Positions 1 to 58,173 of a DNA stretch of 58,173 nt are shown piece after piece. This DNA is from Nitrospirota bacterium. Lineage in GTDB: Bacteria > Nitrospirota > Thermodesulfovibrionia > Thermodesulfovibrionales > UBA6898. The number at the start of each line of letters is the position of its first letter. Position 1 is the stretch's first letter. The notes below the pieces were generated by a model that was not told the DNA's origin, ran no database searches, and was given only the letters and a program-made list of their open reading frames with translations. The stretch covers positions 1 through 58,173 of the forward strand of contig JAJXTV010000023.1 of the NCBI GenBank assembly GCA_021783515.1, given 5' to 3'. The position numbers were made by a program, and so were the translations under genes.

Positions 1-452
1 CCCTGATCGCCACAACGGCAACCACTTCATATTCGGATTCCGGATTGGCCGCATCCACCACATATTCCTACACTGTTTCAGCTTACGATGCGGCGGGCAA
101 TGCCTCGGCGCAGTCGGCCCCGGTTTCCGCCACCACGCCTGCCGCGCCTGACACTGCCGCGCCGTCGGTGCCGACCGGCTTGACTGCAGTAGCAGCCTCA
201 TCCTCGCAGATCAATCTGGCATGGACGGCATCTACCGACAATGTCGGGGTTGCGGGGTATAGAGTTTACAGAAACGGCGCCCTGATCGCCACAACGGCAA
301 CCACTTCATATTCGGATTCCGGATTGGCCGCATCCACCACATATTCCTACACTGTTTCAGCTTACGATGCGGCGGGCAATGCCTCGGCGCAGTCCACGCC
401 TGCATCGGCTACAACCTTAGTTGTCAGAAATCACAGAAGGTTGTTGAAATAA
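1..452 (+). CDS. Fibronectin type III repeat protein, 3' end only
   Basis: The frame is open from the window edge and stops at 450-452, so only the C-terminal part of a larger protein is seen. It reads as Fn3 modules with the usual core W-x-A-S-x-D-N-V and G-Y-x-V-Y-R, joined by Ala/Pro/Thr-rich linkers. The period is 93 residues (279 bp), and bases 1-115 are identical to 280-394. Such proteins are normally secreted or surface-exposed binding or scaffold proteins; no catalytic domain is visible here. The last residues (LVVRNHRRLLK) are basic and unlike an Fn3 end, so the C-terminus may be truncated. The gene converges on the polysaccharide operon across a terminator. Confidence 0.8.
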   Translation, partial: LIATTATTSYSDSGLAASTTYSYTVSAYDAAGNASAQSAPVSATTPAAPDTAAPSVPTGLTAVAASSSQINLAWTASTDNVGVAGYRVYRNGALIATTATTSYSDSGLAASTTYSYTVSAYDAAGNASAQSTPASATTLVVRNHRRLLK

Positions 453-515
453 CCCGGACGCACAGACAGGAGGATCTCGAAGAGTAGTATTATTTATACT
501 GACGAAGCCGAGAAC

Positions 516-550
516 AAGCCTGTCTCCCGAAAAGAGACAGGCTTTTCTCT
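516..550. terminator. Bidirectional rho-independent terminator
   Basis: An 11-bp perfect stem (AAGCCTGTCTC at 516-526 with GAGACAGGCTT at 534-544) has a 7-base loop. It is followed by a T-rich tail on the plus side, and an A-rich loop and flank allow use from the minus side. It lies between the convergent Fn3 gene and PHP phosphatase gene. The rest of 453-717 holds no convincing gene. Confidence 0.75.
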
Positions 551-717
551 ATTCCAGAGACACGAGCAATCCAATACTGCCAAGCACCGCTTCTGCGGCC
601 GGCTATAACCTGCCTTACCAAAAAAATAGGCAGAGAATATTCGGCCTTTATTAGCTTCGATGGGCATCCGATCTCCGTTTTCACAAGAAGCCCTATGCCG
701 AAGACTAATCGCCAATT

Positions 718-1443
718 TCACGGACATTGCTCAAGATCTTCTCCCCGTATTATTTTCAGAGGATTATGCATAAACAGTCTGTTTGCCGTATCCTTGTCGA
801 TCTTTCTCGAAACTATGTCATATGCTCGGGAGAGGATCGGCGGTCTTTTCACGGTATCATGGGCATCGGTGGCTATTGCATGGACGAATCCCTTCCTTAT
901 CATCTTCAGGCAGGGTCCCCGCAGGTCCGGATGACTGAGACTAGAGGCGGTCATCTGGAAGAGGGCGCCGCATCCGATTAGTCTTTCGACGATCGATGAA
1001 TCCTTTTGTAACGGCACATTTCTTTCAGGGTGGGCAAATATGGGGGTTATGTGATTCCCTTTAAGACCCTTTACAATATTTTCAAGTTGGAGAACGGGAG
1101 GGATTACATATGCCGGCAATTCCAAAAGCATAAATCTTTTGTTGTTTATGAGGGGCAGCTCGCCATCTGCAACACGGGCGGCGAGGTTTCGGCCGATCCG
1201 TATTTCGGCGCCGGAGTAGATCGGAAAATGGTTCGCAGACATTGTTAATTCCGAGATTGCATGATTAATGATTTCCTTAGTATTATTGTAAAGGCCGGCC
1301 AGGATATGAGGTGTAGCCACGACCCCTGCGATGCCGTCCTGGCGTGCGATCAGCAGCATTCTCGCCGCTTCCTCTGCGGTGGAAGCCCCTTCATCCAGTT
1401 TTGGGAGGATGTGACAGTGCAGGTCAATAAATTCGCCGTTCAT
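718..1443 (-). CDS. PHP-family tyrosine-protein phosphatase (CpsB/CapC/YwqE type)
   Basis: The 241-residue length is typical. The N-terminal DLHCHILPKLDEG is the first metal-binding motif of PHP phosphatases. Further metal ligands appear in VVATPHIL, in FAHPERN and in the C-terminal ATDAHD. Family members are Mn-dependent phosphatases that dephosphorylate the tyrosine cluster of a cognate BY-kinase and so control chain length and export of capsule or exopolysaccharide. Its natural partner here is the Wzc-like kinase at 2219-4513. It is the last gene of the four-gene minus-strand operon and overlaps the preceding J-domain gene by 4 bases (ATGA), which implies translational coupling. Confidence 0.9.
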   Translation of the reverse strand: MNGEFIDLHCHILPKLDEGASTAEEAARMLLIARQDGIAGVVATPHILAGLYNNTKEIINHAISELTMSANHFPIYSGAEIRIGRNLAARVADGELPLINNKRFMLLELPAYVIPPVLQLENIVKGLKGNHITPIFAHPERNVPLQKDSSIVERLIGCGALFQMTASSLSHPDLRGPCLKMIRKGFVHAIATDAHDTVKRPPILSRAYDIVSRKIDKDTANRLFMHNPLKIIRGEDLEQCP

Positions 1444-2162
1444 CCGTTGCCTTCCCTTCTCTCCCCCCCCGCTGCGAGCAATGCTGGCGGAGCCGGCAGC
1501 CCATCAGAGATGGGATAGACCATTGTCTTCACCTCTCCTTTATTCTCCGAACCTCGATCGTCCTGCATCGTTCTGACAAAGAAAAGTACTGAGAGAACGG
1601 CCATGAGAATGGCCAGCGCCAGGATAAAGGCCGGCATGCGCCTGAGATATCTGCTGTAATGTAGCGTATTGATTGCGGGCGGGAGCCGCCCGTTTACGCC
1701 GCCCGGCCAAGGCCGGGAATTGTTGCCGCAAAGCGTTTGTATTTCCCTATAGGCTTCATTTATTCTTTTTGCCCTTTCTTCATATTCTTTTTGACCAGGG
1801 TATTTGTCCGGGTGATACAGCACGATAAGACGCCTCCATCTTTGGGCCGCCTCGGCTTTGCCCGCATATCCGGGCAGGCCCAGGGAAAGGAGGGGATTAT
1901 TTGTGCTGTTGAAAAGAAGGCGATCGACGATCGCCTCTGCTGTTTTTTGCACGGAGGCTGCCGTACCATCTATGAGTGATGAGACCTTTGACGCTACATC
2001 CCGGGACTCCTTTATCTCCAGAAGGCTCTCGAAGCACGGTACGGCCTTCTCGTACATTTCTTCCGGGGGAATTAGTGCAAATCCGCGAATGAGGCCCGCC
2101 GCAAGAATCAGCTGGAATTCATCCTCCCCCGCCTTGTGGGCGCCGCCATGGTAGTTACCCAT
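1440..2162 (-). CDS. Membrane-anchored J-domain protein in the polysaccharide operon
   Basis: This 240-residue protein has a J-domain-like core in the middle: RWRRLIVLYHPDKYPG, with the HPD signature, then the helix-IV-like ERAKRINEAYREIQTL. A C-terminal transmembrane helix follows (MPAFILALAILMAVLSVLFF), with a short Pro-rich tail. The N-terminal 85 residues are helical and unassigned. J-domains stimulate Hsp70 ATPase, so an inferred role is recruiting DnaK to the membrane export machine or its kinase. The gene sits 56 bp after the Wzc-like kinase and overlaps the phosphatase. I do not recognise it as a standard member of such operons. The product name is secure only at the domain level. Confidence 0.65.
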   Translation of the reverse strand: MGNYHGGAHKAGEDEFQLILAAGLIRGFALIPPEEMYEKAVPCFESLLEIKESRDVASKVSSLIDGTAASVQKTAEAIVDRLLFNSTNNPLLSLGLPGYAGKAEAAQRWRRLIVLYHPDKYPGQKEYEERAKRINEAYREIQTLCGNNSRPWPGGVNGRLPPAINTLHYSRYLRRMPAFILALAILMAVLSVLFFVRTMQDDRGSENKGEVKTMVYPISDGLPAPPALLAAGGERREGNG

Positions 2163-2218
2163 TCACTGCCAGCCTTGCTTCCATATCTGTCGCTTTCCGC
2201 CTGTCAGAAAGAAACCTG

Positions 2219-4513
2219 TTATTCTTTAAAATAAGAAGAAAAATAGTGCGAATAGGAGCCGTACTTCAGGTCATTCGTCTTGACTCCGTTTAGCACGACC
2301 CCCAGCAGATTGACGTTGACGCTGCCGAAGATCTGCTTGGCCGCGGTGACCGCGCTCCTGGGCGTCTCTCCCGCCTTTACGACCAATATTGTCCCGTCCA
2401 CCATACTGCTGAGAAGAACACTGTCCGGCATTCCCATCAGAGGGGGCGCATCTATGATCACGAAGTTATAGATTTCATACAGCGCGTCGAGCAGGTCTTT
2501 CATCTTCCGGGAATGAAGCAATTGGGAAGGATTCAACGGCGGCGGCCCTGATGTAAGGATGCTAAGCCCGTTGACGGAAGTCGGCTTGATCAGTTTGTCG
2601 TCGTTTATGCCCGCGAACGCGGATAAACCGGAGATGCAGGTAGAAAGGCCTGCCTTATTGTCCACCTCGAAGGAATTGTGCAGTTTCGGTTTCCTCATAT
2701 CGGCATCGATGATAATTCCCTTGCCCAGCGACTCGGCAAGCGCCGAGGCTATGTTTATGCACACAGTGGTCTTTCCTTCTTTTTCTCCTGGACTCGTCAC
2801 GAGGATCGTCTTAGGGGCCTTTGTCGCAGACGACAGCACAATGAAGGTACTGATCGAACGGAATGCCTCCGCGATAGGGTTCGATATGTCCGAACTGATG
2901 ACTTTCGGCCGGGTTACTGCGTTCAACTGCTGCTGATACGGTATCATCCCCAGGGAGGGCATGCGCAGCCTGTTTTCGATTTCCCCCGTGTCCTTCACGG
3001 TATTATCGAAATATTCGACCAGAAAGGCAAGACTAATGCCGCCGCCGAGCCCAAAAATTACCGCCATTAAGAAGTTCATCAGCTTGTTCGGTCTATCAGG
3101 CTGTTTTGAGTATATCGCACGGTCAACTATCTGAATATTGGTCGATTTGCTGAGCGCTGCTACCCCCACTTCGTTCATTTTTTTCAGCAGGCTATTGTGC
3201 AATTCTTTATTGACATCAACCTCTCTCTGGAGCGTCTGGTACTGAACAGCGCGTTCCTGAAAATCGAGGACCTTGGTTTTTTGGGCTTCGAGGGCGGCCT
3301 TCAGATAAGCCTCTTTCTTCAGTGAAGCGCGATAATCCGATTCCACTGACTTCACGAGGTTGGACTTTTCCAGCGCAATGCTTTCCCGGATAGCATCCAA
3401 CTGGCTTTTCAGGTTCTTCATCTTCGGATAATCCGGCGTAAAGGTCCTTAACAGGTTGCTATACTCCGCCTCCAGTGTCGCATACTGGCTCTGGAGCCCC
3501 TGAATCAAGACATTATTGAGGATGACAGGGTTATTGGTCCCTGACTCTTTAATCTGCCTGTAGAGGGCCTCTTTCTGTATCCTTTCGGTAGTTTCCCCGC
3601 TCAAGGCAGAAGATATCTCGGCGAGCTTCGTGCCCATTACACTTTTCTTATCGTTGTCAATAAATATAATTTCATTTTTCGATGCATACCTGTTGAGGCG
3701 CTCTTCGGAGTCTTCCACCTTTTGTTTTGCAATGTCAATCTGTCTTTCGAGGAATTCTTTTGCCTGCCTCCCTGCGTCGACCCTGCTGTCGAGATCGTAG
3801 CTTATGTACTCATCGGCCACGGCATTGGCAACCATCATCGAAATCTGCGGGTCGTTGGAGGAAAAACTTATCTGCAGCAGTTCAGAGTTCTTTAACGGGG
3901 CAATATCAAGCCTTGCGGTCAGGGCTTTGCTCAGGTATGCGGGTATCGGCTCGAGGGAGGAATCATTTCTTTGCGCCTGCGGTACGCTGCGTTTCCGTTC
4001 CCCGTCTCGTGACACGAACGACGCCACGCTCATGGCAGCACTCTTTATCGGATGCGTGAGGGCGCTTATCGCGGCGGAGAGTCTGCTTTCTACCGGCATG
4101 AAGCCGGGCTTCTTGTCGAGGGCCAGCCTCTGGATCACCCGTTCTGCGAGATTTCTGCTCTTCAGTATCTCTCTCTGAGTCTCGACATGTTCAGAGTCAA
4201 GATCGGGGGTCAAGCTCCGATAGGGAATTACATCCGGCATCTGTTTGTCGATTTTAATGACTACGGTAGATTTGAAGATAGGTATCATCATTGCGGTAAA
4301 GATCGCGGTGATAACCAAAACGGACGCGAAGAAAGACAGCACTATCCATTTCCTCTTTACAATGACGCCGATATAATCTCTTAAGTGGACGTCCTCCTGC
4401 TCCGGCGGGTCCGCATGAGGGGAGTACTGGGGAGGAGGGAAGTTCTGAGGGGCGTAAGGCTTCACTTCATACCGTCGCCCGCGGGCGCCGTTTCCGTTTT
4501 GTACCTCGTACAT
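2219..4513 (-). CDS. Wzz-domain polysaccharide co-polymerase fused to a BY-type tyrosine kinase (Wzc/ExoP-like)
   Basis: This 764-residue protein has a cytoplasmic Pro-rich N-terminus, a first transmembrane helix near residues 53-75, a long periplasmic Wzz/GNVR region with coiled coils (about 80-440), a second helix near 485-505 and a cytoplasmic kinase domain. The kinase shows Walker A (SPGEKEGKTT), Walker A' (IIIDADMRKP) and Walker B (VIIDAPP). The C-terminus carries a tyrosine cluster (YGSYSHYFSSYFKE), the expected autophosphorylation site. The family sets chain length and couples polymerisation to export through Wza. It lies 10 bp after the Wza-like gene, and the PHP phosphatase downstream is the likely antagonist. 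Confidence 0.92.
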   Translation of the reverse strand: MYEVQNGNGARGRRYEVKPYAPQNFPPPQYSPHADPPEQEDVHLRDYIGVIVKRKWIVLSFFASVLVITAIFTAMMIPIFKSTVVIKIDKQMPDVIPYRSLTPDLDSEHVETQREILKSRNLAERVIQRLALDKKPGFMPVESRLSAAISALTHPIKSAAMSVASFVSRDGERKRSVPQAQRNDSSLEPIPAYLSKALTARLDIAPLKNSELLQISFSSNDPQISMMVANAVADEYISYDLDSRVDAGRQAKEFLERQIDIAKQKVEDSEERLNRYASKNEIIFIDNDKKSVMGTKLAEISSALSGETTERIQKEALYRQIKESGTNNPVILNNVLIQGLQSQYATLEAEYSNLLRTFTPDYPKMKNLKSQLDAIRESIALEKSNLVKSVESDYRASLKKEAYLKAALEAQKTKVLDFQERAVQYQTLQREVDVNKELHNSLLKKMNEVGVAALSKSTNIQIVDRAIYSKQPDRPNKLMNFLMAVIFGLGGGISLAFLVEYFDNTVKDTGEIENRLRMPSLGMIPYQQQLNAVTRPKVISSDISNPIAEAFRSISTFIVLSSATKAPKTILVTSPGEKEGKTTVCINIASALAESLGKGIIIDADMRKPKLHNSFEVDNKAGLSTCISGLSAFAGINDDKLIKPTSVNGLSILTSGPPPLNPSQLLHSRKMKDLLDALYEIYNFVIIDAPPLMGMPDSVLLSSMVDGTILVVKAGETPRSAVTAAKQIFGSVNVNLLGVVLNGVKTNDLKYGSYSHYFSSYFKE

Positions 4514-4523
4514 GACCTGCTCC

Positions 4524-5564
4524 TTAATATCCTTTCCCGAGACTGAAGACCCCGAAATTCAGAGTCCCCGCCAGCCCCTTGAGGAAAGTCTTTATCCCGC
4601 TGCCCGCAACGATGATGATATCCTTGTCTTTTATCTCGGAATCGGCCGAGTTTCCCGCCAAAATTGAGTCGTAGTCGACGGTGATCACTTCCCTCTGGGG
4701 TTTGCCGGTGTCCCGGTAAATTTTTATGTCAGAATGGGAAGCTTCATAATTGAGGCCTTTAGCCGTGCTGAGGGCCTGCGTCACCGTCATCTTGCTCTGC
4801 AACGGAAACTCCCCGCTCTGCCCGACTGCTCCGGTGACAAAGAATATTCCTCTCTTGGGGATTTGAATCACATCGCCCGAATGGACGGGAATGTTCAGTT
4901 CAGCCTGCCCGTTCATCAACAGTTCATCAAGATCAACGACGATCTTGTCGCCTGCTTCTTCCCGGGATTCTCCGGAGCTCCGCTGGATTATGCAAATACT
5001 GCCCGCCAGCTCTGTAAGCCCTCCGGCGAGAGAGAGCATATCGAGAAGGTATTTCTGGCCCGAGACATAGAATACCTGGGGAGTCTTTACCGCTCCCAAA
5101 ACAGAAACTTGCTGGCTTCGGAACTCTTTGACGAAAACGCTGACCGCAGGTTCTTTTATATACTTCTGCAACTTGTCCGCTATACTCGATTCGAGTTCGG
5201 AGACCGTGAGCCCGGCGGCCTTGAGCTCGTCAAGCAGAGGAAGCTTAATATACCCGCGCGCGCTTACTCTCGCCATCGTTTTTAATTCGGAAACCTGGAA
5301 GACGTCGATTTCAAGCAGGTCTTCGGGACCTATCTGGTAGTCAGCCGAGGAGTGGCCGTTTTCGGCCTTCATGCTGCTCCTGACGATCTTGCCGTTCAGC
5401 GTATCGGTCATTGCGGGCGCGGGTGCGTTGTATCTCAGTAATGCGGACTGGGTAAGATCTTCGTTGGACGCGCAGGAAGTCAGGACGAGGAAGAAGAAGA
5501 TAAGGGCAATAATAACACCCCCGAACAGTTCGTTGTGCAGTATCATGCCGATCTTGTGTTTCAT
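4524..5564 (-). CDS. Polysaccharide export outer-membrane lipoprotein (Wza/GumB-like, SLBB)
   Basis: This is the first gene of the minus-strand export operon. From the chosen start (MKHKIGM, 346 aa) a lipoprotein signal is seen: hydrophobic GVIIALIFFFLVLTSCAS with the lipobox LTSC. A Poly_export domain follows (YQIGPEDLLEIDVFQVSEL through FVKEFRSQQVSVLGAV) and then SLBB-like repeats (TPQVFYVSG and GIFFVTGAVGQSGEFPL). The frame stays open to 5663, but that start would bury the signal peptide behind about 33 charged residues, so 5564 (or the next Met at 5546) is preferred. Known relatives form the outer-membrane channel that receives polysaccharide from the Wzc-like partner. Confidence 0.85.
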   Translation of the reverse strand: MKHKIGMILHNELFGGVIIALIFFFLVLTSCASNEDLTQSALLRYNAPAPAMTDTLNGKIVRSSMKAENGHSSADYQIGPEDLLEIDVFQVSELKTMARVSARGYIKLPLLDELKAAGLTVSELESSIADKLQKYIKEPAVSVFVKEFRSQQVSVLGAVKTPQVFYVSGQKYLLDMLSLAGGLTELAGSICIIQRSSGESREEAGDKIVVDLDELLMNGQAELNIPVHSGDVIQIPKRGIFFVTGAVGQSGEFPLQSKMTVTQALSTAKGLNYEASHSDIKIYRDTGKPQREVITVDYDSILAGNSADSEIKDKDIIIVAGSGIKTFLKGLAGTLNFGVFSLGKGY

Positions 5565-5710
5565 GCCTGAAAAATTCTCAATTCTTCCATTCCTGAAAAC
5601 GATTTCACGCACCTGCTCAATGCGTCCCTTAATAACTTTATCTTTTTGCAAGACGCGTACCATGCGGTGCCTGGGGCGCCCTGACCGGAGGAGGACTGAG
5701 AACGCCGCAA

Positions 5711-5736
5711 ATAAGTGCCATTACGTAATGACTTAT
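5711..5736. promoter_or_regulatory. Extended palindrome upstream of the polysaccharide operon
   Basis: The core CATTACGTAATG (5719-5730) is a perfect 12-bp palindrome. It is extended by ATAAGT on the left and its complement ACTTAT on the right, with two extra bases in the left arm. It lies about 150 bp upstream of the chosen Wza-like start. An operator for a dimeric regulator is the simplest reading; the regulator is unknown. Confidence 0.4.
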
Positions 5737-5799
5737 CGCGCCCGAACCCTTTATCCTCGCGTTGAATGAACCGACGCCGGGAGATAAGGGCGCCTGGCA

Positions 5800-5816
5800 T
5801 GTATCCTTTGGATACA
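5800..5816. promoter_or_regulatory. 17-bp dyad TGTATCCTTTGGATACA
   Basis: This is a perfect 7-bp inverted repeat with a 3-base centre, in the same control region as the 5711-5736 palindrome. It may be an operator or upstream activator site. The sequence gives no clue to the protein that binds it. Confidence 0.35.
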
Positions 5817-6109
5817 GCTCTATGCATGTAGCGATATTTGTGGTGCATTAAGATACATTTTGGCCAGAGTATTCAAGGCGTGAAATGACATGTTTTCCCG
5901 CATTTCTCACGACTATGCGCCCTGCGCCGGCCACAATCGCCATATGCGGCGGAAACGATAATGTTCTTCGTTTCGGTATATTTCTTGCTTATAGCTAACA
6001 CGGAACGGGCTTCTCCGATCAGCCTGCGTGGCATGAGCATATCGTGATTCCGGGACGAGCGGAAGCGGAGAGCTGGTTATGAAAAAGGCATTGAATAATC
6101 GGAGCGTTT

Positions 6110-8404
6110 ATGATCTATAATTATCTCATGGAAAATCCTGCGCTCCTCGAAAAAAAGTTCTCTATCCTCGAGGAAATCTCCCATGCCATCGTCGTTACGG
6201 ACAACATCGACGCCGTGGCGAATCTCATGCTCGACCTCGCCATAAATTACACGAATGCCGAAAAAGGCTCCCTCATGCTGGTCAACGAATGCGGAGAGCT
6301 CTTTATCCGTGCAGCACGGGGCATCGACTTACAGCTGGTCAATATCTACAAGGAAAAAATAGGGGAAGGCATAGCAGGAGTCGTTGCCAGGAATCGGCGT
6401 CCCATCCTTGTCCAGGACATCGAAAATGACAAGAGGTTTCGATCGAAAAAGAGGAACCACTACAGGACAAAGTCCTTTATTTCATGTCCGGTCATATGCA
6501 AGAACAGATTGCTCGGGGTCTTCAACATCAACGACAAGAAAAGCGGGGAGCCTTTTACGGATGATGAGTTTGTACTCCTGAAGATCATAGCAAATCAGGC
6601 GGCGATAACCCTTGAGAACGCCCTTTTGATGACGCAACTTCGATCAAAGGCCGCCGAACTCGAAGAGATAAATAAAAAACTGATAGAGTCCGACGCGTCA
6701 AAAACCGAATTTCTCACGCGCGTATCCCACGAATTGCGAACGCCTCTGAATTCCATTAAGGGCGCCATATACTACCTGGGGCAGAACAGGCACGTGGGGA
6801 GAGAAAAGATGCAGGAGTTCTTCGATATTATCGCGCATGAAACAGACAACCTCGGCCGCAGCGTCGAAAATCTCCTTAACTTCCTGAGGCTCGAAGATGA
6901 AACCAGGATCATGAAGAAATCGGTGATAGATATTCCGTCCCTTCTCAACAATGAGGTGCTCAATTCTGGGCTCCTGGAGACGTTCCTTATGAGAAGGAAC
7001 CTCCAGGTGACGATCGCCATTCAGAAAGATATCTCCCATATCGTGGGAGATAAGGTGAGGGTAATTCAGTTGTTTATCAATATGATAAAGGGGTTGGGCA
7101 GCTATCTGGAGCCGGGAGACAGGATAGAGATGAACGTATACGAGCGCGACTTTGTCTATATCACCCTTCTCCTTCCCAGACAACTGCCGGAGTCCCTCAT
7201 GAGCGACAACCCGCATGCCCTGCAGGTGTTTCAGGAAGAGCATTCCGAAGATAAGGCACGGCTGCACCTCGCCAGAAAAATTCTGGATATCCACAGGTGG
7301 AGACTCGATTACTCTGTTTCGGAAAACGGCTCCACAGTCTCGCTGGCCATCCCGAAGGGCATCAAACAAAAGATAGAGGCCATTGCCGACGCTACCATGG
7401 AGATGTTCGTGGAGCTCATTTCAGCCCTGATGAATCTCAAGGTATGCTCCATCATGCTCACCGACGAATTTATCGATGAGCTTTTCATAAAATGCGCGAA
7501 GGGCCTTGATCATGCAATAATAAGGCAAACAAGGATAAAACTGGGAGACAGTATCTCCGGCTGGGTCGCCTTCGAAGGCAAGCCGCTTCTGATCGAAGAC
7601 ATAGAAAGCGATCCCCGCTTTCACAGGAAATACATTCCTCATTACAACACTAGGTCACTTCTTTCGCTGCCCTTGAAGGTCGATGGCAAAGTCATCGGGG
7701 TTATCAATCTCAACAACAAAAAATCGCAGCGGGCGTTCACGATGCAGGACCTCTATATCGCCGAGGCTTTCAACGAACGCATATCCTATTTTATCGGAAA
7801 GCTCTACTCCGGCCAATTCAGCGGGGAAGAACTTAACGAATTTATCACCTCTTTTGACAGTCTTTTGGATGCGGGAAGGAAATATCACAAAAAAGACGGT
7901 TTTCTGCCTGATCTGATAGGCATAATAATGAACAAGCTGGGGGCCGGCGAGGAAGACGTCAGACGTGCGCTCTACGTCTCGGTTATCTATGATCTGGGGG
8001 TGGTGCTTATCGATGAAATCACCGAAGGGAAACGGGATCTTTCCCCCTCGGAAATCTGCTCCCTGAAGGCGCATCCGCACACTACCGTAGGGTTGATCAA
8101 TCACTTTGAATTTTCCGAAGACGTAAAGAAGGCGATTATCCATCACCACGAGCGGTACGACGGAACCGGCTATCCTGACAGCTTGAAGGGCGAGGAGATT
8201 CCCTTCGTTGCCCGAGTGCTTTCAGTAGCAGATGCATTTGATGCAATGACCAGAAACAACCGCCATAAGAAGCCGCTTTCCAAAGAAGATGCACTTCGCG
8301 AGATAGTGCGGGGCTCGGGGACCGCCTATGATCCTACGGTTGTGAATGCCCTCCAAAGCGCTCTGGGAGAGATAGCTTGCCCTCCGGCGCGGGCATCAAT
8401 GTGA
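6110..8404 (+). CDS. Hybrid signalling protein: GAF, histidine-kinase-like core, GAF, HD-GYP-like domain
   Basis: This is a 764-residue soluble protein with no transmembrane segments. The order is GAF (about 15-170), short coiled coil, HisKA-like helix with the H-box SHELRTPLNSIKG (His207), a degraded HATPase-like region (about 255-415), a second GAF (about 422-565) and an HD-GYP-like domain (about 595-755). The ATPase part lacks a recognisable N-box Asn (VIQLFINMIKGLG) and G-boxes. The HD-GYP part keeps HHHERYDGTGYP, but the expected leading His-Asp reads YD (SVIYDLGVVL). It may therefore act by binding rather than catalysis. GGAG lies upstream of the ATG. It is transcribed divergently from the export operon, so a role in surface-polysaccharide signalling is possible. 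Confidence 0.8.
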   Translation: MIYNYLMENPALLEKKFSILEEISHAIVVTDNIDAVANLMLDLAINYTNAEKGSLMLVNECGELFIRAARGIDLQLVNIYKEKIGEGIAGVVARNRRPILVQDIENDKRFRSKKRNHYRTKSFISCPVICKNRLLGVFNINDKKSGEPFTDDEFVLLKIIANQAAITLENALLMTQLRSKAAELEEINKKLIESDASKTEFLTRVSHELRTPLNSIKGAIYYLGQNRHVGREKMQEFFDIIAHETDNLGRSVENLLNFLRLEDETRIMKKSVIDIPSLLNNEVLNSGLLETFLMRRNLQVTIAIQKDISHIVGDKVRVIQLFINMIKGLGSYLEPGDRIEMNVYERDFVYITLLLPRQLPESLMSDNPHALQVFQEEHSEDKARLHLARKILDIHRWRLDYSVSENGSTVSLAIPKGIKQKIEAIADATMEMFVELISALMNLKVCSIMLTDEFIDELFIKCAKGLDHAIIRQTRIKLGDSISGWVAFEGKPLLIEDIESDPRFHRKYIPHYNTRSLLSLPLKVDGKVIGVINLNNKKSQRAFTMQDLYIAEAFNERISYFIGKLYSGQFSGEELNEFITSFDSLLDAGRKYHKKDGFLPDLIGIIMNKLGAGEEDVRRALYVSVIYDLGVVLIDEITEGKRDLSPSEICSLKAHPHTTVGLINHFEFSEDVKKAIIHHHERYDGTGYPDSLKGEEIPFVARVLSVADAFDAMTRNNRHKKPLSKEDALREIVRGSGTAYDPTVVNALQSALGEIACPPARASM

Positions 8405-8500
8405 GAAATCCTTCTTTCCAGCATTTATAGGCGTCCGGTCGGCATCAAACCTATCTGCGCAAAGCATATCGCCCCGAGAGGAATAATCTGGATCGGTCTA

Positions 8501-8530
8501 TTGCAGAAAAGTCAAAAAATACTTTAGAAT
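8501..8530 (+). promoter_or_regulatory. Sigma-70 promoter of the tRNA-Leu gene
   Basis: The -35 element TTGCAG (8501-8506) and the -10 element TAGAAT (8525-8530) are separated by an A-rich 18-bp spacer. This would start RNA near 8537, about 14 bases before the tRNA. Confidence 0.5.
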
Positions 8531-8550
8531 TAAAGATTAATACACCGAGT

Positions 8551-8637
8551 GCCGGTGTGGTGGAACTGGCAGACGCGCCGGACTCAAAATCCGGTTGGGG
8601 CAACCCAGTGTGGGTTCGATTCCCACCACCGGCACCA
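8551..8637 (+). tRNA. tRNA-Leu (anticodon CAA, reads UUG)
   Basis: All arms can be folded by eye. The acceptor stem is GCCGGTG with CACCGGC (8627-8633). The anticodon stem CCGGA/TCCGG encloses CTCAAAA with anticodon CAA at 8585-8587. The T-arm is GTGGG-TTCGATT-CCCAC. The long variable arm is typical of leucine tRNA. Discriminator A and an encoded CCA end follow (8635-8637). No integrase or duplicated 3' end is seen beside it. Confidence 0.97.
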
Positions 8638-8686
8638 CAACTTTCGATCTGTACAACGCACCCGTTTTTCTCTTATACTGAAAGCA

Positions 8687-9382
8687 ATGACACGTTTGAT
8701 GAATAGGGGTGCCTCGCTTTCGGGCTTCCTCTTTCTTTTTCTCTGCCTCTGTCTTCCCGTCTCCTGCTCGAAAAAGGTCTCCGGAATCAGCGGTCAGGTG
8801 CTCGACGGAAAGGGGCATCCGATGTCGAATGTGAAGGTCGTCGCGCTCCAGGAAAAGCCGGTCGGCGGCTACGGCAAGATCGAGACGGTCACCGGCCGTG
8901 ACGGCCGCTTCTCCCTTAAGGGCTGTTATCCCGAAGCGGGCTACAAGCTCCTTCTGCATTCCGAGAGCACCGATCTGCGCGACGTCACCGTAAAAAGCGG
9001 GGCGGCCGGAACGGAAACGCAGCTGCCCTCTCCGGTCGTCTTCAGATTCCTCTCCTCCCCGGGAGGGATCATCACCGATACCAGGACGGGGCTCCAGTGG
9101 GCGATGGATTCCGGCATGAACATGACATGGGATCAGGCCAGGCAATATGCAAAACGGCTCCGCCTCGGCGGGTTCGATGACTGGCGGCTGCCGAAGAGGT
9201 CCGAGCTGAAGGCCCTCGGCAAGATCGACGCCGACTTCCCTATCACCGAATGCTGCGTCTGGTCGTCCGAGGCGGCGGAGGCAAAACGGGCATGGGTCGT
9301 GGACCTTTACCGGTCTGTTGAAGACACCGCGCTCATATCGAACAACTCGTATGTGGCGCTGGCGGTCCGACCGTCCAAATGA
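8687..9382 (+). CDS. Lipoprotein with carboxypeptidase-regulatory-like and DUF1566 (Lcl C-terminal) domains
   Basis: The chosen start (MTRLMNRGASL) gives 231 residues. The signal peptide ends in the lipobox LPVSC. Residues about 30-100 (VSGISGQVLDGKGHPMSNV and on) look like a carboxypeptidase-regulatory/CNA-B-type beta-sandwich. The C-terminal half is DUF1566: GIITDTRTGLQWAMD, then WDQARQYAKRLRLGGFDDWRLPKRSEL, ending NNSYVALAVRP. DUF1566 proteins are surface or periplasmic and poorly understood; some bind collagen or other ligands. The frame runs open into the tRNA, but translation from there is not credible. The stop overlaps the start of the next gene (ATGA). Confidence 0.75.
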   Translation: MTRLMNRGASLSGFLFLFLCLCLPVSCSKKVSGISGQVLDGKGHPMSNVKVVALQEKPVGGYGKIETVTGRDGRFSLKGCYPEAGYKLLLHSESTDLRDVTVKSGAAGTETQLPSPVVFRFLSSPGGIITDTRTGLQWAMDSGMNMTWDQARQYAKRLRLGGFDDWRLPKRSELKALGKIDADFPITECCVWSSEAAEAKRAWVVDLYRSVEDTALISNNSYVALAVRPSK

Positions 9383-10299
9383 GGGGGGCGACTCCGCTTC
9401 TCCTGTCCAGCTACCGGCGGGATGGAAACTGGCGGGCAGCGATCTCCTGCGGGCCTCTTCTTGCCGACGTGGCGGACCTGAATCCGTCCGGCCGCAAATA
9501 TCCTTCCACGGTCCGGGGGCTTCTCGAATCAGGGACTGAGAACGTACAGAAGATACTTCGGGCCGCGGAGACTGCGTTTGAGGACCGGAGCGTACAGCTC
9601 AGGAGACTTGAAGAGACGGTCATCGGCCCTCCCGTGCCGGACCCCGACAAGATCATCTGTCTCGGCCTCAACTACCGGGAGCATGCGTCGGAGATCCGGA
9701 TGGAAGTCGCCCCGGTCCCAACTTTCTTTGCGAAGTTCCGCAATGCCCTCTGCGGTCCCTATAGCCCTATCGTTCTCCCGGCCGTCAGCACCCGGGTCGA
9801 CTACGAGGGAGAGCTTGCGGTTGTCATCGGCAGGCGGTGCAGGGACGTTTCCGGGGATGAGGCGCTCGGTTTTGTCGCCGGATACACGATCATGAACGAC
9901 GTGAGCGCCCGCGACCTTCAGATGCAGACGAGCCAGTGGACCGCCGGAAAGACACCGGACACCTTCGCGCCGATGGGGCCGGGCATCGTTCCCACCTCCT
10001 CGATCCCTGACCCCCAAAACCTGAAGATCACGACGCGCGTAAACGGCGTTGCCCTTCAGGAAGGACATACATCGGAGATGATCTTTCCGGTGGCCAGGAC
10101 GATTGCCTTTCTCAGTTCGTTCATGACGCTGGAGCCGGGAGACATCATCTCGACAGGGACACCGGCCGGCGTAGGGTTTAAGCGGCAGCCGCCGATATTT
10201 CTGAAGGCCGGCGATCTCGTCGAGGTAGAAGTAGAGAGAATCGGCACGATCCGCAACCCGGTCGTCGGCAGCCTCCCACGGGCCGATCGAACTCCATAA
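9379..10299 (+). CDS. Fumarylacetoacetate hydrolase family protein
   Basis: This 306-residue protein has a short N-terminal domain and a C-terminal FAH catalytic fold. The family core is clear: KIICLGLNYREHASE, the metal-binding VDYEGELAVVIGRRC, YTIMNDVSARDLQ, and the closing GDIISTGTPAGVG. Relatives are Mg- or Mn-dependent C-C bond hydrolases or decarboxylases acting on acylpyruvates, oxaloacetate or aromatic-degradation products. The substrate cannot be told from sequence, and no aromatic degradation genes lie nearby. The 4-base overlap with the upstream lipoprotein gene suggests co-transcription, though a shared function is not obvious. Confidence 0.88.
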   Translation: MRGATPLLLSSYRRDGNWRAAISCGPLLADVADLNPSGRKYPSTVRGLLESGTENVQKILRAAETAFEDRSVQLRRLEETVIGPPVPDPDKIICLGLNYREHASEIRMEVAPVPTFFAKFRNALCGPYSPIVLPAVSTRVDYEGELAVVIGRRCRDVSGDEALGFVAGYTIMNDVSARDLQMQTSQWTAGKTPDTFAPMGPGIVPTSSIPDPQNLKITTRVNGVALQEGHTSEMIFPVARTIAFLSSFMTLEPGDIISTGTPAGVGFKRQPPIFLKAGDLVEVEVERIGTIRNPVVGSLPRADRTP

Positions 10300-10485
10300 C
10301 CCCCATCGAGGCGACCGCACTTATTCGTTGAAGACGCGGCCGGCGCCGAAAAACCCCTTGCGGCAGAAGCGGCTCTTTCCCCCGGCGGGAAATAGCCCTG
10401 TTGAAACCCCTTCGTTTCTGTGGTAAGAAGTAGTTATCCGTCCGTGAGCGAAGCAGTGTCGGCGCGGAGGAGAAAGGGGTGCGAG

Positions 10486-10962
10486 ATGAAGACATTCAGG
10501 GCCTATCTGTTTTTTTTCTTGATGATCGTGCTTCTTTCATCGATCGGGGTCGCAGCCGAAAAGGCGGTGAAGGGTTTTACTGCAGACCTCGACGGCAGGC
10601 ACGTGATCCCGGCGGTGAGGACCTCGGCGAGGGGCAAGGCGGTCTTTCATATCGACGACAGCGGCAAGATGGAATACACCCTTACGGTTCAGGGCATCGA
10701 AAATGTTACGGCGGCGCATATCCATCAGGGCAAAAAGACGCGCAACGGGCCTCCGGAGGTTCTCCTTTTCACCGGGCCCGCAAAGGCAGGTAAATTCAGC
10801 GGGGTGCTCGCAAAGGGCGTCGTCACCCCCGACAAGATGGTCGGGCCTCTCAAGGGTAAAACGGTCGAGGACCTGATCGAGATGATTCAACGCGGGGACG
10901 CCTATGTGAATGTGCATACCGAAAAATATCCGGACGGAGAGATCCGGGGGCAGATCAAATAA
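10486..10962 (+). CDS. Secreted CHRD-domain protein
   Basis: The start at MKTFRAYLFFFLM is chosen because a Sec signal peptide follows directly, ending near GVAA, and AAAGGGG lies 6 bases upstream. The frame opens earlier, at 10420. The mature part of about 135 residues is one CHRD domain: FTADLDGRHVIPAVRTSARG, MEYTLTVQGIENVTAAHIHQG and the C-terminal GDAYVNVHTEKYPDGEIRGQI. CHRD domains are extracytoplasmic beta-sandwich modules of unknown biochemical role in bacteria. It precedes a small cytochrome c by about 110 bp. Confidence 0.85.
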   Translation: MKTFRAYLFFFLMIVLLSSIGVAAEKAVKGFTADLDGRHVIPAVRTSARGKAVFHIDDSGKMEYTLTVQGIENVTAAHIHQGKKTRNGPPEVLLFTGPAKAGKFSGVLAKGVVTPDKMVGPLKGKTVEDLIEMIQRGDAYVNVHTEKYPDGEIRGQIK

Positions 10963-11070
10963 CCCTATCGTTGCATACCGGCGGGTACGATGAATTCTGG
11001 AACAGGGAATAGTAATCGACGCCGTGCCGGGCGTCGCAGATCAAATCATGTTTCGAAAGGAGCAGTGAGG

Positions 11071-11400
11071 ATGAAGAAGACTCTGGTAGCAGTATTGGCA
11101 GCAACGTTTCTCGCTCTGTTTATCACCGGAGGCTGGGCAAAGGAAAGCGCCCAAAAAAACAAAGGGGAGATGCTCTTTCAGCAGAATTGCTCCCCTTGTC
11201 ATCCCGACGGGGGTAACATTATCAATCCGGCATTCACCCTTCACCAGAAGGACCGGGAGGCACACGGCGTAAAGACGGCCAAGGACATCATGGGGAAGAT
11301 GAGAAACCCCGGCCCCGGCATGACGAAGTTCGATAAAAAGACGATCCCCGACAAGGATGCCAGGGCGATCGCCGAATACATCATGAAGACGTTCAAGTAA
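11071..11400 (+). CDS. Small periplasmic mono-haem cytochrome c
   Basis: The 109-residue product starts at MKKTLVAV, with AAAGGAG 8 bases upstream. The signal peptide ends near GGWA. One haem site CSPCH is followed by a likely axial Met in PGPGMTKF and the class I C-terminal helix ARAIAEYIMKTF. It should be a soluble single-haem electron carrier, resembling the C-x-x-C-H proteins that shuttle electrons in anaerobic respiration. Its redox partner is not visible, but the hydrogenase genes start a few hundred bases further on the other strand. Confidence 0.9.
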   Translation: MKKTLVAVLAATFLALFITGGWAKESAQKNKGEMLFQQNCSPCHPDGGNIINPAFTLHQKDREAHGVKTAKDIMGKMRNPGPGMTKFDKKTIPDKDARAIAEYIMKTFK

Positions 11401-11432
11401 TCGTCCCCGGCCGGCGACAGGGGCCGCAACGC

Positions 11433-11774
11433 GTGGTAAAGACCAGGAGGATTTATGACCCCCCGTCCAGGGCCGACGGCAAGCGTATCCTTGTCGACCG
11501 GCTCTGGCCGCGGGGAGTAAGAAAAGACAAGGCCTCCATCGACGAATGGCTAAAGGAAATCGCGCCCTCCGACGGGCTCCGAAAATGGTACAGCCACGAT
11601 CCCGCGCGATGGGAGGAATTCAGGAAGAAGTACAAGGCGGAACTCCAGGGGAAAGGCGATCTCGTCGAAAGACTCAGGAAGGAATCGAAAGAGGGGACCA
11701 TTACGCTCCTTTTCGCGGCGAAAGATCCGGAGCGGAATAACGCCGAGGTGCTCAGGGATCTGCTGATGCAATAG
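11433..11774 (+). CDS. DUF488 family protein
   Basis: This 113-residue protein uses a GTG start, with AGGGG about 9 bases upstream. The family signature is plain: IYDPPSRADGKRILVDRLWPRGVRK near the N-terminus, then WLKEIAPSDGLRKWYSHDPARWEEFRKKY and a closing TITLLFAAKDPERNNAEVL. DUF488 proteins (YeaO-like) are small cytoplasmic proteins of unknown function. It follows the cytochrome gene by 32 bp, so it may be co-transcribed. The 243 bp after it, up to the convergent hydrogenase operon, hold a weak GAGAT/ATCTC hairpin and no gene. Confidence 0.85.
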   Translation: MVKTRRIYDPPSRADGKRILVDRLWPRGVRKDKASIDEWLKEIAPSDGLRKWYSHDPARWEEFRKKYKAELQGKGDLVERLRKESKEGTITLLFAAKDPERNNAEVLRDLLMQ

Positions 11775-12017
11775 CAATGTCTGCGGTTGCTGCCGAGAGC
11801 AAACAAAAAGGTGGAGCCCGTTCCCCTTTTGCCGGCGTCTCATCGAGATTAATCATCTCACGACTTTAGTCATTCGACTTCGGCTTTCGCCTTTTATCAT
11901 GAGCCCTGACAAAGAGGAGCAAGACCACCACCATCCTGATCTGCTCTATGATTTCAGCCTACTCCTTTTGTGTATAACTGTCAAGGTAAAACTGGGAATT
12001 GAGTTTCGTGTTCTGCC

Positions 12018-13292
12018 TCAGTGGACCGAGCAGGAGATACAGGGGTCGTAGGCCCGGACGAGCATCTGAGCAAGGAGCTCGATTCTGCCGTCGTCCATCC
12101 CCTTACGGAGACAGTCTGCCGCCAGCTCTTCCAGGTCGTGCTGGATGTTGGCGTGATTCTGGCCGGTCGGGATGACGCAGTCGCACTTGCGCACGTGGCC
12201 GGTATCGTCGAACTCGTAGTAATGGTAGAGTATTCCCCTCGGCACTTCCACGGCGCCGACACCCGCGCCGGCCTTTGGCGACACCTTCGGCCTCGCCTCC
12301 CGGAGTTCTCCGTCGAGGAGCTCTTCGAGAAGGTCCATCGACCGCATGACGACATGCACGCACTCGACAAGCTGGGCGGTGACATTCATAAAAGGGTTGT
12401 GCTGCACCGGCCGGAGCCTGAAGTTGAGCGCCACCTCCTTCGCCAGGGGATGCAGAAGGTCGAAGTTGTTGTTCAGCCGGGCGAGCGCCCCGACTGCAAA
12501 AGAGGCGCGTGAGAGGCGGGCCCATTTGGCGGTCGATTGCGGGACGATATATTCGTTCGTCATCTCGCGGTACTCGTCTTCTCCGCGCAGAACGCCGTCA
12601 GTCGAGACGAGATCCCCTCCGATAAACGGATAGTCCGCCACCCCCTTCAGAGAAACATATTCGGTCTCTCTCGAAAATTCGGGCACCGCGAATGAGCCGA
12701 AGAGCACCGCTGTCATGAGGAGGTCGTCGACGGCCTTCTTCAGCCGGTCGCGGAAGGGAACCAGCTCTTCTTTTTCGGGAAGCATCGTGAACCCTCCCAC
12801 CACCGTCCTCGTCGGATGCATCCTCCGGCCTCCGACAGAGTCGACCAGATCGTTTGCGAGCTGCTTGATGCGCATCGCCCTGGCCACGACGTCGGGGGAC
12901 GATTCGATCAGCGGGAATACGCTGCCGGCGGCGAGATAGTCCGGGGCCGAGAGAAAGTAAAGATGCAGGATATGACTCTGGAGCGTCTCCATATGCTTGA
13001 GAAGCAGCCGGAGTTTCTCCGTCAGCCCGGAGGGGACGATACCGAAGGCATGTTCGATCGCGCGGATGCTCGCGAGCGTATGCCCGACCGAGCAGATGCC
13101 GCAGATCCTTCCGCAGATCCACGGAACGTTCTCCCACCTCTTGCCGACGAGCATCGCCTCGAAGAACCTCGGCGTCTCGACCACCTCCCACCGGGCCTCC
13201 TGCACCCTGCCGTCATGGATGCGGATAAGGATGTTGCCGTGGCCTTCGACGCGGGTCAGATTGCGGATATCGATCCTGCAGTCGACTTTCAT
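12018..13292 (-). CDS. hydA: NiFe hydrogenase large (alpha) subunit, group 3 sulfhydrogenase type
   Basis: From MKVDCRIDIRN the product is 424 residues. It holds both Ni-Fe ligand motifs: L1 CGRICGICSVGH near the N-terminus and L2 DPCISCSVH at the C-terminus. The L2 His is the last residue before the stop, so the usual C-terminal extension removed by a maturation protease is absent. The longer open frame to 13481 overlaps the small-subunit gene and is rejected. The ATG overlaps the small-subunit stop (ATGA). With the beta, gamma and delta genes it should form a soluble NAD(P)-linked bidirectional hydrogenase; sulfur reduction is a known side activity in archaeal relatives. Confidence 0.9.
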   Translation of the reverse strand: MKVDCRIDIRNLTRVEGHGNILIRIHDGRVQEARWEVVETPRFFEAMLVGKRWENVPWICGRICGICSVGHTLASIRAIEHAFGIVPSGLTEKLRLLLKHMETLQSHILHLYFLSAPDYLAAGSVFPLIESSPDVVARAMRIKQLANDLVDSVGGRRMHPTRTVVGGFTMLPEKEELVPFRDRLKKAVDDLLMTAVLFGSFAVPEFSRETEYVSLKGVADYPFIGGDLVSTDGVLRGEDEYREMTNEYIVPQSTAKWARLSRASFAVGALARLNNNFDLLHPLAKEVALNFRLRPVQHNPFMNVTAQLVECVHVVMRSMDLLEELLDGELREARPKVSPKAGAGVGAVEVPRGILYHYYEFDDTGHVRKCDCVIPTGQNHANIQHDLEELAADCLRKGMDDGRIELLAQMLVRAYDPCISCSVH

Positions 13293-14098
13293 TCCGCGCC
13301 CTCCCGCCGCCTTCTCCGGAAGGCCTCCGCGAACCGCGCAAAGCCGCCGAAACATTCGAGCCGGTCGAGGATAGTCTCCTGCGCGAAGCCATGCTCCTGC
13401 ATGATCTTTTCGAGCTGCTCCACATTCGCATCCTCCGCGGGACCCCGGCAGCCCCAGCAGCCGGCCCGGCTGTTTGGGCACCAGGAATCACAGCCGGCCC
13501 TTGTGACAGGCCCGAGGCACGGCTCGCCCAGGTCGAAGAGGCAGATATTCTCGTTTGCCTTGCATTCCATGCAAACCGGATATTTCGGGCTGACGACCGC
13601 CTTCCCGAGTGCGATGTTCGTCACGACCTTTTCGACCTCTTCCTTCTTTACGGGGCATCCGTATATCTTCAGATCGACCGCGACAAGGTCTTCAAGCGGC
13701 CTGGCCCGCCCTGATTCGACAGGCGCCTCCCCATAGACGGTCTTCCGGGTCCAGTCAGGATCGAACCGGTCCTTCAGCCGGTTCACTCCGCCGAAGCAGG
13801 CGCAGGAGCCGAGAGCCACGAGGACCCTTGCATTCCCCCGTATCTCTTTCAGGAGATCTTCTTCGTCTTTCCGGGATACGCTCCCCTCGACAAAGGCGAT
13901 CTCATAGTCATCCGTGCCGCCGGTCATCGCCTCCCGGAAATTCACGATCTCAAGGAGCCCAAGAAACGGCGCGAGGGTAGCTTCGTTGTTCAGGACCTGG
14001 AGCTGACACCCTTCGCAGGAGGCTAACTCGAAGAATGCCGTCCTGGGCCGGTAAAGCGGCACGCCGAGAAAAGTCCCGCCGGCGTTCCGGTCCGTCAT
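13289..14098 (-). CDS. hydD: NiFe hydrogenase small (delta) subunit
   Basis: This 269-residue protein has no Tat signal, as expected for a cytoplasmic group 3 enzyme. The proximal cluster site FFELASCEGCQLQVLN and the GSCACFGG motif are present. More cysteines follow in YGCPVKKEE, PVCMECKANENICLF, GCDSWCPNSRAGCWGCRGP, giving ligands for a chain of iron-sulfur clusters. The start MTDRNAGG overlaps the stop of the gamma subunit by one base (TGATG). It carries electrons between the Ni-Fe site in the alpha subunit and the flavin/ferredoxin-like subunits. Confidence 0.9.
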   Translation of the reverse strand: MTDRNAGGTFLGVPLYRPRTAFFELASCEGCQLQVLNNEATLAPFLGLLEIVNFREAMTGGTDDYEIAFVEGSVSRKDEEDLLKEIRGNARVLVALGSCACFGGVNRLKDRFDPDWTRKTVYGEAPVESGRARPLEDLVAVDLKIYGCPVKKEEVEKVVTNIALGKAVVSPKYPVCMECKANENICLFDLGEPCLGPVTRAGCDSWCPNSRAGCWGCRGPAEDANVEQLEKIMQEHGFAQETILDRLECFGGFARFAEAFRRRRREGAE

Positions 14099-15003
14099 CA
14101 GATCGCCTCCTTCAGGTTCATCACCGTCCAGTAATCGAATACCGGCCCCTTGAGACAGGTATAGGTCGACCCGACATTGCACCGGCAGCACTTTCCCATC
14201 CCGCAATGCATCCTCCGTTCGAGCGAGACGAACATCTTCTGCATCGGGACCTCTCTTTCGTTCAGCATCGTGCAGACGAATTTGAACATCACCGGCGGTC
14301 CGCAGACGATCGCGAAGGTCTTCTGGAAATAGGAGGGGGGCTTCGCCGCCAGGATCTCATCTAGCGCCGTTGTGATCATGCCGACCGGGCCGTCCCACGA
14401 GGGACCGCCCTTCTCGACGATGAGGCGCAGGTTGATGTCGTCGGCCCGCCACATGTCGTACTGATAGGTGAAAAGCAGCTGAGAAGGGTCTTTCGTGCCG
14501 TAAACGATGTCGGCATCTCCGAATCTGCTGCGGTTCTCCTGCACATAAGCGATGGGGGTGCGCAGGGGAGCAAGGCCGAGCCCGCCGGCCACCAGAAGGA
14601 CATTCTGCCCGTGCATCTCCCAGGTCGGGAAGCTCGTGCCGAAGGGCCCCCGTATCCCGACGCGGGCGCCCCGGCCGACCTTCGACAGAAAGTTCGTGAG
14701 GTTCCCGACGCTTCGGATACAGAGCTCGACGTCTCCATGCCTCGACGGAGGAGAGGATATCGAAAAGGGGGCCTCCCCGATCCCGGGCAATTCGAGCATC
14801 ACGAACTGGCCGGGGCTGAAGGTGAAGCGGATACGCTCTTCGGGGTCCAGAATCTGTATCCGGTAGAGGCTCTCCTTCGGCGTGAGCCTGTGGATATTGG
14901 TGATCTCCGCCTTGTACGTGTATTCAAACGTGTTGGGGTCGTCCCTCCGCCGTTCTTTCGACCTGCCCAAAGAGATATCAGTAAACTTCACGCCTGTTTC
15001 CAT
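14098..15003 (-). CDS. hydG: Hydrogenase gamma subunit: FAD/NAD(P)-binding reductase
   Basis: This 301-residue protein is of the ferredoxin-NADP reductase / dihydroorotate dehydrogenase electron-transfer type. The FAD part has [20 protein letters not shown]. The nucleotide part has [18 protein letters not shown] and [13 protein letters not shown]-terminal [2Fe-2S] motif is seen in [18 protein letters not shown]. In the sulfhydrogenase family this subunit exchanges electrons with NAD(P)H. It starts one base after the beta-subunit stop and its stop overlaps the small-subunit start, so the four genes are tightly coupled. Confidence 0.9.
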
Positions 15004-15004
15004 G

Positions 15005-16102
15005 TCACGCCCCTTCCCCGCGCACCGAGGCGATCACCTCCGGAACGGTGATGCCGGCGAGACAGGACTCGCCGCATCTCCCGCATCCGACGCAGAGGGG
15101 CTCTTCATACGCTTCGACAAATCCTCGGTGCTTATGGTAATAGCGGTATTTGAGACGGACGTGACGCTCCGGCCTGAAATTATGCCCGCCTGCCACCTCT
15201 GCGAAGTCCAGGAGATTGCAGGAATAGAGCGTCTTCGTCTTTCTTGCCGAGCCGAGGTCGACCGAAACCGTCTCCTCCACGCCGTAACAGTAGCAGGTCG
15301 GGCAGACGTTGGCGCAGGTGCCGCAGGCCAGACAGCGGTCGCCCCACTGCTTCCATACCTCGGACTGGAATTCCATATCGAGAATTTTGGTAAGGTCGGT
15401 GGTGTCGACATGGGCGATAAATTTGTCGTTTTTTCTGGAGACAGCCTTCATGTAGCGGGCATGATCGTCCTCTCCCGGCTCGGAAGTCCGCACGCACCTC
15501 AGAAAATTGTACGCAGTGTCGGACAGGATCTCGACGAAGTAATCGTCTCCCAGGTCGGTGAGGAACATATCGAACCCGTGCAGCGCCGTGTCGGCCCCCA
15601 TCGAGCGGCAAAAACAATACGGCTGGGGCAGACAATCGATGCCGACGATGAACATGTTCTTCCTTTTGGCGACATAGTAGGGCATAGGGTACACGCCGTT
15701 AAGGAGGACTTTATCGAGCCTGTTCAGCGCGTTGATGTCGCAGGGGTGAAGGCCGAAGAAGATGCGGGGCCGGTCGACGTTATAGTCGACAAGCTTCTGC
15801 CAGTCGTCCCCTTCGATGCGAAAGGTCGCAAGGTCCTCGCGATACGGCAGAAAATACCTCTTGGCCGGCAATTTCGTGGTGGTATAGGACAGCGCCGCCT
15901 CCTCGAATCGCGCCGTCTCCCGAAAGACATAGACCGGCCGGTTTTCCCTGTCCCTGCCGGCTTCAACAGGCGCCACGATCTTGCCGCCGGCGGCCATAAC
16001 GCCGAAGAGTTTCGGAAGCTCCGCCTTGCCAAGGGTCCTGAATATCATGTCGGTCCGGCCGTGCCCTTCTTCGCGCCGGTGTCGGCGCGCTCTTTTTTTC
16101 AT
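15005..16102 (-). CDS. hydB: Hydrogenase beta subunit: 4Fe-4S protein
   Basis: This is the first gene of the hydrogenase operon. The start [13 protein letters not shown] is preferred because AAAGGAG lies 6 bases upstream; the frame opens earlier at 16195. The 365-residue product has the family N-terminal domain ([16 protein letters not shown] onward) and two C-terminal 4Fe-4S sites, [18 protein letters not shown] and [15 protein letters not shown]. In related sulfhydrogenases it relays electrons between the flavin subunit and the small subunit. No clear promoter was found in the short divergent gap to the PilZ gene. Confidence 0.9.
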
Positions 16103-16188
16103 TATCGCTCCTTTCAGCCGCCCGCGCAATCCACCGTGCATTCGCGGCAACCCCGGCCTGCGCGACGGCCCCGGGCGCCGCCCCGCCA

Positions 16189-16217
16189 TTGACACGCCCT
16201 CCCGAAAGGTGTAGATT
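16189..16217 (+). promoter_or_regulatory. Sigma-70 promoter of the PilZ gene
   Basis: TTGACA (16189-16194) and TAGATT (16212-16217) are separated by 17 bp. RNA would start near 16224. This falls inside the longest open frame and supports the later ATG at 16266 as the true start. Confidence 0.6.
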
Positions 16218-16265
16218 ACAGTGACGTATTGTCGTTTCCGCTCTGCGCCGGCGTCTCATGCGCCT

Positions 16266-16934
16266 ATGAAGAAAATTCACCTGATAGAAACACTTCCCGA
16301 CGGACTGAGAACGGTACAGGGTCATCTTGCCGATCTCGGGGGGAAATGTGCCGTCTTCTCCTCCGTGAACGACGCGCTCAAGGCAGGGGATTCGGGCGAC
16401 CTTGTCATTCTCCTCGCCCACAGGAACCTCGAGTATTTCAAAAAGGACATGGACTTTCTCATCCGCTCCAATTCCTTCTCCCGGATCCCGCTGATAGTCT
16501 GCCTGCCGTTCCGGCTTTCCGAGGTAAAGGCCGCAGAAGAGATCGTCCGGGACATCACCGCCTTCGAACTCCCCGTAAACAAGCTCAGCTTCCTTTCGAC
16601 TGTGGCGCGCTATCTGAAGGTTCCCCCCCGGCGCGTGCTCCAGATCGTCATTACGATACAGTCTGAAAGCAACAATCTCAAATATACCGGAACGTCGATC
16701 GATTTCAGCGAAACCGGGGTGGCGTTCAAGAGTAACGCAGACTTCCCGGTCGGTCACACGATCGCGGTAAACTTCGTGAACCCCTCGACCAGGAAGAGGC
16801 TGTTTTTGAAGGCGAAGGTGGTCCGCAGGACGGACATCAGGCACGACCGCACCGCTTTTTACGGCGTAATGTTCATAGACCTTGCGGCCGCCGACTCGGC
16901 CGAACTGAAGGGTTTCGTTACGGGAGGAAGGTGA
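16266..16934 (+). CDS. PilZ-domain protein with an N-terminal receiver-like domain
   Basis: The 222-residue product starts at MKKIHLIET. Residues 1-120 look like a degenerate receiver fold (KIHLIETLPDGLRTVQGHL, DLVILLAHRN, IPLIVCLPFR) without a clear phospho-acceptor Asp. The C-terminal part is PilZ-like (YTGTSIDFSETGVAFKSNADFPVG and FYGVMFIDL). The c-di-GMP-binding arginines are not obvious: the expected R-x-x-x-R before the D-x-S-x-x-G is weak (PPRRVLQI is the only candidate). It may bind c-di-GMP poorly or only as a partner protein. Neighbouring GGDEF and HD-GYP genes fit a c-di-GMP setting. Confidence 0.7.
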   Translation: MKKIHLIETLPDGLRTVQGHLADLGGKCAVFSSVNDALKAGDSGDLVILLAHRNLEYFKKDMDFLIRSNSFSRIPLIVCLPFRLSEVKAAEEIVRDITAFELPVNKLSFLSTVARYLKVPPRRVLQIVITIQSESNNLKYTGTSIDFSETGVAFKSNADFPVGHTIAVNFVNPSTRKRLFLKAKVVRRTDIRHDRTAFYGVMFIDLAAADSAELKGFVTGGR

Positions 16935-16957
16935 CGGACGGGGCCCGCAAATAGTGC

Positions 16958-16987
16958 TTGACAAACATCTCTGAAAGGCGCTAAATG
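16958..16987 (+). promoter_or_regulatory. Promoter-like pair before the candidate RNA
   Basis: A perfect TTGACA (16958-16963) is followed after 18 bp by TAAATG (16982-16987), a weak -10. RNA would start near 16994, immediately before an A-rich run and the structured stretch listed next. Confidence 0.4.
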
Positions 16988-16993
16988 TAGCTA

Positions 16994-17156
16994 AGGAAAA
17001 AAAAGCTCACCAAAAGTGGTGGACTTGCTCCTCGGAAGCTCGGCAAACGGTTGTAGTATCAAAGGACGTACGGTAGTAAGACGTAAAAGTCTCACACTGA
17101 AAGTCTCAGGATGTACAAACCGCCGGGAAAAAGAGAAGCAGGCACCACTTTTTTTA
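16994..17156 (+). ncRNA. Candidate structured, terminated RNA or attenuator upstream of the diguanylate cyclase
   Basis: About 160 bases with no ORF lie between a promoter-like pair and a T-run. The decamer AAAAGTGGTG (17012-17021) is exactly complementary to CACCACTTTT (17143-17152), which leads into a 7-T tract. This would form a terminator closing the whole element. The same 5' bases can instead form a local hairpin (CACCA-AAAG-TGGTG, 17009-17021), which excludes the long-range stem. AAAGTCTCA occurs twice (about 17085 and 17100). I could not match it to GEMM/c-di-GMP or other riboswitch consensus sequences I know. It may be a small RNA or a new cis-regulator of the GGDEF gene 150 bp downstream. 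The rest of the gap (17157-17305) holds only the promoter below. Confidence 0.35.
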
Positions 17157-17253
17157 TTGCCTCTGCCCTCCGGGAATTGGAAGTTATGCCGGCCGCGGCG
17201 TGTTCGCCGTCGTTCGTTTCCTGATGTTCCCTCTCTCTCCAAAAGACAATCTG

Positions 17254-17262
17254 TGATATACT
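17254..17262 (+). promoter_or_regulatory. Extended -10 promoter of the PAS-GGDEF gene
   Basis: TGATATACT is an extended -10 element (TG-N-TATACT) with no good -35. It would start RNA near 17269, 37 bases before the ATG. Confidence 0.4.
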
Positions 17263-17305
17263 CTGAAAAATCGCGCCGAGTTGGCGCAATGAACAGTGGG
17301 ACGAT

Positions 17306-18664
17306 ATGAAGAAAGACCGTCGGCATTCGAAAGAGGCCCGCATTAACGGAACGGAAGGACACAGCAGGAAACTCGAAGTCCCTCTGGCTGCTGGTGGCGG
17401 ATCGGAGAAAACGGAGTTCGAGGCGGCGCTTCAGGAGAGCGAGAAGCGGTATCGGGCCCTTTTCGAGGGCGCGGGGGACGCGATCTTTATTCTGGACGCC
17501 GAAGGAGAGAACCCGGGGAAGATCGTAACCGCCAACCAGGCGGCCGCCCGGATGCACGGATATACCATAGAAGAGCTCCTGACTCTGCACATCACCGATC
17601 TGGACACGCCCGATTCGGCCAAAGACGCGCCCTTGGTCATTCAAAGGATATTGGCCGGAGAATGGGTCAAGGAGGAGATCACTCACAGGAAGAAAAACGG
17701 AACCGTCTTTCCTGTCGAGATGAGCGCCGGCCTGCTTTCGGCTGATAATCACCGGTACGTGCTCGCCTTCGACCGGGACATCACCGAGCGGAAGAAGGCC
17801 GAAAAGGCCCTGCGGGAGCGTGAGGCGGAATATCGCTCGCTGGTCGAGTCAACCGAGGACTCGATCTACCTGGTCGACAGAAATTACCGCTACCTCTTCA
17901 TGAACAAGAAGCATTTGACGCGACTCGGCCTGACGGAAGACAGTTTCCGGAGCAAACGGTACGGAGATATCCATTCGCCGGAGGAGACGGAAGTGTTCGT
18001 CTCGAAGGTGGACGGCGTCTTCGAAACCGGAACGTCCGTCCGCCACGAGCATTTCAGCAGCCGCGACCGCCGGTATTTCCTCCGGACGCTGAGCCCGGTA
18101 AGGGACGAAAACGGCGCAGCGGTGGCCGTCACCGTGATCTCGAAGGACATCACCGAGCTCAAGGAGATGGAGGAAAGGCTTCGCGCCCTGTCGCTTACCG
18201 ACGAGCTCACCGGATTATATAACCGGCGGGGGTTTTTCGTGCTTGCCGACCAGTTGCTGAAGTTTGCAAAGCGGCAGAACAAGGCACTCTTCATGCTCTA
18301 TGCCGACATGGACAAGCTCAAGGGGATCAACGACTCGCTCGGCCATCATGCGGGGGATCGCGCGCTGGCAGATACCGCGGCCGTGCTGAAGGAGACCTAT
18401 CGCGAGTCCGATATCATCGCCAGGATCGGGGGAGACGAGTTCGTGGTGCTTCCGATCGGAGGGGGCGAGGACAATATCGAACTTATCACCGGGCGCATGA
18501 GGGAGCAGGTGGATACACTTAATGCCTGCCGGGATGATTATACGATATCGATCAGTTTCGGCGTTTCTTGCTTCGATCCTGAACGCCCCTGCACCATCGA
18601 CGAGCTGCTGGCGGAGGCGGAGCAGAGGATGTACGAACAGAAAAGGGGCAAGCGGAAGGCATAG
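17306..18664 (+). CDS. Diguanylate cyclase with two PAS domains
   Basis: This 452-residue cytoplasmic protein has PAS 1 at about 45-165 (ending FDRDITERKKAEKAL), PAS 2 at about 170-285 (ending ISKDITELKEMEERL) and GGDEF at about 290-445. The active-site motif GGDEF is intact. The product-inhibition site RESD sits five residues before it, so the enzyme should make c-di-GMP with feedback control. The GGDEF start signature DELTGLYNRRGF is standard. A ligand or cofactor for the PAS domains cannot be told. The stop lies 6 bp from the stop of the convergent acyl ligase gene. Confidence 0.93.
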   Translation: MKKDRRHSKEARINGTEGHSRKLEVPLAAGGGSEKTEFEAALQESEKRYRALFEGAGDAIFILDAEGENPGKIVTANQAAARMHGYTIEELLTLHITDLDTPDSAKDAPLVIQRILAGEWVKEEITHRKKNGTVFPVEMSAGLLSADNHRYVLAFDRDITERKKAEKALREREAEYRSLVESTEDSIYLVDRNYRYLFMNKKHLTRLGLTEDSFRSKRYGDIHSPEETEVFVSKVDGVFETGTSVRHEHFSSRDRRYFLRTLSPVRDENGAAVAVTVISKDITELKEMEERLRALSLTDELTGLYNRRGFFVLADQLLKFAKRQNKALFMLYADMDKLKGINDSLGHHAGDRALADTAAVLKETYRESDIIARIGGDEFVVLPIGGGEDNIELITGRMREQVDTLNACRDDYTISISFGVSCFDPERPCTIDELLAEAEQRMYEQKRGKRKA

Positions 18665-18670
18665 AACGCG

Positions 18671-21343
18671 CTACCGCTGCCGCTCCGCAATCTCCCGCAC
18701 CCTTTCTCTCAGCGCATATGCGAATCGCTCGTATATATCCGTCCCGGTGGCCTTCTCCATAGCGGCAGTGTTCCCTGCGCTCAGGGGCCGGCCGAAGGCA
18801 ACCGTGATCTTGCGGCATTTCGGCAGAACGGCCCCTTTCGGGAGCGCCTCGAATGCGCCCCGGATAGAGACAGGCACCGCCGGCGCCACCATCTCCGCGG
18901 CCAGGATGCCGACGCCCTTCCTGAACTCAAGGAGGGTACCGGCGGCAGAGCGGCCGCCTTCCGGGAAAACAATCAGGGAACGGCCGTTCCTCATCACATA
19001 GGCCGAGATCTGAAGGGCCCTGCTCAAGTATGCCGAGGAGTCGATCGGGATCACATGGGCTAGCTTGGCAAATCTCCCCTTCACCGGCCCGGTGAAAAAC
19101 TCGCTCAGCCCGAGCGAGTAGAGGTTTCTGAATTCTGCGAAGGGCAGCGACAGGATGACGGCAAACCCGTCGAGATAGCTCGTGTGGTTCGCGGCCAGGA
19201 TGAAGTTGCCGGTCTTCGGCAGGTTCTCCAGTCCGCGCGCCTCGAGGCGGAAACAGATTTTAAAGAGCAGCTTCAGCAGGGCAAAGACGAGATGAGACGG
19301 GAGCATCATGCTTTCGGACCGCTCGAGGGATACGAGCGAAAGATCGTCCTCCGGGAGCTCCCTCAGAAGGATCTCCTTCCAACCCGACCCGGCCGGACCT
19401 TCGGCCTGTTCCCCGGGCACTATCAGCCGCATGACGCCGTCGACCAGCTCCCTCACCGTACGGACATCCGCAAAGAAATTGTCCGGGAGCTTCGCCCCAA
19501 GAGATTTCTCGACCGATGCGGCAAGCTCGATCTTCGCAAGGGAATCGAGGCCGACATCGAGTTCGAGATTGTCATTGATGCCGATCCTTCGGCCTTCTTT
19601 GACAAACCGCCTCAGCTCGGCCGCGATCTTGCGAGGCACCTCCCCGGTAAAGGCCTCCTCAGGACCTTCTCCGGCAGGGGCGGCCGGCCCGCCTTCTCCC
19701 CGAAGCAGAAAACGCCTGACCTTCCCGAGCGGCGTCCGGGGCAGCGGCTCGGCCCGGATCGAAAAGCCGGTCACCCTCATCGAAGGCGGAACCTTCGCCG
19801 ACATCCCGCTTATTTCCCACTTGATTGCCTCCCGGATATCCGAAATCTTCGCGTTTTTTACATATTCGAGATCGGGTACGATTACCGCGTGGAGCGCTTC
19901 TTCTTTCTCGCCCGCGCCGGTGACGCAGAGCTCTTTTATCAGAGGCGAACCGGAATAAAGCTTCTCGACGTCCTCGGGATAGATATTCTTTCCCGAGCTG
20001 AGGACGATCACCTCCTTCGAGCGTCCGGTAATGACCAGGTATCCGTCTCTGTCGATCCGGCCGATATCCCCTGTCCTGAGCCAGCCGTCATGAATAGCTT
20101 CCGCTGTGGCGGCGGGGTTGTTGTAATATCCCCTCATCACCATGGGACCCCTGATCTCGATCTCACCCTGGCCTTTTTCGTCCGCGTCGCGGATCCTGAG
20201 CTCGACCGAAGGAAGAGGTTTGCCCGCGGAACCCGGTCTTCTTTCTTCCATCGGATTGAAGGTCACCACAGGTGCGGTTTCGGTCAATCCGTAGCCTTCC
20301 AGAACGGTAAAGCCCAATGCCTCGAGGTCCCTCATCACCCCCGGATCGAGTCTGGCCCCGCCGCTTCCGATAAACCTGAAACGCGGGCCGAAGGCGCGGT
20401 GCACCGATGAAAAAAAGACGCGCCCGATATTGATGCCGCTGTGCTCGCGCAGGAATCCGCATAGCCGCAGCATGCCCGCGGACATGGCCGCGAGGGGGCC
20501 CGGGAAATTCTCCATTTTCGAGATAATGCTGTTTCGGATCATTGCGAGAAGCTGCGGGACCCCGATCAGGACGCTCACCCCCTTTTCGCTCATCGCAGCC
20601 GTCAGGTCCGGCCCCTTAAGGCTGGGGGGGTAGGTGATCGACGCCCCGAGAAAAAGGGGGACGAGAAACGTGCACATGAATGCATAGGTATGATGAAGCG
20701 GCAGCACGGAGAGCACATTGTCTTCGGGGGTGACGAGTCCGGCGCCGATCAGCGCCGCAGCATCCGAGCAGAAGTTCGCCTGCGTCAGCACCACGCCTTT
20801 CGGCTTGCCCGTCGTCCCCGAGGTGTAAATGATCGACGCGATGTCGTCGGAAGCCGCAGCAGGAAGGTCTCCTGATGGTTTCATCGACAGAAGAGCCCGG
20901 TAGCCGGGAGAATCGATATTAATGAGTGTAATTCCGCCCACCGGAGCCGGGGGAGCATTGTGCAGATATGCCTCGATATTGTCACGGGTCCGACGGCTGT
21001 GAATTACTATTGCCGCTCCGGAATCCCTCAGAAGATTGCCTATCTCCCCGGCCCCGAGCTGAGGGTCGATCGGGACCGCCACCCCTCCGGACCGAACAAT
21101 GGAGAGGTAGGCTCGGCACCACTCCGGGCTGTTTTCCGATATGATCGCCGCTCTGTCGCCCGGCCGCAGCCCTGCTTCCCGCAGATGCCCGGCAACCGCG
21201 TCCGCGCCCGTGGTGAATTCCTTATAGGAGAGCATCTTCCAGCCGCCGTCGTGCCAGTGAAAGGCGGGGCTGTCGGGATGCCGGCCGGCAGCCTCGAGTA
21301 TGCCTTGCGGGATAGTGACTATGTTCGGGGCTGGCTCATTCAT
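18671..21343 (-). CDS. Acyl-AMP ligase, acyl carrier protein and PlsC acyltransferase fused in one chain
   Basis: This 890-residue protein has three parts. Residues about 1-555 form an ANL-superfamily ligase with the P-loop IIYTSGTTGKPKG and the later GYGLTETAPV and WLRTGDIGRIDRDGYLVI. Residues about 580-655 form an ACP-like domain with the phosphopantetheine serine in LDVGLDSLAKIEL. Residues about 680-885 form a PlsC acyltransferase with NHTSYLDG (HX4D) and FPEGGRSAAG. This suggests activation of a free fatty acid, loading onto the built-in ACP and transfer to a lysophospholipid or glycerol-phosphate, similar in logic to Aas but with its own carrier. There are no membrane helices except possibly near 690. 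It is divergent from 21482. Confidence 0.88.
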   Translation of the reverse strand: MNEPAPNIVTIPQGILEAAGRHPDSPAFHWHDGGWKMLSYKEFTTGADAVAGHLREAGLRPGDRAAIISENSPEWCRAYLSIVRSGGVAVPIDPQLGAGEIGNLLRDSGAAIVIHSRRTRDNIEAYLHNAPPAPVGGITLINIDSPGYRALLSMKPSGDLPAAASDDIASIIYTSGTTGKPKGVVLTQANFCSDAAALIGAGLVTPEDNVLSVLPLHHTYAFMCTFLVPLFLGASITYPPSLKGPDLTAAMSEKGVSVLIGVPQLLAMIRNSIISKMENFPGPLAAMSAGMLRLCGFLREHSGINIGRVFFSSVHRAFGPRFRFIGSGGARLDPGVMRDLEALGFTVLEGYGLTETAPVVTFNPMEERRPGSAGKPLPSVELRIRDADEKGQGEIEIRGPMVMRGYYNNPAATAEAIHDGWLRTGDIGRIDRDGYLVITGRSKEVIVLSSGKNIYPEDVEKLYSGSPLIKELCVTGAGEKEEALHAVIVPDLEYVKNAKISDIREAIKWEISGMSAKVPPSMRVTGFSIRAEPLPRTPLGKVRRFLLRGEGGPAAPAGEGPEEAFTGEVPRKIAAELRRFVKEGRRIGINDNLELDVGLDSLAKIELAASVEKSLGAKLPDNFFADVRTVRELVDGVMRLIVPGEQAEGPAGSGWKEILLRELPEDDLSLVSLERSESMMLPSHLVFALLKLLFKICFRLEARGLENLPKTGNFILAANHTSYLDGFAVILSLPFAEFRNLYSLGLSEFFTGPVKGRFAKLAHVIPIDSSAYLSRALQISAYVMRNGRSLIVFPEGGRSAAGTLLEFRKGVGILAAEMVAPAVPVSIRGAFEALPKGAVLPKCRKITVAFGRPLSAGNTAAMEKATGTDIYERFAYALRERVREIAERQR

Positions 21344-21481
21344 CGGGTTCGCTGTTTCTCAATCATACACCAAAACCGGACACGAGAAAAGTCAGGGATA
21401 GGGGCAAAGAGCAAGGAGTGAAGACTGAGGAAGGGTATGGAGTATTATGCTGCGATGGGGTTAATATAGGGGCAGGGCGCA

Positions 21482-22567
21482 ATGGGGAAAGGACTTGATA
21501 TAGAAGGGCTGAAACAGGCGGTTAAGTTTAATTGCGACATCTCCGATGCGCAGTACTGGGGGAACTATTCCATCTGCGGCCTGCTTCTTTCACTGAGGGG
21601 GCTCTTCCGCCACGAGAAAGCGGTCCCGCCCTGGGAAGCGATATCGCATGCGGCCGTCTCTTCGTGGATCGCCGAAAGAGAGGCCCGGTGGCAGGAGATC
21701 TCCGACGACGAGTTCGTCCGGCTTTCGGTGGGCGGCCGGGAATACGGGCCTTTCGAGATAGAGGGGATCAACAGCCGGCTCGAAGAGGACCGGATCATAT
21801 ACGGTGCCGGGCTCGGCATCTACGGCAAACCCTCTTTTTTCCTGGCCGGGCTGGTTTCAAAGAGTACGGTCGAAGGACACGAAGTCAGCATCTCCGGAAA
21901 GGAGTTCGTCAGGGACCTCGCCGCCTATCCCGCAATGCTCCAGAACAATGCGATCTTCGTCAGGAGAGAGGCGCTGGGCTCTCTGCTCTGGGACAAACTG
22001 GAGGAGATGCGGCTGACCCGCAGCACGGGCGCGCTGCATTATGCGTTTTCCCAGTTCGGGATCGCGCCGGAGGAAGGGTTGTCCGAAGCTCTGTACCGCC
22101 GGGTCTGCGGGATCGCCGAGGGGGAAACGGAGGTATACATCCGCCACGAAATCGGCGAGGCGGCGGAGGGGCGCAGGCTCGGCAGCAACTGGAAGGAGCT
22201 GCTCTGCGGCAGGATCAGCCGAAGGGTAGAAACCTATCTGAGGAGCGTCAAGGACCTCCTTTCCGATACTACCGAAGGCGGCATGCTGAGATATATCATC
22301 GAGCACGAAAAGAAGGGCGCCCTCGGTTTCTACCTTTCGTTCATGGGAGGCTTTCGGACGGTGATATTTCCGGAGCTACCCGAACTCTTCCCTGACTTCG
22401 TACGCAGCGAAGACTGGGCGCGGGTCGAAGAAGCGCGCGGAATCGGCTATCGAAGGGCAGAGGCGCTGGCCCAGAGGGCGCTCGGGATCTTACGGATTCA
22501 TGGAGAAGACGCGGGCGAGGCGATCGAGAGGGAATTGATGGACGGCGGGTTGCCGGAGCAGCGTTAG
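21482..22567 (+). CDS. Conserved protein of unknown function (possibly the Sfum_1244 group)
   Basis: This 361-residue soluble protein has no signal peptide or membrane segment. I could not assign a catalytic motif. The N-terminus (FNCDISDAQYWGNYSICGLLLSLRGLFRHEK) and the middle (LQNNAIFVRREALGSLLWDKLEEM) have the look of the uncharacterised Sfum_1244 family of anaerobes. That link is from memory and unverified. The composition is acidic and rich in Glu/Arg, with two Cys. It stands alone between the divergent acyl ligase and the convergent HD-GYP gene. The start ATG at 21482 follows GGGGCAGGGCGCA. Confidence 0.6.
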   Translation: MGKGLDIEGLKQAVKFNCDISDAQYWGNYSICGLLLSLRGLFRHEKAVPPWEAISHAAVSSWIAEREARWQEISDDEFVRLSVGGREYGPFEIEGINSRLEEDRIIYGAGLGIYGKPSFFLAGLVSKSTVEGHEVSISGKEFVRDLAAYPAMLQNNAIFVRREALGSLLWDKLEEMRLTRSTGALHYAFSQFGIAPEEGLSEALYRRVCGIAEGETEVYIRHEIGEAAEGRRLGSNWKELLCGRISRRVETYLRSVKDLLSDTTEGGMLRYIIEHEKKGALGFYLSFMGGFRTVIFPELPELFPDFVRSEDWARVEEARGIGYRRAEALAQRALGILRIHGEDAGEAIERELMDGGLPEQR

Positions 22568-22582
22568 CCGCGGGCCGGGGGC

Positions 22583-23896
22583 TCAGGCGACGATATGCTG
22601 GGGTTCGATATTGCTCGCAAAGATCTCTACCAGTTCCTGATCGAACTGGGTCCCCGCTTTCCGCTTCAGCTCCTCGACCGCTTCGTGAAAGCCGACCGGC
22701 ACCCGGTATGAGGTGGTGCTGATCATCGCATCGAAAGCCTCGGCGATCGCGATAATCCTCGCCTCGATCGGAATATCCTCGCCTTTGAGGCCGGAAGGAT
22801 AGCCGTAGCCGTCGTATCGCTCGTGGTGGTAAAGGATAAAAGGAGCGATATCCTCGTAAAAGTTAATCGGCTTGATCATCTCATAACCGATCGAGGGATG
22901 CCGCGAATATTCCTCTTTCCGGAAGGCGTCGTCCGAGCTGATCTTCAGGAAGCCGACGTCGTGGAGCAGGCTCGCAAAATAAAGCCTCTTCTTTTCTTCT
23001 TCCGTCATGTTCATGCCCTTTGCGATGATATTGCCGTACCTCGCCACTCTCCGTGAATGGCCTCTCTTCTCGGGGATATGGAAGTCAATCGCCTCCAGCA
23101 GCATCTCGGTAAGATGGATTTCATAGTTCTTCTGGTCCTCGAAGAACTTCGTCTGGATGATCGAGATCGCGGCCTGTCCGGCAAGATACATGATCACCTC
23201 TTCGTCCCTGTCACGGTAGGCATACCCCCCCTGCTTGTTGAGCAGTTCGAGCACCCCGATAACGCCGGTCCCCGTCATCAGGGGGACGCAGAGGACTGAT
23301 TTGGTTTCGAACCCCGTCATCGCATCGACGTCGCGGGTGAACCGGGGGTCCTGGCTGGCATCCGCGATGCGCACCGGCTCCCCGTTCTTCGCCACCCATC
23401 CGGCGATGCCTTTTCCCGTTTCGACCGACGTTCCGACCAGCTGCTCCGCTTTTTCGCCCTTTACGATCTTGAAGATGAGGGCGTCGCCGTCGACCAGCAG
23501 GATCGATCCGGCCGAGGAACTCGTGATCGTCAGGGCATGATCAAGGATCTTCTCCAGGAGGATGTCGCCATATATCTCCTGCCGCAGATCGCTCGTGATG
23601 CCGAGTATGCGATCGAGTCTGTTCCCGTAGTCCCTGACGATCCGGAGCACCTGCCTCGATATGCTCACGTTGTAGTAGAGGCCGACCACCGAGAGAAAGA
23701 AGGTGATGCCGATGATCACCCCGATCGAGATGTCCGGCATGAAATTCAGAAAAGTCACTTCGGGGGCGAACAGGTATCTGACGATGACCGCCAGGAGGGT
23801 GGCGATGACGAAGGCTACTATAGCGATGGAAAAGCGGAATTTCCTGCTGATTTCCGCGATGACCGAATTATGACCTCTATGGTCCTCTTCCATCAT
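22583..23896 (-). CDS. Membrane GAF-HD-GYP protein, probable c-di-GMP phosphodiesterase
   Basis: From the ATG at 23896 the product is 437 residues; a TTG at 23902 is the alternative. Two transmembrane helices (about 22-45 and 57-80) precede a GAF domain (about 105-265) and an HD-GYP domain (about 275-430). The catalytic motifs are complete: HSRRVARYG, LLHDVGFLKI and HHERYDGYGYPSGLKGEDIP. It should hydrolyse c-di-GMP and oppose the cyclase at 17306. A promoter-like TTGACA-17-TAAAGT (23930 down to 23902) would start RNA almost at the ATG, so the message may be leaderless. A GC hairpin sits at 23946-23963 between this gene and hisD. Confidence 0.9.
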   Translation of the reverse strand: MMEEDHRGHNSVIAEISRKFRFSIAIVAFVIATLLAVIVRYLFAPEVTFLNFMPDISIGVIIGITFFLSVVGLYYNVSISRQVLRIVRDYGNRLDRILGITSDLRQEIYGDILLEKILDHALTITSSSAGSILLVDGDALIFKIVKGEKAEQLVGTSVETGKGIAGWVAKNGEPVRIADASQDPRFTRDVDAMTGFETKSVLCVPLMTGTGVIGVLELLNKQGGYAYRDRDEEVIMYLAGQAAISIIQTKFFEDQKNYEIHLTEMLLEAIDFHIPEKRGHSRRVARYGNIIAKGMNMTEEEKKRLYFASLLHDVGFLKISSDDAFRKEEYSRHPSIGYEMIKPINFYEDIAPFILYHHERYDGYGYPSGLKGEDIPIEARIIAIAEAFDAMISTTSYRVPVGFHEAVEELKRKAGTQFDQELVEIFASNIEPQHIVA

Positions 23897-24006
23897 TATC
23901 AACTTTACTGTAGATGCGAAAATATGTCAATAATACGACACCTTAAGCCCCGGCTTCGGGGGCCGAAAAACTTGAATAATTACCGTCCAACCTATAGAAT
24001 GAAAGG

Positions 24007-25287
24007 ATGCGGATAATAAAAAAAGAGAGGGAGTTATCGGAGTTCATCGCGAGGCTGCGGGGCCGTGACTCGTCGGCGAACCTCGAAGTCGAAACAACGG
24101 TAAAGCGGATTCTCTCGGACGTCGAAAAAACCGGCGATGCCGCAGTGCTCACCTATACCCGCAGATTCGACAGGAACACGGCTTCGAGACTCAGGATGAG
24201 GCCCTCCGAAATAGAAAAATTCGCTGACAGGGCCGACCCGAAGGCGGTGAAGGCCCTCGAACTCTCCGCAAAGAGGATCAGAAAGTTTCACGCCCTGCAG
24301 AGAGAAGAATCGTGGTCGGTTACCTCCGGCGGGGCCATTCTGGGCCAGATGATCCGGCCGATCGAGCGGGTGGGAGTCTATGTCCCCGGCGGAAAGGCGG
24401 CCTATCCCTCTACCGTCCTTATGAATGTGATCCCCGCCCAGGTGGCGGGCGTAAAGGAGATCGCGCTCTGCGTACCGCAGCCGGACGGCCTCATCAACCC
24501 TTACGTGATGTCGGCGGTGCGGATGCTGGGAGTACAGGAGGTCTATCGCGTCGGAGGGGCGCAGGCGGTCGCCGCCATGGCGTACGGCACGAAGAGCATT
24601 CCGAAGGTGGACAAAATCGTCGGGCCCGGCAATATCTTCGTCGCGACCGCAAAGAAGATGGTCTTCGGGCTGGTCGACATCGACATGATCGCCGGGCCGA
24701 GCGAGATCCTGATCATCGCGGACGATTCCGCCGACACCTCTTTCATTGCGGCCGACCTGCTGAGCCAGGCGGAGCACGACGAGCTCGCCTCGTCCGTTCT
24801 TATTACCGACTCGGCGCGGTTGGCCGTGGCGGTCGCCGAAGAAGTCGAACGGCAGCTTGAGCGCCTGAAAAGGCGGAAGATCGCCCGTGCCTCAATCGAC
24901 AATTTCGGCGCCCTGATTATCTCAAGGGACCTGCACAAGGCAGCCGCCTTCGCCAACCGCATCGCGCCCGAACACCTCGAGATCATGACGGCGGCTCCCG
25001 AGCGGCTTCTGCCGCTTATCACAAACGCCGGCGCCGTTTTTCTCGGAGCCTGGACGCCGGAGGCGCTGGGCGACTATTCTGCAGGCCCCAACCACACCCT
25101 GCCGACCGGGGGCACCTCCCGCTTTTTTTCCCCTCTGGGGGTCTACGATTTTTACAAGCGCTCGAGCCTTGTCGGCTTTACCCGGAGAGGCTTTCTCCGG
25201 TTGTCGAAGATCGTCGAGACGATCGCCGACACCGAAGGGCTCGAGGCGCATGCAAATACCATAAGAATCAGAAAACAAAAGAAGTAG
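24007..25287 (+). CDS. hisD: Histidinol dehydrogenase
   Basis: This 426-residue enzyme has normal family length. It oxidises L-histidinol to L-histidine with two NAD, the last step of histidine synthesis. Diagnostic stretches are RPIERVGVYVPGGKAAYPS, VGGAQAVAAMAYGT, IVGPGN, IAGPSEILIIAD, AEHDELASS and the C-terminal GPNHTLPTGGTSRF. The Zn and catalytic His/Glu/Asp residues fall in these stretches. The ATG follows AAAGG at close range. hisG follows after 35 bp, so the two form an operon that lacks the other his genes. Confidence 0.97.
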   Translation: MRIIKKERELSEFIARLRGRDSSANLEVETTVKRILSDVEKTGDAAVLTYTRRFDRNTASRLRMRPSEIEKFADRADPKAVKALELSAKRIRKFHALQREESWSVTSGGAILGQMIRPIERVGVYVPGGKAAYPSTVLMNVIPAQVAGVKEIALCVPQPDGLINPYVMSAVRMLGVQEVYRVGGAQAVAAMAYGTKSIPKVDKIVGPGNIFVATAKKMVFGLVDIDMIAGPSEILIIADDSADTSFIAADLLSQAEHDELASSVLITDSARLAVAVAEEVERQLERLKRRKIARASIDNFGALIISRDLHKAAAFANRIAPEHLEIMTAAPERLLPLITNAGAVFLGAWTPEALGDYSAGPNHTLPTGGTSRFFSPLGVYDFYKRSSLVGFTRRGFLRLSKIVETIADTEGLEAHANTIRIRKQKK

Positions 25288-25322
25288 CATGTAATCATCT
25301 TCATGCAATGAAAGGATAAACA

Positions 25323-26207
25323 GTGAAGACAAAAAATAAGATTCTGCGACTCGGACTCCCCAAAGGCAGCCTTCAGGAATCGACGCTCAAGCTCTTTCGG
25401 AAGGCGGGGTATCATATCACGGTTTCGAGCCGTTCCTATTATCCGTCCTTTGAAGACCCGGGGATCGAATCCATGCTTATCCGGGCGCAGGAGATGGCAC
25501 GGTATGTCGAAAGCGGCATCCTCGACTGCGGCCTGACCGGCTACGACTGGATCATGGAGCAGGCGGCCGACGTCAAGGAGGTTGCCGAGCTGAACTATGC
25601 GAAGGAAGGGCTCCGGCCGGTCAGGTGGGTGATCGCGGTCCCGAACGATTCGAAGATCAGGAGCGTCAGGGACCTCAACGGCAAGAGGATCGCGACCGAG
25701 CTCGTGGGATTCACCAGGCGGTATCTGAAATCGAAGAAGGTAAAGGCCGAGATAGATTTTTCCTGGGGCGCTACCGAAGTGAAGCCCCCCCACCTGGCCG
25801 ATGCGATCGTCGAGCTCACCGAAACCGGCACCTCCCTCAGGGCAAACAACCTCAGGATCGTCGAAACGATCCTCGAGTCGAGCACCCGCTTCATCTCCAA
25901 CAGGAAGGCGTGGCAGGACGGCTGGAAGAGGCAGAAGATGGAGAATATCGTGATGCTCCTGAAGGGCGCCCTTGCCGCGGAAGAAAAGGTCGGCATGAAG
26001 ATGAACGTGCAGAAGAAAGACCTCAAGAGGGTGATGAGCCTCCTGCCCGCCATGCACTCCCCTACGATATCCGCGCTGTCGGATGCCGGGTGGTATGACC
26101 TCGATGTCGTCATGGACGAAAAGATACTCGTCGAACTCATTCCGAAGCTGAAGAAGGCCGGAGCCTCCGGGATAGTCGAGTATCAGCTGAACAAGGTGAT
26201 CCCGTAA
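25323..26207 (+). CDS. hisG: ATP phosphoribosyltransferase, long form
   Basis: This 294-residue protein starts at a GTG with GAAAGGA upstream. It catalyses the first step of histidine synthesis (ATP + PRPP). The catalytic part is seen in [22 protein letters not shown] and [24 protein letters not shown]. The length and the C-terminal 80 residues ([25 protein letters not shown] onward) match the long form with its own histidine-binding regulatory domain, so no HisZ partner is needed. It is downstream of hisD and ends before a terminator. Confidence 0.95.
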
Positions 26208-26221
26208 TTTTTTCTCTGCGG

Positions 26222-26244
26222 GGCGGCAAATGCCGCATTTTTCC
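26222..26244 (+). terminator. Terminator after hisG
   Basis: The stem GCGGC (26223-26227) with GCCGC (26232-26236) has a 4-base loop and is followed by ATTTTT. It closes the hisD-hisG operon and directly precedes the speD promoter. Confidence 0.7.
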
Positions 26245-26272
26245 TTGACAAGATTTGTGGTTGTGCTATAAA
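26245..26272 (+). promoter_or_regulatory. Sigma-70 promoter of speD
   Basis: A perfect TTGACA (26245-26250) and TATAAA (26267-26272) are separated by 16 bp. RNA would start near 26279, leaving a 5' leader of about 56 bases. Confidence 0.7.
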
Positions 26273-26334
26273 ATGATTAGCTTAAGGCTGCGCAGTGGCA
26301 GCCCATATTATAATTGGTGAAGGGGGGTAAAGGA

Positions 26335-26742
26335 TTGCATGCTTTAGGTACCCACTTATTGGTGGAATTGAGGGAGTGCAACCCCGAAATTCTCAAAGAC
26401 CTCACCAGGGTCAAAAACGCGCTGGTCTCGGCGGCAAGAGAGGCCAAAGCGACTATTGTCGACATATCCTTCCACGAGTTCAATCCTTTCGGTATTAGCG
26501 GCATGGTAGTTATCGCGGAATCTCATCTTTCGATTCACACATGGCCGGAGTACTCATATGCGGCTGTGGATATCTTTACCTGCGGCGATATCATCAAGCC
26601 AGAAGTGGCGGCGTCTTTTCTCATCGAGCAGTTCGAGAGCAAGAGCCCTTCGATTGTGGAGCTGAAAAGGGGAATACTCTCGCACGCCAACGAGAAATTG
26701 CCGCACAAAATCACCGACGCAGAGCTTCAACCGACGATCTGA
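26335..26742 (+). CDS. speD: S-adenosylmethionine decarboxylase proenzyme
   Basis: This short bacterial/archaeal (SpeH-type) enzyme decarboxylates SAM to give the aminopropyl donor for spermidine. The proenzyme cleaves itself at the serine in ESHLSIHTWPE to make the pyruvoyl cofactor; the Cys of FTCGD is also conserved. The TTG at 26335 is chosen because AAGGGGGG lies 7 bases before it and HALGTHLLVEL then matches the family N-terminus. TTG 26314 and GTG 26317 are alternatives. No spermidine synthase gene is adjacent. The SAM synthetase at 37964 and mtnA at 33103 belong to the same metabolite cycle. Confidence 0.93.
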   Translation: MHALGTHLLVELRECNPEILKDLTRVKNALVSAAREAKATIVDISFHEFNPFGISGMVVIAESHLSIHTWPEYSYAAVDIFTCGDIIKPEVAASFLIEQFESKSPSIVELKRGILSHANEKLPHKITDAELQPTI

Positions 26743-26811
26743 GGCAGCACCCGCGATCTGATCTGACCGCCTGTTTCCGAGCAGGAAAGCTGCGGCCGAT
26801 TCCTCCATAAA

Positions 26812-26837
26812 AAAATCCCCCTGAAAAGGGGGATTTT
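26812..26837. terminator. Bidirectional terminator between speD and pgk
   Basis: AAAATCCCCC (26812-26821) pairs with GGGGGATTTT (26828-26837) across a 6-base loop, with T-runs on either strand. It serves the two convergent transcripts. Confidence 0.85.
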
Positions 26838-26858
26838 CGTCTTCTCTGTTCGGGAGTC

Positions 26859-28109
26859 TCAGGCGCTTTCGTTCGTCCTGTCAGTGAGCGCGGCGATGCC
26901 GGGGAGCTCCTTCCCCTCGAGCAGCTGGAGTGATGCGCCGCCGCCCGTAGAGATAAAAGACAGGGCGTCGGAAACGCCGGCGCGGTGCACGGCAAGGTCC
27001 GTGTCACCGCCTCCCACGATCGTCAGCGCGTAGGCATCCGCGACGGAATGGGCGATCGCGAAGGTGCCCCGCGAAAAGGCATCGATCTCGAATATTCCCA
27101 TCGGGCCGTTCCAGAGGATCGTCTTGGCGTTTGCCAGCGCCTCTGAAAAAAGCTTGACCGTGGCAGGCCCGATATCGAGCGCCCGCCACCCCTTGGGGAT
27201 CTCCATCGTCGGCACGATCTTCGTCTCGGCGCCAGGCTCGAGCGTCTGGGCTATCACGCAGTCCACAGGCAGATAGAACTTTATCCCGGCGTTCTTCAGC
27301 TTCTTCCTGATCCTCTGGGCCATTTCGAGCATATCGTTTTCGACAAGAGAGTCGCCCACCTCGTAACCCATCGCCTTGATAAAGGTGAAGGCCATGCCGC
27401 CTCCGATAAGGACCTTGTCCACCTTCGCCTCGAGGTGCTCGAGCACGCCGATCTTGCCCGAAACCTTGGCCCCGCCGAGGATCGCCACGAAGGGCCGTAT
27501 CGGCGCGTTGACGACGCCTTTGAGGTACTCGATCTCCTTCTTCATCAGGAAGCCGGCAGCGGAGGGCAGAAACTGCGTAATCCCCGCTGTGGAGGCGTGG
27601 GCCCGGTGGGCCGCGCCGAAGGCGTCGTTGACGTAAAAATCGGCAAGCCTGGCCAAGCTCTGGGCGAAGCCCTCCTCGTTCTTCTCTTCTTCCGGATGGA
27701 ACCTCAGATTTTCGAGAAGGACGACATCGCCGCCCTTCATCTTGGCGACGAGGCTTTCGACCTGCGGCCCCACGCAGTCGGGGGCAAAGACGACCTCCTT
27801 GTCCAAAAGCCGATGGAGCCTCTTTGCCACGGGCGCGAGGCTGTACCTCGGGTCCGGTTTGCCCTTGGGCCGGCCGAGATGAGAGGCGAGGATCACCTTT
27901 GCGCCCTCGTCGATCGCATAGTTGATAGTCGGAAGCGTCGAGCGTATCCGGCCGTCGTCCGTGATCCTGAGGTTGTCGTCGAGGGGGACGTTGAAATCGG
28001 CCCGGATGAACACCCTTTTGCCCCTTATGTCAAGCTCGTCGACAGAAAGCTTGTTCAGCACGTCCTTGATCGGGACGGACGTTCCGGTGGAGTTGTTCTT
28101 CTTCGCCAT
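26859..28109 (-). CDS. pgk: Phosphoglycerate kinase
   Basis: This 416-residue enzyme converts 1,3-bisphosphoglycerate and ADP to 3-phosphoglycerate and ATP. Clear motifs are [66 protein letters not shown] and the C-terminal [21 protein letters not shown]. There is an N-terminal extension of about 18 residues ([17 protein letters not shown]) before the usual start. The start is kept because the ATG abuts the gap stop codon directly. It is the last gene of the DUF1015-gap-pgk operon. Confidence 0.97.
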
Positions 28110-30394
<2,285 letters not shown>

Positions 30395-30425
30395 TGCGTA
30401 TATTCCTCGGGAAAAAAGATTGGGT

Positions 30426-30434
30426 ATTGTAGCA
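30426..30434 (-). promoter_or_regulatory. Extended -10 promoter of the DUF1015-gap-pgk operon
   Basis: Read on the minus strand, TGCTACAAT is TG-N-TACAAT. No good -35 is visible. RNA would start near 30419, about 25 bases before the ATG at 30394. Confidence 0.4.
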
Positions 30435-30511
30435 TGCGGTTTCCCGTGAATTCCAGTGGGGGGAGGTACCCGGGGTGCGGCTTAAATATGGCGCAACTTC
30501 GATAAAAACGG

Positions 30512-30541
30512 TTGCCGATGGAACCCTTATGGGGCTATACT
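30512..30541 (+). promoter_or_regulatory. Sigma-70 promoter of the Mg-sensor/NRAMP operon
   Basis: TTGCCG (30512-30517) and TATACT (30536-30541) are separated by 18 bp. RNA would start near 30548, giving a leader of about 37 bases with GGAGCGGATA ahead of the ATG. Confidence 0.5.
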
Positions 30542-30584
30542 TTAACGACGCCTTCGTTGTCAGAGATCATTCCAGGAGCGGATA

Positions 30585-31847
30585 ATGCCTTTTTTCGGTG
30601 AGGTTTTTTCGAGCGACATCATCAAAGAGCCTGTACTTGACCCGAAGGGTGAGGAACTCGGCCGGGTCAGGGACCTCGTGATCGTTAAAGGCGACCCCCT
30701 GCCCCTGATATCGGCGCTCGTCATCGAGAGAAAGAAGAAATTGTTCTTCCTCCCGTGGAAGGAGCTGAACATCTTCAACAAGAGGATTATCTCCTCCAGC
30801 GTGTACCACGAGGCCCTGCGGCCCTATGAAATGCCGGAGGGGGACCTCCTGATGGTGAGAGACGTCCTCGACAAGCAGATCGTCGACGCCAACGGCGCGA
30901 AGGTCGTCAGGGTCAACGACGTCAAGCTCGAAGGCTTCAACGGCGATGCGGTCCTGATCGCGGCCGACGTGGGGATGCGGGGGATTCTCAGGAGGCTTGG
31001 AATAGAAAAGGGCAGCGAAGAGTTCCTGAATTTCTTTAAAACAGGCCTCCCGTTCAACCTAATCAGCTGGAATTATATTCAGCCGCTGAGACCGAAACTG
31101 AGCGCCATAACCCTGACCGTGCCGCGGCAGATGCTGTCCGAATTGCACCCGGCGGACATCGCTGATATCATCAGCCAGGTCTCACGGGAGGAGGGCGCCC
31201 ATCTTTTCAAAAATCTTGATATCGAGACTGCGGCGGAAACCCTGCCGGAACTGAAGACGGACATGCAGGCGGACATTATCAACGCCATGGATACCGCCAA
31301 GGCGGCGGACATTATTGAAGAAATGTCCCCGGACGAGGCGGCCGACATCCTTAGCGACCTTCCGACCGAAAAGGTGAAGGAAATCCTCGAAAGCATTGAA
31401 AAAGAGGATGCGGAAGATATTCAGGAACTCCTGGGCCACGAGGAGGACACCGCAGGCGGCCTCATGACGAACGAGTTCATCGCCTATTCGCCCGAGATGA
31501 CCGTGCAGGACGCGCTCACAAGGTTCAAGGCCGAGGCGAGGGAAGTCGAAAATGTCTACTATATCTATGTCGTCGACAAGGAGGAGAAGCTCAACGGCGT
31601 CATCTCCCTCCGGGAGATGCTCCTTGCCGAGAAGGACTGCATCCTCGGCGACCTAATGGAGACCAACATCAAGACCGTCGCGCCGGGAGAGGACGAGATG
31701 GCCGTGGCCGAGACCATCTCGAAGTACAACCTCCTGGCCCTGCCCGTCGTCGACGTAGACGGCTATATGCACGGCATCATCACCGTCGACGATATTATCG
31801 GCATCCTCCTGCCTACCGAGGCTAAAAGAAGGAGGCGGACAGGATGA
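30585..31847 (+). CDS. PRC-barrel, MgtE N-domain and CBS-pair protein without a channel domain
   Basis: This 420-residue soluble protein starts with two PRC-barrel-like modules (about 1-75, DIIKEPVLDPKGEELGRVRDL; and about 80-150, DVLDKQIVDANGAKVVRVNDV). An MgtE N-terminal superhelix follows (about 165-270, repeats LHPADIADIISQV and MSPDEAADILSDLPTEK), then a CBS pair (about 285-400). In MgtE channels the N and CBS domains bind Mg2+ and close the pore. Here the pore domain is missing and the stop overlaps the start of an NRAMP-family gene (ATGA). It probably senses Mg2+ (and perhaps nucleotide) and gates that transporter. That partnership is inferred from gene order and motif logic. Confidence 0.85.
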   Translation: MPFFGEVFSSDIIKEPVLDPKGEELGRVRDLVIVKGDPLPLISALVIERKKKLFFLPWKELNIFNKRIISSSVYHEALRPYEMPEGDLLMVRDVLDKQIVDANGAKVVRVNDVKLEGFNGDAVLIAADVGMRGILRRLGIEKGSEEFLNFFKTGLPFNLISWNYIQPLRPKLSAITLTVPRQMLSELHPADIADIISQVSREEGAHLFKNLDIETAAETLPELKTDMQADIINAMDTAKAADIIEEMSPDEAADILSDLPTEKVKEILESIEKEDAEDIQELLGHEEDTAGGLMTNEFIAYSPEMTVQDALTRFKAEAREVENVYYIYVVDKEEKLNGVISLREMLLAEKDCILGDLMETNIKTVAPGEDEMAVAETISKYNLLALPVVDVDGYMHGIITVDDIIGILLPTEAKRRRRTG

Positions 31848-33067
31848 CGAGGTGGAAGCGGTTCCTCATCCTTCTGGCAATCATTGGCCCCGGCATCATC
31901 ACCGCAAACGTGGATAACGATGCAGGAGGGATTGCCACCTATTCCATCACGGGCGCCCATTTTGGGTATTCGATGCTCTGGTCCCTTATACCGATTACGA
32001 TCGCTCTCATCGTCATCCAGGAGATGTCCGCGAGGATGGGGGCAGTGACCGGCAAAGGTCTTGCCGAGTTAATTCGGGAGAACTACGGAGTAAAGATCAC
32101 CTTCTGGCTCATGCTGTTTCTCTTGCTGACGGACCTGGGGAACACGGCAGCGGAATTTGCCGGATGGGCCGCAAGCAATGAACTGTTCGGGGTCAGCAAG
32201 TATCTTTCGGTCCCGATCGGGGCCCTGCTGGTATGGCTCCTCGTGGTGAAGGGCAGTTACCGGGTGGTCGAAAAAATCTTCCTTGCCGTCTGTCTCGTAT
32301 ATCTCGTCTACATTCCGGCGGCCTTCATGGCAAAACCTGACTGGTCGCAGGTTGCCCGGGCAACGCTCATCCCCTCTTTCCATTTCAACTCCAACTATAT
32401 CGTCACCCTGATTGGGGTGGTAGGCACCACCATTGCGCCGTGGATGCAGTTTTACCTTCAGTCTGCCGTCGTTGAAAAGGGGATACGGAAGGAGGATTAC
32501 TGGGCGTCGAGGCTCGACGTGATCATAGGCTGCTTCATGACCGATGTCATCGCCCTTTTTATTATCGTCGCGTGCGGCGCCACCCTCTTTAAGGCGGGGA
32601 TCAAGATCGAAAGCGCCAAGGATGCAGCGATATCCCTCGCTCCTATCGCGGGCAAGTATGCGTCGGTGCTTTTTGCGATCGGGCTCGCCAATGCCTCGCT
32701 TTTTTCCGCCTCCATCCTTCCTCTTGCTACGGCCTATTACATATGCGAGGGCATGGGCTGGGAGGCAGGGGTCAACAAGACATTCAAGGACGCCCCTCAG
32801 TTTATGTGGCTGTATACCTTATTGATCGCTATCGGCGCTCTCATCGTATTGTTTCCCAATGCGCCTCTCATTCCGATCATGTGGATATCGCAGGTGATAA
32901 ACGGCGTGATGTTGCCTTTTGTCTTGATTTTTATGCTCGCCCTGATAAACAAGACAGAGCTTATGGGCAATTATTCAAACTCCAACGCATTTAACAGAAT
33001 CGCCTGGGCAACGACAATCATCATGATTGCCCTGACAGGCATGTTTGTAGTTACAATGTTTGTATAA
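31844..33067 (+). CDS. NRAMP-superfamily divalent metal transporter of the NRMT (Mg2+) type
   Basis: This 407-residue polytopic membrane protein has about 11 helices. Helix 1 reads GPGIITANVDNDAGGIATYS, where classical NRAMPs have DPGN; here it is D26-A-G-G29, so the metal-ligand Asn is Gly. Helix 6 reads VGTTIAPWMQFYLQS, where classical NRAMPs have a Met-Pro-His; here Ala198-Pro-Trp200. Loss of the soft Met ligand and the His matches, as I recall it, the NRAMP-related magnesium transporters rather than Mn/Fe transporters. Overlap with the MgtE-like sensor gene supports Mg2+. An automatic Mn2+/Fe2+ label would probably be wrong. Confidence 0.85.
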   Translation: MTRWKRFLILLAIIGPGIITANVDNDAGGIATYSITGAHFGYSMLWSLIPITIALIVIQEMSARMGAVTGKGLAELIRENYGVKITFWLMLFLLLTDLGNTAAEFAGWAASNELFGVSKYLSVPIGALLVWLLVVKGSYRVVEKIFLAVCLVYLVYIPAAFMAKPDWSQVARATLIPSFHFNSNYIVTLIGVVGTTIAPWMQFYLQSAVVEKGIRKEDYWASRLDVIIGCFMTDVIALFIIVACGATLFKAGIKIESAKDAAISLAPIAGKYASVLFAIGLANASLFSASILPLATAYYICEGMGWEAGVNKTFKDAPQFMWLYTLLIAIGALIVLFPNAPLIPIMWISQVINGVMLPFVLIFMLALINKTELMGNYSNSNAFNRIAWATTIIMIALTGMFVVTMFV

Positions 33068-33102
33068 GTTTATTATAATAAAGGATATTTTTCGGAGGTC
33101 GG

Positions 33103-34173
33103 ATGGTAAAGACGATAGAATGGGCAGGCGGCAAGGTCATGATGCTCGATCAGTCGAGGCTGCCCCTGGAAGTCAGATACATCGAGTGCGATAGTTATCT
33201 TACCGTCTGCGAAGGGATAAAAAAGCTCTGGATACGGGGGGCCCCGGCGATCGGCATCGCCGCCTCAATGGGCGTCGCCCTCGGCGCTCAGGAGATCACC
33301 GCCGGGTCATACGATGATTTCCTCGGAAAACTCGAGCCGGTATTCGGCGCACTCCTCGCCACGAGGCCTACCGCGGTCAATATCCGCTGGGCGGTCGAGC
33401 GGCTCAGGGCCTTTCTCGAAAGAAACAGACAGGAGTCCGTCCTGCGGCTCAAAGAGCTCCTCATCGCAGAGGCGAAGGAGATCCTCGAAGAGGACATCCG
33501 GATCAACAGGGCGATCGGCGAATGGGGCGCCCAGTTCATCCGCGACGGCGATACGGTGCTGACACACTGTAACGCGGGTTCTCTCGCAACCGGCGGATAC
33601 GGCACCGCGACGGCGCCTATGCTGGTCGCCCGCGAACAGGGCAGGAAGTTCGACGTGATCGCGGACGAGACGCGGCCAGTTCTGCAGGGCGCGCGGCTGA
33701 CTGCGTGGGAGCTGATGCAGGAGGGCATCCCGGTGACGCTCATCACGGACAACACCGCCGGGGCGCTGATGAAAAAAGGAGAGATCGACCTGGCAATCGT
33801 CGGGACCGACAGGACGGCGCTCAACGGCGACGTCGCAAACAAGATCGGGACCTATACGGTTGCGGTCCTCTGCAAGGAGCACGGCATACCGTTTTATGTC
33901 GCCGCGCCGCTCAGCAGCATCGATTTTTCGATTCCGTCCGGCGACCTCATCCCTATCGAGGAGAGGGGCCCCGAGGAGGTCACCCATATCTTCGGCACCT
34001 GCAGAATCGCTCCGGAGGGGGTGAAGGTGAGAAATCCCGCCTTCGATGTGACCCCTGCGCGCTATGTCCGGGCGATCATAACCGAAAAGGGGGCCTTCAG
34101 GCCGGGCGACATCAGGGAGCTTTCGAGGCCCGGGCCGGACCTCAGCCGGCTGAGAATCATCAGGGAACCCTGA
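33103..34173 (+). CDS. mtnA: Methylthioribose-1-phosphate isomerase
   Basis: This 356-residue protein isomerises 5-methylthioribose-1-phosphate to the ribulose form in methionine salvage. It belongs to the eIF2B-alpha-like family. Motifs are IRGAPAIGIAASMGVALG, THCNAGSLATGGYGTATAP with the catalytic Cys, ADETRPVLQGARLTAWEL and GTDRTALNGDVANKIGTY with the catalytic Asp. GGAGGT lies just before the ATG. It follows the transporter by 35 bp and leads into the prenyl synthase gene 13 bp on. The aIF2B-like paralogue (ribose-1,5-bisphosphate isomerase) is the only real alternative. Confidence 0.93.
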   Translation: MVKTIEWAGGKVMMLDQSRLPLEVRYIECDSYLTVCEGIKKLWIRGAPAIGIAASMGVALGAQEITAGSYDDFLGKLEPVFGALLATRPTAVNIRWAVERLRAFLERNRQESVLRLKELLIAEAKEILEEDIRINRAIGEWGAQFIRDGDTVLTHCNAGSLATGGYGTATAPMLVAREQGRKFDVIADETRPVLQGARLTAWELMQEGIPVTLITDNTAGALMKKGEIDLAIVGTDRTALNGDVANKIGTYTVAVLCKEHGIPFYVAAPLSSIDFSIPSGDLIPIEERGPEEVTHIFGTCRIAPEGVKVRNPAFDVTPARYVRAIITEKGAFRPGDIRELSRPGPDLSRLRIIREP

Positions 34174-34186
34174 AAGGACACATGTC

Positions 34187-35194
34187 TTGACATCAAAATA
34201 TCCGCTGCCCTATTATCAGAAAATGAATCTGCAGGATGTCTTTGAGCTTTACGAGGAGAGACTTCATCTCGTCGAGCTCAAAATTCAGGATCTCTTCAAG
34301 AACAAGGCCTCGGTCATTCCCCTTATCGGCAGTTACATAACCTCAAGCGGCGGCAAGCGGCTGAGGCCTCTTTTCCACCTCATATCGGCCGACATCGCCG
34401 GGTATAAGGGTGACAGCCAGATCGAAATAGCCGCTATTGTCGAATCGATCCACACCGCCTCCCTCCTGCATGACGACGTCGTCGACATGGCCGATATCAG
34501 GAGAGGGAAGCCGACCGCCAATTCGGTCTGGGGCAACCAGGTTGTGGTGCTCGTCGGCGATTTCCTGTATTCCAACGCACTGAAGACCGCCGTTGCCCAG
34601 AATAACCAGCGGATCATGGAGGTCCTCTCAGAGGCCACGACCCGGATGACGGAGGGGGAACTGCTCCAGCTCAACCGGATAGGCGACCCGGACATGACCG
34701 AGGAGGACTATATCGAGATCATTTCGGCCAAGACAGGGGCCCTGATCTCCGCCGCCTGCAGGATCGGTGCCCTCCTCGGCGCAATGCCGGCGGCGATGGA
34801 GTCCCGCCTCGGAGAGTTCGGGATGAAGACCGGCATCGTCTTTCAGATGGCGGACGATATTCTCGACTACATGGCGGAAGAGGGCGACCTCGGCAAGAAG
34901 ATATGCAAGGACCTGGAAGAAGGCAAGATCACCCTTCCGCTCCTTTCTCTCCTGAGGACCGCCACCGGGGAAGAGGCGGCCGAGATCAGAAAGATGATCA
35001 GGGACAGTATTCCGGGCGAGGGCGCCGACAGGATGCTGGCACTTCTGAAGAAACACCGGTCGATCGAGTCCTCTCTCGAGAAGGCCCGCTCGCTGATAGA
35101 TGCCGCCAAGGCGGAGCTGGCCCCGTTCCCCAACAGCCGCGCAAAAGAGGCCCTTCTCGCCATCGCCGATTATTCTCTCTCCCGGGAAAAATAA
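34187..35194 (+). CDS. Trans-polyprenyl diphosphate synthase (quinone side-chain type)
   Basis: This 335-residue enzyme condenses isopentenyl diphosphate onto an allylic diphosphate. The first Asp-rich motif [18 protein letters not shown] and the second [10 protein letters not shown] are both intact, with [11 protein letters not shown] for diphosphate binding. The length and residues before the first motif (HTAS) fit a long-chain, octaprenyl- or heptaprenyl-type enzyme for menaquinone; the exact chain length is not certain. A TTG start at 34187 is used because AAAGGA lies 8 bases before it. The Met at 34223 has no ribosome site. The stop overlaps the next start (TAATG). Confidence 0.92.
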
Positions 35195-35700
35195 TGAGCG
35201 GGCTTGTCGAACTCGCCAGAAGGAGCGTCGAGGAGTTCGTGAGAAGCCGCGAGGTCATCTGCCCTCCTGAACCTCTCCCTTCCGAAATGTCGGCAAAGGC
35301 CGGCGTATTCGTCTGCCTGAAGAAGGATGGGCAGCTCAGGGGCTGCATCGGCACATTTCAGCCCTGCTGCGCCAATATTGCGCTCGAAACGATCAGAAAC
35401 GCCGTTGCCTCCGCCACGCAGGACCCCCGTTTCCCGGCCGTCTCGGCCGACGAACTGGAAGGCCTTTCCTATTCGGTCGACGTGCTCACCGAGCCGGAAA
35501 TAGTACATGACCTTGGCCAGCTCGACCCGAAGGAGTTCGGTGTGATCGTGGCGGCCGGACAGAAAAGAGGACTGCTCCTCCCCGACCTCGAAGGGGTCGA
35601 TTCGGTTTCGGAGCAGCTCAGGATTGCGAGAATGAAGGCGGGCATCGGGCCGCATGAGGATGCCGAGATATTCCGTTTCAGGGTACGGCGGTTTCGCTGA
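35194..35700 (+). CDS. AMMECR1-domain protein
   Basis: This 168-residue protein is essentially one AMMECR1 domain. The hallmark motif LRGCIGT is present in [13 protein letters not shown], followed by [20 protein letters not shown] and [11 protein letters not shown]. The fold is known, but the biochemical role is not; bacterial members often sit beside MEMO1-like or radical-SAM genes, which are not seen here. It is coupled by one base to the prenyl synthase (TAATG) and by one base to the next gene (TGATG), so it is translated as part of this operon. Confidence 0.92.
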
Positions 35701-35987
35701 TGGGGGATTTTGTCCGGGACGACGGCAAAAGCATCTCCCGTGCGGGGCTGCGGCCCCTCCTGGGATTCGTCCTCGTGATACTGCTGATCGCGGCGGTCGC
35801 GGCCGAGGCATATTATATATCGGTGCTGCGACATAGGATAGACGAGCAGACGGAAGAAGTCAGGAGCCTCTCGATGCGGCTGCAGTCCTCGAAAAGCGCA
35901 GGCTCCGAGTTGCGCGAAGAGCTGTCTTCGATGAAAAAAATGTCAGGAGAGAAAAACGATGGAAATACCTCTGACGGGCAGCATTAA
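35700..35987 (+). CDS. Small single-pass membrane protein with coiled coil
   Basis: This 95-residue protein has a charged N-terminus, one transmembrane helix (about 21-42, LLGFVLVILLIAAVAAEAYYI) and a C-terminal coiled coil (RHRIDEQTEEVRSLSMRLQSSKSAGSELREEL). No family is recognised. Topology and size resemble small scaffold or division-type proteins, but nothing more can be said. Its start overlaps the AMMECR1 stop, and its last 29 bases overlap the start of the DUF4388 gene in another frame, so all three are tightly coupled. Confidence 0.7.
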   Translation: MGDFVRDDGKSISRAGLRPLLGFVLVILLIAAVAAEAYYISVLRHRIDEQTEEVRSLSMRLQSSKSAGSELREELSSMKKMSGEKNDGNTSDGQH

Positions 35988-37422
35988 GGACGTAAGTCTC
36001 GTAAAGTTGCTGGTCTTCCTTAACAGGAACAGAAAGACCGGAACGCTTTCTCTCAGGACCCCTCTGTTCACGAAGAAGATCTATATCCATGAGGGAGACG
36101 CGATTTTCGCGTCGTCGACTTACGAAGACGACAGGCTGGGGGAGATGCTCCTGAAGGCGAACAAGATCACGGTCGAGCAGTACGACAAGTCGGTCGAGAT
36201 CCTGAAGTCGTCGAAGAAACGGCAGGGCGCGATTCTGGTCGAACTCGGCTATCTCACACCCAAGGACCTCTTCTGGGGCGTGAAATACCAGGTGAAAGAG
36301 ATTATTTACAGCATATTCCTGATCGAGGAGGCGGAGTACGAGTTCGTGGAGGGGGAGATCCCGAATCAGGAGGTGATCACCCTCAAGATGAGCATGGGCA
36401 ACCTGATTTATGACGGCGTCAGGAAGATCGAAAACTGGACGAGGATACGCAACGAGATGCCCGACACCGACTCGGTGCTCAGGCTGAGTACCGATCCGCT
36501 CACCCTTTTTCAGGGGATCGAGCTCAGTTCGCAGGACAAGAAGATCCTTTCGCTCATAAACGGGAAGAAGACGATCAAGGATGTGATCGAGCAGTCCTGG
36601 ATGGGCTCGTTCGAGGCGCTGAGGATCCTCTATGTGCTCTGGTCGACCGGGATCATCGAGCAGGCGACCGCCATTCGGGAGGAGGAGGCGGCCGCACCCC
36701 CCGCGCAGGAGGAGGAGACGATGAGCCTCGAGGAGATCCTGAGCCCGCATTCGGAAGAGGAGGAAGCCCTCCTCAGTAAGGTCGATGCGATATATACGAA
36801 GCTGGGCAGCCTGAGCATGTACGAACTGCTCGATCTGCCGGGGGAGGCGGACGGCGAAACGATAAAGCGGCATTACTACCGCCTGGCAAAGGAGTTTCAT
36901 CCCGATCGGTACTTTGCCGTCACCGACGAATCGGTCAAGACAAAGCTTACCGGGATCTTCGACGCGATCACGAAGGCGTACAATGTATTGAAGGACGAAA
37001 AGACGAGACAGGAGTATATGCAGTCCCTTGCGGCCGGCACGAAGAAACAGGCCGAGCCCGCGGAAGATCTGAAGGCAGAGGACCAGTTTAAGAGGGGCGT
37101 CGAGGAGTTCAAAAAGGGGAATTTCTGGGGGGCGGTCGAGCATTTCAAGTGGGCCACGAAGCTGACGCCGAAGAGCGCCCAGTACTGGAGCTACCTGTCT
37201 CTGGCTTTTTCGAAGATGTCGGGAAAACTGAAGGACGCCGAAGAGGCCCTCTTGATGGCGATCAAGCTGGAGCCTTTCAATGCCGACCATTACGCGAACC
37301 TCGGGCTAATCTATACGAAGGCCGGCATCAAAAAGAGGGCGCACAGCAATTTCGAAAAGGCGCTGAAGATCGATCCCTCCAACGAAAAGGCGAAGAAGGG
37401 GTTCGACCAGACGAAGGAATAG
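35959..37422 (+). CDS. DUF4388 (PATAN), J-domain and TPR protein
   Basis: This 487-residue soluble protein begins with a DUF4388/PATAN region (about 1-215: PLTGSIKDVSLVKLLVFLNRNRKTGTLSL, IYIHEGDAIFASS, AILVELGYLTPKDL). A Glu/Ala/Pro linker follows, then a J-domain (about 290-355) with the HPD motif in RLAKEFHPDRYF, and three TPR-like repeats (about 375-480). DUF4388 is common in gliding, chemotaxis-like and GTPase-linked systems of deltaproteobacteria and relatives. The J-domain suggests recruitment of DnaK, and the TPRs a protein partner. The upstream coiled-coil membrane protein is a candidate anchor. Confidence 0.85.
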   Translation: MEIPLTGSIKDVSLVKLLVFLNRNRKTGTLSLRTPLFTKKIYIHEGDAIFASSTYEDDRLGEMLLKANKITVEQYDKSVEILKSSKKRQGAILVELGYLTPKDLFWGVKYQVKEIIYSIFLIEEAEYEFVEGEIPNQEVITLKMSMGNLIYDGVRKIENWTRIRNEMPDTDSVLRLSTDPLTLFQGIELSSQDKKILSLINGKKTIKDVIEQSWMGSFEALRILYVLWSTGIIEQATAIREEEAAAPPAQEEETMSLEEILSPHSEEEEALLSKVDAIYTKLGSLSMYELLDLPGEADGETIKRHYYRLAKEFHPDRYFAVTDESVKTKLTGIFDAITKAYNVLKDEKTRQEYMQSLAAGTKKQAEPAEDLKAEDQFKRGVEEFKKGNFWGAVEHFKWATKLTPKSAQYWSYLSLAFSKMSGKLKDAEEALLMAIKLEPFNADHYANLGLIYTKAGIKKRAHSNFEKALKIDPSNEKAKKGFDQTKE

Positions 37423-37437
37423 GGCTGGAGCGGCTGC

Positions 37438-37851
37438 ATGGAATGGACTGAGGACCTCGCGGTCGGCGTAAAACGGATCGACGACCAGCATAAGGAGCTC
37501 TTCACGAGGATCAACGGCCTGGTCGACGCCATCAGGACGGGCAAGTGCAAGGAAACGATAGACGGCACGATACAGTTCCTTGCCGAATATGCCCTTTCCC
37601 ATTTCCGCGAAGAAGAGCAGTGCATGGCCGATCATCGATATCCCGAATTCTCCCGGCACAAGGCCCAGCATGCGATTTTCATGCGCGCCCTCGACGACCT
37701 GAAGAAGCAGGCGGCCGAGCCGAGGGTGAAGGGGATGTCCTACGATCTTTCGGTCGAAACGAACAAGGTGGTAGTCGACTGGATCATCACCCATATCATG
37801 AGAATAGACAAGAAGCTCGGCGCCTTTCTGCGGACCGGGGAGATGTCGTAG
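37438..37851 (+). CDS. Bacteriohemerythrin
   Basis: This 137-residue protein has all di-iron ligands of the family: His in DDQHKELF, H-x3-E in SHFREEEQC, H-x3-H in SRHKAQHAIF and H-x4-D in THIMRIDKK. It should bind O2 reversibly and act in oxygen storage, delivery or sensing, which suits an anaerobe meeting oxygen. It lies 15 bp after the DUF4388 gene, so it may belong to the same operon. It converges on the SAM synthetase gene. Confidence 0.95.
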   Translation: MEWTEDLAVGVKRIDDQHKELFTRINGLVDAIRTGKCKETIDGTIQFLAEYALSHFREEEQCMADHRYPEFSRHKAQHAIFMRALDDLKKQAAEPRVKGMSYDLSVETNKVVVDWIITHIMRIDKKLGAFLRTGEMS

Positions 37852-37938
37852 CCGCCGGCGGCCTTCCGGTGAAGTCTTCCGTTCCTCACGCCACGCCCTG
37901 CAAAACCTATCGTATCAGAAGGATTTGAGGGCCGATCT

Positions 37939-37964
37939 GCCCGCCAGCGCCCCATCGGCGGGGC
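37939..37964 (-). terminator. GC-rich hairpin at the end of the SAM synthetase gene
   Basis: GCCCGCC (37939-37945) pairs with GGCGGGGC (37957-37964). It sits at the stop codon of the minus-strand gene. There is no T-run, so it is a weak or factor-assisted terminator at best. Confidence 0.35.
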
Positions 37965-39166
37965 TAGCAGACCGGATATACCCCCTTGGCGAGCCTGTCG
38001 CAGAAACGGGAGATATCGGAGAGTTCTCTTTCCACAATCATTCCGGCGGGCCCGGAAACATCGGAGAGTCTGAAGCCCTTTTCGAGAAGCACCTGCACCG
38101 ATGCCATCGGCGGTCTGTCGATAGGCGTTCCTATTTTGCTGAGCAAGAGGACGTATACCTCCCTGATTCCCTCGACGTTCTTGTAGATCTTCTCGGCGGT
38201 CTTATGGGCGAGGATGTTGTAGATCTTTCCGACGTGACTCACCGGGTTCTTGCCGGCGGCGGCCTCGGTCCCCATCGGCCTGTTTACCGATATGAGACCG
38301 TTGACCCTGTTTCCCCTTCCCACCTGGCCCGAATCCGCATCCTCGGCCGAGGTGCCGAGGAGCGACAGATAGACGCCCGCCACCCCCCTTCCCGGCTCAT
38401 CGAGGCAGTTCAGACTCACGCGGATACCGTCGAACCCGCCGCAGACCGCCAGATGCCTCTCCATAGCTTTCTTTACCGCCGCTTTTCTCTCGAAATACTC
38501 CCGCTCGGACCGGATACAGGTCGAGATGAGCGGCATCGCCACTGTCAACTCAAGGTCCCTGCCGGTCCGGAGCCCCATCACCTTGACGTCTTCTCCGGTT
38601 TCGGGATATTTCCTCTTGAACGCCGCCGAGTTGAGATACCGCTCGAGTCCAAGGACCGCCTCTTCAGTCGGCGACAACGGATAGTACCCTATCAGTGCGG
38701 AGGTGTCGTTTGCCCCCTTGATCTCGCCCGACCGGGCAAAGATATCGGTCAGCTCTTCCGAGCCATGCGCGAGCACCGGTCTGTATGTGACGTGCCGTTC
38801 TGGGTCCACGCGTTTCAGATGCCTTCTGATCCAGTCCTTCGCAGCCGAGACGGCGATCTCGGCAACTGGAATTTTCTTTCTCCCGGCCGAGAAGGTGGCC
38901 CGGTCGCCGATGATCAATTCCATCGGCTTGACGACACGTCCTCCCCCGAAGGTATGTTTCGCACGGCCCGCGGCGAGCAGTCCCTTGTCGATATTATGGT
39001 GGAGGATCGTCCCGAAGGCCTTCCGGTATTCGCAGCTGAGCGAAACCGAGACCGCCTCCATGACGGCGTCGCAGATGAAGTCGGGATGGCCGGTGCCCTT
39101 TCGCTCGACGATCTCGACCCTCTGGTCCGCGACCGATATCCCCGTGAACGCCCCGACGACTATCAT
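37964..39166 (-). CDS. S-adenosylmethionine synthetase, archaeal type
   Basis: This 400-residue enzyme makes SAM from methionine and ATP. It is not the usual bacterial MetK: the sequence matches the archaeal family (COG1812-like), seen in VEIVERKGTGHPDFICDAVME, HHNIDKGLLAAGRAKHTFGGGRVV, GANDTSALIGYYPLSPTE, SLLGTSAEDADSGQVGRGNRV and GKIYNILAHKTAEKIY. Archaeal-type enzymes occur in scattered bacteria and suggest old lateral transfer. Whether a bacterial MetK also exists elsewhere in the genome cannot be seen. speD and mtnA lie within about 12 kb. Confidence 0.92.
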   Translation of the reverse strand: MIVVGAFTGISVADQRVEIVERKGTGHPDFICDAVMEAVSVSLSCEYRKAFGTILHHNIDKGLLAAGRAKHTFGGGRVVKPMELIIGDRATFSAGRKKIPVAEIAVSAAKDWIRRHLKRVDPERHVTYRPVLAHGSEELTDIFARSGEIKGANDTSALIGYYPLSPTEEAVLGLERYLNSAAFKRKYPETGEDVKVMGLRTGRDLELTVAMPLISTCIRSEREYFERKAAVKKAMERHLAVCGGFDGIRVSLNCLDEPGRGVAGVYLSLLGTSAEDADSGQVGRGNRVNGLISVNRPMGTEAAAGKNPVSHVGKIYNILAHKTAEKIYKNVEGIREVYVLLLSKIGTPIDRPPMASVQVLLEKGFRLSDVSGPAGMIVERELSDISRFCDRLAKGVYPVC

Positions 39167-39262
39167 GATCGCATTCTATCAGAAAAGGACTCCCCCGGCA
39201 ATTGCGCGATGAGAAGCAGGAATTGCGCGTATTTATTACTGCGGCAAGAAATACCAAAAGTC

Positions 39263-39358
39263 GTCATTGTCCGGCTTGGCCCAGAAGCGAGTTCGGGGCG
39301 GGCCGCAATCCAGGATGCAGCACAAAGGCTGGATTGCCCTATCAAGTCGGGGAATGAC
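39263..39358. repeat. Imperfect palindromic repeat, probably a dispersed non-coding element
   Basis: The ends GTCATTGTCCGGCTTG and CAAGTCGGGGAATGAC are inverted copies (13 of 16 match). Inside, GCAATCCAG and CTGGATTGC form a second perfect pair around a 13-base centre. Such about 100-bp palindromes with GTCATT ends are common dispersed elements in many bacterial genomes. It lies in the 343-bp gap between the SAM synthetase and exporter genes, which has no gene. Confidence 0.6.
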
Positions 39359-39509
39359 GCTGCCTTCTGGTTTCATCCTTTTATTTGGCGGAGTAATAAT
39401 CAGCAGAAAAACGAGAAAAGTATCAGTCATGCGCCGAAGATTGATATGGCGGCAGCGGCCACCGCCGGGAGGAAGTCTCGGTGGTTATCCGAGAGGTGAA
39501 CGTGTTGTT

Positions 39510-41021
39510 TTAAACCCCCTCTAATTCCTTTGCCGCCGCGAGGGCCTCTTGATCCGGCCTGTCGTTTCTCAAGACCGAAAGGAACGCGGAGAGAAGACTA
39601 AGCGCCACAAGCACTCCCAGCACGACGAGGTATCCCTTCATGAAGGCATTATCCTTGACCGAAACAGGTATGAGCCGGTTATGGAATATATGCTGGACGT
39701 CGTAGAATCCCTTTTCCACCACGTATTTATCCTCCACACTGGTGAATATGAGGCCGGAGATATCTACGCCGAATATGAGCCCCAGAGAGCGCATCATGTT
39801 CAGGATGCCGCCGGCCACGCTTAGTTTATCCCTGGGGGCGGCGCCCATTATTGCGCTGTTATTGGGCGGAGTAAAGAGCCCCATCCCTATACCCAGCATT
39901 ATCAGTATGCCCACAAGCATGGCAAGATGAGAGGACTCGCCCAGCAGCATCAGCAGGAAACAGGCCAGGGCGGAGAGAAGCATGCCCGCCGTGGTCATCA
40001 GCCTTGGGCCGCGCCTGTCCGAAACGCTGCCGGCCCAGGGGGCCACTACCGCCATGGCAAGAGGTATCGGCACAAGCAAGCTGCCAGTGAGCTCTACGCT
40101 GTAGCCGACCACTCTTTCCAGGTAGAAAGGCATCAGGAACATTATCGCAAAAAGCACATAATAGGACATCATGCCCGTCATATTGCCTGCGGAAAACGTG
40201 AAGCTCCTGAACATTTTAAGGTCTACAAGCGGATATTTGACCTTGAGTTCCGTAATTACGAAGAGTCCGAGCAGGGCGACCGAGAGACCGAAGTAGAGGA
40301 TGATCCTCGGCGATGTCAGGCCCAGTTTGACAACCTCGTTAAAGGCCAGCACCAGGAAGAGAAGCCCGGTGGAGAAAAAAGCGGTGCCCACGTAATCCAC
40401 CTTCTCTTTCTCCTTTTTCACTTCATCACGAGGCAGGATAAAGAGAGCGGCCAGTGTGCCAAGGATGCCTATCGGTACGTTTATATAGAATATGGCGCGC
40501 CAGCCTACCGCGGCTATGAGAATGCCGCCCACGAACGGACCGATCGACATGGCGATAGCCTGGACGGCGCCCTGAATACCGATCGCCTTGCCCCTCTCAT
40601 TGGAAGGAAAGGCCGCTGTGATTATCGCGATGGAATTTGCCTGCAGGAGCCCGGCCCCTATCGCCTGAAGGGTGCGCGAACCGATCATGAAGTTCGCTGA
40701 AGGGGACATGCCACAAAAGGCGGAGCCGACTGTAAAGACTATGAACCCGGCATTATAAAGCCTGGAGCGGCCGTACATGTCGGCCAGCCTTCCGAAGAGC
40801 GGCAAAAAGATAGTAAGAGTGAGCATGTAGGCTATTGCGACCCACTCGATCGTCGCCAGAGAAACGTTGAAGTCGGCCTTGAGAGTCGGCATGGCGATAT
40901 TGACAATACTTACATCCAGGGCGGACATGGTTGCGCCTATGAGAACGGTCGCCAGGATAAACCATCTCCATCCCGGACGTGAAGAGAAGTATGAATGTGG
41001 AAATGACGGCCGTTCAGACAT
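39510..41021 (-). CDS. DHA2-family drug efflux transporter (14-TM MFS)
   Basis: This 503-residue protein starts at MSERPSFPHS, with GAGGGGG about 10 bases upstream. It has the motifs of the DHA2/EmrB group: LDVSIVNIAMPTLKADF in helix 1, FGRLADMYGRSRLY as motif A, and the motif C stretch AIGIQGAVQAIAMSIGPFVGG. About 14 helices are expected. It should export hydrophobic compounds by proton antiport. It is a close paralogue of the transporter at 50820-52739 but lacks that protein's C-terminal extension. No EmrA-like adaptor is next to it, so it may work as a single inner-membrane pump. Confidence 0.9.
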   Translation of the reverse strand: MSERPSFPHSYFSSRPGWRWFILATVLIGATMSALDVSIVNIAMPTLKADFNVSLATIEWVAIAYMLTLTIFLPLFGRLADMYGRSRLYNAGFIVFTVGSAFCGMSPSANFMIGSRTLQAIGAGLLQANSIAIITAAFPSNERGKAIGIQGAVQAIAMSIGPFVGGILIAAVGWRAIFYINVPIGILGTLAALFILPRDEVKKEKEKVDYVGTAFFSTGLLFLVLAFNEVVKLGLTSPRIILYFGLSVALLGLFVITELKVKYPLVDLKMFRSFTFSAGNMTGMMSYYVLFAIMFLMPFYLERVVGYSVELTGSLLVPIPLAMAVVAPWAGSVSDRRGPRLMTTAGMLLSALACFLLMLLGESSHLAMLVGILIMLGIGMGLFTPPNNSAIMGAAPRDKLSVAGGILNMMRSLGLIFGVDISGLIFTSVEDKYVVEKGFYDVQHIFHNRLIPVSVKDNAFMKGYLVVLGVLVALSLLSAFLSVLRNDRPDQEALAAAKELEGV

Positions 41022-41224
41022 TTTTTTAAGCCCCCTCAACGCCCTTTGCAGACAGGTCTGCGCCGGTCCAGCCCGTGAAGAGGTTGACCCTGTCCCGGAT
41101 ACTCTCTCTGCGTCTTGGCAGAACGAGCGTGCGCATGGCTTCTCCGCGTGCGGTTCATACGAAAAGTTTAGCTATTTCCTGGACAAATTACTATGACTTC
41201 CTTGCGGCCTGCACGACCCCATGA

Positions 41225-41388
41225 CGGCTTCCGATACTCGCCGACGGCGAGCAATCTGACAAGCAAACAGGAAAAGCCGTGACAGACTACGGATACAGCC
41301 AGAAAGAGGTGGCGGAATTCTTGGACGTGCACTATTCCACGATAAGCAGCAGGGTGAATAAGGCCCATAATGCAAGAAACAAGACGTG
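41225..41388 (+). pseudogene. Remnant of a REP-associated (Y1, IS200-like) transposase C-terminus
   Basis: One frame reads a helix-turn-helix tail, DYGYSQKEVAEFLDVHYSTI followed by SSRVNKAHNARNKT and a stop. This matches the C-terminal DNA-binding helix-turn-helix that ends many REP-associated transposases. The catalytic HUH and Tyr part is missing, and upstream there is a stop at 41222, so it is a broken fragment. The rest of 41022-41471 has no clear gene. The fragment marks the left edge of the A/T-richer stretch. Confidence 0.5.
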
Positions 41389-41471
41389 ACCCCACTGCCT
41401 TACCCTTCACTTATGATATGCTTTCCAAAATTGGAGAAAATGTGTATGTTATAAGCGGTAATCGACAAATA

Positions 41472-41990
41472 ATGAAACAACCTAGGATTTCTTCTAACTC
41501 CGTATCGCTTGCTGGCGAATTTGCGGTTCTCTCTCGGCTCGCCCTCTGGGGCTACGATGCAAACATGACTTTAGGACGAACCAAAAATATCGACATCTTG
41601 GTGTCCGACCCACGAACTAATCGCTTTTATCAACTCGAGGTAAAAACAGAACTCGAAGCCCGCAAGCGCCCACCCGTTTCAGGGCTATTCGGTCGTTTTC
41701 TATTCGACTGGCTCATGCATAGAAAGCATGAGACGATTGCGCGACCAGAGCTTTGGTATTGCTTCGTTTCTATCGGATTAGAAACCAAAACGGCAAGATA
41801 CTTTGTCGTTCCAAGCTCCGTAGTGGCGAGATACGTGAGAGCGGAACATCAGCTTTGGCTAGATCAAAAACCAGGTCGCAATGATAGCGATATGCGTGTT
41901 TTCCGCCTTGGCAAGGACGGAGAGAAATATCGGATAACTACACCTCTTGCCAGCCAATATGAAGATAACTGGAGCTTCTCAATCCAATAA
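41472..41990 (+). CDS. PD-(D/E)XK-like predicted nuclease
   Basis: From MKQPRISSNS the product is 172 residues. The start is uncertain because the frame is open from 41370. The sequence LAGEFAVLSRLALWGYDA (with Glu16), then NIDILVSD (Asp41) and YQLEVKTE (E56-V-K58), gives the E, D and E-x-K pattern of the PD-(D/E)XK fold, close to resolvase-like and DUF4365-like proteins. It probably binds or cuts DNA. Codons are richer in A/T than in neighbouring genes. An attC-like site starts two bases after the stop, as expected for an integron gene cassette. Confidence 0.55.
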   Translation: MKQPRISSNSVSLAGEFAVLSRLALWGYDANMTLGRTKNIDILVSDPRTNRFYQLEVKTELEARKRPPVSGLFGRFLFDWLMHRKHETIARPELWYCFVSIGLETKTARYFVVPSSVVARYVRAEHQLWLDQKPGRNDSDMRVFRLGKDGEKYRITTPLASQYEDNWSFSIQ

Positions 41991-41991
41991 C

Positions 41992-42047
41992 CTAACAAGT
42001 CGCTGCATCCAACCGCAAATAGTGCTGCGGCTGAGTTCGTTCGTTAC
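41992..42047 (+). repeat. attC-like recombination site
   Basis: The stretch opens with TAACAAG (41993-41999) and ends with CGTTA (42042-42046). Between these, ACCGC and GCGGCTGAG form the inner part of an imperfect inverted repeat. This is the layout of integron attC sites: R'' TAAC, imperfect stem, R' GTTA, right after an ORF. No integrase is in the window and only one site is seen, so it may be a stranded cassette. Confidence 0.4.
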
Positions 42048-42595
42048 CGTTGTTTGTTTCTCTCGTAAATCTCTACCAGGTGCGCTTTATTGAAAGTGAG
42101 GACTCATCGGTGGTGTACTCCTCAGGAGCAAGTCACGAGTTGCGTTTACAGTAAATGTAAATACAATTAGTGTTCAAGACAGATTATTCAAAAGCGGGAA
42201 AGCGCGTAACGGTGTGGCTGCTCGCCCGCCCACCATTCACAGCCACCCGGTTTATCCATAGCCCCCAGTCGCTCAGTCATTCCGCTTGCAGTTCTGTCAT
42301 GCCCCTTGCACGGATCGCCTTCATAATCCTTTGACTTCGCACGGAACATTTCGGCTTTGCAAGGGGATCGCTTCAAGCACGTCGCTCCTCTCCGGGCAGC
42401 GCCTCCGCGTCGCGTCATACTTCAAGCTCATGCCAGAGACAAGCCCAACGCCTTCGCTTCCTCCAAGCTTACCTACGCCTTGCAAGGCTTCCGCGATGCG
42501 TTCAGCAAGCATCGGCCAAGCGCCCCGGTTCGACTCGGTTGAACAGACTTTCACCACATGGCACCGATGGTGTATATTTCAATGGAAGGAATACG
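42048..42595. other. Non-coding stretch in the accessory region
   Basis: I see no convincing gene here. Small structures are TTTACA-N5-TGTAAA near 42136-42152, a pair CCCCTTGC (about 42302) and GCAAGGGG (about 42358) in opposite orientation, and the perfect palindrome GCCTTGCAAGGC (42477-42488). Function is unknown; it may be decayed mobile DNA or hold the promoter of the next gene. Confidence 0.4.
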
Positions 42596-44380
42596 ATGGA
42601 CGAACCTGAATTTAAAAAAATACTTGTGAGCTATGAAGATCGAACTGAATTATTCGATGAACACGACATCCATAGCGACCTGCGGCACCTCTCAGCGAAG
42701 GCAGCAGACGACATCCCGCTAGATTTTCTTGCTGAACTGATGGCTTTCGGCTTCGCCGCGGATTATCAGGACACAGAGACTTCCTGGGGCACCTATTTTG
42801 GCCCTGTAATGATAATGCCGAATGAAGAAGGCCAACTCATAGAATCCCCTAGCATCAAGCTTGTTGATAAGACTATGCTCTCGTATTGGGCTGAAAGAGC
42901 TGTTCAAGCCAGACATCCGATCTTAAAGGCAAGGTATGCGAATCTTGTATGGGACTTCTCACGTCATATAACGGGGAAAATGGCAGATCCAATTATGGCG
43001 AGAATCACTATTACCGCAAATGTGGAGATTGCACAGCAACATCTCTATGAGCACGATTTTGATCTTGCCAAGACACTGAAGAGGGCAATTGCATTGGCCC
43101 TGCAAATAAATGATGTAGAGCTTCTGCAGCGGGTTAAGGAGACAATCATTTCCTCAGAAGCTGATTTTGCAGCGAAGGGGAATACGAAACATCGGGGATT
43201 TTCATATGACATACTTGTCGAGAACAAAATTCCGCTCACAGAAAAAGAGTTGCATGAGATAATTCTTACCCTTGAGCAGTGGCTTGATATTGTCTCGAAC
43301 ATAGGCAATAAGGATCTGTTTGACCCTTTTGCCGCAGAGGAAGCAGCATCGCGGCTTGCAAAGTATTATCGACGAATAAACGATTCGGATAAAATGAAAA
43401 CTGCCTTGTTGAAATATGGGAATGCATTTCTTGAAGTGGCGAAGACGTCTTCTGCATTAGTCGCCTCTTCATGGCTGCAAAAAGTTTATGAAACATATCT
43501 CAAGTTTAATTTGAAGACAGAAGCCGATGCTATAGCGATCCAACTGCGAAAAGTTGGCGCAAAGACTAAAGATGAAATGGTAGCTATGTCAGGTGATGTA
43601 GAAATTCCAAAAGATAAACTGGATGCTTTTATCAATGAAATGACAGAAGGCGATCTGGAAACATGCTTTTCAAGAATCGCCTCTTACTTTCTTCCCGACA
43701 AGGAGGAAGTGACAACACAGGTAAAAGAGCAATCAAAAAAAACCGTGTTGCAATTTCTCATGACGCAGGCAATACAGGACCACAAAGGTCGCCCGATTGC
43801 CAAGATTGGCCCTCTACATGAGGATTTAGACGGCCATGTTGTTCTTCACATGTCACGTAACATGTCTTTTTCGACAGTCTTTCTGCGGGTTGTTCTTGAG
43901 CGCCTCCAAAGCAAGTTTAACCTATCGCCGAAGGATATCTCTGATTTTCTATATGAATCGACTCTCTTTGGCACTGATAAAAGGCCAATTATAAACGCTG
44001 GTCTGCAGGCATTTCTTGAGGGCAACCATATCGTTGCCGCACACTTATTAATTCCACAGCTTGAGGATGCTCTTCGAAATCTGGTGGAGCTGGCTGGCGG
44101 TGCTATTTACAAGCCCAATAGTTCAGGCGGACTATCGCTGAAAACATTAGATGAAATTCTCCGTGACGAAATCATTACTCAAGTTCTCGGTGAAAACGCA
44201 GCATTTTATTTACGCGTTTTACTGACCGACCAGCGGGGATGGAACATTAGAAATACAGTTTGCCACGGGATAGCCGCTGCCGGCTATTTTACGTCGGATA
44301 TGTCGGACAGGATTTTACATGCTTTAATCCTATTGGGACATATCAGGCCGAAGGATAGTCAAGAAGCGGATGATGAGTAA
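42596..44380 (+). CDS. DUF4209-like protein with a HEPN-type R-x4-H motif
   Basis: The 594-residue product begins at MDEPEFKKIL, with GGAAGGA about 9 bases upstream. The frame is open from 42539. It is largely alpha-helical, has no signal or membrane segment, and the C-terminal third resembles DUF4209 (HLLIPQLEDALRNLVELAGG, then NIRNTVCHGIAAAGYF). R552-N-T-V-C-H557 fits the R-x4-6-H active-site pattern of HEPN RNases, many of which act in phage defence or toxin systems. The gene is A/T-rich for this genome and sits alone. A defence role is inference; the fold assignment is moderate. Confidence 0.55.
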   Translation: MDEPEFKKILVSYEDRTELFDEHDIHSDLRHLSAKAADDIPLDFLAELMAFGFAADYQDTETSWGTYFGPVMIMPNEEGQLIESPSIKLVDKTMLSYWAERAVQARHPILKARYANLVWDFSRHITGKMADPIMARITITANVEIAQQHLYEHDFDLAKTLKRAIALALQINDVELLQRVKETIISSEADFAAKGNTKHRGFSYDILVENKIPLTEKELHEIILTLEQWLDIVSNIGNKDLFDPFAAEEAASRLAKYYRRINDSDKMKTALLKYGNAFLEVAKTSSALVASSWLQKVYETYLKFNLKTEADAIAIQLRKVGAKTKDEMVAMSGDVEIPKDKLDAFINEMTEGDLETCFSRIASYFLPDKEEVTTQVKEQSKKTVLQFLMTQAIQDHKGRPIAKIGPLHEDLDGHVVLHMSRNMSFSTVFLRVVLERLQSKFNLSPKDISDFLYESTLFGTDKRPIINAGLQAFLEGNHIVAAHLLIPQLEDALRNLVELAGGAIYKPNSSGGLSLKTLDEILRDEIITQVLGENAAFYLRVLLTDQRGWNIRNTVCHGIAAAGYFTSDMSDRILHALILLGHIRPKDSQEADDE

Positions 44381-44718
44381 CTCAGTTCTTAATTTCCATA
44401 TTCATTTCAGGAGTTGAAATAGCCTTCAAACCAGATTATGGGTTGCGCTTGCAGCATGACGGCGTGTCTAAAGAGGACAGAAAAAGGGGATGGGCTACTT
44501 TTGTCAGCCGAAATACATTCCGGGAACTCCTCAACCTCAAGTTGTTACGGGCTGCATGAACGGTCTTGCAAAATTATCCCAAAAGGTAACGAATACACGA
44601 AACCCGATCGGACGCTATCTATCCCGGCTTCTATGGTGTTTTTCAGCATGTCTTCTCCTGCGCGTATGCAAAATTAGGGTAGGGAATAAAAAGGGGGGAG
44701 TAGAGTAAAATACACTTT
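44381..44718. other. Gap between the DUF4209-like gene and the dGTPase gene
   Basis: No gene is supported. It contains the left copy of the inverted repeat that flanks the dGTPase (44631-44653, with weaker similarity on to about 44690) and a purine-rich GGGGGGAG stretch 20 bases before the dGTPase start. Confidence 0.5.
44631..44653 (+). repeat. Left copy of inverted repeat flanking the dGTPase gene
   Basis: These 23 bases begin CTATGGTGTTTTTCAGCATG. They are the exact reverse complement of 45800-45822. Similarity continues, with gaps, on the inner side (TGCATA and CCCTAC blocks are shared), so the repeat unit is about 50 bp. Confidence 0.75.
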
Positions 44719-45756
44719 ATGACTATCCGTCAGCAGACAGAAGAGCTCGAAACCCAGTTTCTCCATCCCAAGGCCTGCCTGAGCGCAAAGAGCAAAGGCC
44801 GCGCAACGAAGGAAGAGGAGGGCGAGATACGCACCTGCTTTCAGCGTGACAGGGACCGTATCATCCATTCGAAGTCCTTCAGGAGGCTCAAACACAAGAC
44901 CCAGGTCTTCCTCGCACCGAGAGGGGACCATTACCGCACCCGTCTCACCCATGTCCTGGAGGTCTCCCAGATAGCGCGGACGATCGCCAGGGCGCTCAGG
45001 CTTAACGAGGACCTGACCGAAGCGGTGGCGCTCGGACACGACCTGGGACATACCCCCTTCGGCCATGCCGGGGAAGAAATACTGAGGGAGATCCATCCGG
45101 GGGGGTTCGATCATTTCAAGCAGAGCCTGAGGGTGGTCGATTTTCTCGAGCGCAGCGGCCGGGGGCTGAACCTCACCCATGAGGTCAGAAACGGTATCGT
45201 CACCCATTCCAAAGGGAAGGGACGCATCATGCCGGAGAAGAAGTCGGAGCGGGCCGAGACGCTCGAAGGCCAGGTGGTGCGCATCTCCGACCTTATCGCC
45301 TACCTTAACCACGATCTCGACGACGCGCTCAGGGCCGAGGTGATCACGGAGAAGGAGATCCCGAAGAAGATCGTTGCGGCGCTCGGTGATACCCACGCCA
45401 GGAGGATCGACGTGATGGTTAAGGACGTCATCCATACCTCCCGCGCCACGGACATGGAAGAACTCAACATGAGCGGACCGACCTCCGAAGCGGCGTACCT
45501 GCTGAGGGATTTCCTTTATGAGCGGGTGTACGAGAGCGAGGCGATCAGGAGCGAGTTCAGGAAGGCAAAGAAGATCCTGAAGGACCTCTATGAATATTAT
45601 CTTGACCACCTTGAGGAGATCTTCTCTGCCCTACCGGCGGAAAAGAAGGTGAACAAAAACCGCATGGTCTGCGACTTCATCGCCGGCATGACCGACAGCT
45701 TCGCGCTTATGACCTACGAGAGGCTCTTTCTCCCCCAGCAGTGGACGGTGCTGTAG
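44719..45756 (+). CDS. Deoxyguanosinetriphosphate triphosphohydrolase-like protein (HD family)
   Basis: This 345-residue protein is of the shorter dGTPase-like type. The HD metal site is intact: [21 protein letters not shown], then [16 protein letters not shown], and [13 protein letters not shown] for the last Asp. The N-terminus [18 protein letters not shown] is the usual signature. Relatives hydrolyse dNTPs to deoxynucleosides and triphosphate, balancing pools; some limit phage. The start is the first Met in frame; a close ribosome site is not seen. It is GC-rich like the core genome, but lies between two inverted repeats next to acquired DNA. Confidence 0.92.
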
Positions 45757-45799
45757 CCGCCGACGCTGCCTTGCCCTACTGTTGCATACTATCGGGGGC

Positions 45800-45822
45800 A
45801 GACATGCTGAAAAACACCATAG
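45800..45822 (-). repeat. Right copy of inverted repeat flanking the dGTPase gene
   Basis: These 23 bases are the exact reverse complement of 44631-44653. A local hairpin is possible here (ATGCT with AGCAT). The remaining bases to 45986 hold no gene. Confidence 0.75.
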
Positions 45823-45986
45823 CATCGGCAAGATCTTGTTCTGATTCACGCAACCGCAGAACGAAAACAATGTGTTTTCCAGGATAGGTCAATTTAGTGT
45901 GGCCATGTTCTTTAATGGGGCCGCGGCTATGGTTGTCTTTCATCCTATCTGCTCTCTTCCCGATATTCTTCGCTGTTCTGGAAGGT

Positions 45987-47384
45987 TCACTGCCCTTTCT
46001 TGAACGTAGTGGACAGAATGCCGTATTTTCGCATGAGATGCTGGAGCGACTGTCTCTCCAGGCCTGCCATCATAGCGGCCAGAGTCACATTTCCCTCGGC
46101 GCGGCGTAAGAGGCCTGTGATATATTCGACGTTGAAAGAAGCCACGACTTTCCTGCGCGCCTCCTTGTAGTCGGTGTCGTAAACCCCGGACTCTTCTTCC
46201 CGCACGGGGAAAGGGTGCATACTGATCTCGAAATCATCAGGAGTGAGGAATTCGCCCTTTGAAAAGACCACCGCCCGTTTGACTGCGTTCTGCAGTTCCC
46301 GCGCGTTGCCCTTCCACTGACGGGTTGCAAGCAGGCGTATCGTATCGTCCCGGAACCTTTTCTGCTCCATCTTAAGCCCGCTGCAAAAGTGAGAAAGAAA
46401 ATAAAAGGCAATGAGGGGGATATCTTCCGGTATATCTCTGAGGGGAAGCGTACGGACCGATACCACATTGAGACGGTAATACAGGTCTGCCCGAAAGCTA
46501 CCTTCGGAAACACTCTTTTCAAGGTCTTTGTTGGTCGCGGCGATCACGCGCACATCCACGCTGCGCGTTGCCGTGTCACCCAGAGGTTTGAGCTGCCGCT
46601 CCTCCAGCACCCGCAGCAGCTTTGCCTGCAGTGAGGGCGATATATCACCGATCTCATCCAGGAAGAGCGTTCCCCCCTCAGCCGCCTGAAAGAGTCCCTC
46701 CCTGTCGGAGACGGCGCCGGTAAAAGCGCCCTTGCGATAGCCGAAGAGCTCGCTCTCCAGGATGTTCTCCGGGATGGCGGGGCAATTGACCGCCACAAAG
46801 GGTTTACCCGCCCTGTTGCTGCAGCTGTGGGTCATCCGGGCGGCCAGCTCCTTCCCGGTGCCGGTCTCGCCGGTAATGAGAACGGTAATGTCCGTCCGCG
46901 CCACCAGCTTTACCGTCTCGATGAGCTCCTTCATCCGGGGCGACTCTCCCACGAAGAAGGTCTCCTGCTCTTTCTGGCTGATCCTCCTTTCCAGGTCCTC
47001 GTTCCGCTCAAGCAGACGCCGGTGTTCGAGCGCGCGGCGCACCGTATGCAGCAGCCGCTCTTCTTCGAAGGGCTTGGTGATGAAGTCGTAGGCCCCTTCC
47101 TTCATGGCCTCGACGGCCGTCTCGATGGCGCCGTACGCAGTCATGATGATTACCGGCAGGGAGGTGTTTCCTTGTCTGATCGTATTCAGCAGCTCCATGC
47201 CGTCCATCCCCGGCATCTTCATGTCGGTGAGAACGCAATGGACAGGGCCCTCGTCGAGCATGAGAAGCGCCGCCTCCGCACTGCCGGCACTGAGGGTCTC
47301 CACCGGCAGCTCTCCCTCGATGAGCCGCTGCAGAAAACGCAGTACGTCAGGGTTGTCGTCAATAATCAGGACCCTCTGCTTCAC
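45987..47384 (-). CDS. Sigma-54-dependent response regulator (NtrC family)
   Basis: This 465-residue protein has a receiver domain (1-120, phospho-acceptor in [10 protein letters not shown], Thr in MTAYG, Lys in TKPF), an AAA+ domain (about 140-370) with Walker A GETGTGKE and the sigma-54 contact GAFTGA, and a C-terminal Fis-type helix-turn-helix ([25 protein letters not shown]). It is translationally coupled to the upstream kinase by a 4-base overlap. It should activate sigma-54 promoters; the nearest matching promoter is at 52840-52855, before the exporter gene, and is the best local target. Confidence 0.95.
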
Positions 47385-48988
47385 GTCTTATCCTCCTGCT
47401 GCGGGAACCAGAGTGAGAAAGAAACGCCTTCTCCTTCTTTACTGCTGACCGAGATCTCCCCGCCGTGCTCCTCGACTATGCCGTAACTCACCGCCAGGCC
47501 CAGGCCCGTTCCTTCGCCCGGCGGCTTCGTGGTAAAGAACGGTTCGAATATCTTGTCTTTCATCCCCTCGGGAATACCGGGGCCGGTATCCGAAAAGAGT
47601 ATCCTTACGCCTTTCTTCTCCCGGTCATATTCGGTCCTGATCATAATCGTGCCCCCTGTTTTCATGGCCTGGACCGAATTCAGAAGAAGATTCGTAAATA
47701 CCCGCTTCATCTTTTCGGCGTCGGCCAGCACGGGCGGCAGCGACGGCTCGAACTGCCGCACGATGTGGATCCCCGTGCTCCTGATTTTCTCTCCCAGGGA
47801 GCCCACCGCCTCTTCGACGACAGCGTGCAGGTCAGTGGGAACAAGATGGGCCTTCCCCTGATGGGAGAAATTCAGAAGGTCTTCGACGATTTTCTTGCAG
47901 ACCTTTGCATTCTTATATACGATGTCCAGATCTTCGCGCGTCTGTTCCCCCGCCGGACATTGCTTGCGCAGCATCTTCGTATAGCCCAGGATAAGACTGA
48001 GAGGATTGTTGATCTCGTGCGCCACGCCTGCCGCCAGTTGCCCGATTGAGGCCAGCTTGTCCGCCTGCCGCAGCCGCTGCTCCATTACCTTGCCCTCCTC
48101 CTCCGATTTCTTCAGATACCCCATCATCCGGTTGAACGACTCGGCCATTTCGGCCACTTCTTCGTAGTCGCTCGCGCCGAAGCTCACATCGAGCCCCCGG
48201 TGCCCATCGACCACTTCCCTGAAAAAAGAGCTCACCCGTTTCAGGGGAACGACCGCCAGCCGGTAATGAAAATAATTGAGGATTGCAAAAAGGGCGGCCA
48301 TGCCGGCGACGCCGGCGAAGAAAAGATAGAGGGCCACATGACGCAGCTGCCGGAAGGTACCGCTTACGGGAGCGGCAATCGACTCTATGCCGATCACCTC
48401 GCCCACCTTCCAGTGCCGGCCGTGGACTCTGCCGTAATGCCGTGTTATGGACTCCGGCGAAACTAAAGGGTCTCCGTGGCAGAGCAGGCACTGATCTTCC
48501 ATAACAATCGCCTTGAGATGGAGAAAATAATCTTCTCCTTCCTTGCTGACGAGACCTTTCCATTCTTTTACCGCTGTCGGGTCACTGCGGAACCGTCGTA
48601 TAAAGCCCCCTTCAAAGGCATCGGCCTTATCTGCGGGGTTCATGGGATCCAAGGCAACCCTCCGGTAGATATAGCGCGGGAACTTCCCGATGAACCTCCT
48701 CATAATCCCCAGGTTTACAAAAGAGCTGGACATGACCTGCCGGATAAAGATGTCCCCCGGCAGCGCATGAAATACCTGCGGCCGAAGCTCGTCACGAACA
48801 TACTCCATGGTGGCATCGATGTGCCCGAGTACGATGTCCGTCCTTTCGTACGCTTCCCTGATTAGCATATCTTTGAGATAGTAATACGTAAGGACGGACG
48901 CGACGGTGATAGCGCAGAGCAATATCGCGCCCAGGCCCAACATAAACTTTGCGGTAAGTGTCGCGTCGGGTTTAACGATTCTCTTCAT
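47381..48988 (-). CDS. Sensor histidine kinase with a c-type-haem DUF3365 domain
   Basis: This 535-residue protein has a first transmembrane helix (about 14-38), then a periplasmic DUF3365/Tll0287-like domain (about 45-210). That domain contains a haem c attachment site C167-L-L-C170-H171. A second helix (about 217-245), HAMP, HisKA with [17 protein letters not shown], and an intact HATPase ([31 protein letters not shown]) follow. The haem should make it a sensor of redox state, O2 or NO outside the inner membrane. It phosphorylates the NtrC-type regulator encoded next. A sigma-70 promoter lies at 49081-49109. Confidence 0.93.
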
Positions 48989-49080
48989 TGCTGTTACCGG
49001 CGGTCCGGCGAAAAAAACTTCCTTTTGTCCAAGCTATCCTCTCTGAACGATCTCCGGTCGATGAACGGACCGTTATGTTT

Positions 49081-49109
49081 ATTATAATCTACACCGGGAG
49101 AGCCGTCAT
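49081..49109 (-). promoter_or_regulatory. Sigma-70 promoter of the sensor kinase/regulator operon
   Basis: Read on the minus strand, ATGACG (49109-49104) and a perfect TATAAT (49086-49081) are 17 bp apart. RNA would start near 49074, leaving a leader of about 85 bases before the kinase start at 48988. Confidence 0.6.
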
Positions 49110-49252
49110 AACGACCCTCCCGGCAAAGAGGCAGGCCGCCGGAAAACAGGGGGCGCCGGGCCTGGCGCCGCGTGGATGAACTCCCTCGGCGCCACGGTAT
49201 CGAAATCGTCGGCCCGGCTGGATGGCTATTCCCAAAATTCAGACGTTCTTTT

Positions 49253-50683
49253 CTAGGCCGCCCTTTTCTCTTCTGCGATGTTCGCCGAAATGGCAGAGGT
49301 CCTTAAGTGAAACGGAAGTGCTTTGGGCAATATTGTCCGGCGTGCAGCGGCGGATGCGGCGGGGCCGTGTTCCTCCAGGCCCAGGGCTTCCGTGTAGATC
49401 GACTGGTGGCGCAGCAGGCTGCCGATAACGGAGGCGATAACGCAGGCCGGCAGGGCTGCGAGCACCACATGGTAGTTGTGCGTCGTCTCGAACACCATGA
49501 GGGCGGACATTGCAGGCGCATGGGTCGTTGCCGCAAGCAGGCTGCCCGCTCCGACCAGTATCCAGAGCGTCTGGGAATGGTCTGCCGAGGGTATCAGCAT
49601 CGTGTTGCCGATGATCAACCCCAGGGCGGCGCCGGTCACCAGCGTCGGGGTGAGCACGCCGCCGGGAATGCCTGCCGCGCTGGCAAACGTTACCGCGATC
49701 AAACGCAGCGCGAACACGGCCACTACCGAGCTCAATGCCCAGTGGGTGGAAAGGAAGGACTGCAGCACGCTCACCCCGTTGCCCCAGACCTCGGGGCGCA
49801 CGGCCGCAAGCATCCCAATGGCGAGCCCGGCCACACCCATCCGAAGGGGTAAGAAGGTGAAGAGCGCCTGATAGCGTTTGTTCGACGTATGGAGCACCCA
49901 CAGAAACACCGGGCCGAACAGACCCGCCGCCACGCCCACGAGGGCAACATCAAAGAGGTCGTTAAACCCTATCCGGGGCACGGCGTGCGCTATATAGAGG
50001 GGCCCAGAGACGAAGAACGTCTGAGTCGTAAGCAGGGAGATCACGGCTGCGACCAAAACGGCGCTTACCTCACGGAGCGCCAGCCCGCCCAGAATGATTT
50101 CGGCAACGAACAGGGTGCCTGCGATCGGGGCGCGATAGGCGGCCGCAAAGCCTGCTGCGGCGCCGCAGGCGACGATCAGCCTGCGGTGGGATTCATCCGC
50201 GCGAAAGATCCGTCCCAGGACCGAGGAGGCCAGGGCCGCAAACTGGATCATCGTCCCTTCACGGCCGATCGTAATGCCTCCGCTCACGCCGAGCAGCGAT
50301 GAACCGGTCCGGACGAGGTTCGGGCCGAGCGGCAGTACGCCGTCGCCCACATGAACCGCCTCCATGTATTCGGGCCCGCGCGGCCGCTTGATCCAGCGGT
50401 GGCCCGCCCACATGCCCAGTCCGCAGACTAGACCGGCGACCCCCGGCACCGCAACGCGGGCCGATAACGGCAGCGAGCGCGCGGCCGCAACCAGATGTTC
50501 CTGCGAGGAATACCACTGGACAATCGCGTACATCGCCGTGCGGAACAGCTCAACGGCAAGGGAGCTGATGGCCCCTACCGCTGCCGCGACGATAAGCATC
50601 GGGACCATCGGATCGAGACCCTCGACGAAAGGGTGTTCGGAATGCTCCAGCCGGGGCAACTTTCTTGAGATCCTGCGCGTCAT
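49253..50683 (-). CDS. ClC-family chloride channel or transporter
   Basis: This 476-residue membrane protein starts at MTRRISRKLP; GGAGGAAAG lies just upstream and forms part of a longer frame to 50698. The selectivity motifs are SGGITIGREGTM (the gating Glu is kept; the usual GREGP Pro is Thr) and AAGIPGGVLTPTL. No C-terminal CBS domains follow. A keeper of the gating Glu may be a Cl-/H+ antiporter or a channel; sequence alone does not settle this. The gene lies between the exporter at 50820 and the sensor kinase, all on the minus strand. Confidence 0.92.
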   Translation of the reverse strand: MTRRISRKLPRLEHSEHPFVEGLDPMVPMLIVAAAVGAISSLAVELFRTAMYAIVQWYSSQEHLVAAARSLPLSARVAVPGVAGLVCGLGMWAGHRWIKRPRGPEYMEAVHVGDGVLPLGPNLVRTGSSLLGVSGGITIGREGTMIQFAALASSVLGRIFRADESHRRLIVACGAAAGFAAAYRAPIAGTLFVAEIILGGLALREVSAVLVAAVISLLTTQTFFVSGPLYIAHAVPRIGFNDLFDVALVGVAAGLFGPVFLWVLHTSNKRYQALFTFLPLRMGVAGLAIGMLAAVRPEVWGNGVSVLQSFLSTHWALSSVVAVFALRLIAVTFASAAGIPGGVLTPTLVTGAALGLIIGNTMLIPSADHSQTLWILVGAGSLLAATTHAPAMSALMVFETTHNYHVVLAALPACVIASVIGSLLRHQSIYTEALGLEEHGPAASAAARRTILPKALPFHLRTSAISANIAEEKRAA

Positions 50684-50763
50684 ATTTCTTTCCTCCATCC
50701 GCAGGGCAACTTCCCTGCCGGACTTGAAAAAAATTCGCTGATGCGAAACTTAAGAGTGCTCAT

Positions 50764-50774
50764 GTTACAGTAAC
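50764..50774. promoter_or_regulatory. Palindrome GTTACAGTAAC upstream of the ClC gene
   Basis: This is a perfect 5-bp inverted repeat around a central A, about 80 bp before the ClC start. The decamer CATGTTACAG that contains its left half also occurs upstream of the sigma-54 promoter at 52840 (minus strand of 52868-52877). It is a candidate binding site of the NtrC-type regulator. Confidence 0.35.
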
Positions 50775-50819
50775 TCCTTATAAAAAAGTAGTGTAAGGGA
50801 TCCGCAGGGACCCTCTTTC

Positions 50820-52739
50820 TCAGCCGAGATTAGCCAAAAGTTCAAAAACCCAGTCGTGTAAACCCGTTCGCTTTTCGGTGACGACCTTTCCCCTGATCGA
50901 CAGTTCCTTCACGAGAACCCCTTCCTTTCTGATGTCGGCCTGCATGTGATCCCCCTCAGGTCGTATATCGACCGCGACCTTCGCGTCGTGGTAATGTGCC
51001 GCGTAATACGCAAGGGCGACGTCCCTGGCTTCGGATGCGGTCATCTGCCGATCGGAAGCGTAACCGCCCGTCGTCTTCCCGGACTGGACAGTGCGGTGCC
51101 AGAGCGTATCCTCGTTATGCCCGCGACTGGCGGCGAACGTCCCGGCAATACCGGCGAAGAGCAGGAGCATAACGAAAAGCGCCATGCCCCGGGCCTCCTG
51201 GCTGAAGCCATTGAATAAACCGGAAGAGATGAGACCTGTTCCGGCCAGTTCGTGGTTTATGATGGCGATCTTCTGTTCCCTCCTAAAGGCCGAGAGGAAG
51301 GCCGCAACCAGAGTAATCGCGATGAGCACAGCTATTACCGTGATAAAGCCGTGCATGAAGGCGTCTGCCCTGACCGCAAGCGGAATGCCGCTGTTGCTGA
51401 ACACGTGCTGTGCATTGACGTATCCTTTTTCGGCAAGGTACCGGTGCTGAAGCGTCGTGAAGATGCCGCCTGAGACATCCACCCCGAGAATGAGACCGAG
51501 GGAGCGCGTCATGTTCAGGAGGCCTCCCGCCATCCCCAGCCTGTCCGTCGGTGCTGCACCCATGATGGCGCTGTTGTTGGAGGGAGTGAAGAAACCCATG
51601 CCAACCCCCAGCAGGGTGATGACCGACGCCAGGAGGGGCAAGCTCGTGGTCCCCCCCTTGTAGAGAAACATTAAACAGGCCAATGCCGAGATGACCATTC
51701 CCGCTGTGGTCATCATCTTCGATCCGTACTTGTCGGAAATGTAACCCGAGAAAGGGGCCACTACCGCCATTGCCAGGAGCAGCGGGGTCAGCAGGAAACC
51801 GGTGAGCGCGACGCCGTAGCCCAGCACCTTTTCGAGGTAAAAGGGCAACAGGAACATCATCGCAAACAGCACATAATAGGAAAGCATGCCCGTCAGATTG
51901 CCCACTAAGAAGGAGGCGCTCTTGAAAAGCCTGAGGTCGATCAGCGGATGTGCCGCTTTCAGTTCGGTCACTGCAAAGAGCGCGAGCAATACGATGCCCG
52001 CCGTAAAGTACCCGATAATCGCAGAAGAACCCCACCCGAGCTTTACTCCTTCATTGAAGGCCAATACCAGAAGGCCAAGTCCCAGGGCAAAGAGGGCGGC
52101 CCCAAGGTAATCGACCTTTTCCCGCTGCCGGTCGCGTCGGTCGCGGGGAAGGATAAGAAGGGCCGCCGCCGTTCCGAGGGCGCCGATGGGGATATTGATA
52201 TAGAAGACGGCCCGCCATCCCGCAGCGGCGATGAGGATACCGCCGACAAAGGGGCCTACTGCCATGGCTATCGCCTGAACAGCGCCCTGGACGCCGATGG
52301 CCTTCCCCCGCTCCCTTGCGGGAAAGGCGCGCACGATAAGAGCGACTGAGTTAGCCTGCAGCAACCCGGCCCCGACCGCCTGGACGACGCGGGATGCGAT
52401 CAGAAAACCGGCCGTAGGCGAAACCCCGCAGAGAAGCGAACCCGCGGAAAAGACCACGAAGCCGATGGCGTAAAGCCTGGAAGTGCCGTAAATATCCGCC
52501 AGCCTGCCGAAGAGGGGAAGAAAGACGGTCAGCGTAAGCATATATGCCATCACCACCCACTCGATGAAGGACATGGAAACGGCAAAGGTCGTCTTAAGAG
52601 TCGGCATCGCCACATTGACGATGCTTACATCGAGCGCCGACATCGCGGCGCCCAGCAACACAGTGGTCAGGATGAGCCACTTGCTGTTGCCCTGTTCCAA
52701 GGAAATGTTCGTCTGCAATCCCTCTCCTGCGGCGGTCAT
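50820..52739 (-). CDS. DHA2-family efflux transporter with an extra C-terminal periplasmic domain
   Basis: This 639-residue protein has a first 500 residues that align closely with the exporter at 39510 (LDVSIVNVAMPTLKTTF, FGRLADIYGTSRLY, AIGVQGAVQAIAMAVGPFVGG). An added 130 residues hold one more helix (MALFVMLLLFAGIAGTFAAS) and a small domain resembling PepSY in outline (SEARDVALAYYAAHYHDAKV onward). The extension may bind substrate or an adaptor. AAGGAG lies 7 bases before the start. A sigma-54 promoter about 100 bp upstream, unusual for a drug pump, suggests control by the kinase/regulator pair nearby. Confidence 0.88.
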   Translation of the reverse strand: MTAAGEGLQTNISLEQGNSKWLILTTVLLGAAMSALDVSIVNVAMPTLKTTFAVSMSFIEWVVMAYMLTLTVFLPLFGRLADIYGTSRLYAIGFVVFSAGSLLCGVSPTAGFLIASRVVQAVGAGLLQANSVALIVRAFPARERGKAIGVQGAVQAIAMAVGPFVGGILIAAAGWRAVFYINIPIGALGTAAALLILPRDRRDRQREKVDYLGAALFALGLGLLVLAFNEGVKLGWGSSAIIGYFTAGIVLLALFAVTELKAAHPLIDLRLFKSASFLVGNLTGMLSYYVLFAMMFLLPFYLEKVLGYGVALTGFLLTPLLLAMAVVAPFSGYISDKYGSKMMTTAGMVISALACLMFLYKGGTTSLPLLASVITLLGVGMGFFTPSNNSAIMGAAPTDRLGMAGGLLNMTRSLGLILGVDVSGGIFTTLQHRYLAEKGYVNAQHVFSNSGIPLAVRADAFMHGFITVIAVLIAITLVAAFLSAFRREQKIAIINHELAGTGLISSGLFNGFSQEARGMALFVMLLLFAGIAGTFAASRGHNEDTLWHRTVQSGKTTGGYASDRQMTASEARDVALAYYAAHYHDAKVAVDIRPEGDHMQADIRKEGVLVKELSIRGKVVTEKRTGLHDWVFELLANLG

Positions 52740-52839
52740 CGTATCTCTCCTTAACTAAGATTTCATCCTTCCGACTCCTCACTCTCCGTGCCTTCCTGCA
52801 TAAAGAGTGAAGCTAATTCTTATCTTGATCTCAACTTAT

Positions 52840-52855
52840 AACAAAAAGCGTGCCA
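52840..52855 (-). promoter_or_regulatory. Sigma-54 promoter of the exporter gene
   Basis: On the minus strand TGGCACGCTTTTTGTT matches the consensus TGGCACG-N4-TTGCW except T for C in the -12 part. RNA would start near 52828, about 90 bases before the ATG. The decamer CATGTTACAG lies just upstream (52877-52868). Confidence 0.6.
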
Positions 52856-52877
52856 CGCGGATTGTACCTGTAACATG

Positions 52878-53284
52878 CTGATATATCGGCATTAATTTTT
52901 CACGGAGGGCTGAGTGCAATCTGTTTGCAGCAAAAATCATCTTGCAGTGCAATATGAATTTTGCGCTCTTTCGGCCCGCTACAAGGGAGAAACGATCAGA
53001 GGCCCACGGGACTCTGCAAGCCGATGCGCCGGATTCCGGAAAGGGATCAATAAGGAACTACCCCGCGGCAAGCTGCGACGCATCAAGAGTGAAGAAACCA
53101 ATGCCGTCATTCTCTGTCCTGCCCGCTCTGTCGCCCGAAAGTCGAGTGCGTCTCAAGCAGCGAGTTCTCTTCCGAGCCTTTGCGTTGAAATGCCGCCGGC
53201 GTAAAGCGGGGGCGCCCTCTCATTCCTTGCCGAAAAAACCCCCGATAGTGCACAATATCAGCTACATCTTATAATGGGAGAAAA
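52878..53284. other. Gap between the exporter and lipid A genes
   Basis: I see no gene of about 400 bp that I can support. A CCCCGCGGCAAG stretch near 53060 recalls the arm of a dispersed hairpin element, but its partner arm is lost. Near the right end TTGCCG (53227-53232) and CACAAT (53251-53256), 18 bp apart, are a weak promoter candidate for the oxidoreductase gene, which has GGGAG before its ATG. Confidence 0.4.
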
Positions 53285-54199
53285 ATGCCTTTACGAATAG
53301 GTGTTATCGGTGTCGGCTATCTCGGCCGTCATCATGCCAGGATTTATTCCGAGCTCGAAGGGGTCAGCCTCGCCGCAGTTGCGGATGCCGATCAGTCGAG
53401 GGGGAAAGAGATTGCGGAGCAGTACGGCTGCAAGTACTTTCCGTCGTATCCGGAGTTGCTTCCGCTCTGCGACGCTGTCAGCATTGTGACGCCGACGACG
53501 ACCCATCATGCAGTGGCGATAGAATGCCTTGCCGCAGGCAAGGACGTGCTCGTCGAAAAACCGATTACGGTCACTATCGAGGAGGCGGACGATCTGATCG
53601 AAGAGGCAAAAAAGAGAGCGCGCATCCTGCAGGTCGGCCATCTCGAACGCTACAACCCGGGCCTGCTCGCCGCCGCCGGGATGATACAGAAACCGCACTT
53701 CGTCGAATCGGAGCGCATCTCCCCTTTTCTGGGGAGGGGCACGGACGTGGACGTGACCCTCGACCTGATGATCCATGACATCGACATCGTCTTGAGCATC
53801 ATTCAGTCGGAACCGGTCGAGATACGGGCGATCGGCGAGCGCGTGCTGACCGACAAGGTGGACGTCGCCAAGGCATGGATCGAATTCGAAAACGGCTGTA
53901 AGGCCCTCATCACCGCCAGCAGGCTCGCGCAGGAGAAACTGAGAAGGCTGCGGGTATTTCAAAGGGACTCTTTTGTCTCGGTCGATTACCAGAACCACGA
54001 AGTCAGGCGGTATTACAAGGAAGGCTCCGGGATCGCCTGCGACGTGGCTAACCCCGAAAAAAAGGAGCCCCTCAAGGAAGAGCTGAAGGATTTTGTGCAA
54101 TGCGTCCGGACGAGGAGCAGGCCGAAGGTATCCGGCGTCGAGGCCCGCGACGCCCTGCGCATCGCCTTGCGAATTACCGAGATGGTAGACGTCCGCTGA
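53285..54199 (+). CDS. gnnA: Gfo/Idh/MocA oxidoreductase, probable UDP-GlcNAc 3-dehydrogenase (GnnA-like)
   Basis: This 304-residue NAD-dependent enzyme has the Rossmann motif GVIGVGYLGRHHA, the active-site EKPITVT and the catalytic stretch DLMIHDIDIVL. Gfo/Idh enzymes act on many sugars. The pairing with a DegT aminotransferase and then lpxB matches the gnnA-gnnB arrangement, in which UDP-GlcNAc is oxidised at C3 and then aminated to make UDP-GlcNAc3N for lipid A. The specific role is inferred from context; the family assignment is firm. Confidence 0.8.
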   Translation: MPLRIGVIGVGYLGRHHARIYSELEGVSLAAVADADQSRGKEIAEQYGCKYFPSYPELLPLCDAVSIVTPTTTHHAVAIECLAAGKDVLVEKPITVTIEEADDLIEEAKKRARILQVGHLERYNPGLLAAAGMIQKPHFVESERISPFLGRGTDVDVTLDLMIHDIDIVLSIIQSEPVEIRAIGERVLTDKVDVAKAWIEFENGCKALITASRLAQEKLRRLRVFQRDSFVSVDYQNHEVRRYYKEGSGIACDVANPEKKEPLKEELKDFVQCVRTRSRPKVSGVEARDALRIALRITEMVDVR

Positions 54200-54239
54200 T
54201 CCGCGGACTTCGTCAAATACAGAGTGGAGAGAATTCGTC

Positions 54240-55334
54240 ATGACCGTTCCGATGGTAGACCTGAAGAAGCAGTTTAACGACATAAAGGAAGAGGTCTTTG
54301 AGATCATCACAGAGATCCTCGAAAGCTCGCAGTACATACTCGGCCCCAGGGTCCGGGAACTCGAAAACAAGATAGCCGACTATCACGGCGTGAAAGAGGC
54401 GGTCGGCGTCGCGTCGGGGACCGACGCGCTGCATCTTGCGGTCGAGGCGCTCGGCATAGGCGACGGCGACGAAGTAATCACCTCGCCTTTCACCTTCTTT
54501 GCGACTGCCGAGGCGGTCCTCTATACCGGCGCAACCCCCGTCTTCGTGGATATCGAGCCTGACACGATGAACCTCGACCCATCCAGGATAGAAGAAGCGA
54601 TCACCGAGAAGACGAAGGCGATTCTGCCGGTGCATATATTCGGCCACCCCGCGGACATGGACCGGATTGCGGCAATCGCAAAGAAGCATGACCTGAAGAT
54701 CGTCGAGGACTGCGCCCAGTCGTTCGGCGCCGCCCTGCGCGGAAGGCGGACCGGAAGCTTCGGAGACGCCGGCTGCTTCAGTTTTTACCCCTCGAAGAAC
54801 CTCGGCGGATTCGGCGACGGTGGGATGGTGCTGCTGAACGATCCCGGCGTTGCGGATGACGTCCGGATGCTCCGGAACCACGGCTCGAGGGGCGCCTACC
54901 GGCATGAATCAGTAGGGTTTAACAGCCGTCTGGACGAGATCCAGGCGGGGATTCTGCTCGTAAAGATGAAGCGCATCGATGAATATAATGAAAAGAGGAG
55001 GCGGAAGGCGGCGCTCTATCGCGAACTCCTCTGCGGCAGCGTCGAGTGCCCCATGGAGCGTCCGGACAACCTCCACGTGTATCACCAGTACACGATCAGG
55101 AGCGGCAGGAGAGACGAGATCCAGAAGCGCCTTCGCGACAACGACATCTCCTCCGTAGTCTACTACCCGACGCCTCTCCATCTGCAGGAGGCGGTCGGAT
55201 TTCTCGGATATAAGAAAGGGGACTTCCCTGTTGCCGAGGAGACCTCCGAAAGGGTGCTTTCGCTGCCTATGTATCCCGAGCTGGAAGAGGCGTCGATCAG
55301 ACGTATCGCCGACATTGTAAACAATGCCGTCTAG
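54240..55334 (+). CDS. gnnB: DegT/DnrJ/EryC1 aminotransferase, probable GnnB-like
   Basis: This 364-residue PLP enzyme has the catalytic Lys in SFYPSKNLGGFGDGGMV, together with VGVASGTDALHLAVEALGIG and IVEDCAQSFGA. Family members transaminate keto-sugar nucleotides. Following the Gfo/Idh gene by 40 bp and preceding lpxB by 20 bp, it probably converts 3-keto-UDP-GlcNAc to UDP-GlcNAc3N. Perosamine- or QdtB-type sugar aminotransferases are the alternative. GGAGAG lies before the ATG. Confidence 0.82.
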   Translation: MTVPMVDLKKQFNDIKEEVFEIITEILESSQYILGPRVRELENKIADYHGVKEAVGVASGTDALHLAVEALGIGDGDEVITSPFTFFATAEAVLYTGATPVFVDIEPDTMNLDPSRIEEAITEKTKAILPVHIFGHPADMDRIAAIAKKHDLKIVEDCAQSFGAALRGRRTGSFGDAGCFSFYPSKNLGGFGDGGMVLLNDPGVADDVRMLRNHGSRGAYRHESVGFNSRLDEIQAGILLVKMKRIDEYNEKRRRKAALYRELLCGSVECPMERPDNLHVYHQYTIRSGRRDEIQKRLRDNDISSVVYYPTPLHLQEAVGFLGYKKGDFPVAEETSERVLSLPMYPELEEASIRRIADIVNNAV

Positions 55335-55354
55335 CGGCGGTCGATAAGACACCG

Positions 55355-56497
55355 ATGTCCGGGACGGTCATGATCGTCAGCGGCGAGACGTCGGGTGAGC
55401 TCTACGGATCTCTGCTTGCGGATTCCCTGGAAAGAAAGGTCCCCGGGATCAGGATCGTCGGCATAGGGGGTGAAAGGATGCGGGCGTCCGGGGTCGAGCT
55501 CATCTCGGGCATCGCGAGCGCCTTCGGAATCGCAGAGGCGATCAGCTCGGTCCGGGCGATAAAGGAGACCTTCGGGAAGGCACAGGAAACCATCAGGAAG
55601 GAGCAGCCTGATGTCCTGGTGCTGATCGACTACCCCGACTTCAATCTGAAGCTTGCCTCCTTTGCGCGGGAACATAACGTCCCCGTCCTCTATTACGTGA
55701 GCCCTCAGGTCTGGGCATGGCGGAGGAAACGGATAAATAAGATCAGCAGGCTGGTGGACAGGATGGCGGTCGTCCTTCCCTTCGAAGAAGGGATCTACCA
55801 GGAGACAGGGCTCTCCTGCGAATTTGTCGGTCATCCTGTTCTCGACGAGATCGGTGACATGAAGAGCGGAAGGGACGGGACGAAGGAGGCCCTGGGCCTG
55901 CCGGATGACAGGCCACTCCTGGCGCTCCTTCCCGGCAGCAGGCCCCATGAGCTGCAACGGCTGCTGCCTGTCATGCTCGACATCGTGAGGAACTTCAAGA
56001 GGGACTTCGGGGGCTTTGGGTTTGCCATCCCTCTGGCGCCGAATACAGACCAGTCCGCCTATCAGGAGATTCTGGAGCAGTTCCGGAAGGAAGGGGTTCT
56101 GATCAGTAAGGGCGACTCGCTCAGAGTGCTTGCGGCCTCCGACCTTGCGGTTATCGCATCGGGCACCGCAACGCTGCAGGCGGCGTTTCTCGGCGTCCCG
56201 TCTGTTGTCGTCTACAAGCTCTTCCCTCTCACCTTCTGGCTCGGCAAGATGATCGTAAAGGTGAAGCATATCTCGCTCGTGAATATCCTCGCCGGCAGGC
56301 AGGTGGTGAAGGAGCTTCTCCAGGGCGAGGCCTCGCCCGAAGGAATCGTCTCCGAGCTCAAGAGGATCCTGAGGGAGCCGGAATACCGCCGGGGGATGCT
56401 GAAATCCTTTGAAGAGGTGCGGGCGCAGTTCGCGGGGAAGAGGCCATCCGAGAGGGTGGCGGATATCGTGATCGAGATGGCGGGATGGAAACGCTGA
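55355..56497 (+). CDS. lpxB: Lipid-A-disaccharide synthase
   Basis: This 380-residue GT19 glycosyltransferase joins UDP-2,3-diacyl-glucosamine and lipid X at the inner membrane. Signature stretches are MIVSGETSGELYGSLLADSL, DVLVLIDYPDFNLKLA, YYVSPQVWAWRRKRI, ALLPGSRPHELQRLLPV and ASGTATLQAAFLGVPSVVVYK. Length is normal. It follows the aminotransferase by 20 bp, so the two are co-expressed. No lpxK is seen between it and waaA. Confidence 0.96.
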   Translation: MSGTVMIVSGETSGELYGSLLADSLERKVPGIRIVGIGGERMRASGVELISGIASAFGIAEAISSVRAIKETFGKAQETIRKEQPDVLVLIDYPDFNLKLASFAREHNVPVLYYVSPQVWAWRRKRINKISRLVDRMAVVLPFEEGIYQETGLSCEFVGHPVLDEIGDMKSGRDGTKEALGLPDDRPLLALLPGSRPHELQRLLPVMLDIVRNFKRDFGGFGFAIPLAPNTDQSAYQEILEQFRKEGVLISKGDSLRVLAASDLAVIASGTATLQAAFLGVPSVVVYKLFPLTFWLGKMIVKVKHISLVNILAGRQVVKELLQGEASPEGIVSELKRILREPEYRRGMLKSFEEVRAQFAGKRPSERVADIVIEMAGWKR

Positions 56498-56614
56498 CGA
56501 TAGGCAGGGGACGAGAAATGTTCTTCTGCGTCGCCGCCTGCACTCTCCCCGCCTCTGTGGTGATAGTAAGCGCTTGGATAATTTATTTCGCCTATGAATT
56601 CTGCAGATCAACAC

Positions 56615-56628
56615 TTGATGATCATCAA
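56615..56628. promoter_or_regulatory. Perfect palindrome TTGATGATCATCAA between lpxB and waaA
   Basis: This 14-bp palindrome lies 24 bp before the chosen waaA start. The size suits a dimeric repressor site or a small hairpin acting on waaA expression. No promoter pair was clear around it. Confidence 0.35.
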
Positions 56629-56651
56629 AGTTGAGGCAGGATCGGATTGAT

Positions 56652-57914
56652 ATGTTCTTTATTTACAGCATACTTTATACGCTAGTCGCATTCATCCTGC
56701 TTCTGCCGGAGTATCTGAAGAGGCCGGCGGAGCTTCGGCCGCGGTGGCTTCGGGAGAAGTTCGGCTATCTTCCGGAAGCGGCTTCCTCCATCTGGGTGCA
56801 TGCGGTCTCGGTCGGGGAGGTCGGCGCCTCGATCGGGCTACTTCAGAGATTGAAGGCGGAGTATCCCGATTCCGCGCTCCTCCTTTCGACGGTCACGGAC
56901 ACGGGCCGAAAGGTGGCGATCGGCAGGGTGCCGGAGGGGACGCAGGTAGTATATCTTCCCTTTGATATCGGCTTCATTCTCAGGCGGTGCATCAAGAGGC
57001 TGCGGCCGCGTATCTTCATCGTTGTGGAGACGGAGCTCTGGCCGAATGCCTTCAGGGTATTATCGCAGGCCGGTGTCCCCGTCGTGGTAGTAAACGGAAG
57101 GATATCCGAAAGATCGGTCAGTGGATACCGGAAGATTTCTTTTTTCATGAAGAGGGTCTTTTCCTCAGCGCATGGCTTCGGCATGCAGGGAGAAGCGGAC
57201 GCGGGGAGGATTATCGAAATCGGCGCCCCGAAGGACAAGGTGGCGGTGACCGGAAACTTTAAATTCGACATGAAGATGCCGGGGGAAGTCCCTTCCTGGG
57301 CCGGGTCGCTGAGCGGCCCGCTCATCGTCGCCGGAAGCACGCATAGGGGAGAGGAGGAGGTTATCCTCGATGCATACCGTGAAAACAGGGGAAAGTTCCC
57401 GCATCTCTCGCTTATCCTCGCGCCCAGGCACCCCGAACGGTTCAGGGAGGTGGAGGAGCTCCTGAAATCGGCCGGATTCTCCTACAGGAAACGGTCGGAC
57501 CTGGGAGAGACCTCTGGCGCCGGAACCGGCGATGGCGGTGTCATTCTTCTCGACACGATCGGCGAATTGTCGGCTATCTACGGTGCAGCAGATATCGCGG
57601 TGATCGGAAAGAGCTTTATCGGCACGGGAGGCCAGAACCCCCTTGAGCCCGCCTATTGGGGCAAACCTGTCGTCTGCGGGCCGCATATGGAGAACTTTCC
57701 GTTTATCAAGGAGTTCTACCTCGAGGGGGCCGCATTCGAGGTTGACAGCAACACGCTCGCGAAAAAGATCAAGGAGTTGCTTCTCGCCCCTGAAAGTGCC
57801 AGGGCTACCGGCCTAAAGGCACGGGAACTCTTCATGCGCAACTCCGGGGCTGTGGAGCGGGCCATGGGGATGATAAGGGATTATATCAACCCTGCCGCTT
57901 CAGTGCGGCAGTAA
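56652..57914 (+). CDS. waaA: 3-deoxy-D-manno-octulosonic acid (Kdo) transferase
   Basis: From MFFIYSILYTLV the product is 420 residues; a TTG at 56631 is the alternative. The N-terminal hydrophobic anchor is followed by the GT-B domains: SSIWVHAVSVGEVGASIGLL, LLLSTVTDTGRKVA, IVVETELWPNAFRVL, NGRISERSVSGYRKISFF, APRHPERF, and the C-terminal FIGTGGQNPLEPAYWGKPVVCGP. It adds Kdo from CMP-Kdo to the lipid A precursor, the first step of the inner core. The 154-bp gap after lpxB holds the palindrome listed above. Confidence 0.96.
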   Translation: MFFIYSILYTLVAFILLLPEYLKRPAELRPRWLREKFGYLPEAASSIWVHAVSVGEVGASIGLLQRLKAEYPDSALLLSTVTDTGRKVAIGRVPEGTQVVYLPFDIGFILRRCIKRLRPRIFIVVETELWPNAFRVLSQAGVPVVVVNGRISERSVSGYRKISFFMKRVFSSAHGFGMQGEADAGRIIEIGAPKDKVAVTGNFKFDMKMPGEVPSWAGSLSGPLIVAGSTHRGEEEVILDAYRENRGKFPHLSLILAPRHPERFREVEELLKSAGFSYRKRSDLGETSGAGTGDGGVILLDTIGELSAIYGAADIAVIGKSFIGTGGQNPLEPAYWGKPVVCGPHMENFPFIKEFYLEGAAFEVDSNTLAKKIKELLLAPESARATGLKARELFMRNSGAVERAMGMIRDYINPAASVRQ

Positions 57915-57966
57915 ACGCACCACCCAGGTCCATCGTCTTTCTCTCGCCCATCCTCTCTGAAATCAT

Positions 57967-58011
57967 AACTCCTCACATCCCCTTAACTTTGGGGCTGAGA
58001 ACGGGGGAGTT
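57967..58011. terminator. Imperfect hairpin downstream of waaA
   Basis: AACTCC and GGAGTT form the outer pair; CTCA/TGAG and CCCC/GGGG form the inner stem around TTAACTTT. It lies 53 bp after the waaA stop and has no T-run. It may end the operon or act as an operator for the next gene. Confidence 0.35.
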
Positions 58012-58139
58012 AGCATAGTAGATAGATCTTGTAGACTTCGATACTCCTTCCCCCCCACATTTTCGCAATTCTGCAAACCGTTTCGCGCCGATGCATGGGT
58101 GTGCCTGATGAATATCGTTTACAATCAGCAAGTTATAGT

Positions 58140-58155
58140 TGGCATGGGGGATGCA
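58140..58155 (+). promoter_or_regulatory. Sigma-54 promoter at the right edge
   Basis: TGGCATGGGGGATGCA fits TGGCAYR-N4-TTGCA with A in place of the first T of the -12 part, at exact spacing. RNA would start near 58167, so the driven gene lies outside the window. Confidence 0.6.
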
Positions 58156-58173
58156 TTATATATTAGCAAGAAC

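Follow-up and report, generated by a model that had tools for sequence, protein, structure and literature searches.

The window, a stretch of 58,173 nucleotides of DNA from a bacterium of the Nitrospirota, carries near one end a gene for a protein of fused signalling domains and, on the opposite strand, genes for polysaccharide export. The features considered here are as follows, in window coordinates.

2219–4513, minus strand: Wzc-type chain-length determinant/tyrosine autokinase-like protein (Wzz, GNVR, AAA_31)
4524–5663, minus strand: Wza-type polysaccharide export protein (Poly_export, SLBB)
5647–5662, minus strand: putative sigma-54 −24/−12-like element of the polysaccharide-export operon (one mismatch), proposed from position and conservation
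5800–5816, no strand assigned: palindrome TGTATC-N5-GATACA, unique in the genome, a candidate UAS at which the divergent operon would be activated
6110–8404, plus strand: GAF/HisKA/pseudo-ATPase/GAF/pseudo-HD-GYP protein of 764 amino acids (open reading frame from ATG to TGA, Pfam domains)
6206–6613, plus strand: GAF1, residues 33–168 (Pfam GAF)
6698–6898, plus strand: HisKA (DHp), residues 197–263 (Pfam HisKA, E = 5.9e-13)
6728–6730, plus strand: codon CAC of the phospho-acceptor His207, kept in 40 of 40 sequences
6932–7375, plus strand: degenerate ATPase (CA) region, residues 275–422 (N, G1 and G2 boxes lost; no HATPase_c match)
7388–7789, plus strand: GAF2, residues 427–560 (Pfam GAF_3)
7934–8341, plus strand: degenerate HD-GYP domain, residues 609–744 (Pfam HD_5; model resembles DvhD and PmGH)
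7988–7993, plus strand: YD at the place of the HD motif (H221 D222 of PmGH), residues 627–628, from alignment
8168–8176, plus strand: GYP motif, residues 687–689, from alignment

The Wza-type gene more likely starts near 5564 (MKHKIG...), as judged by eye. In the Pfam scan of the window protein, no HATPase_c match appeared even with the threshold relaxed to E ≤ 1, the HD_5 match began at profile position 31 of 170, and neither a receiver nor a GGDEF domain was found. Relatives of this protein occur in 40 of the 395 genomes of the phylum. They were compared in two alignments, one of 41 sequences and another of 39; L076 and L077 stand outside alignment A3 and the tree.

A first-pass annotation of this DNA had described the phospho-acceptor helix as normal and the ATPase as lacking N- and G-boxes. 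Both descriptions are borne out, the second by the window sequence and by the family alignment. SHELRTPL starts at residue 206, which places the His at 207, and the N-, G1- and G2-box places read INMIKGLGSYL, LLPRQLPE and ARLHLARK, with Gly328 at the position of the N-box Asn. Across the family, that Asn (N347-type, presumably in EnvZ numbering) is lost in 35 of 40 sequences and kept in five; the G1 box (DxGxG) is lost in 39 and present in one; and the G2 box (GxG) is lost in 36 and present in four, a pattern match in L057 that falls outside the box not being counted. The N, G1 and G2 set is intact in L078, and a HATPase_c match at E ≤ 0.01 persists in 13 of 39 members. Taken by itself, the window sequence can be aligned with HK853 no further than the N-box, so the register of the CA region depends on the family, whose profile aligns with HK853 across profile positions 183–412; this alignment speaks against an intact ATP site in another register. 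A structure model of the DHp–CA part (window protein and two close relatives) had a mean pLDDT of 46.5 and a pTM of 0.36, and no reading was drawn from it. Judged from sequence, a DHp of the window type seems to have lost the ability to act as a kinase by itself.

No stretch of the family is better conserved than the H-box. All 40 sequences have the phospho-accepting His and Arg210, and 38 of them show H[ED]xx[TNS]; where PhyT-type proteins have HRxxN, the window protein has HELRT. A Glu and a Thr beside the phospho-acceptor His would lend it catalytic support. The first-pass annotation thought a binding or scaffolding use probable; the preserved H-box and its neighbours speak more for phosphotransfer or phosphatase chemistry than for a plain scaffold, and the conserved His is also compatible with a dimerization surface. 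We consider it rather unlikely that the protein is nothing but a pseudokinase scaffold in the manner of DivL or RetS, in which the DHp only dimerizes or binds a kinase or regulator and His207 carries no phosphate. Most members lack any ATP boxes, and the family profile does match the structures of DivL (E = 5.2e-22) and RetS (2.9e-17), more weakly than HK853, but a bare scaffold would have no need for so well-kept an H-box.

The gene had also been described as divergent from a polysaccharide-export operon, and its neighbours are indeed of Wza type (Poly_export/SLBB) and Wzc type (Wzz/GNVR/AAA). Among the 41 loci, a Wza-type gene is present in 10 and an NtrC-family regulator in 16; a GGDEF protein lies within 6 kb in 11, in eight of them on the same strand and 23–363 nt upstream; and a HisKA/HATPase_c kinase cluster, one member of which was domain-scanned, is represented within 6 kb in eight. 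The names Wza, Wzc and NusG-like in relatives come from cluster membership or visual inspection, and domain scans covered one member or a few per cluster. PrsR-type genes adjoin several relatives. In the window's genome, which contains rpoN and 19 GGDEF matches, the neighbour-type diguanylate cyclase has no full-length counterpart, the best match (35%) covering residues 353–658 of 674.

The neighbouring kinases bear on an alternative in which another histidine kinase, for example the PAS-type kinase encoded next to relatives, supplies the ATPase or, in a mixed dimer, puts phosphate on His207. The eight loci with such a kinase favour it, as does L056, where a kinase, an NtrC-type regulator, a palindrome and sigma-54 site, and export genes (with a remote Wza, 26% identical) follow in succession beside the gene; most loci have no such kinase neighbour, however, and we rate this alternative as improbable. 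PrsK and PrsR were considered as obligatory partners in the window and rejected: PrsK gave no match at E ≤ 1e-60 in the window's genome (G000) and is absent from the window's genus, and the best PrsR match in that genome reached 426 bits, below the cut-off of 502.6. Of the 40 genomes that have a relative, 15 contain PrsK, compared with 67 of the 355 others. A softer candidate is the NtrC-type regulator that in G345 separates the gene from the export operon. When it was sought in six genomes, five had a relative at E ≤ 1e-110 and G319 had none; its counterpart in the window's genome is partial (59% identity, residues 5–360 of 445), and a partnership is conjecture.

Matching to the sigma-54 consensus gave two −24/−12-like sites in the window against 1.22 expected by chance, so that support for the element at 5647–5662 comes from its position and conservation rather than from the match itself. 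Such a site, with at most one mismatch, is present at eight of the 10 Wza loci, against 18 of 292 other genes, and the palindrome, again with at most one mismatch, lies 111–211 bp further upstream in seven of 10, against one of 283. In the window the palindrome centre is 146 bp upstream of the −24-like element, and the palindrome occurs once in the 3.16-Mb genome. It was first spotted by eye in an alignment of the window, L042 and L043 and was tested afterwards, so these three are discovery cases. Among the remaining seven Wza loci it is present with at most one mismatch in four (L053, L077, L079 and L080) and with two mismatches in L061, and it is absent before Wza in L055 and L056; at L056 two copies with a sigma-54-like site precede an upstream gene of the cluster. 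An exact palindrome is present in seven of eight genomes compared (G225 has none), and three further exact copies, two in G319 and one in G279, lie inside genes and have no sigma-54-like site. Before the gene itself, the best sigma-54 site in the window has three mismatches, and neither a sigma-70 promoter nor a terminator was found within 5560–6200, where 1.1 and 0.7, respectively, are expected by chance. The relatives' own upstream regions carry a sigma-54 site with at most one mismatch in six of 39 cases, against 1.9% of random stretches. Four of these six relatives belong to one family or genus.

The HD-GYP part was said to keep HHERYDGTGYP-type residues while its leading His-Asp reads YD, and this is how the alignment reads, with HHERYDGTGYP intact at residues 679–689 and YD at 627–628. 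In PmGH numbering, H221 is Tyr in 29 of 34 HD-GYP domains and is not His in 30; K225 is lost in all 34, the window protein having Val631; the E185 position is Tyr in the window protein and in 30 of 34 members; and the H189 position is not His in the window protein, His being retained only in three f26 sequences. The window protein keeps five of the eight PmGH metal ligands. D222, H250, H276, H277, D305, G284, Y285 and P286 are invariant in 34 of 34 domains, all of which have the HHE and GYP motifs. With 20 of 151 positions in the stretch invariant, the hypergeometric p for the retained set is 2e-8, a value that ignores relatedness. Of the other HD-GYP matches in the window's genome, eight were read by pattern: seven retain HD[IV]G and one gave no reading, with four further matches left out. 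Losses common to dozens of relatives, in a genome whose other HD-GYP domains mostly keep the motif, are more than chance would give.

The guanine-contacting Arg (R314 of PmGH, R650 of DvhD) is kept in 29 of 34 relatives, L045 among them, and the K317 position is Lys or Arg in 29 of 34. The retention of five metal ligands, of GYP and of this Arg in most relatives points to binding of c-di-GMP by the degenerate domain. In the window's genus the Arg is replaced by Asn, Gly or Asp, so binding is least sure in the window protein itself, which keeps Tyr688 of GYP and Lys720 and has Asn717 at the Arg position and Arg at 718. A structure model of the domain, of moderate confidence (mean pLDDT 67), matched DvhD best (PDB 9rbz; VIA Z 13.6, rmsd 5.2, 166 residues); the modelled domain has an HD-GYP fold with the catalytic residues lost, as in dead DvhD-like receptors.

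RpfG lacks two of the eight ligands (at the E185 and H189 positions) yet is an active enzyme, and a Y/F subfamily of HD-GYP proteins lacks E185, the position that is Tyr in most members here. Together with the members that still match HATPase_c and the intact boxes of L078, this favours the alternative that both domains are still enzymatic, as a weakly active binuclear HD-GYP and an ATP site of an unusual kind. PmGH needs both H221 and K225, however, and both are gone from the window protein, as are G1 and G2, while H189 survives in the f26 sequences only; we regard continued catalysis as very unlikely.

The suspicion that both catalytic modules are damaged is upheld by the alignment of homologues, in which the losses are conserved. 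For three same-genus pairs, dN/dS was 0.086–0.101 over the whole protein, 0.149–0.233 in the CA region and 0.101–0.210 in the HD-GYP domain. On these sequence comparisons the gene is under purifying selection and is best described as a maintained pseudoenzyme. That it is a decaying gene or pseudogene, as the lost boxes and the G186 copy (L077), which is broken at residue 290, might suggest, can be rejected given dN/dS of about 0.1 in three pairs and full-length open frames in most relatives. Loss of the kinase and loss of the HD-GYP activity appear separable, since L078 combines an intact ATPase with YD-GYP, and L073–L075 retain H189 and H221 alongside an ATPase that is damaged. In five relatives (L062, L065, L072, L079 and L080) the HD-GYP part is absent outright, which suggests that some lineages can do without a c-di-GMP input. 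The tree is in substance unrooted (midpoint for drawing) and has two long branches; loss order is limited to the states listed.

We favour, with some hesitation, a reading that is plausible though short of probable: a maintained pseudoenzyme that responds to c-di-GMP and serves as a phosphotransfer or phosphatase node, its target being a sigma-54 activator that controls polysaccharide export. We infer the chemistry of the steps, the partner and the direction of effect. GAF1, and perhaps also GAF2, would take a small ligand, and the degenerate HD-GYP domain would bind c-di-GMP but not cut it; both signals would alter the dimeric DHp helices. The DHp, not phosphorylatable by its own ATPase, would then relay phosphate between response regulators or strip it, using the conserved His207 with the adjacent Glu and Thr. 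The target would be an NtrC-family, sigma-54-dependent activator, which may switch the divergent export operon through the palindrome at 5800–5816 and the −24/−12-like element at 5647–5662. More doubtful, if conceivable, is the fuller formulation in which a kinase/phosphodiesterase fusion has had its two enzymes converted to sensor and relay, giving a c-di-GMP-gated phosphorelay node whose sole catalytic residue is the His, with a dedicated palindromic operator over a sigma-54 polysaccharide operon.

Regulators are known among dead kinases and, separately, among dead phosphodiesterases; one chain that lost both activities and then stayed in that state across a phylum would amount to a natural experiment on how an enzyme is converted into a switch. 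Since members with an intact ATPase or a better-kept HD-GYP survive, domain swaps could address in what order the losses came and what effect they had. The palindrome and sigma-54 element offer a ready output reporter, and hint at how a slime operon may be controlled in uncultivated bacteria of the Nitrospirota type.

A double-dead kinase/HD-GYP fusion is described in none of the open-access literature searched; precedents are known for each half alone, PhyT, ChpT and Spo0B for the kinase and DvhD for the HD-GYP domain. PhyT, Spo0B and ChpT are phosphotransferases derived from degenerate kinases and, like the window protein, keep the phosphorylatable DHp His beside a degenerate ATPase; the window protein differs from the HRxxN of PhyT type in its HisKA-type motif, and in its fusion to two GAFs and a dead HD-GYP (PMC5898713). 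DvhD of Desulfovibrio vulgaris is a dead HD-GYP that binds c-di-GMP. There HD has become SQ and HH has become MN, and no metal is seen, whereas D222, H250 and HH are invariant in the window family; DvhD has a periplasmic dCache and a PAS domain and acts on a protease, in place of GAF and DHp (PMC13090378). The YN-GYP protein PA2572 of Pseudomonas aeruginosa shares Tyr for His and keeps a regulatory role with c-di-GMP hydrolysis undetectable, but is described there as REC-YN-GYP, with no kinase-like fusion (PMC3411652).

Similar in plan is SgmT of Myxococcus xanthus, an orphan histidine kinase with GAF whose C-terminal domain, of a nucleotide-turnover type, serves as a c-di-GMP receptor and which controls extracellular matrix composition; its kinase is active and it carries a receiver and GGDEF, whereas the window protein has a dead ATPase, no receiver and an HD-GYP end (PMC3509222). 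In the PEP-CTERM system of PrsK/PrsR, an NtrC-type regulator and sigma-54 promoters lie near exopolysaccharide genes, as proposed here, although the spacing of motif and promoter averages 62.8 nt there, against 111–211 bp from centre to −24 here (PMC1569441). CckA of Caulobacter provides a parallel for a kinase-type protein that responds to c-di-GMP, which stimulates its phosphatase function with the assistance of a DxxN motif beside the His. It is this motif that backs the role given here to Glu and Thr, although CckA is an active kinase and senses c-di-GMP through PAS-B, unlike the window protein (PMC4853435).

The pseudoenzyme comprises, in order, a GAF domain, HisKA, an ATPase-like stretch, a second GAF domain and a shortened HD-GYP match; the ATPase-like stretch has no Pfam match, though its size and position are those of a histidine-kinase ATPase. 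As the first-pass annotation described, the gene diverges from a polysaccharide export operon, with Wza-type export protein and Wzc-type protein genes upstream.

4524-5663, minus strand: Wza-type ORF, its listed start overlapping the sigma-54-like element
5647-5662: sigma-54-like -24/-12 element before the divergent polysaccharide operon
5800-5816: palindrome TGTATC-N5-GATACA, upstream of that operon
6110-8404, plus strand: pseudoenzyme gene, 764 residues
8551-8637, plus strand: tRNA-Leu (anticodon CAA), 3' neighbour of the pseudoenzyme gene

The Wza-type ORF more probably starts near 5564 (MKHKIG, lipoprotein-like) than at the listed position. The tRNA overlaps the 5' end of the mechanically called ORF 8549-9382, whose real start must therefore lie further downstream.

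The closest relatives, 85% identical, are on two public MAG contigs labelled Nitrospirae; genomes G319 and G373 belong to the same genus as the window's genome. With the window protein as query (E<=1e-60), relatives were found in 40 of 395 phylum genomes, and a profile built from 39 sequences (E<=1e-90) matched 41 of 395. For the alignment, 40 sequences from matching genomes were added to the window protein. The phospho-acceptor His, in a helix earlier called normal, is kept in all 40 sequences covering the H-box, 38 of which also retain H[ED]xx[TNS]. The reported loss of the ATP-binding boxes proved to be conserved as well: the N-box Asn, which chelates Mg in kinases, is retained in 5/40 sequences, the DxGxG (G1) box in 1/40 and G2 in 4/40. 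Across the family the ATPase stretch has zero invariant positions and the DHp five, including H207 and R210. Weak to good HATPase_c matches occur in 13 of 39 members, and the family profile aligns with the kinase HK853 over profile positions 183-412 (E ~1e-29), so this is a degenerate ATPase rather than a new domain.

The HD-GYP part was found in 34 of the 41 sequences. In the PmGH structure the three-iron ligands are E185, H189, H221, D222, H250, H276, H277 and D305, and changing H221 or K225 to alanine abolishes activity (PMC4159591). A changed leading His beside retained HHE and GYP residues, noted originally for the window protein, is the family pattern: position 221 is Tyr in 29 domains, His in four and Phe in one, while D222, H250, H276, H277, D305, G284, Y285, P286 and I294 are invariant in 34/34 (without I294, 8/8 fall within the 20 invariant of 151 positions). 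K225 is gone in all 34 domains and D308 in 33, the window protein retaining Asp; His at position 189 occurs only in L073-L075. Elsewhere in the window, a second HD-GYP protein (22631-23101, minus strand) keeps HD, with K225 replaced by Phe (LLHDVGF), and another in the same genome (L081, contig 11, ~82.1-84.3 kb) has HDIGK and, by eye, a bacteriohemerythrin-like C-terminus.

A domain damaged on its M-H side could, by analogy, bind c-di-GMP without cutting it, because the PmGH complex was seen in a subunit with the G-site iron only. Likewise, a dead HD-GYP domain can bind in principle, since DvhD (HD = SQ, HH = MN) does so without hydrolysis, with a Kd of ~99 nM (PMC13090378). Residues 565-764, modelled with AlphaFold (mean pLDDT 67), best matched DvhD, PA4781 and PmGH (Foldseek E 1.2e-5, 2.0e-4 and 4.1e-4; VIA Z 13.6, 11.7 and 11.6). 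The guanine-binding Arg is retained in 29/34 domains; it is Asn, Gly or Asp in the window protein and its two same-genus relatives, a change that would count against c-di-GMP binding in that genus.

Among the three same-genus genes, dN/dS was 0.086-0.101 overall, 0.149-0.233 for the ATPase, 0.101-0.210 for HD-GYP and 0.031-0.065 for the GAF domains: the degenerate parts change more quickly than the GAF domains, yet far from neutrally. The losses on the kinase and HD-GYP sides appear separable. L078 (G007, reversed 5.5-7.9 kb) pairs intact N, G1 and G2 boxes with YD-GYP, in a gene that is frame-broken in the assembly between DHp and ATPase; L073-L075 keep H189, H221, the G2 box and N347, with G1 altered; and L068 retains, of the boxes, N347 alone. 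These five form one tree group (support 100/99). The HD-GYP part is missing from L062, L065 and L072, and both GAF2 and HD-GYP from L079 and L080. The L077 copy (G186, 6853-7725), behind a diguanylate cyclase, stops after residue 290, and no GAF2 or HD-GYP remnants were found across its 14 kb. The core shared by the family is GAF1, DHp and degenerate ATPase. We conclude that the pseudoenzyme is real, conserved and functionally maintained; the double loss conserved across relatives marks a family, not an accident in one gene.

We counted neighbours within 6 kb at 41 loci, many of which end at contig ends, naming families from scanned representatives. NtrC-family regulators occurred at 16 loci, CRP-type regulators at 12, Wza-type genes at 10, Wzc-type at nine, PrsK at four and exosortase at three. 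GGDEF proteins occurred at 11, eight of them 23-363 nt upstream in the same orientation; GG[DE]EF is intact in all 12 proteins of their cluster, one of which lies unlinked in the window. Given two Poly_export genes in the window's genome, our own arithmetic puts the chance of one within 6 kb at ~1%. Loci of one family are non-independent evidence for linkage, but gene arrangement differs among them: Wza is divergent in the window and co-directional in L053, L055, L061, L079 and L080, with diguanylate cyclase, pseudoenzyme, Wza and Wzc genes following one another on a single strand in L061 and L079.

A -24/-12-like site precedes Wza with at most two mismatches at 10/10 loci and at most one at 8/10; the background for the latter is 18/292 other genes of the same loci and 3.3% of random stretches. 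Upstream of the -24 element, its centre 111-211 bp away, the palindrome is exact in the window, L042, L043, L077 and L079 and has one mismatch in L053 and L080. The pair precedes 1/283 other genes, that one in the L056 export cluster. The exact palindrome is single-copy in the window's genome, which has a sigma-54 gene. In genome G279, the exact palindrome and a perfect sigma-54-like site precede a Wza gene (53% identical) that is not adjacent to the pseudoenzyme gene. Palindrome, putative sigma-54 element and sigma-54 together are, judged from sequence, what an NtrC-type activator requires. At L056/L117 (G345), a histidine kinase, an NtrC-type regulator, two palindromes, a sigma-54-like site and export genes lie consecutively beside the pseudoenzyme gene. 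The window's genome holds a partial regulator, 59% identical to the one adjoining the pseudoenzyme gene in G345, as a candidate partner.

The pseudoenzyme would act as a dimer, with two GAF inputs, a nucleotide-binding tail and the DHp His as its sole chemically competent residue. We favour, by analogy, a c-di-GMP-responsive phosphotransfer or phosphatase node that would serve a sigma-54 activator of polysaccharide export, because the degenerate kinases PhyT, Spo0B and ChpT are phosphotransferases (PMC5898713), c-di-GMP pushes the kinase-type protein CckA toward phosphatase (PMC4853435), and matrix is under the control of SgmT, a GAF-kinase whose tail is a c-di-GMP receptor (PMC3509222). In PEP-CTERM systems a comparable pairing of motifs has been assigned to PrsR (PMC1569441). 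Each half of the pseudoenzyme has known precedents; their joining is new, as far as the literature searched reaches.
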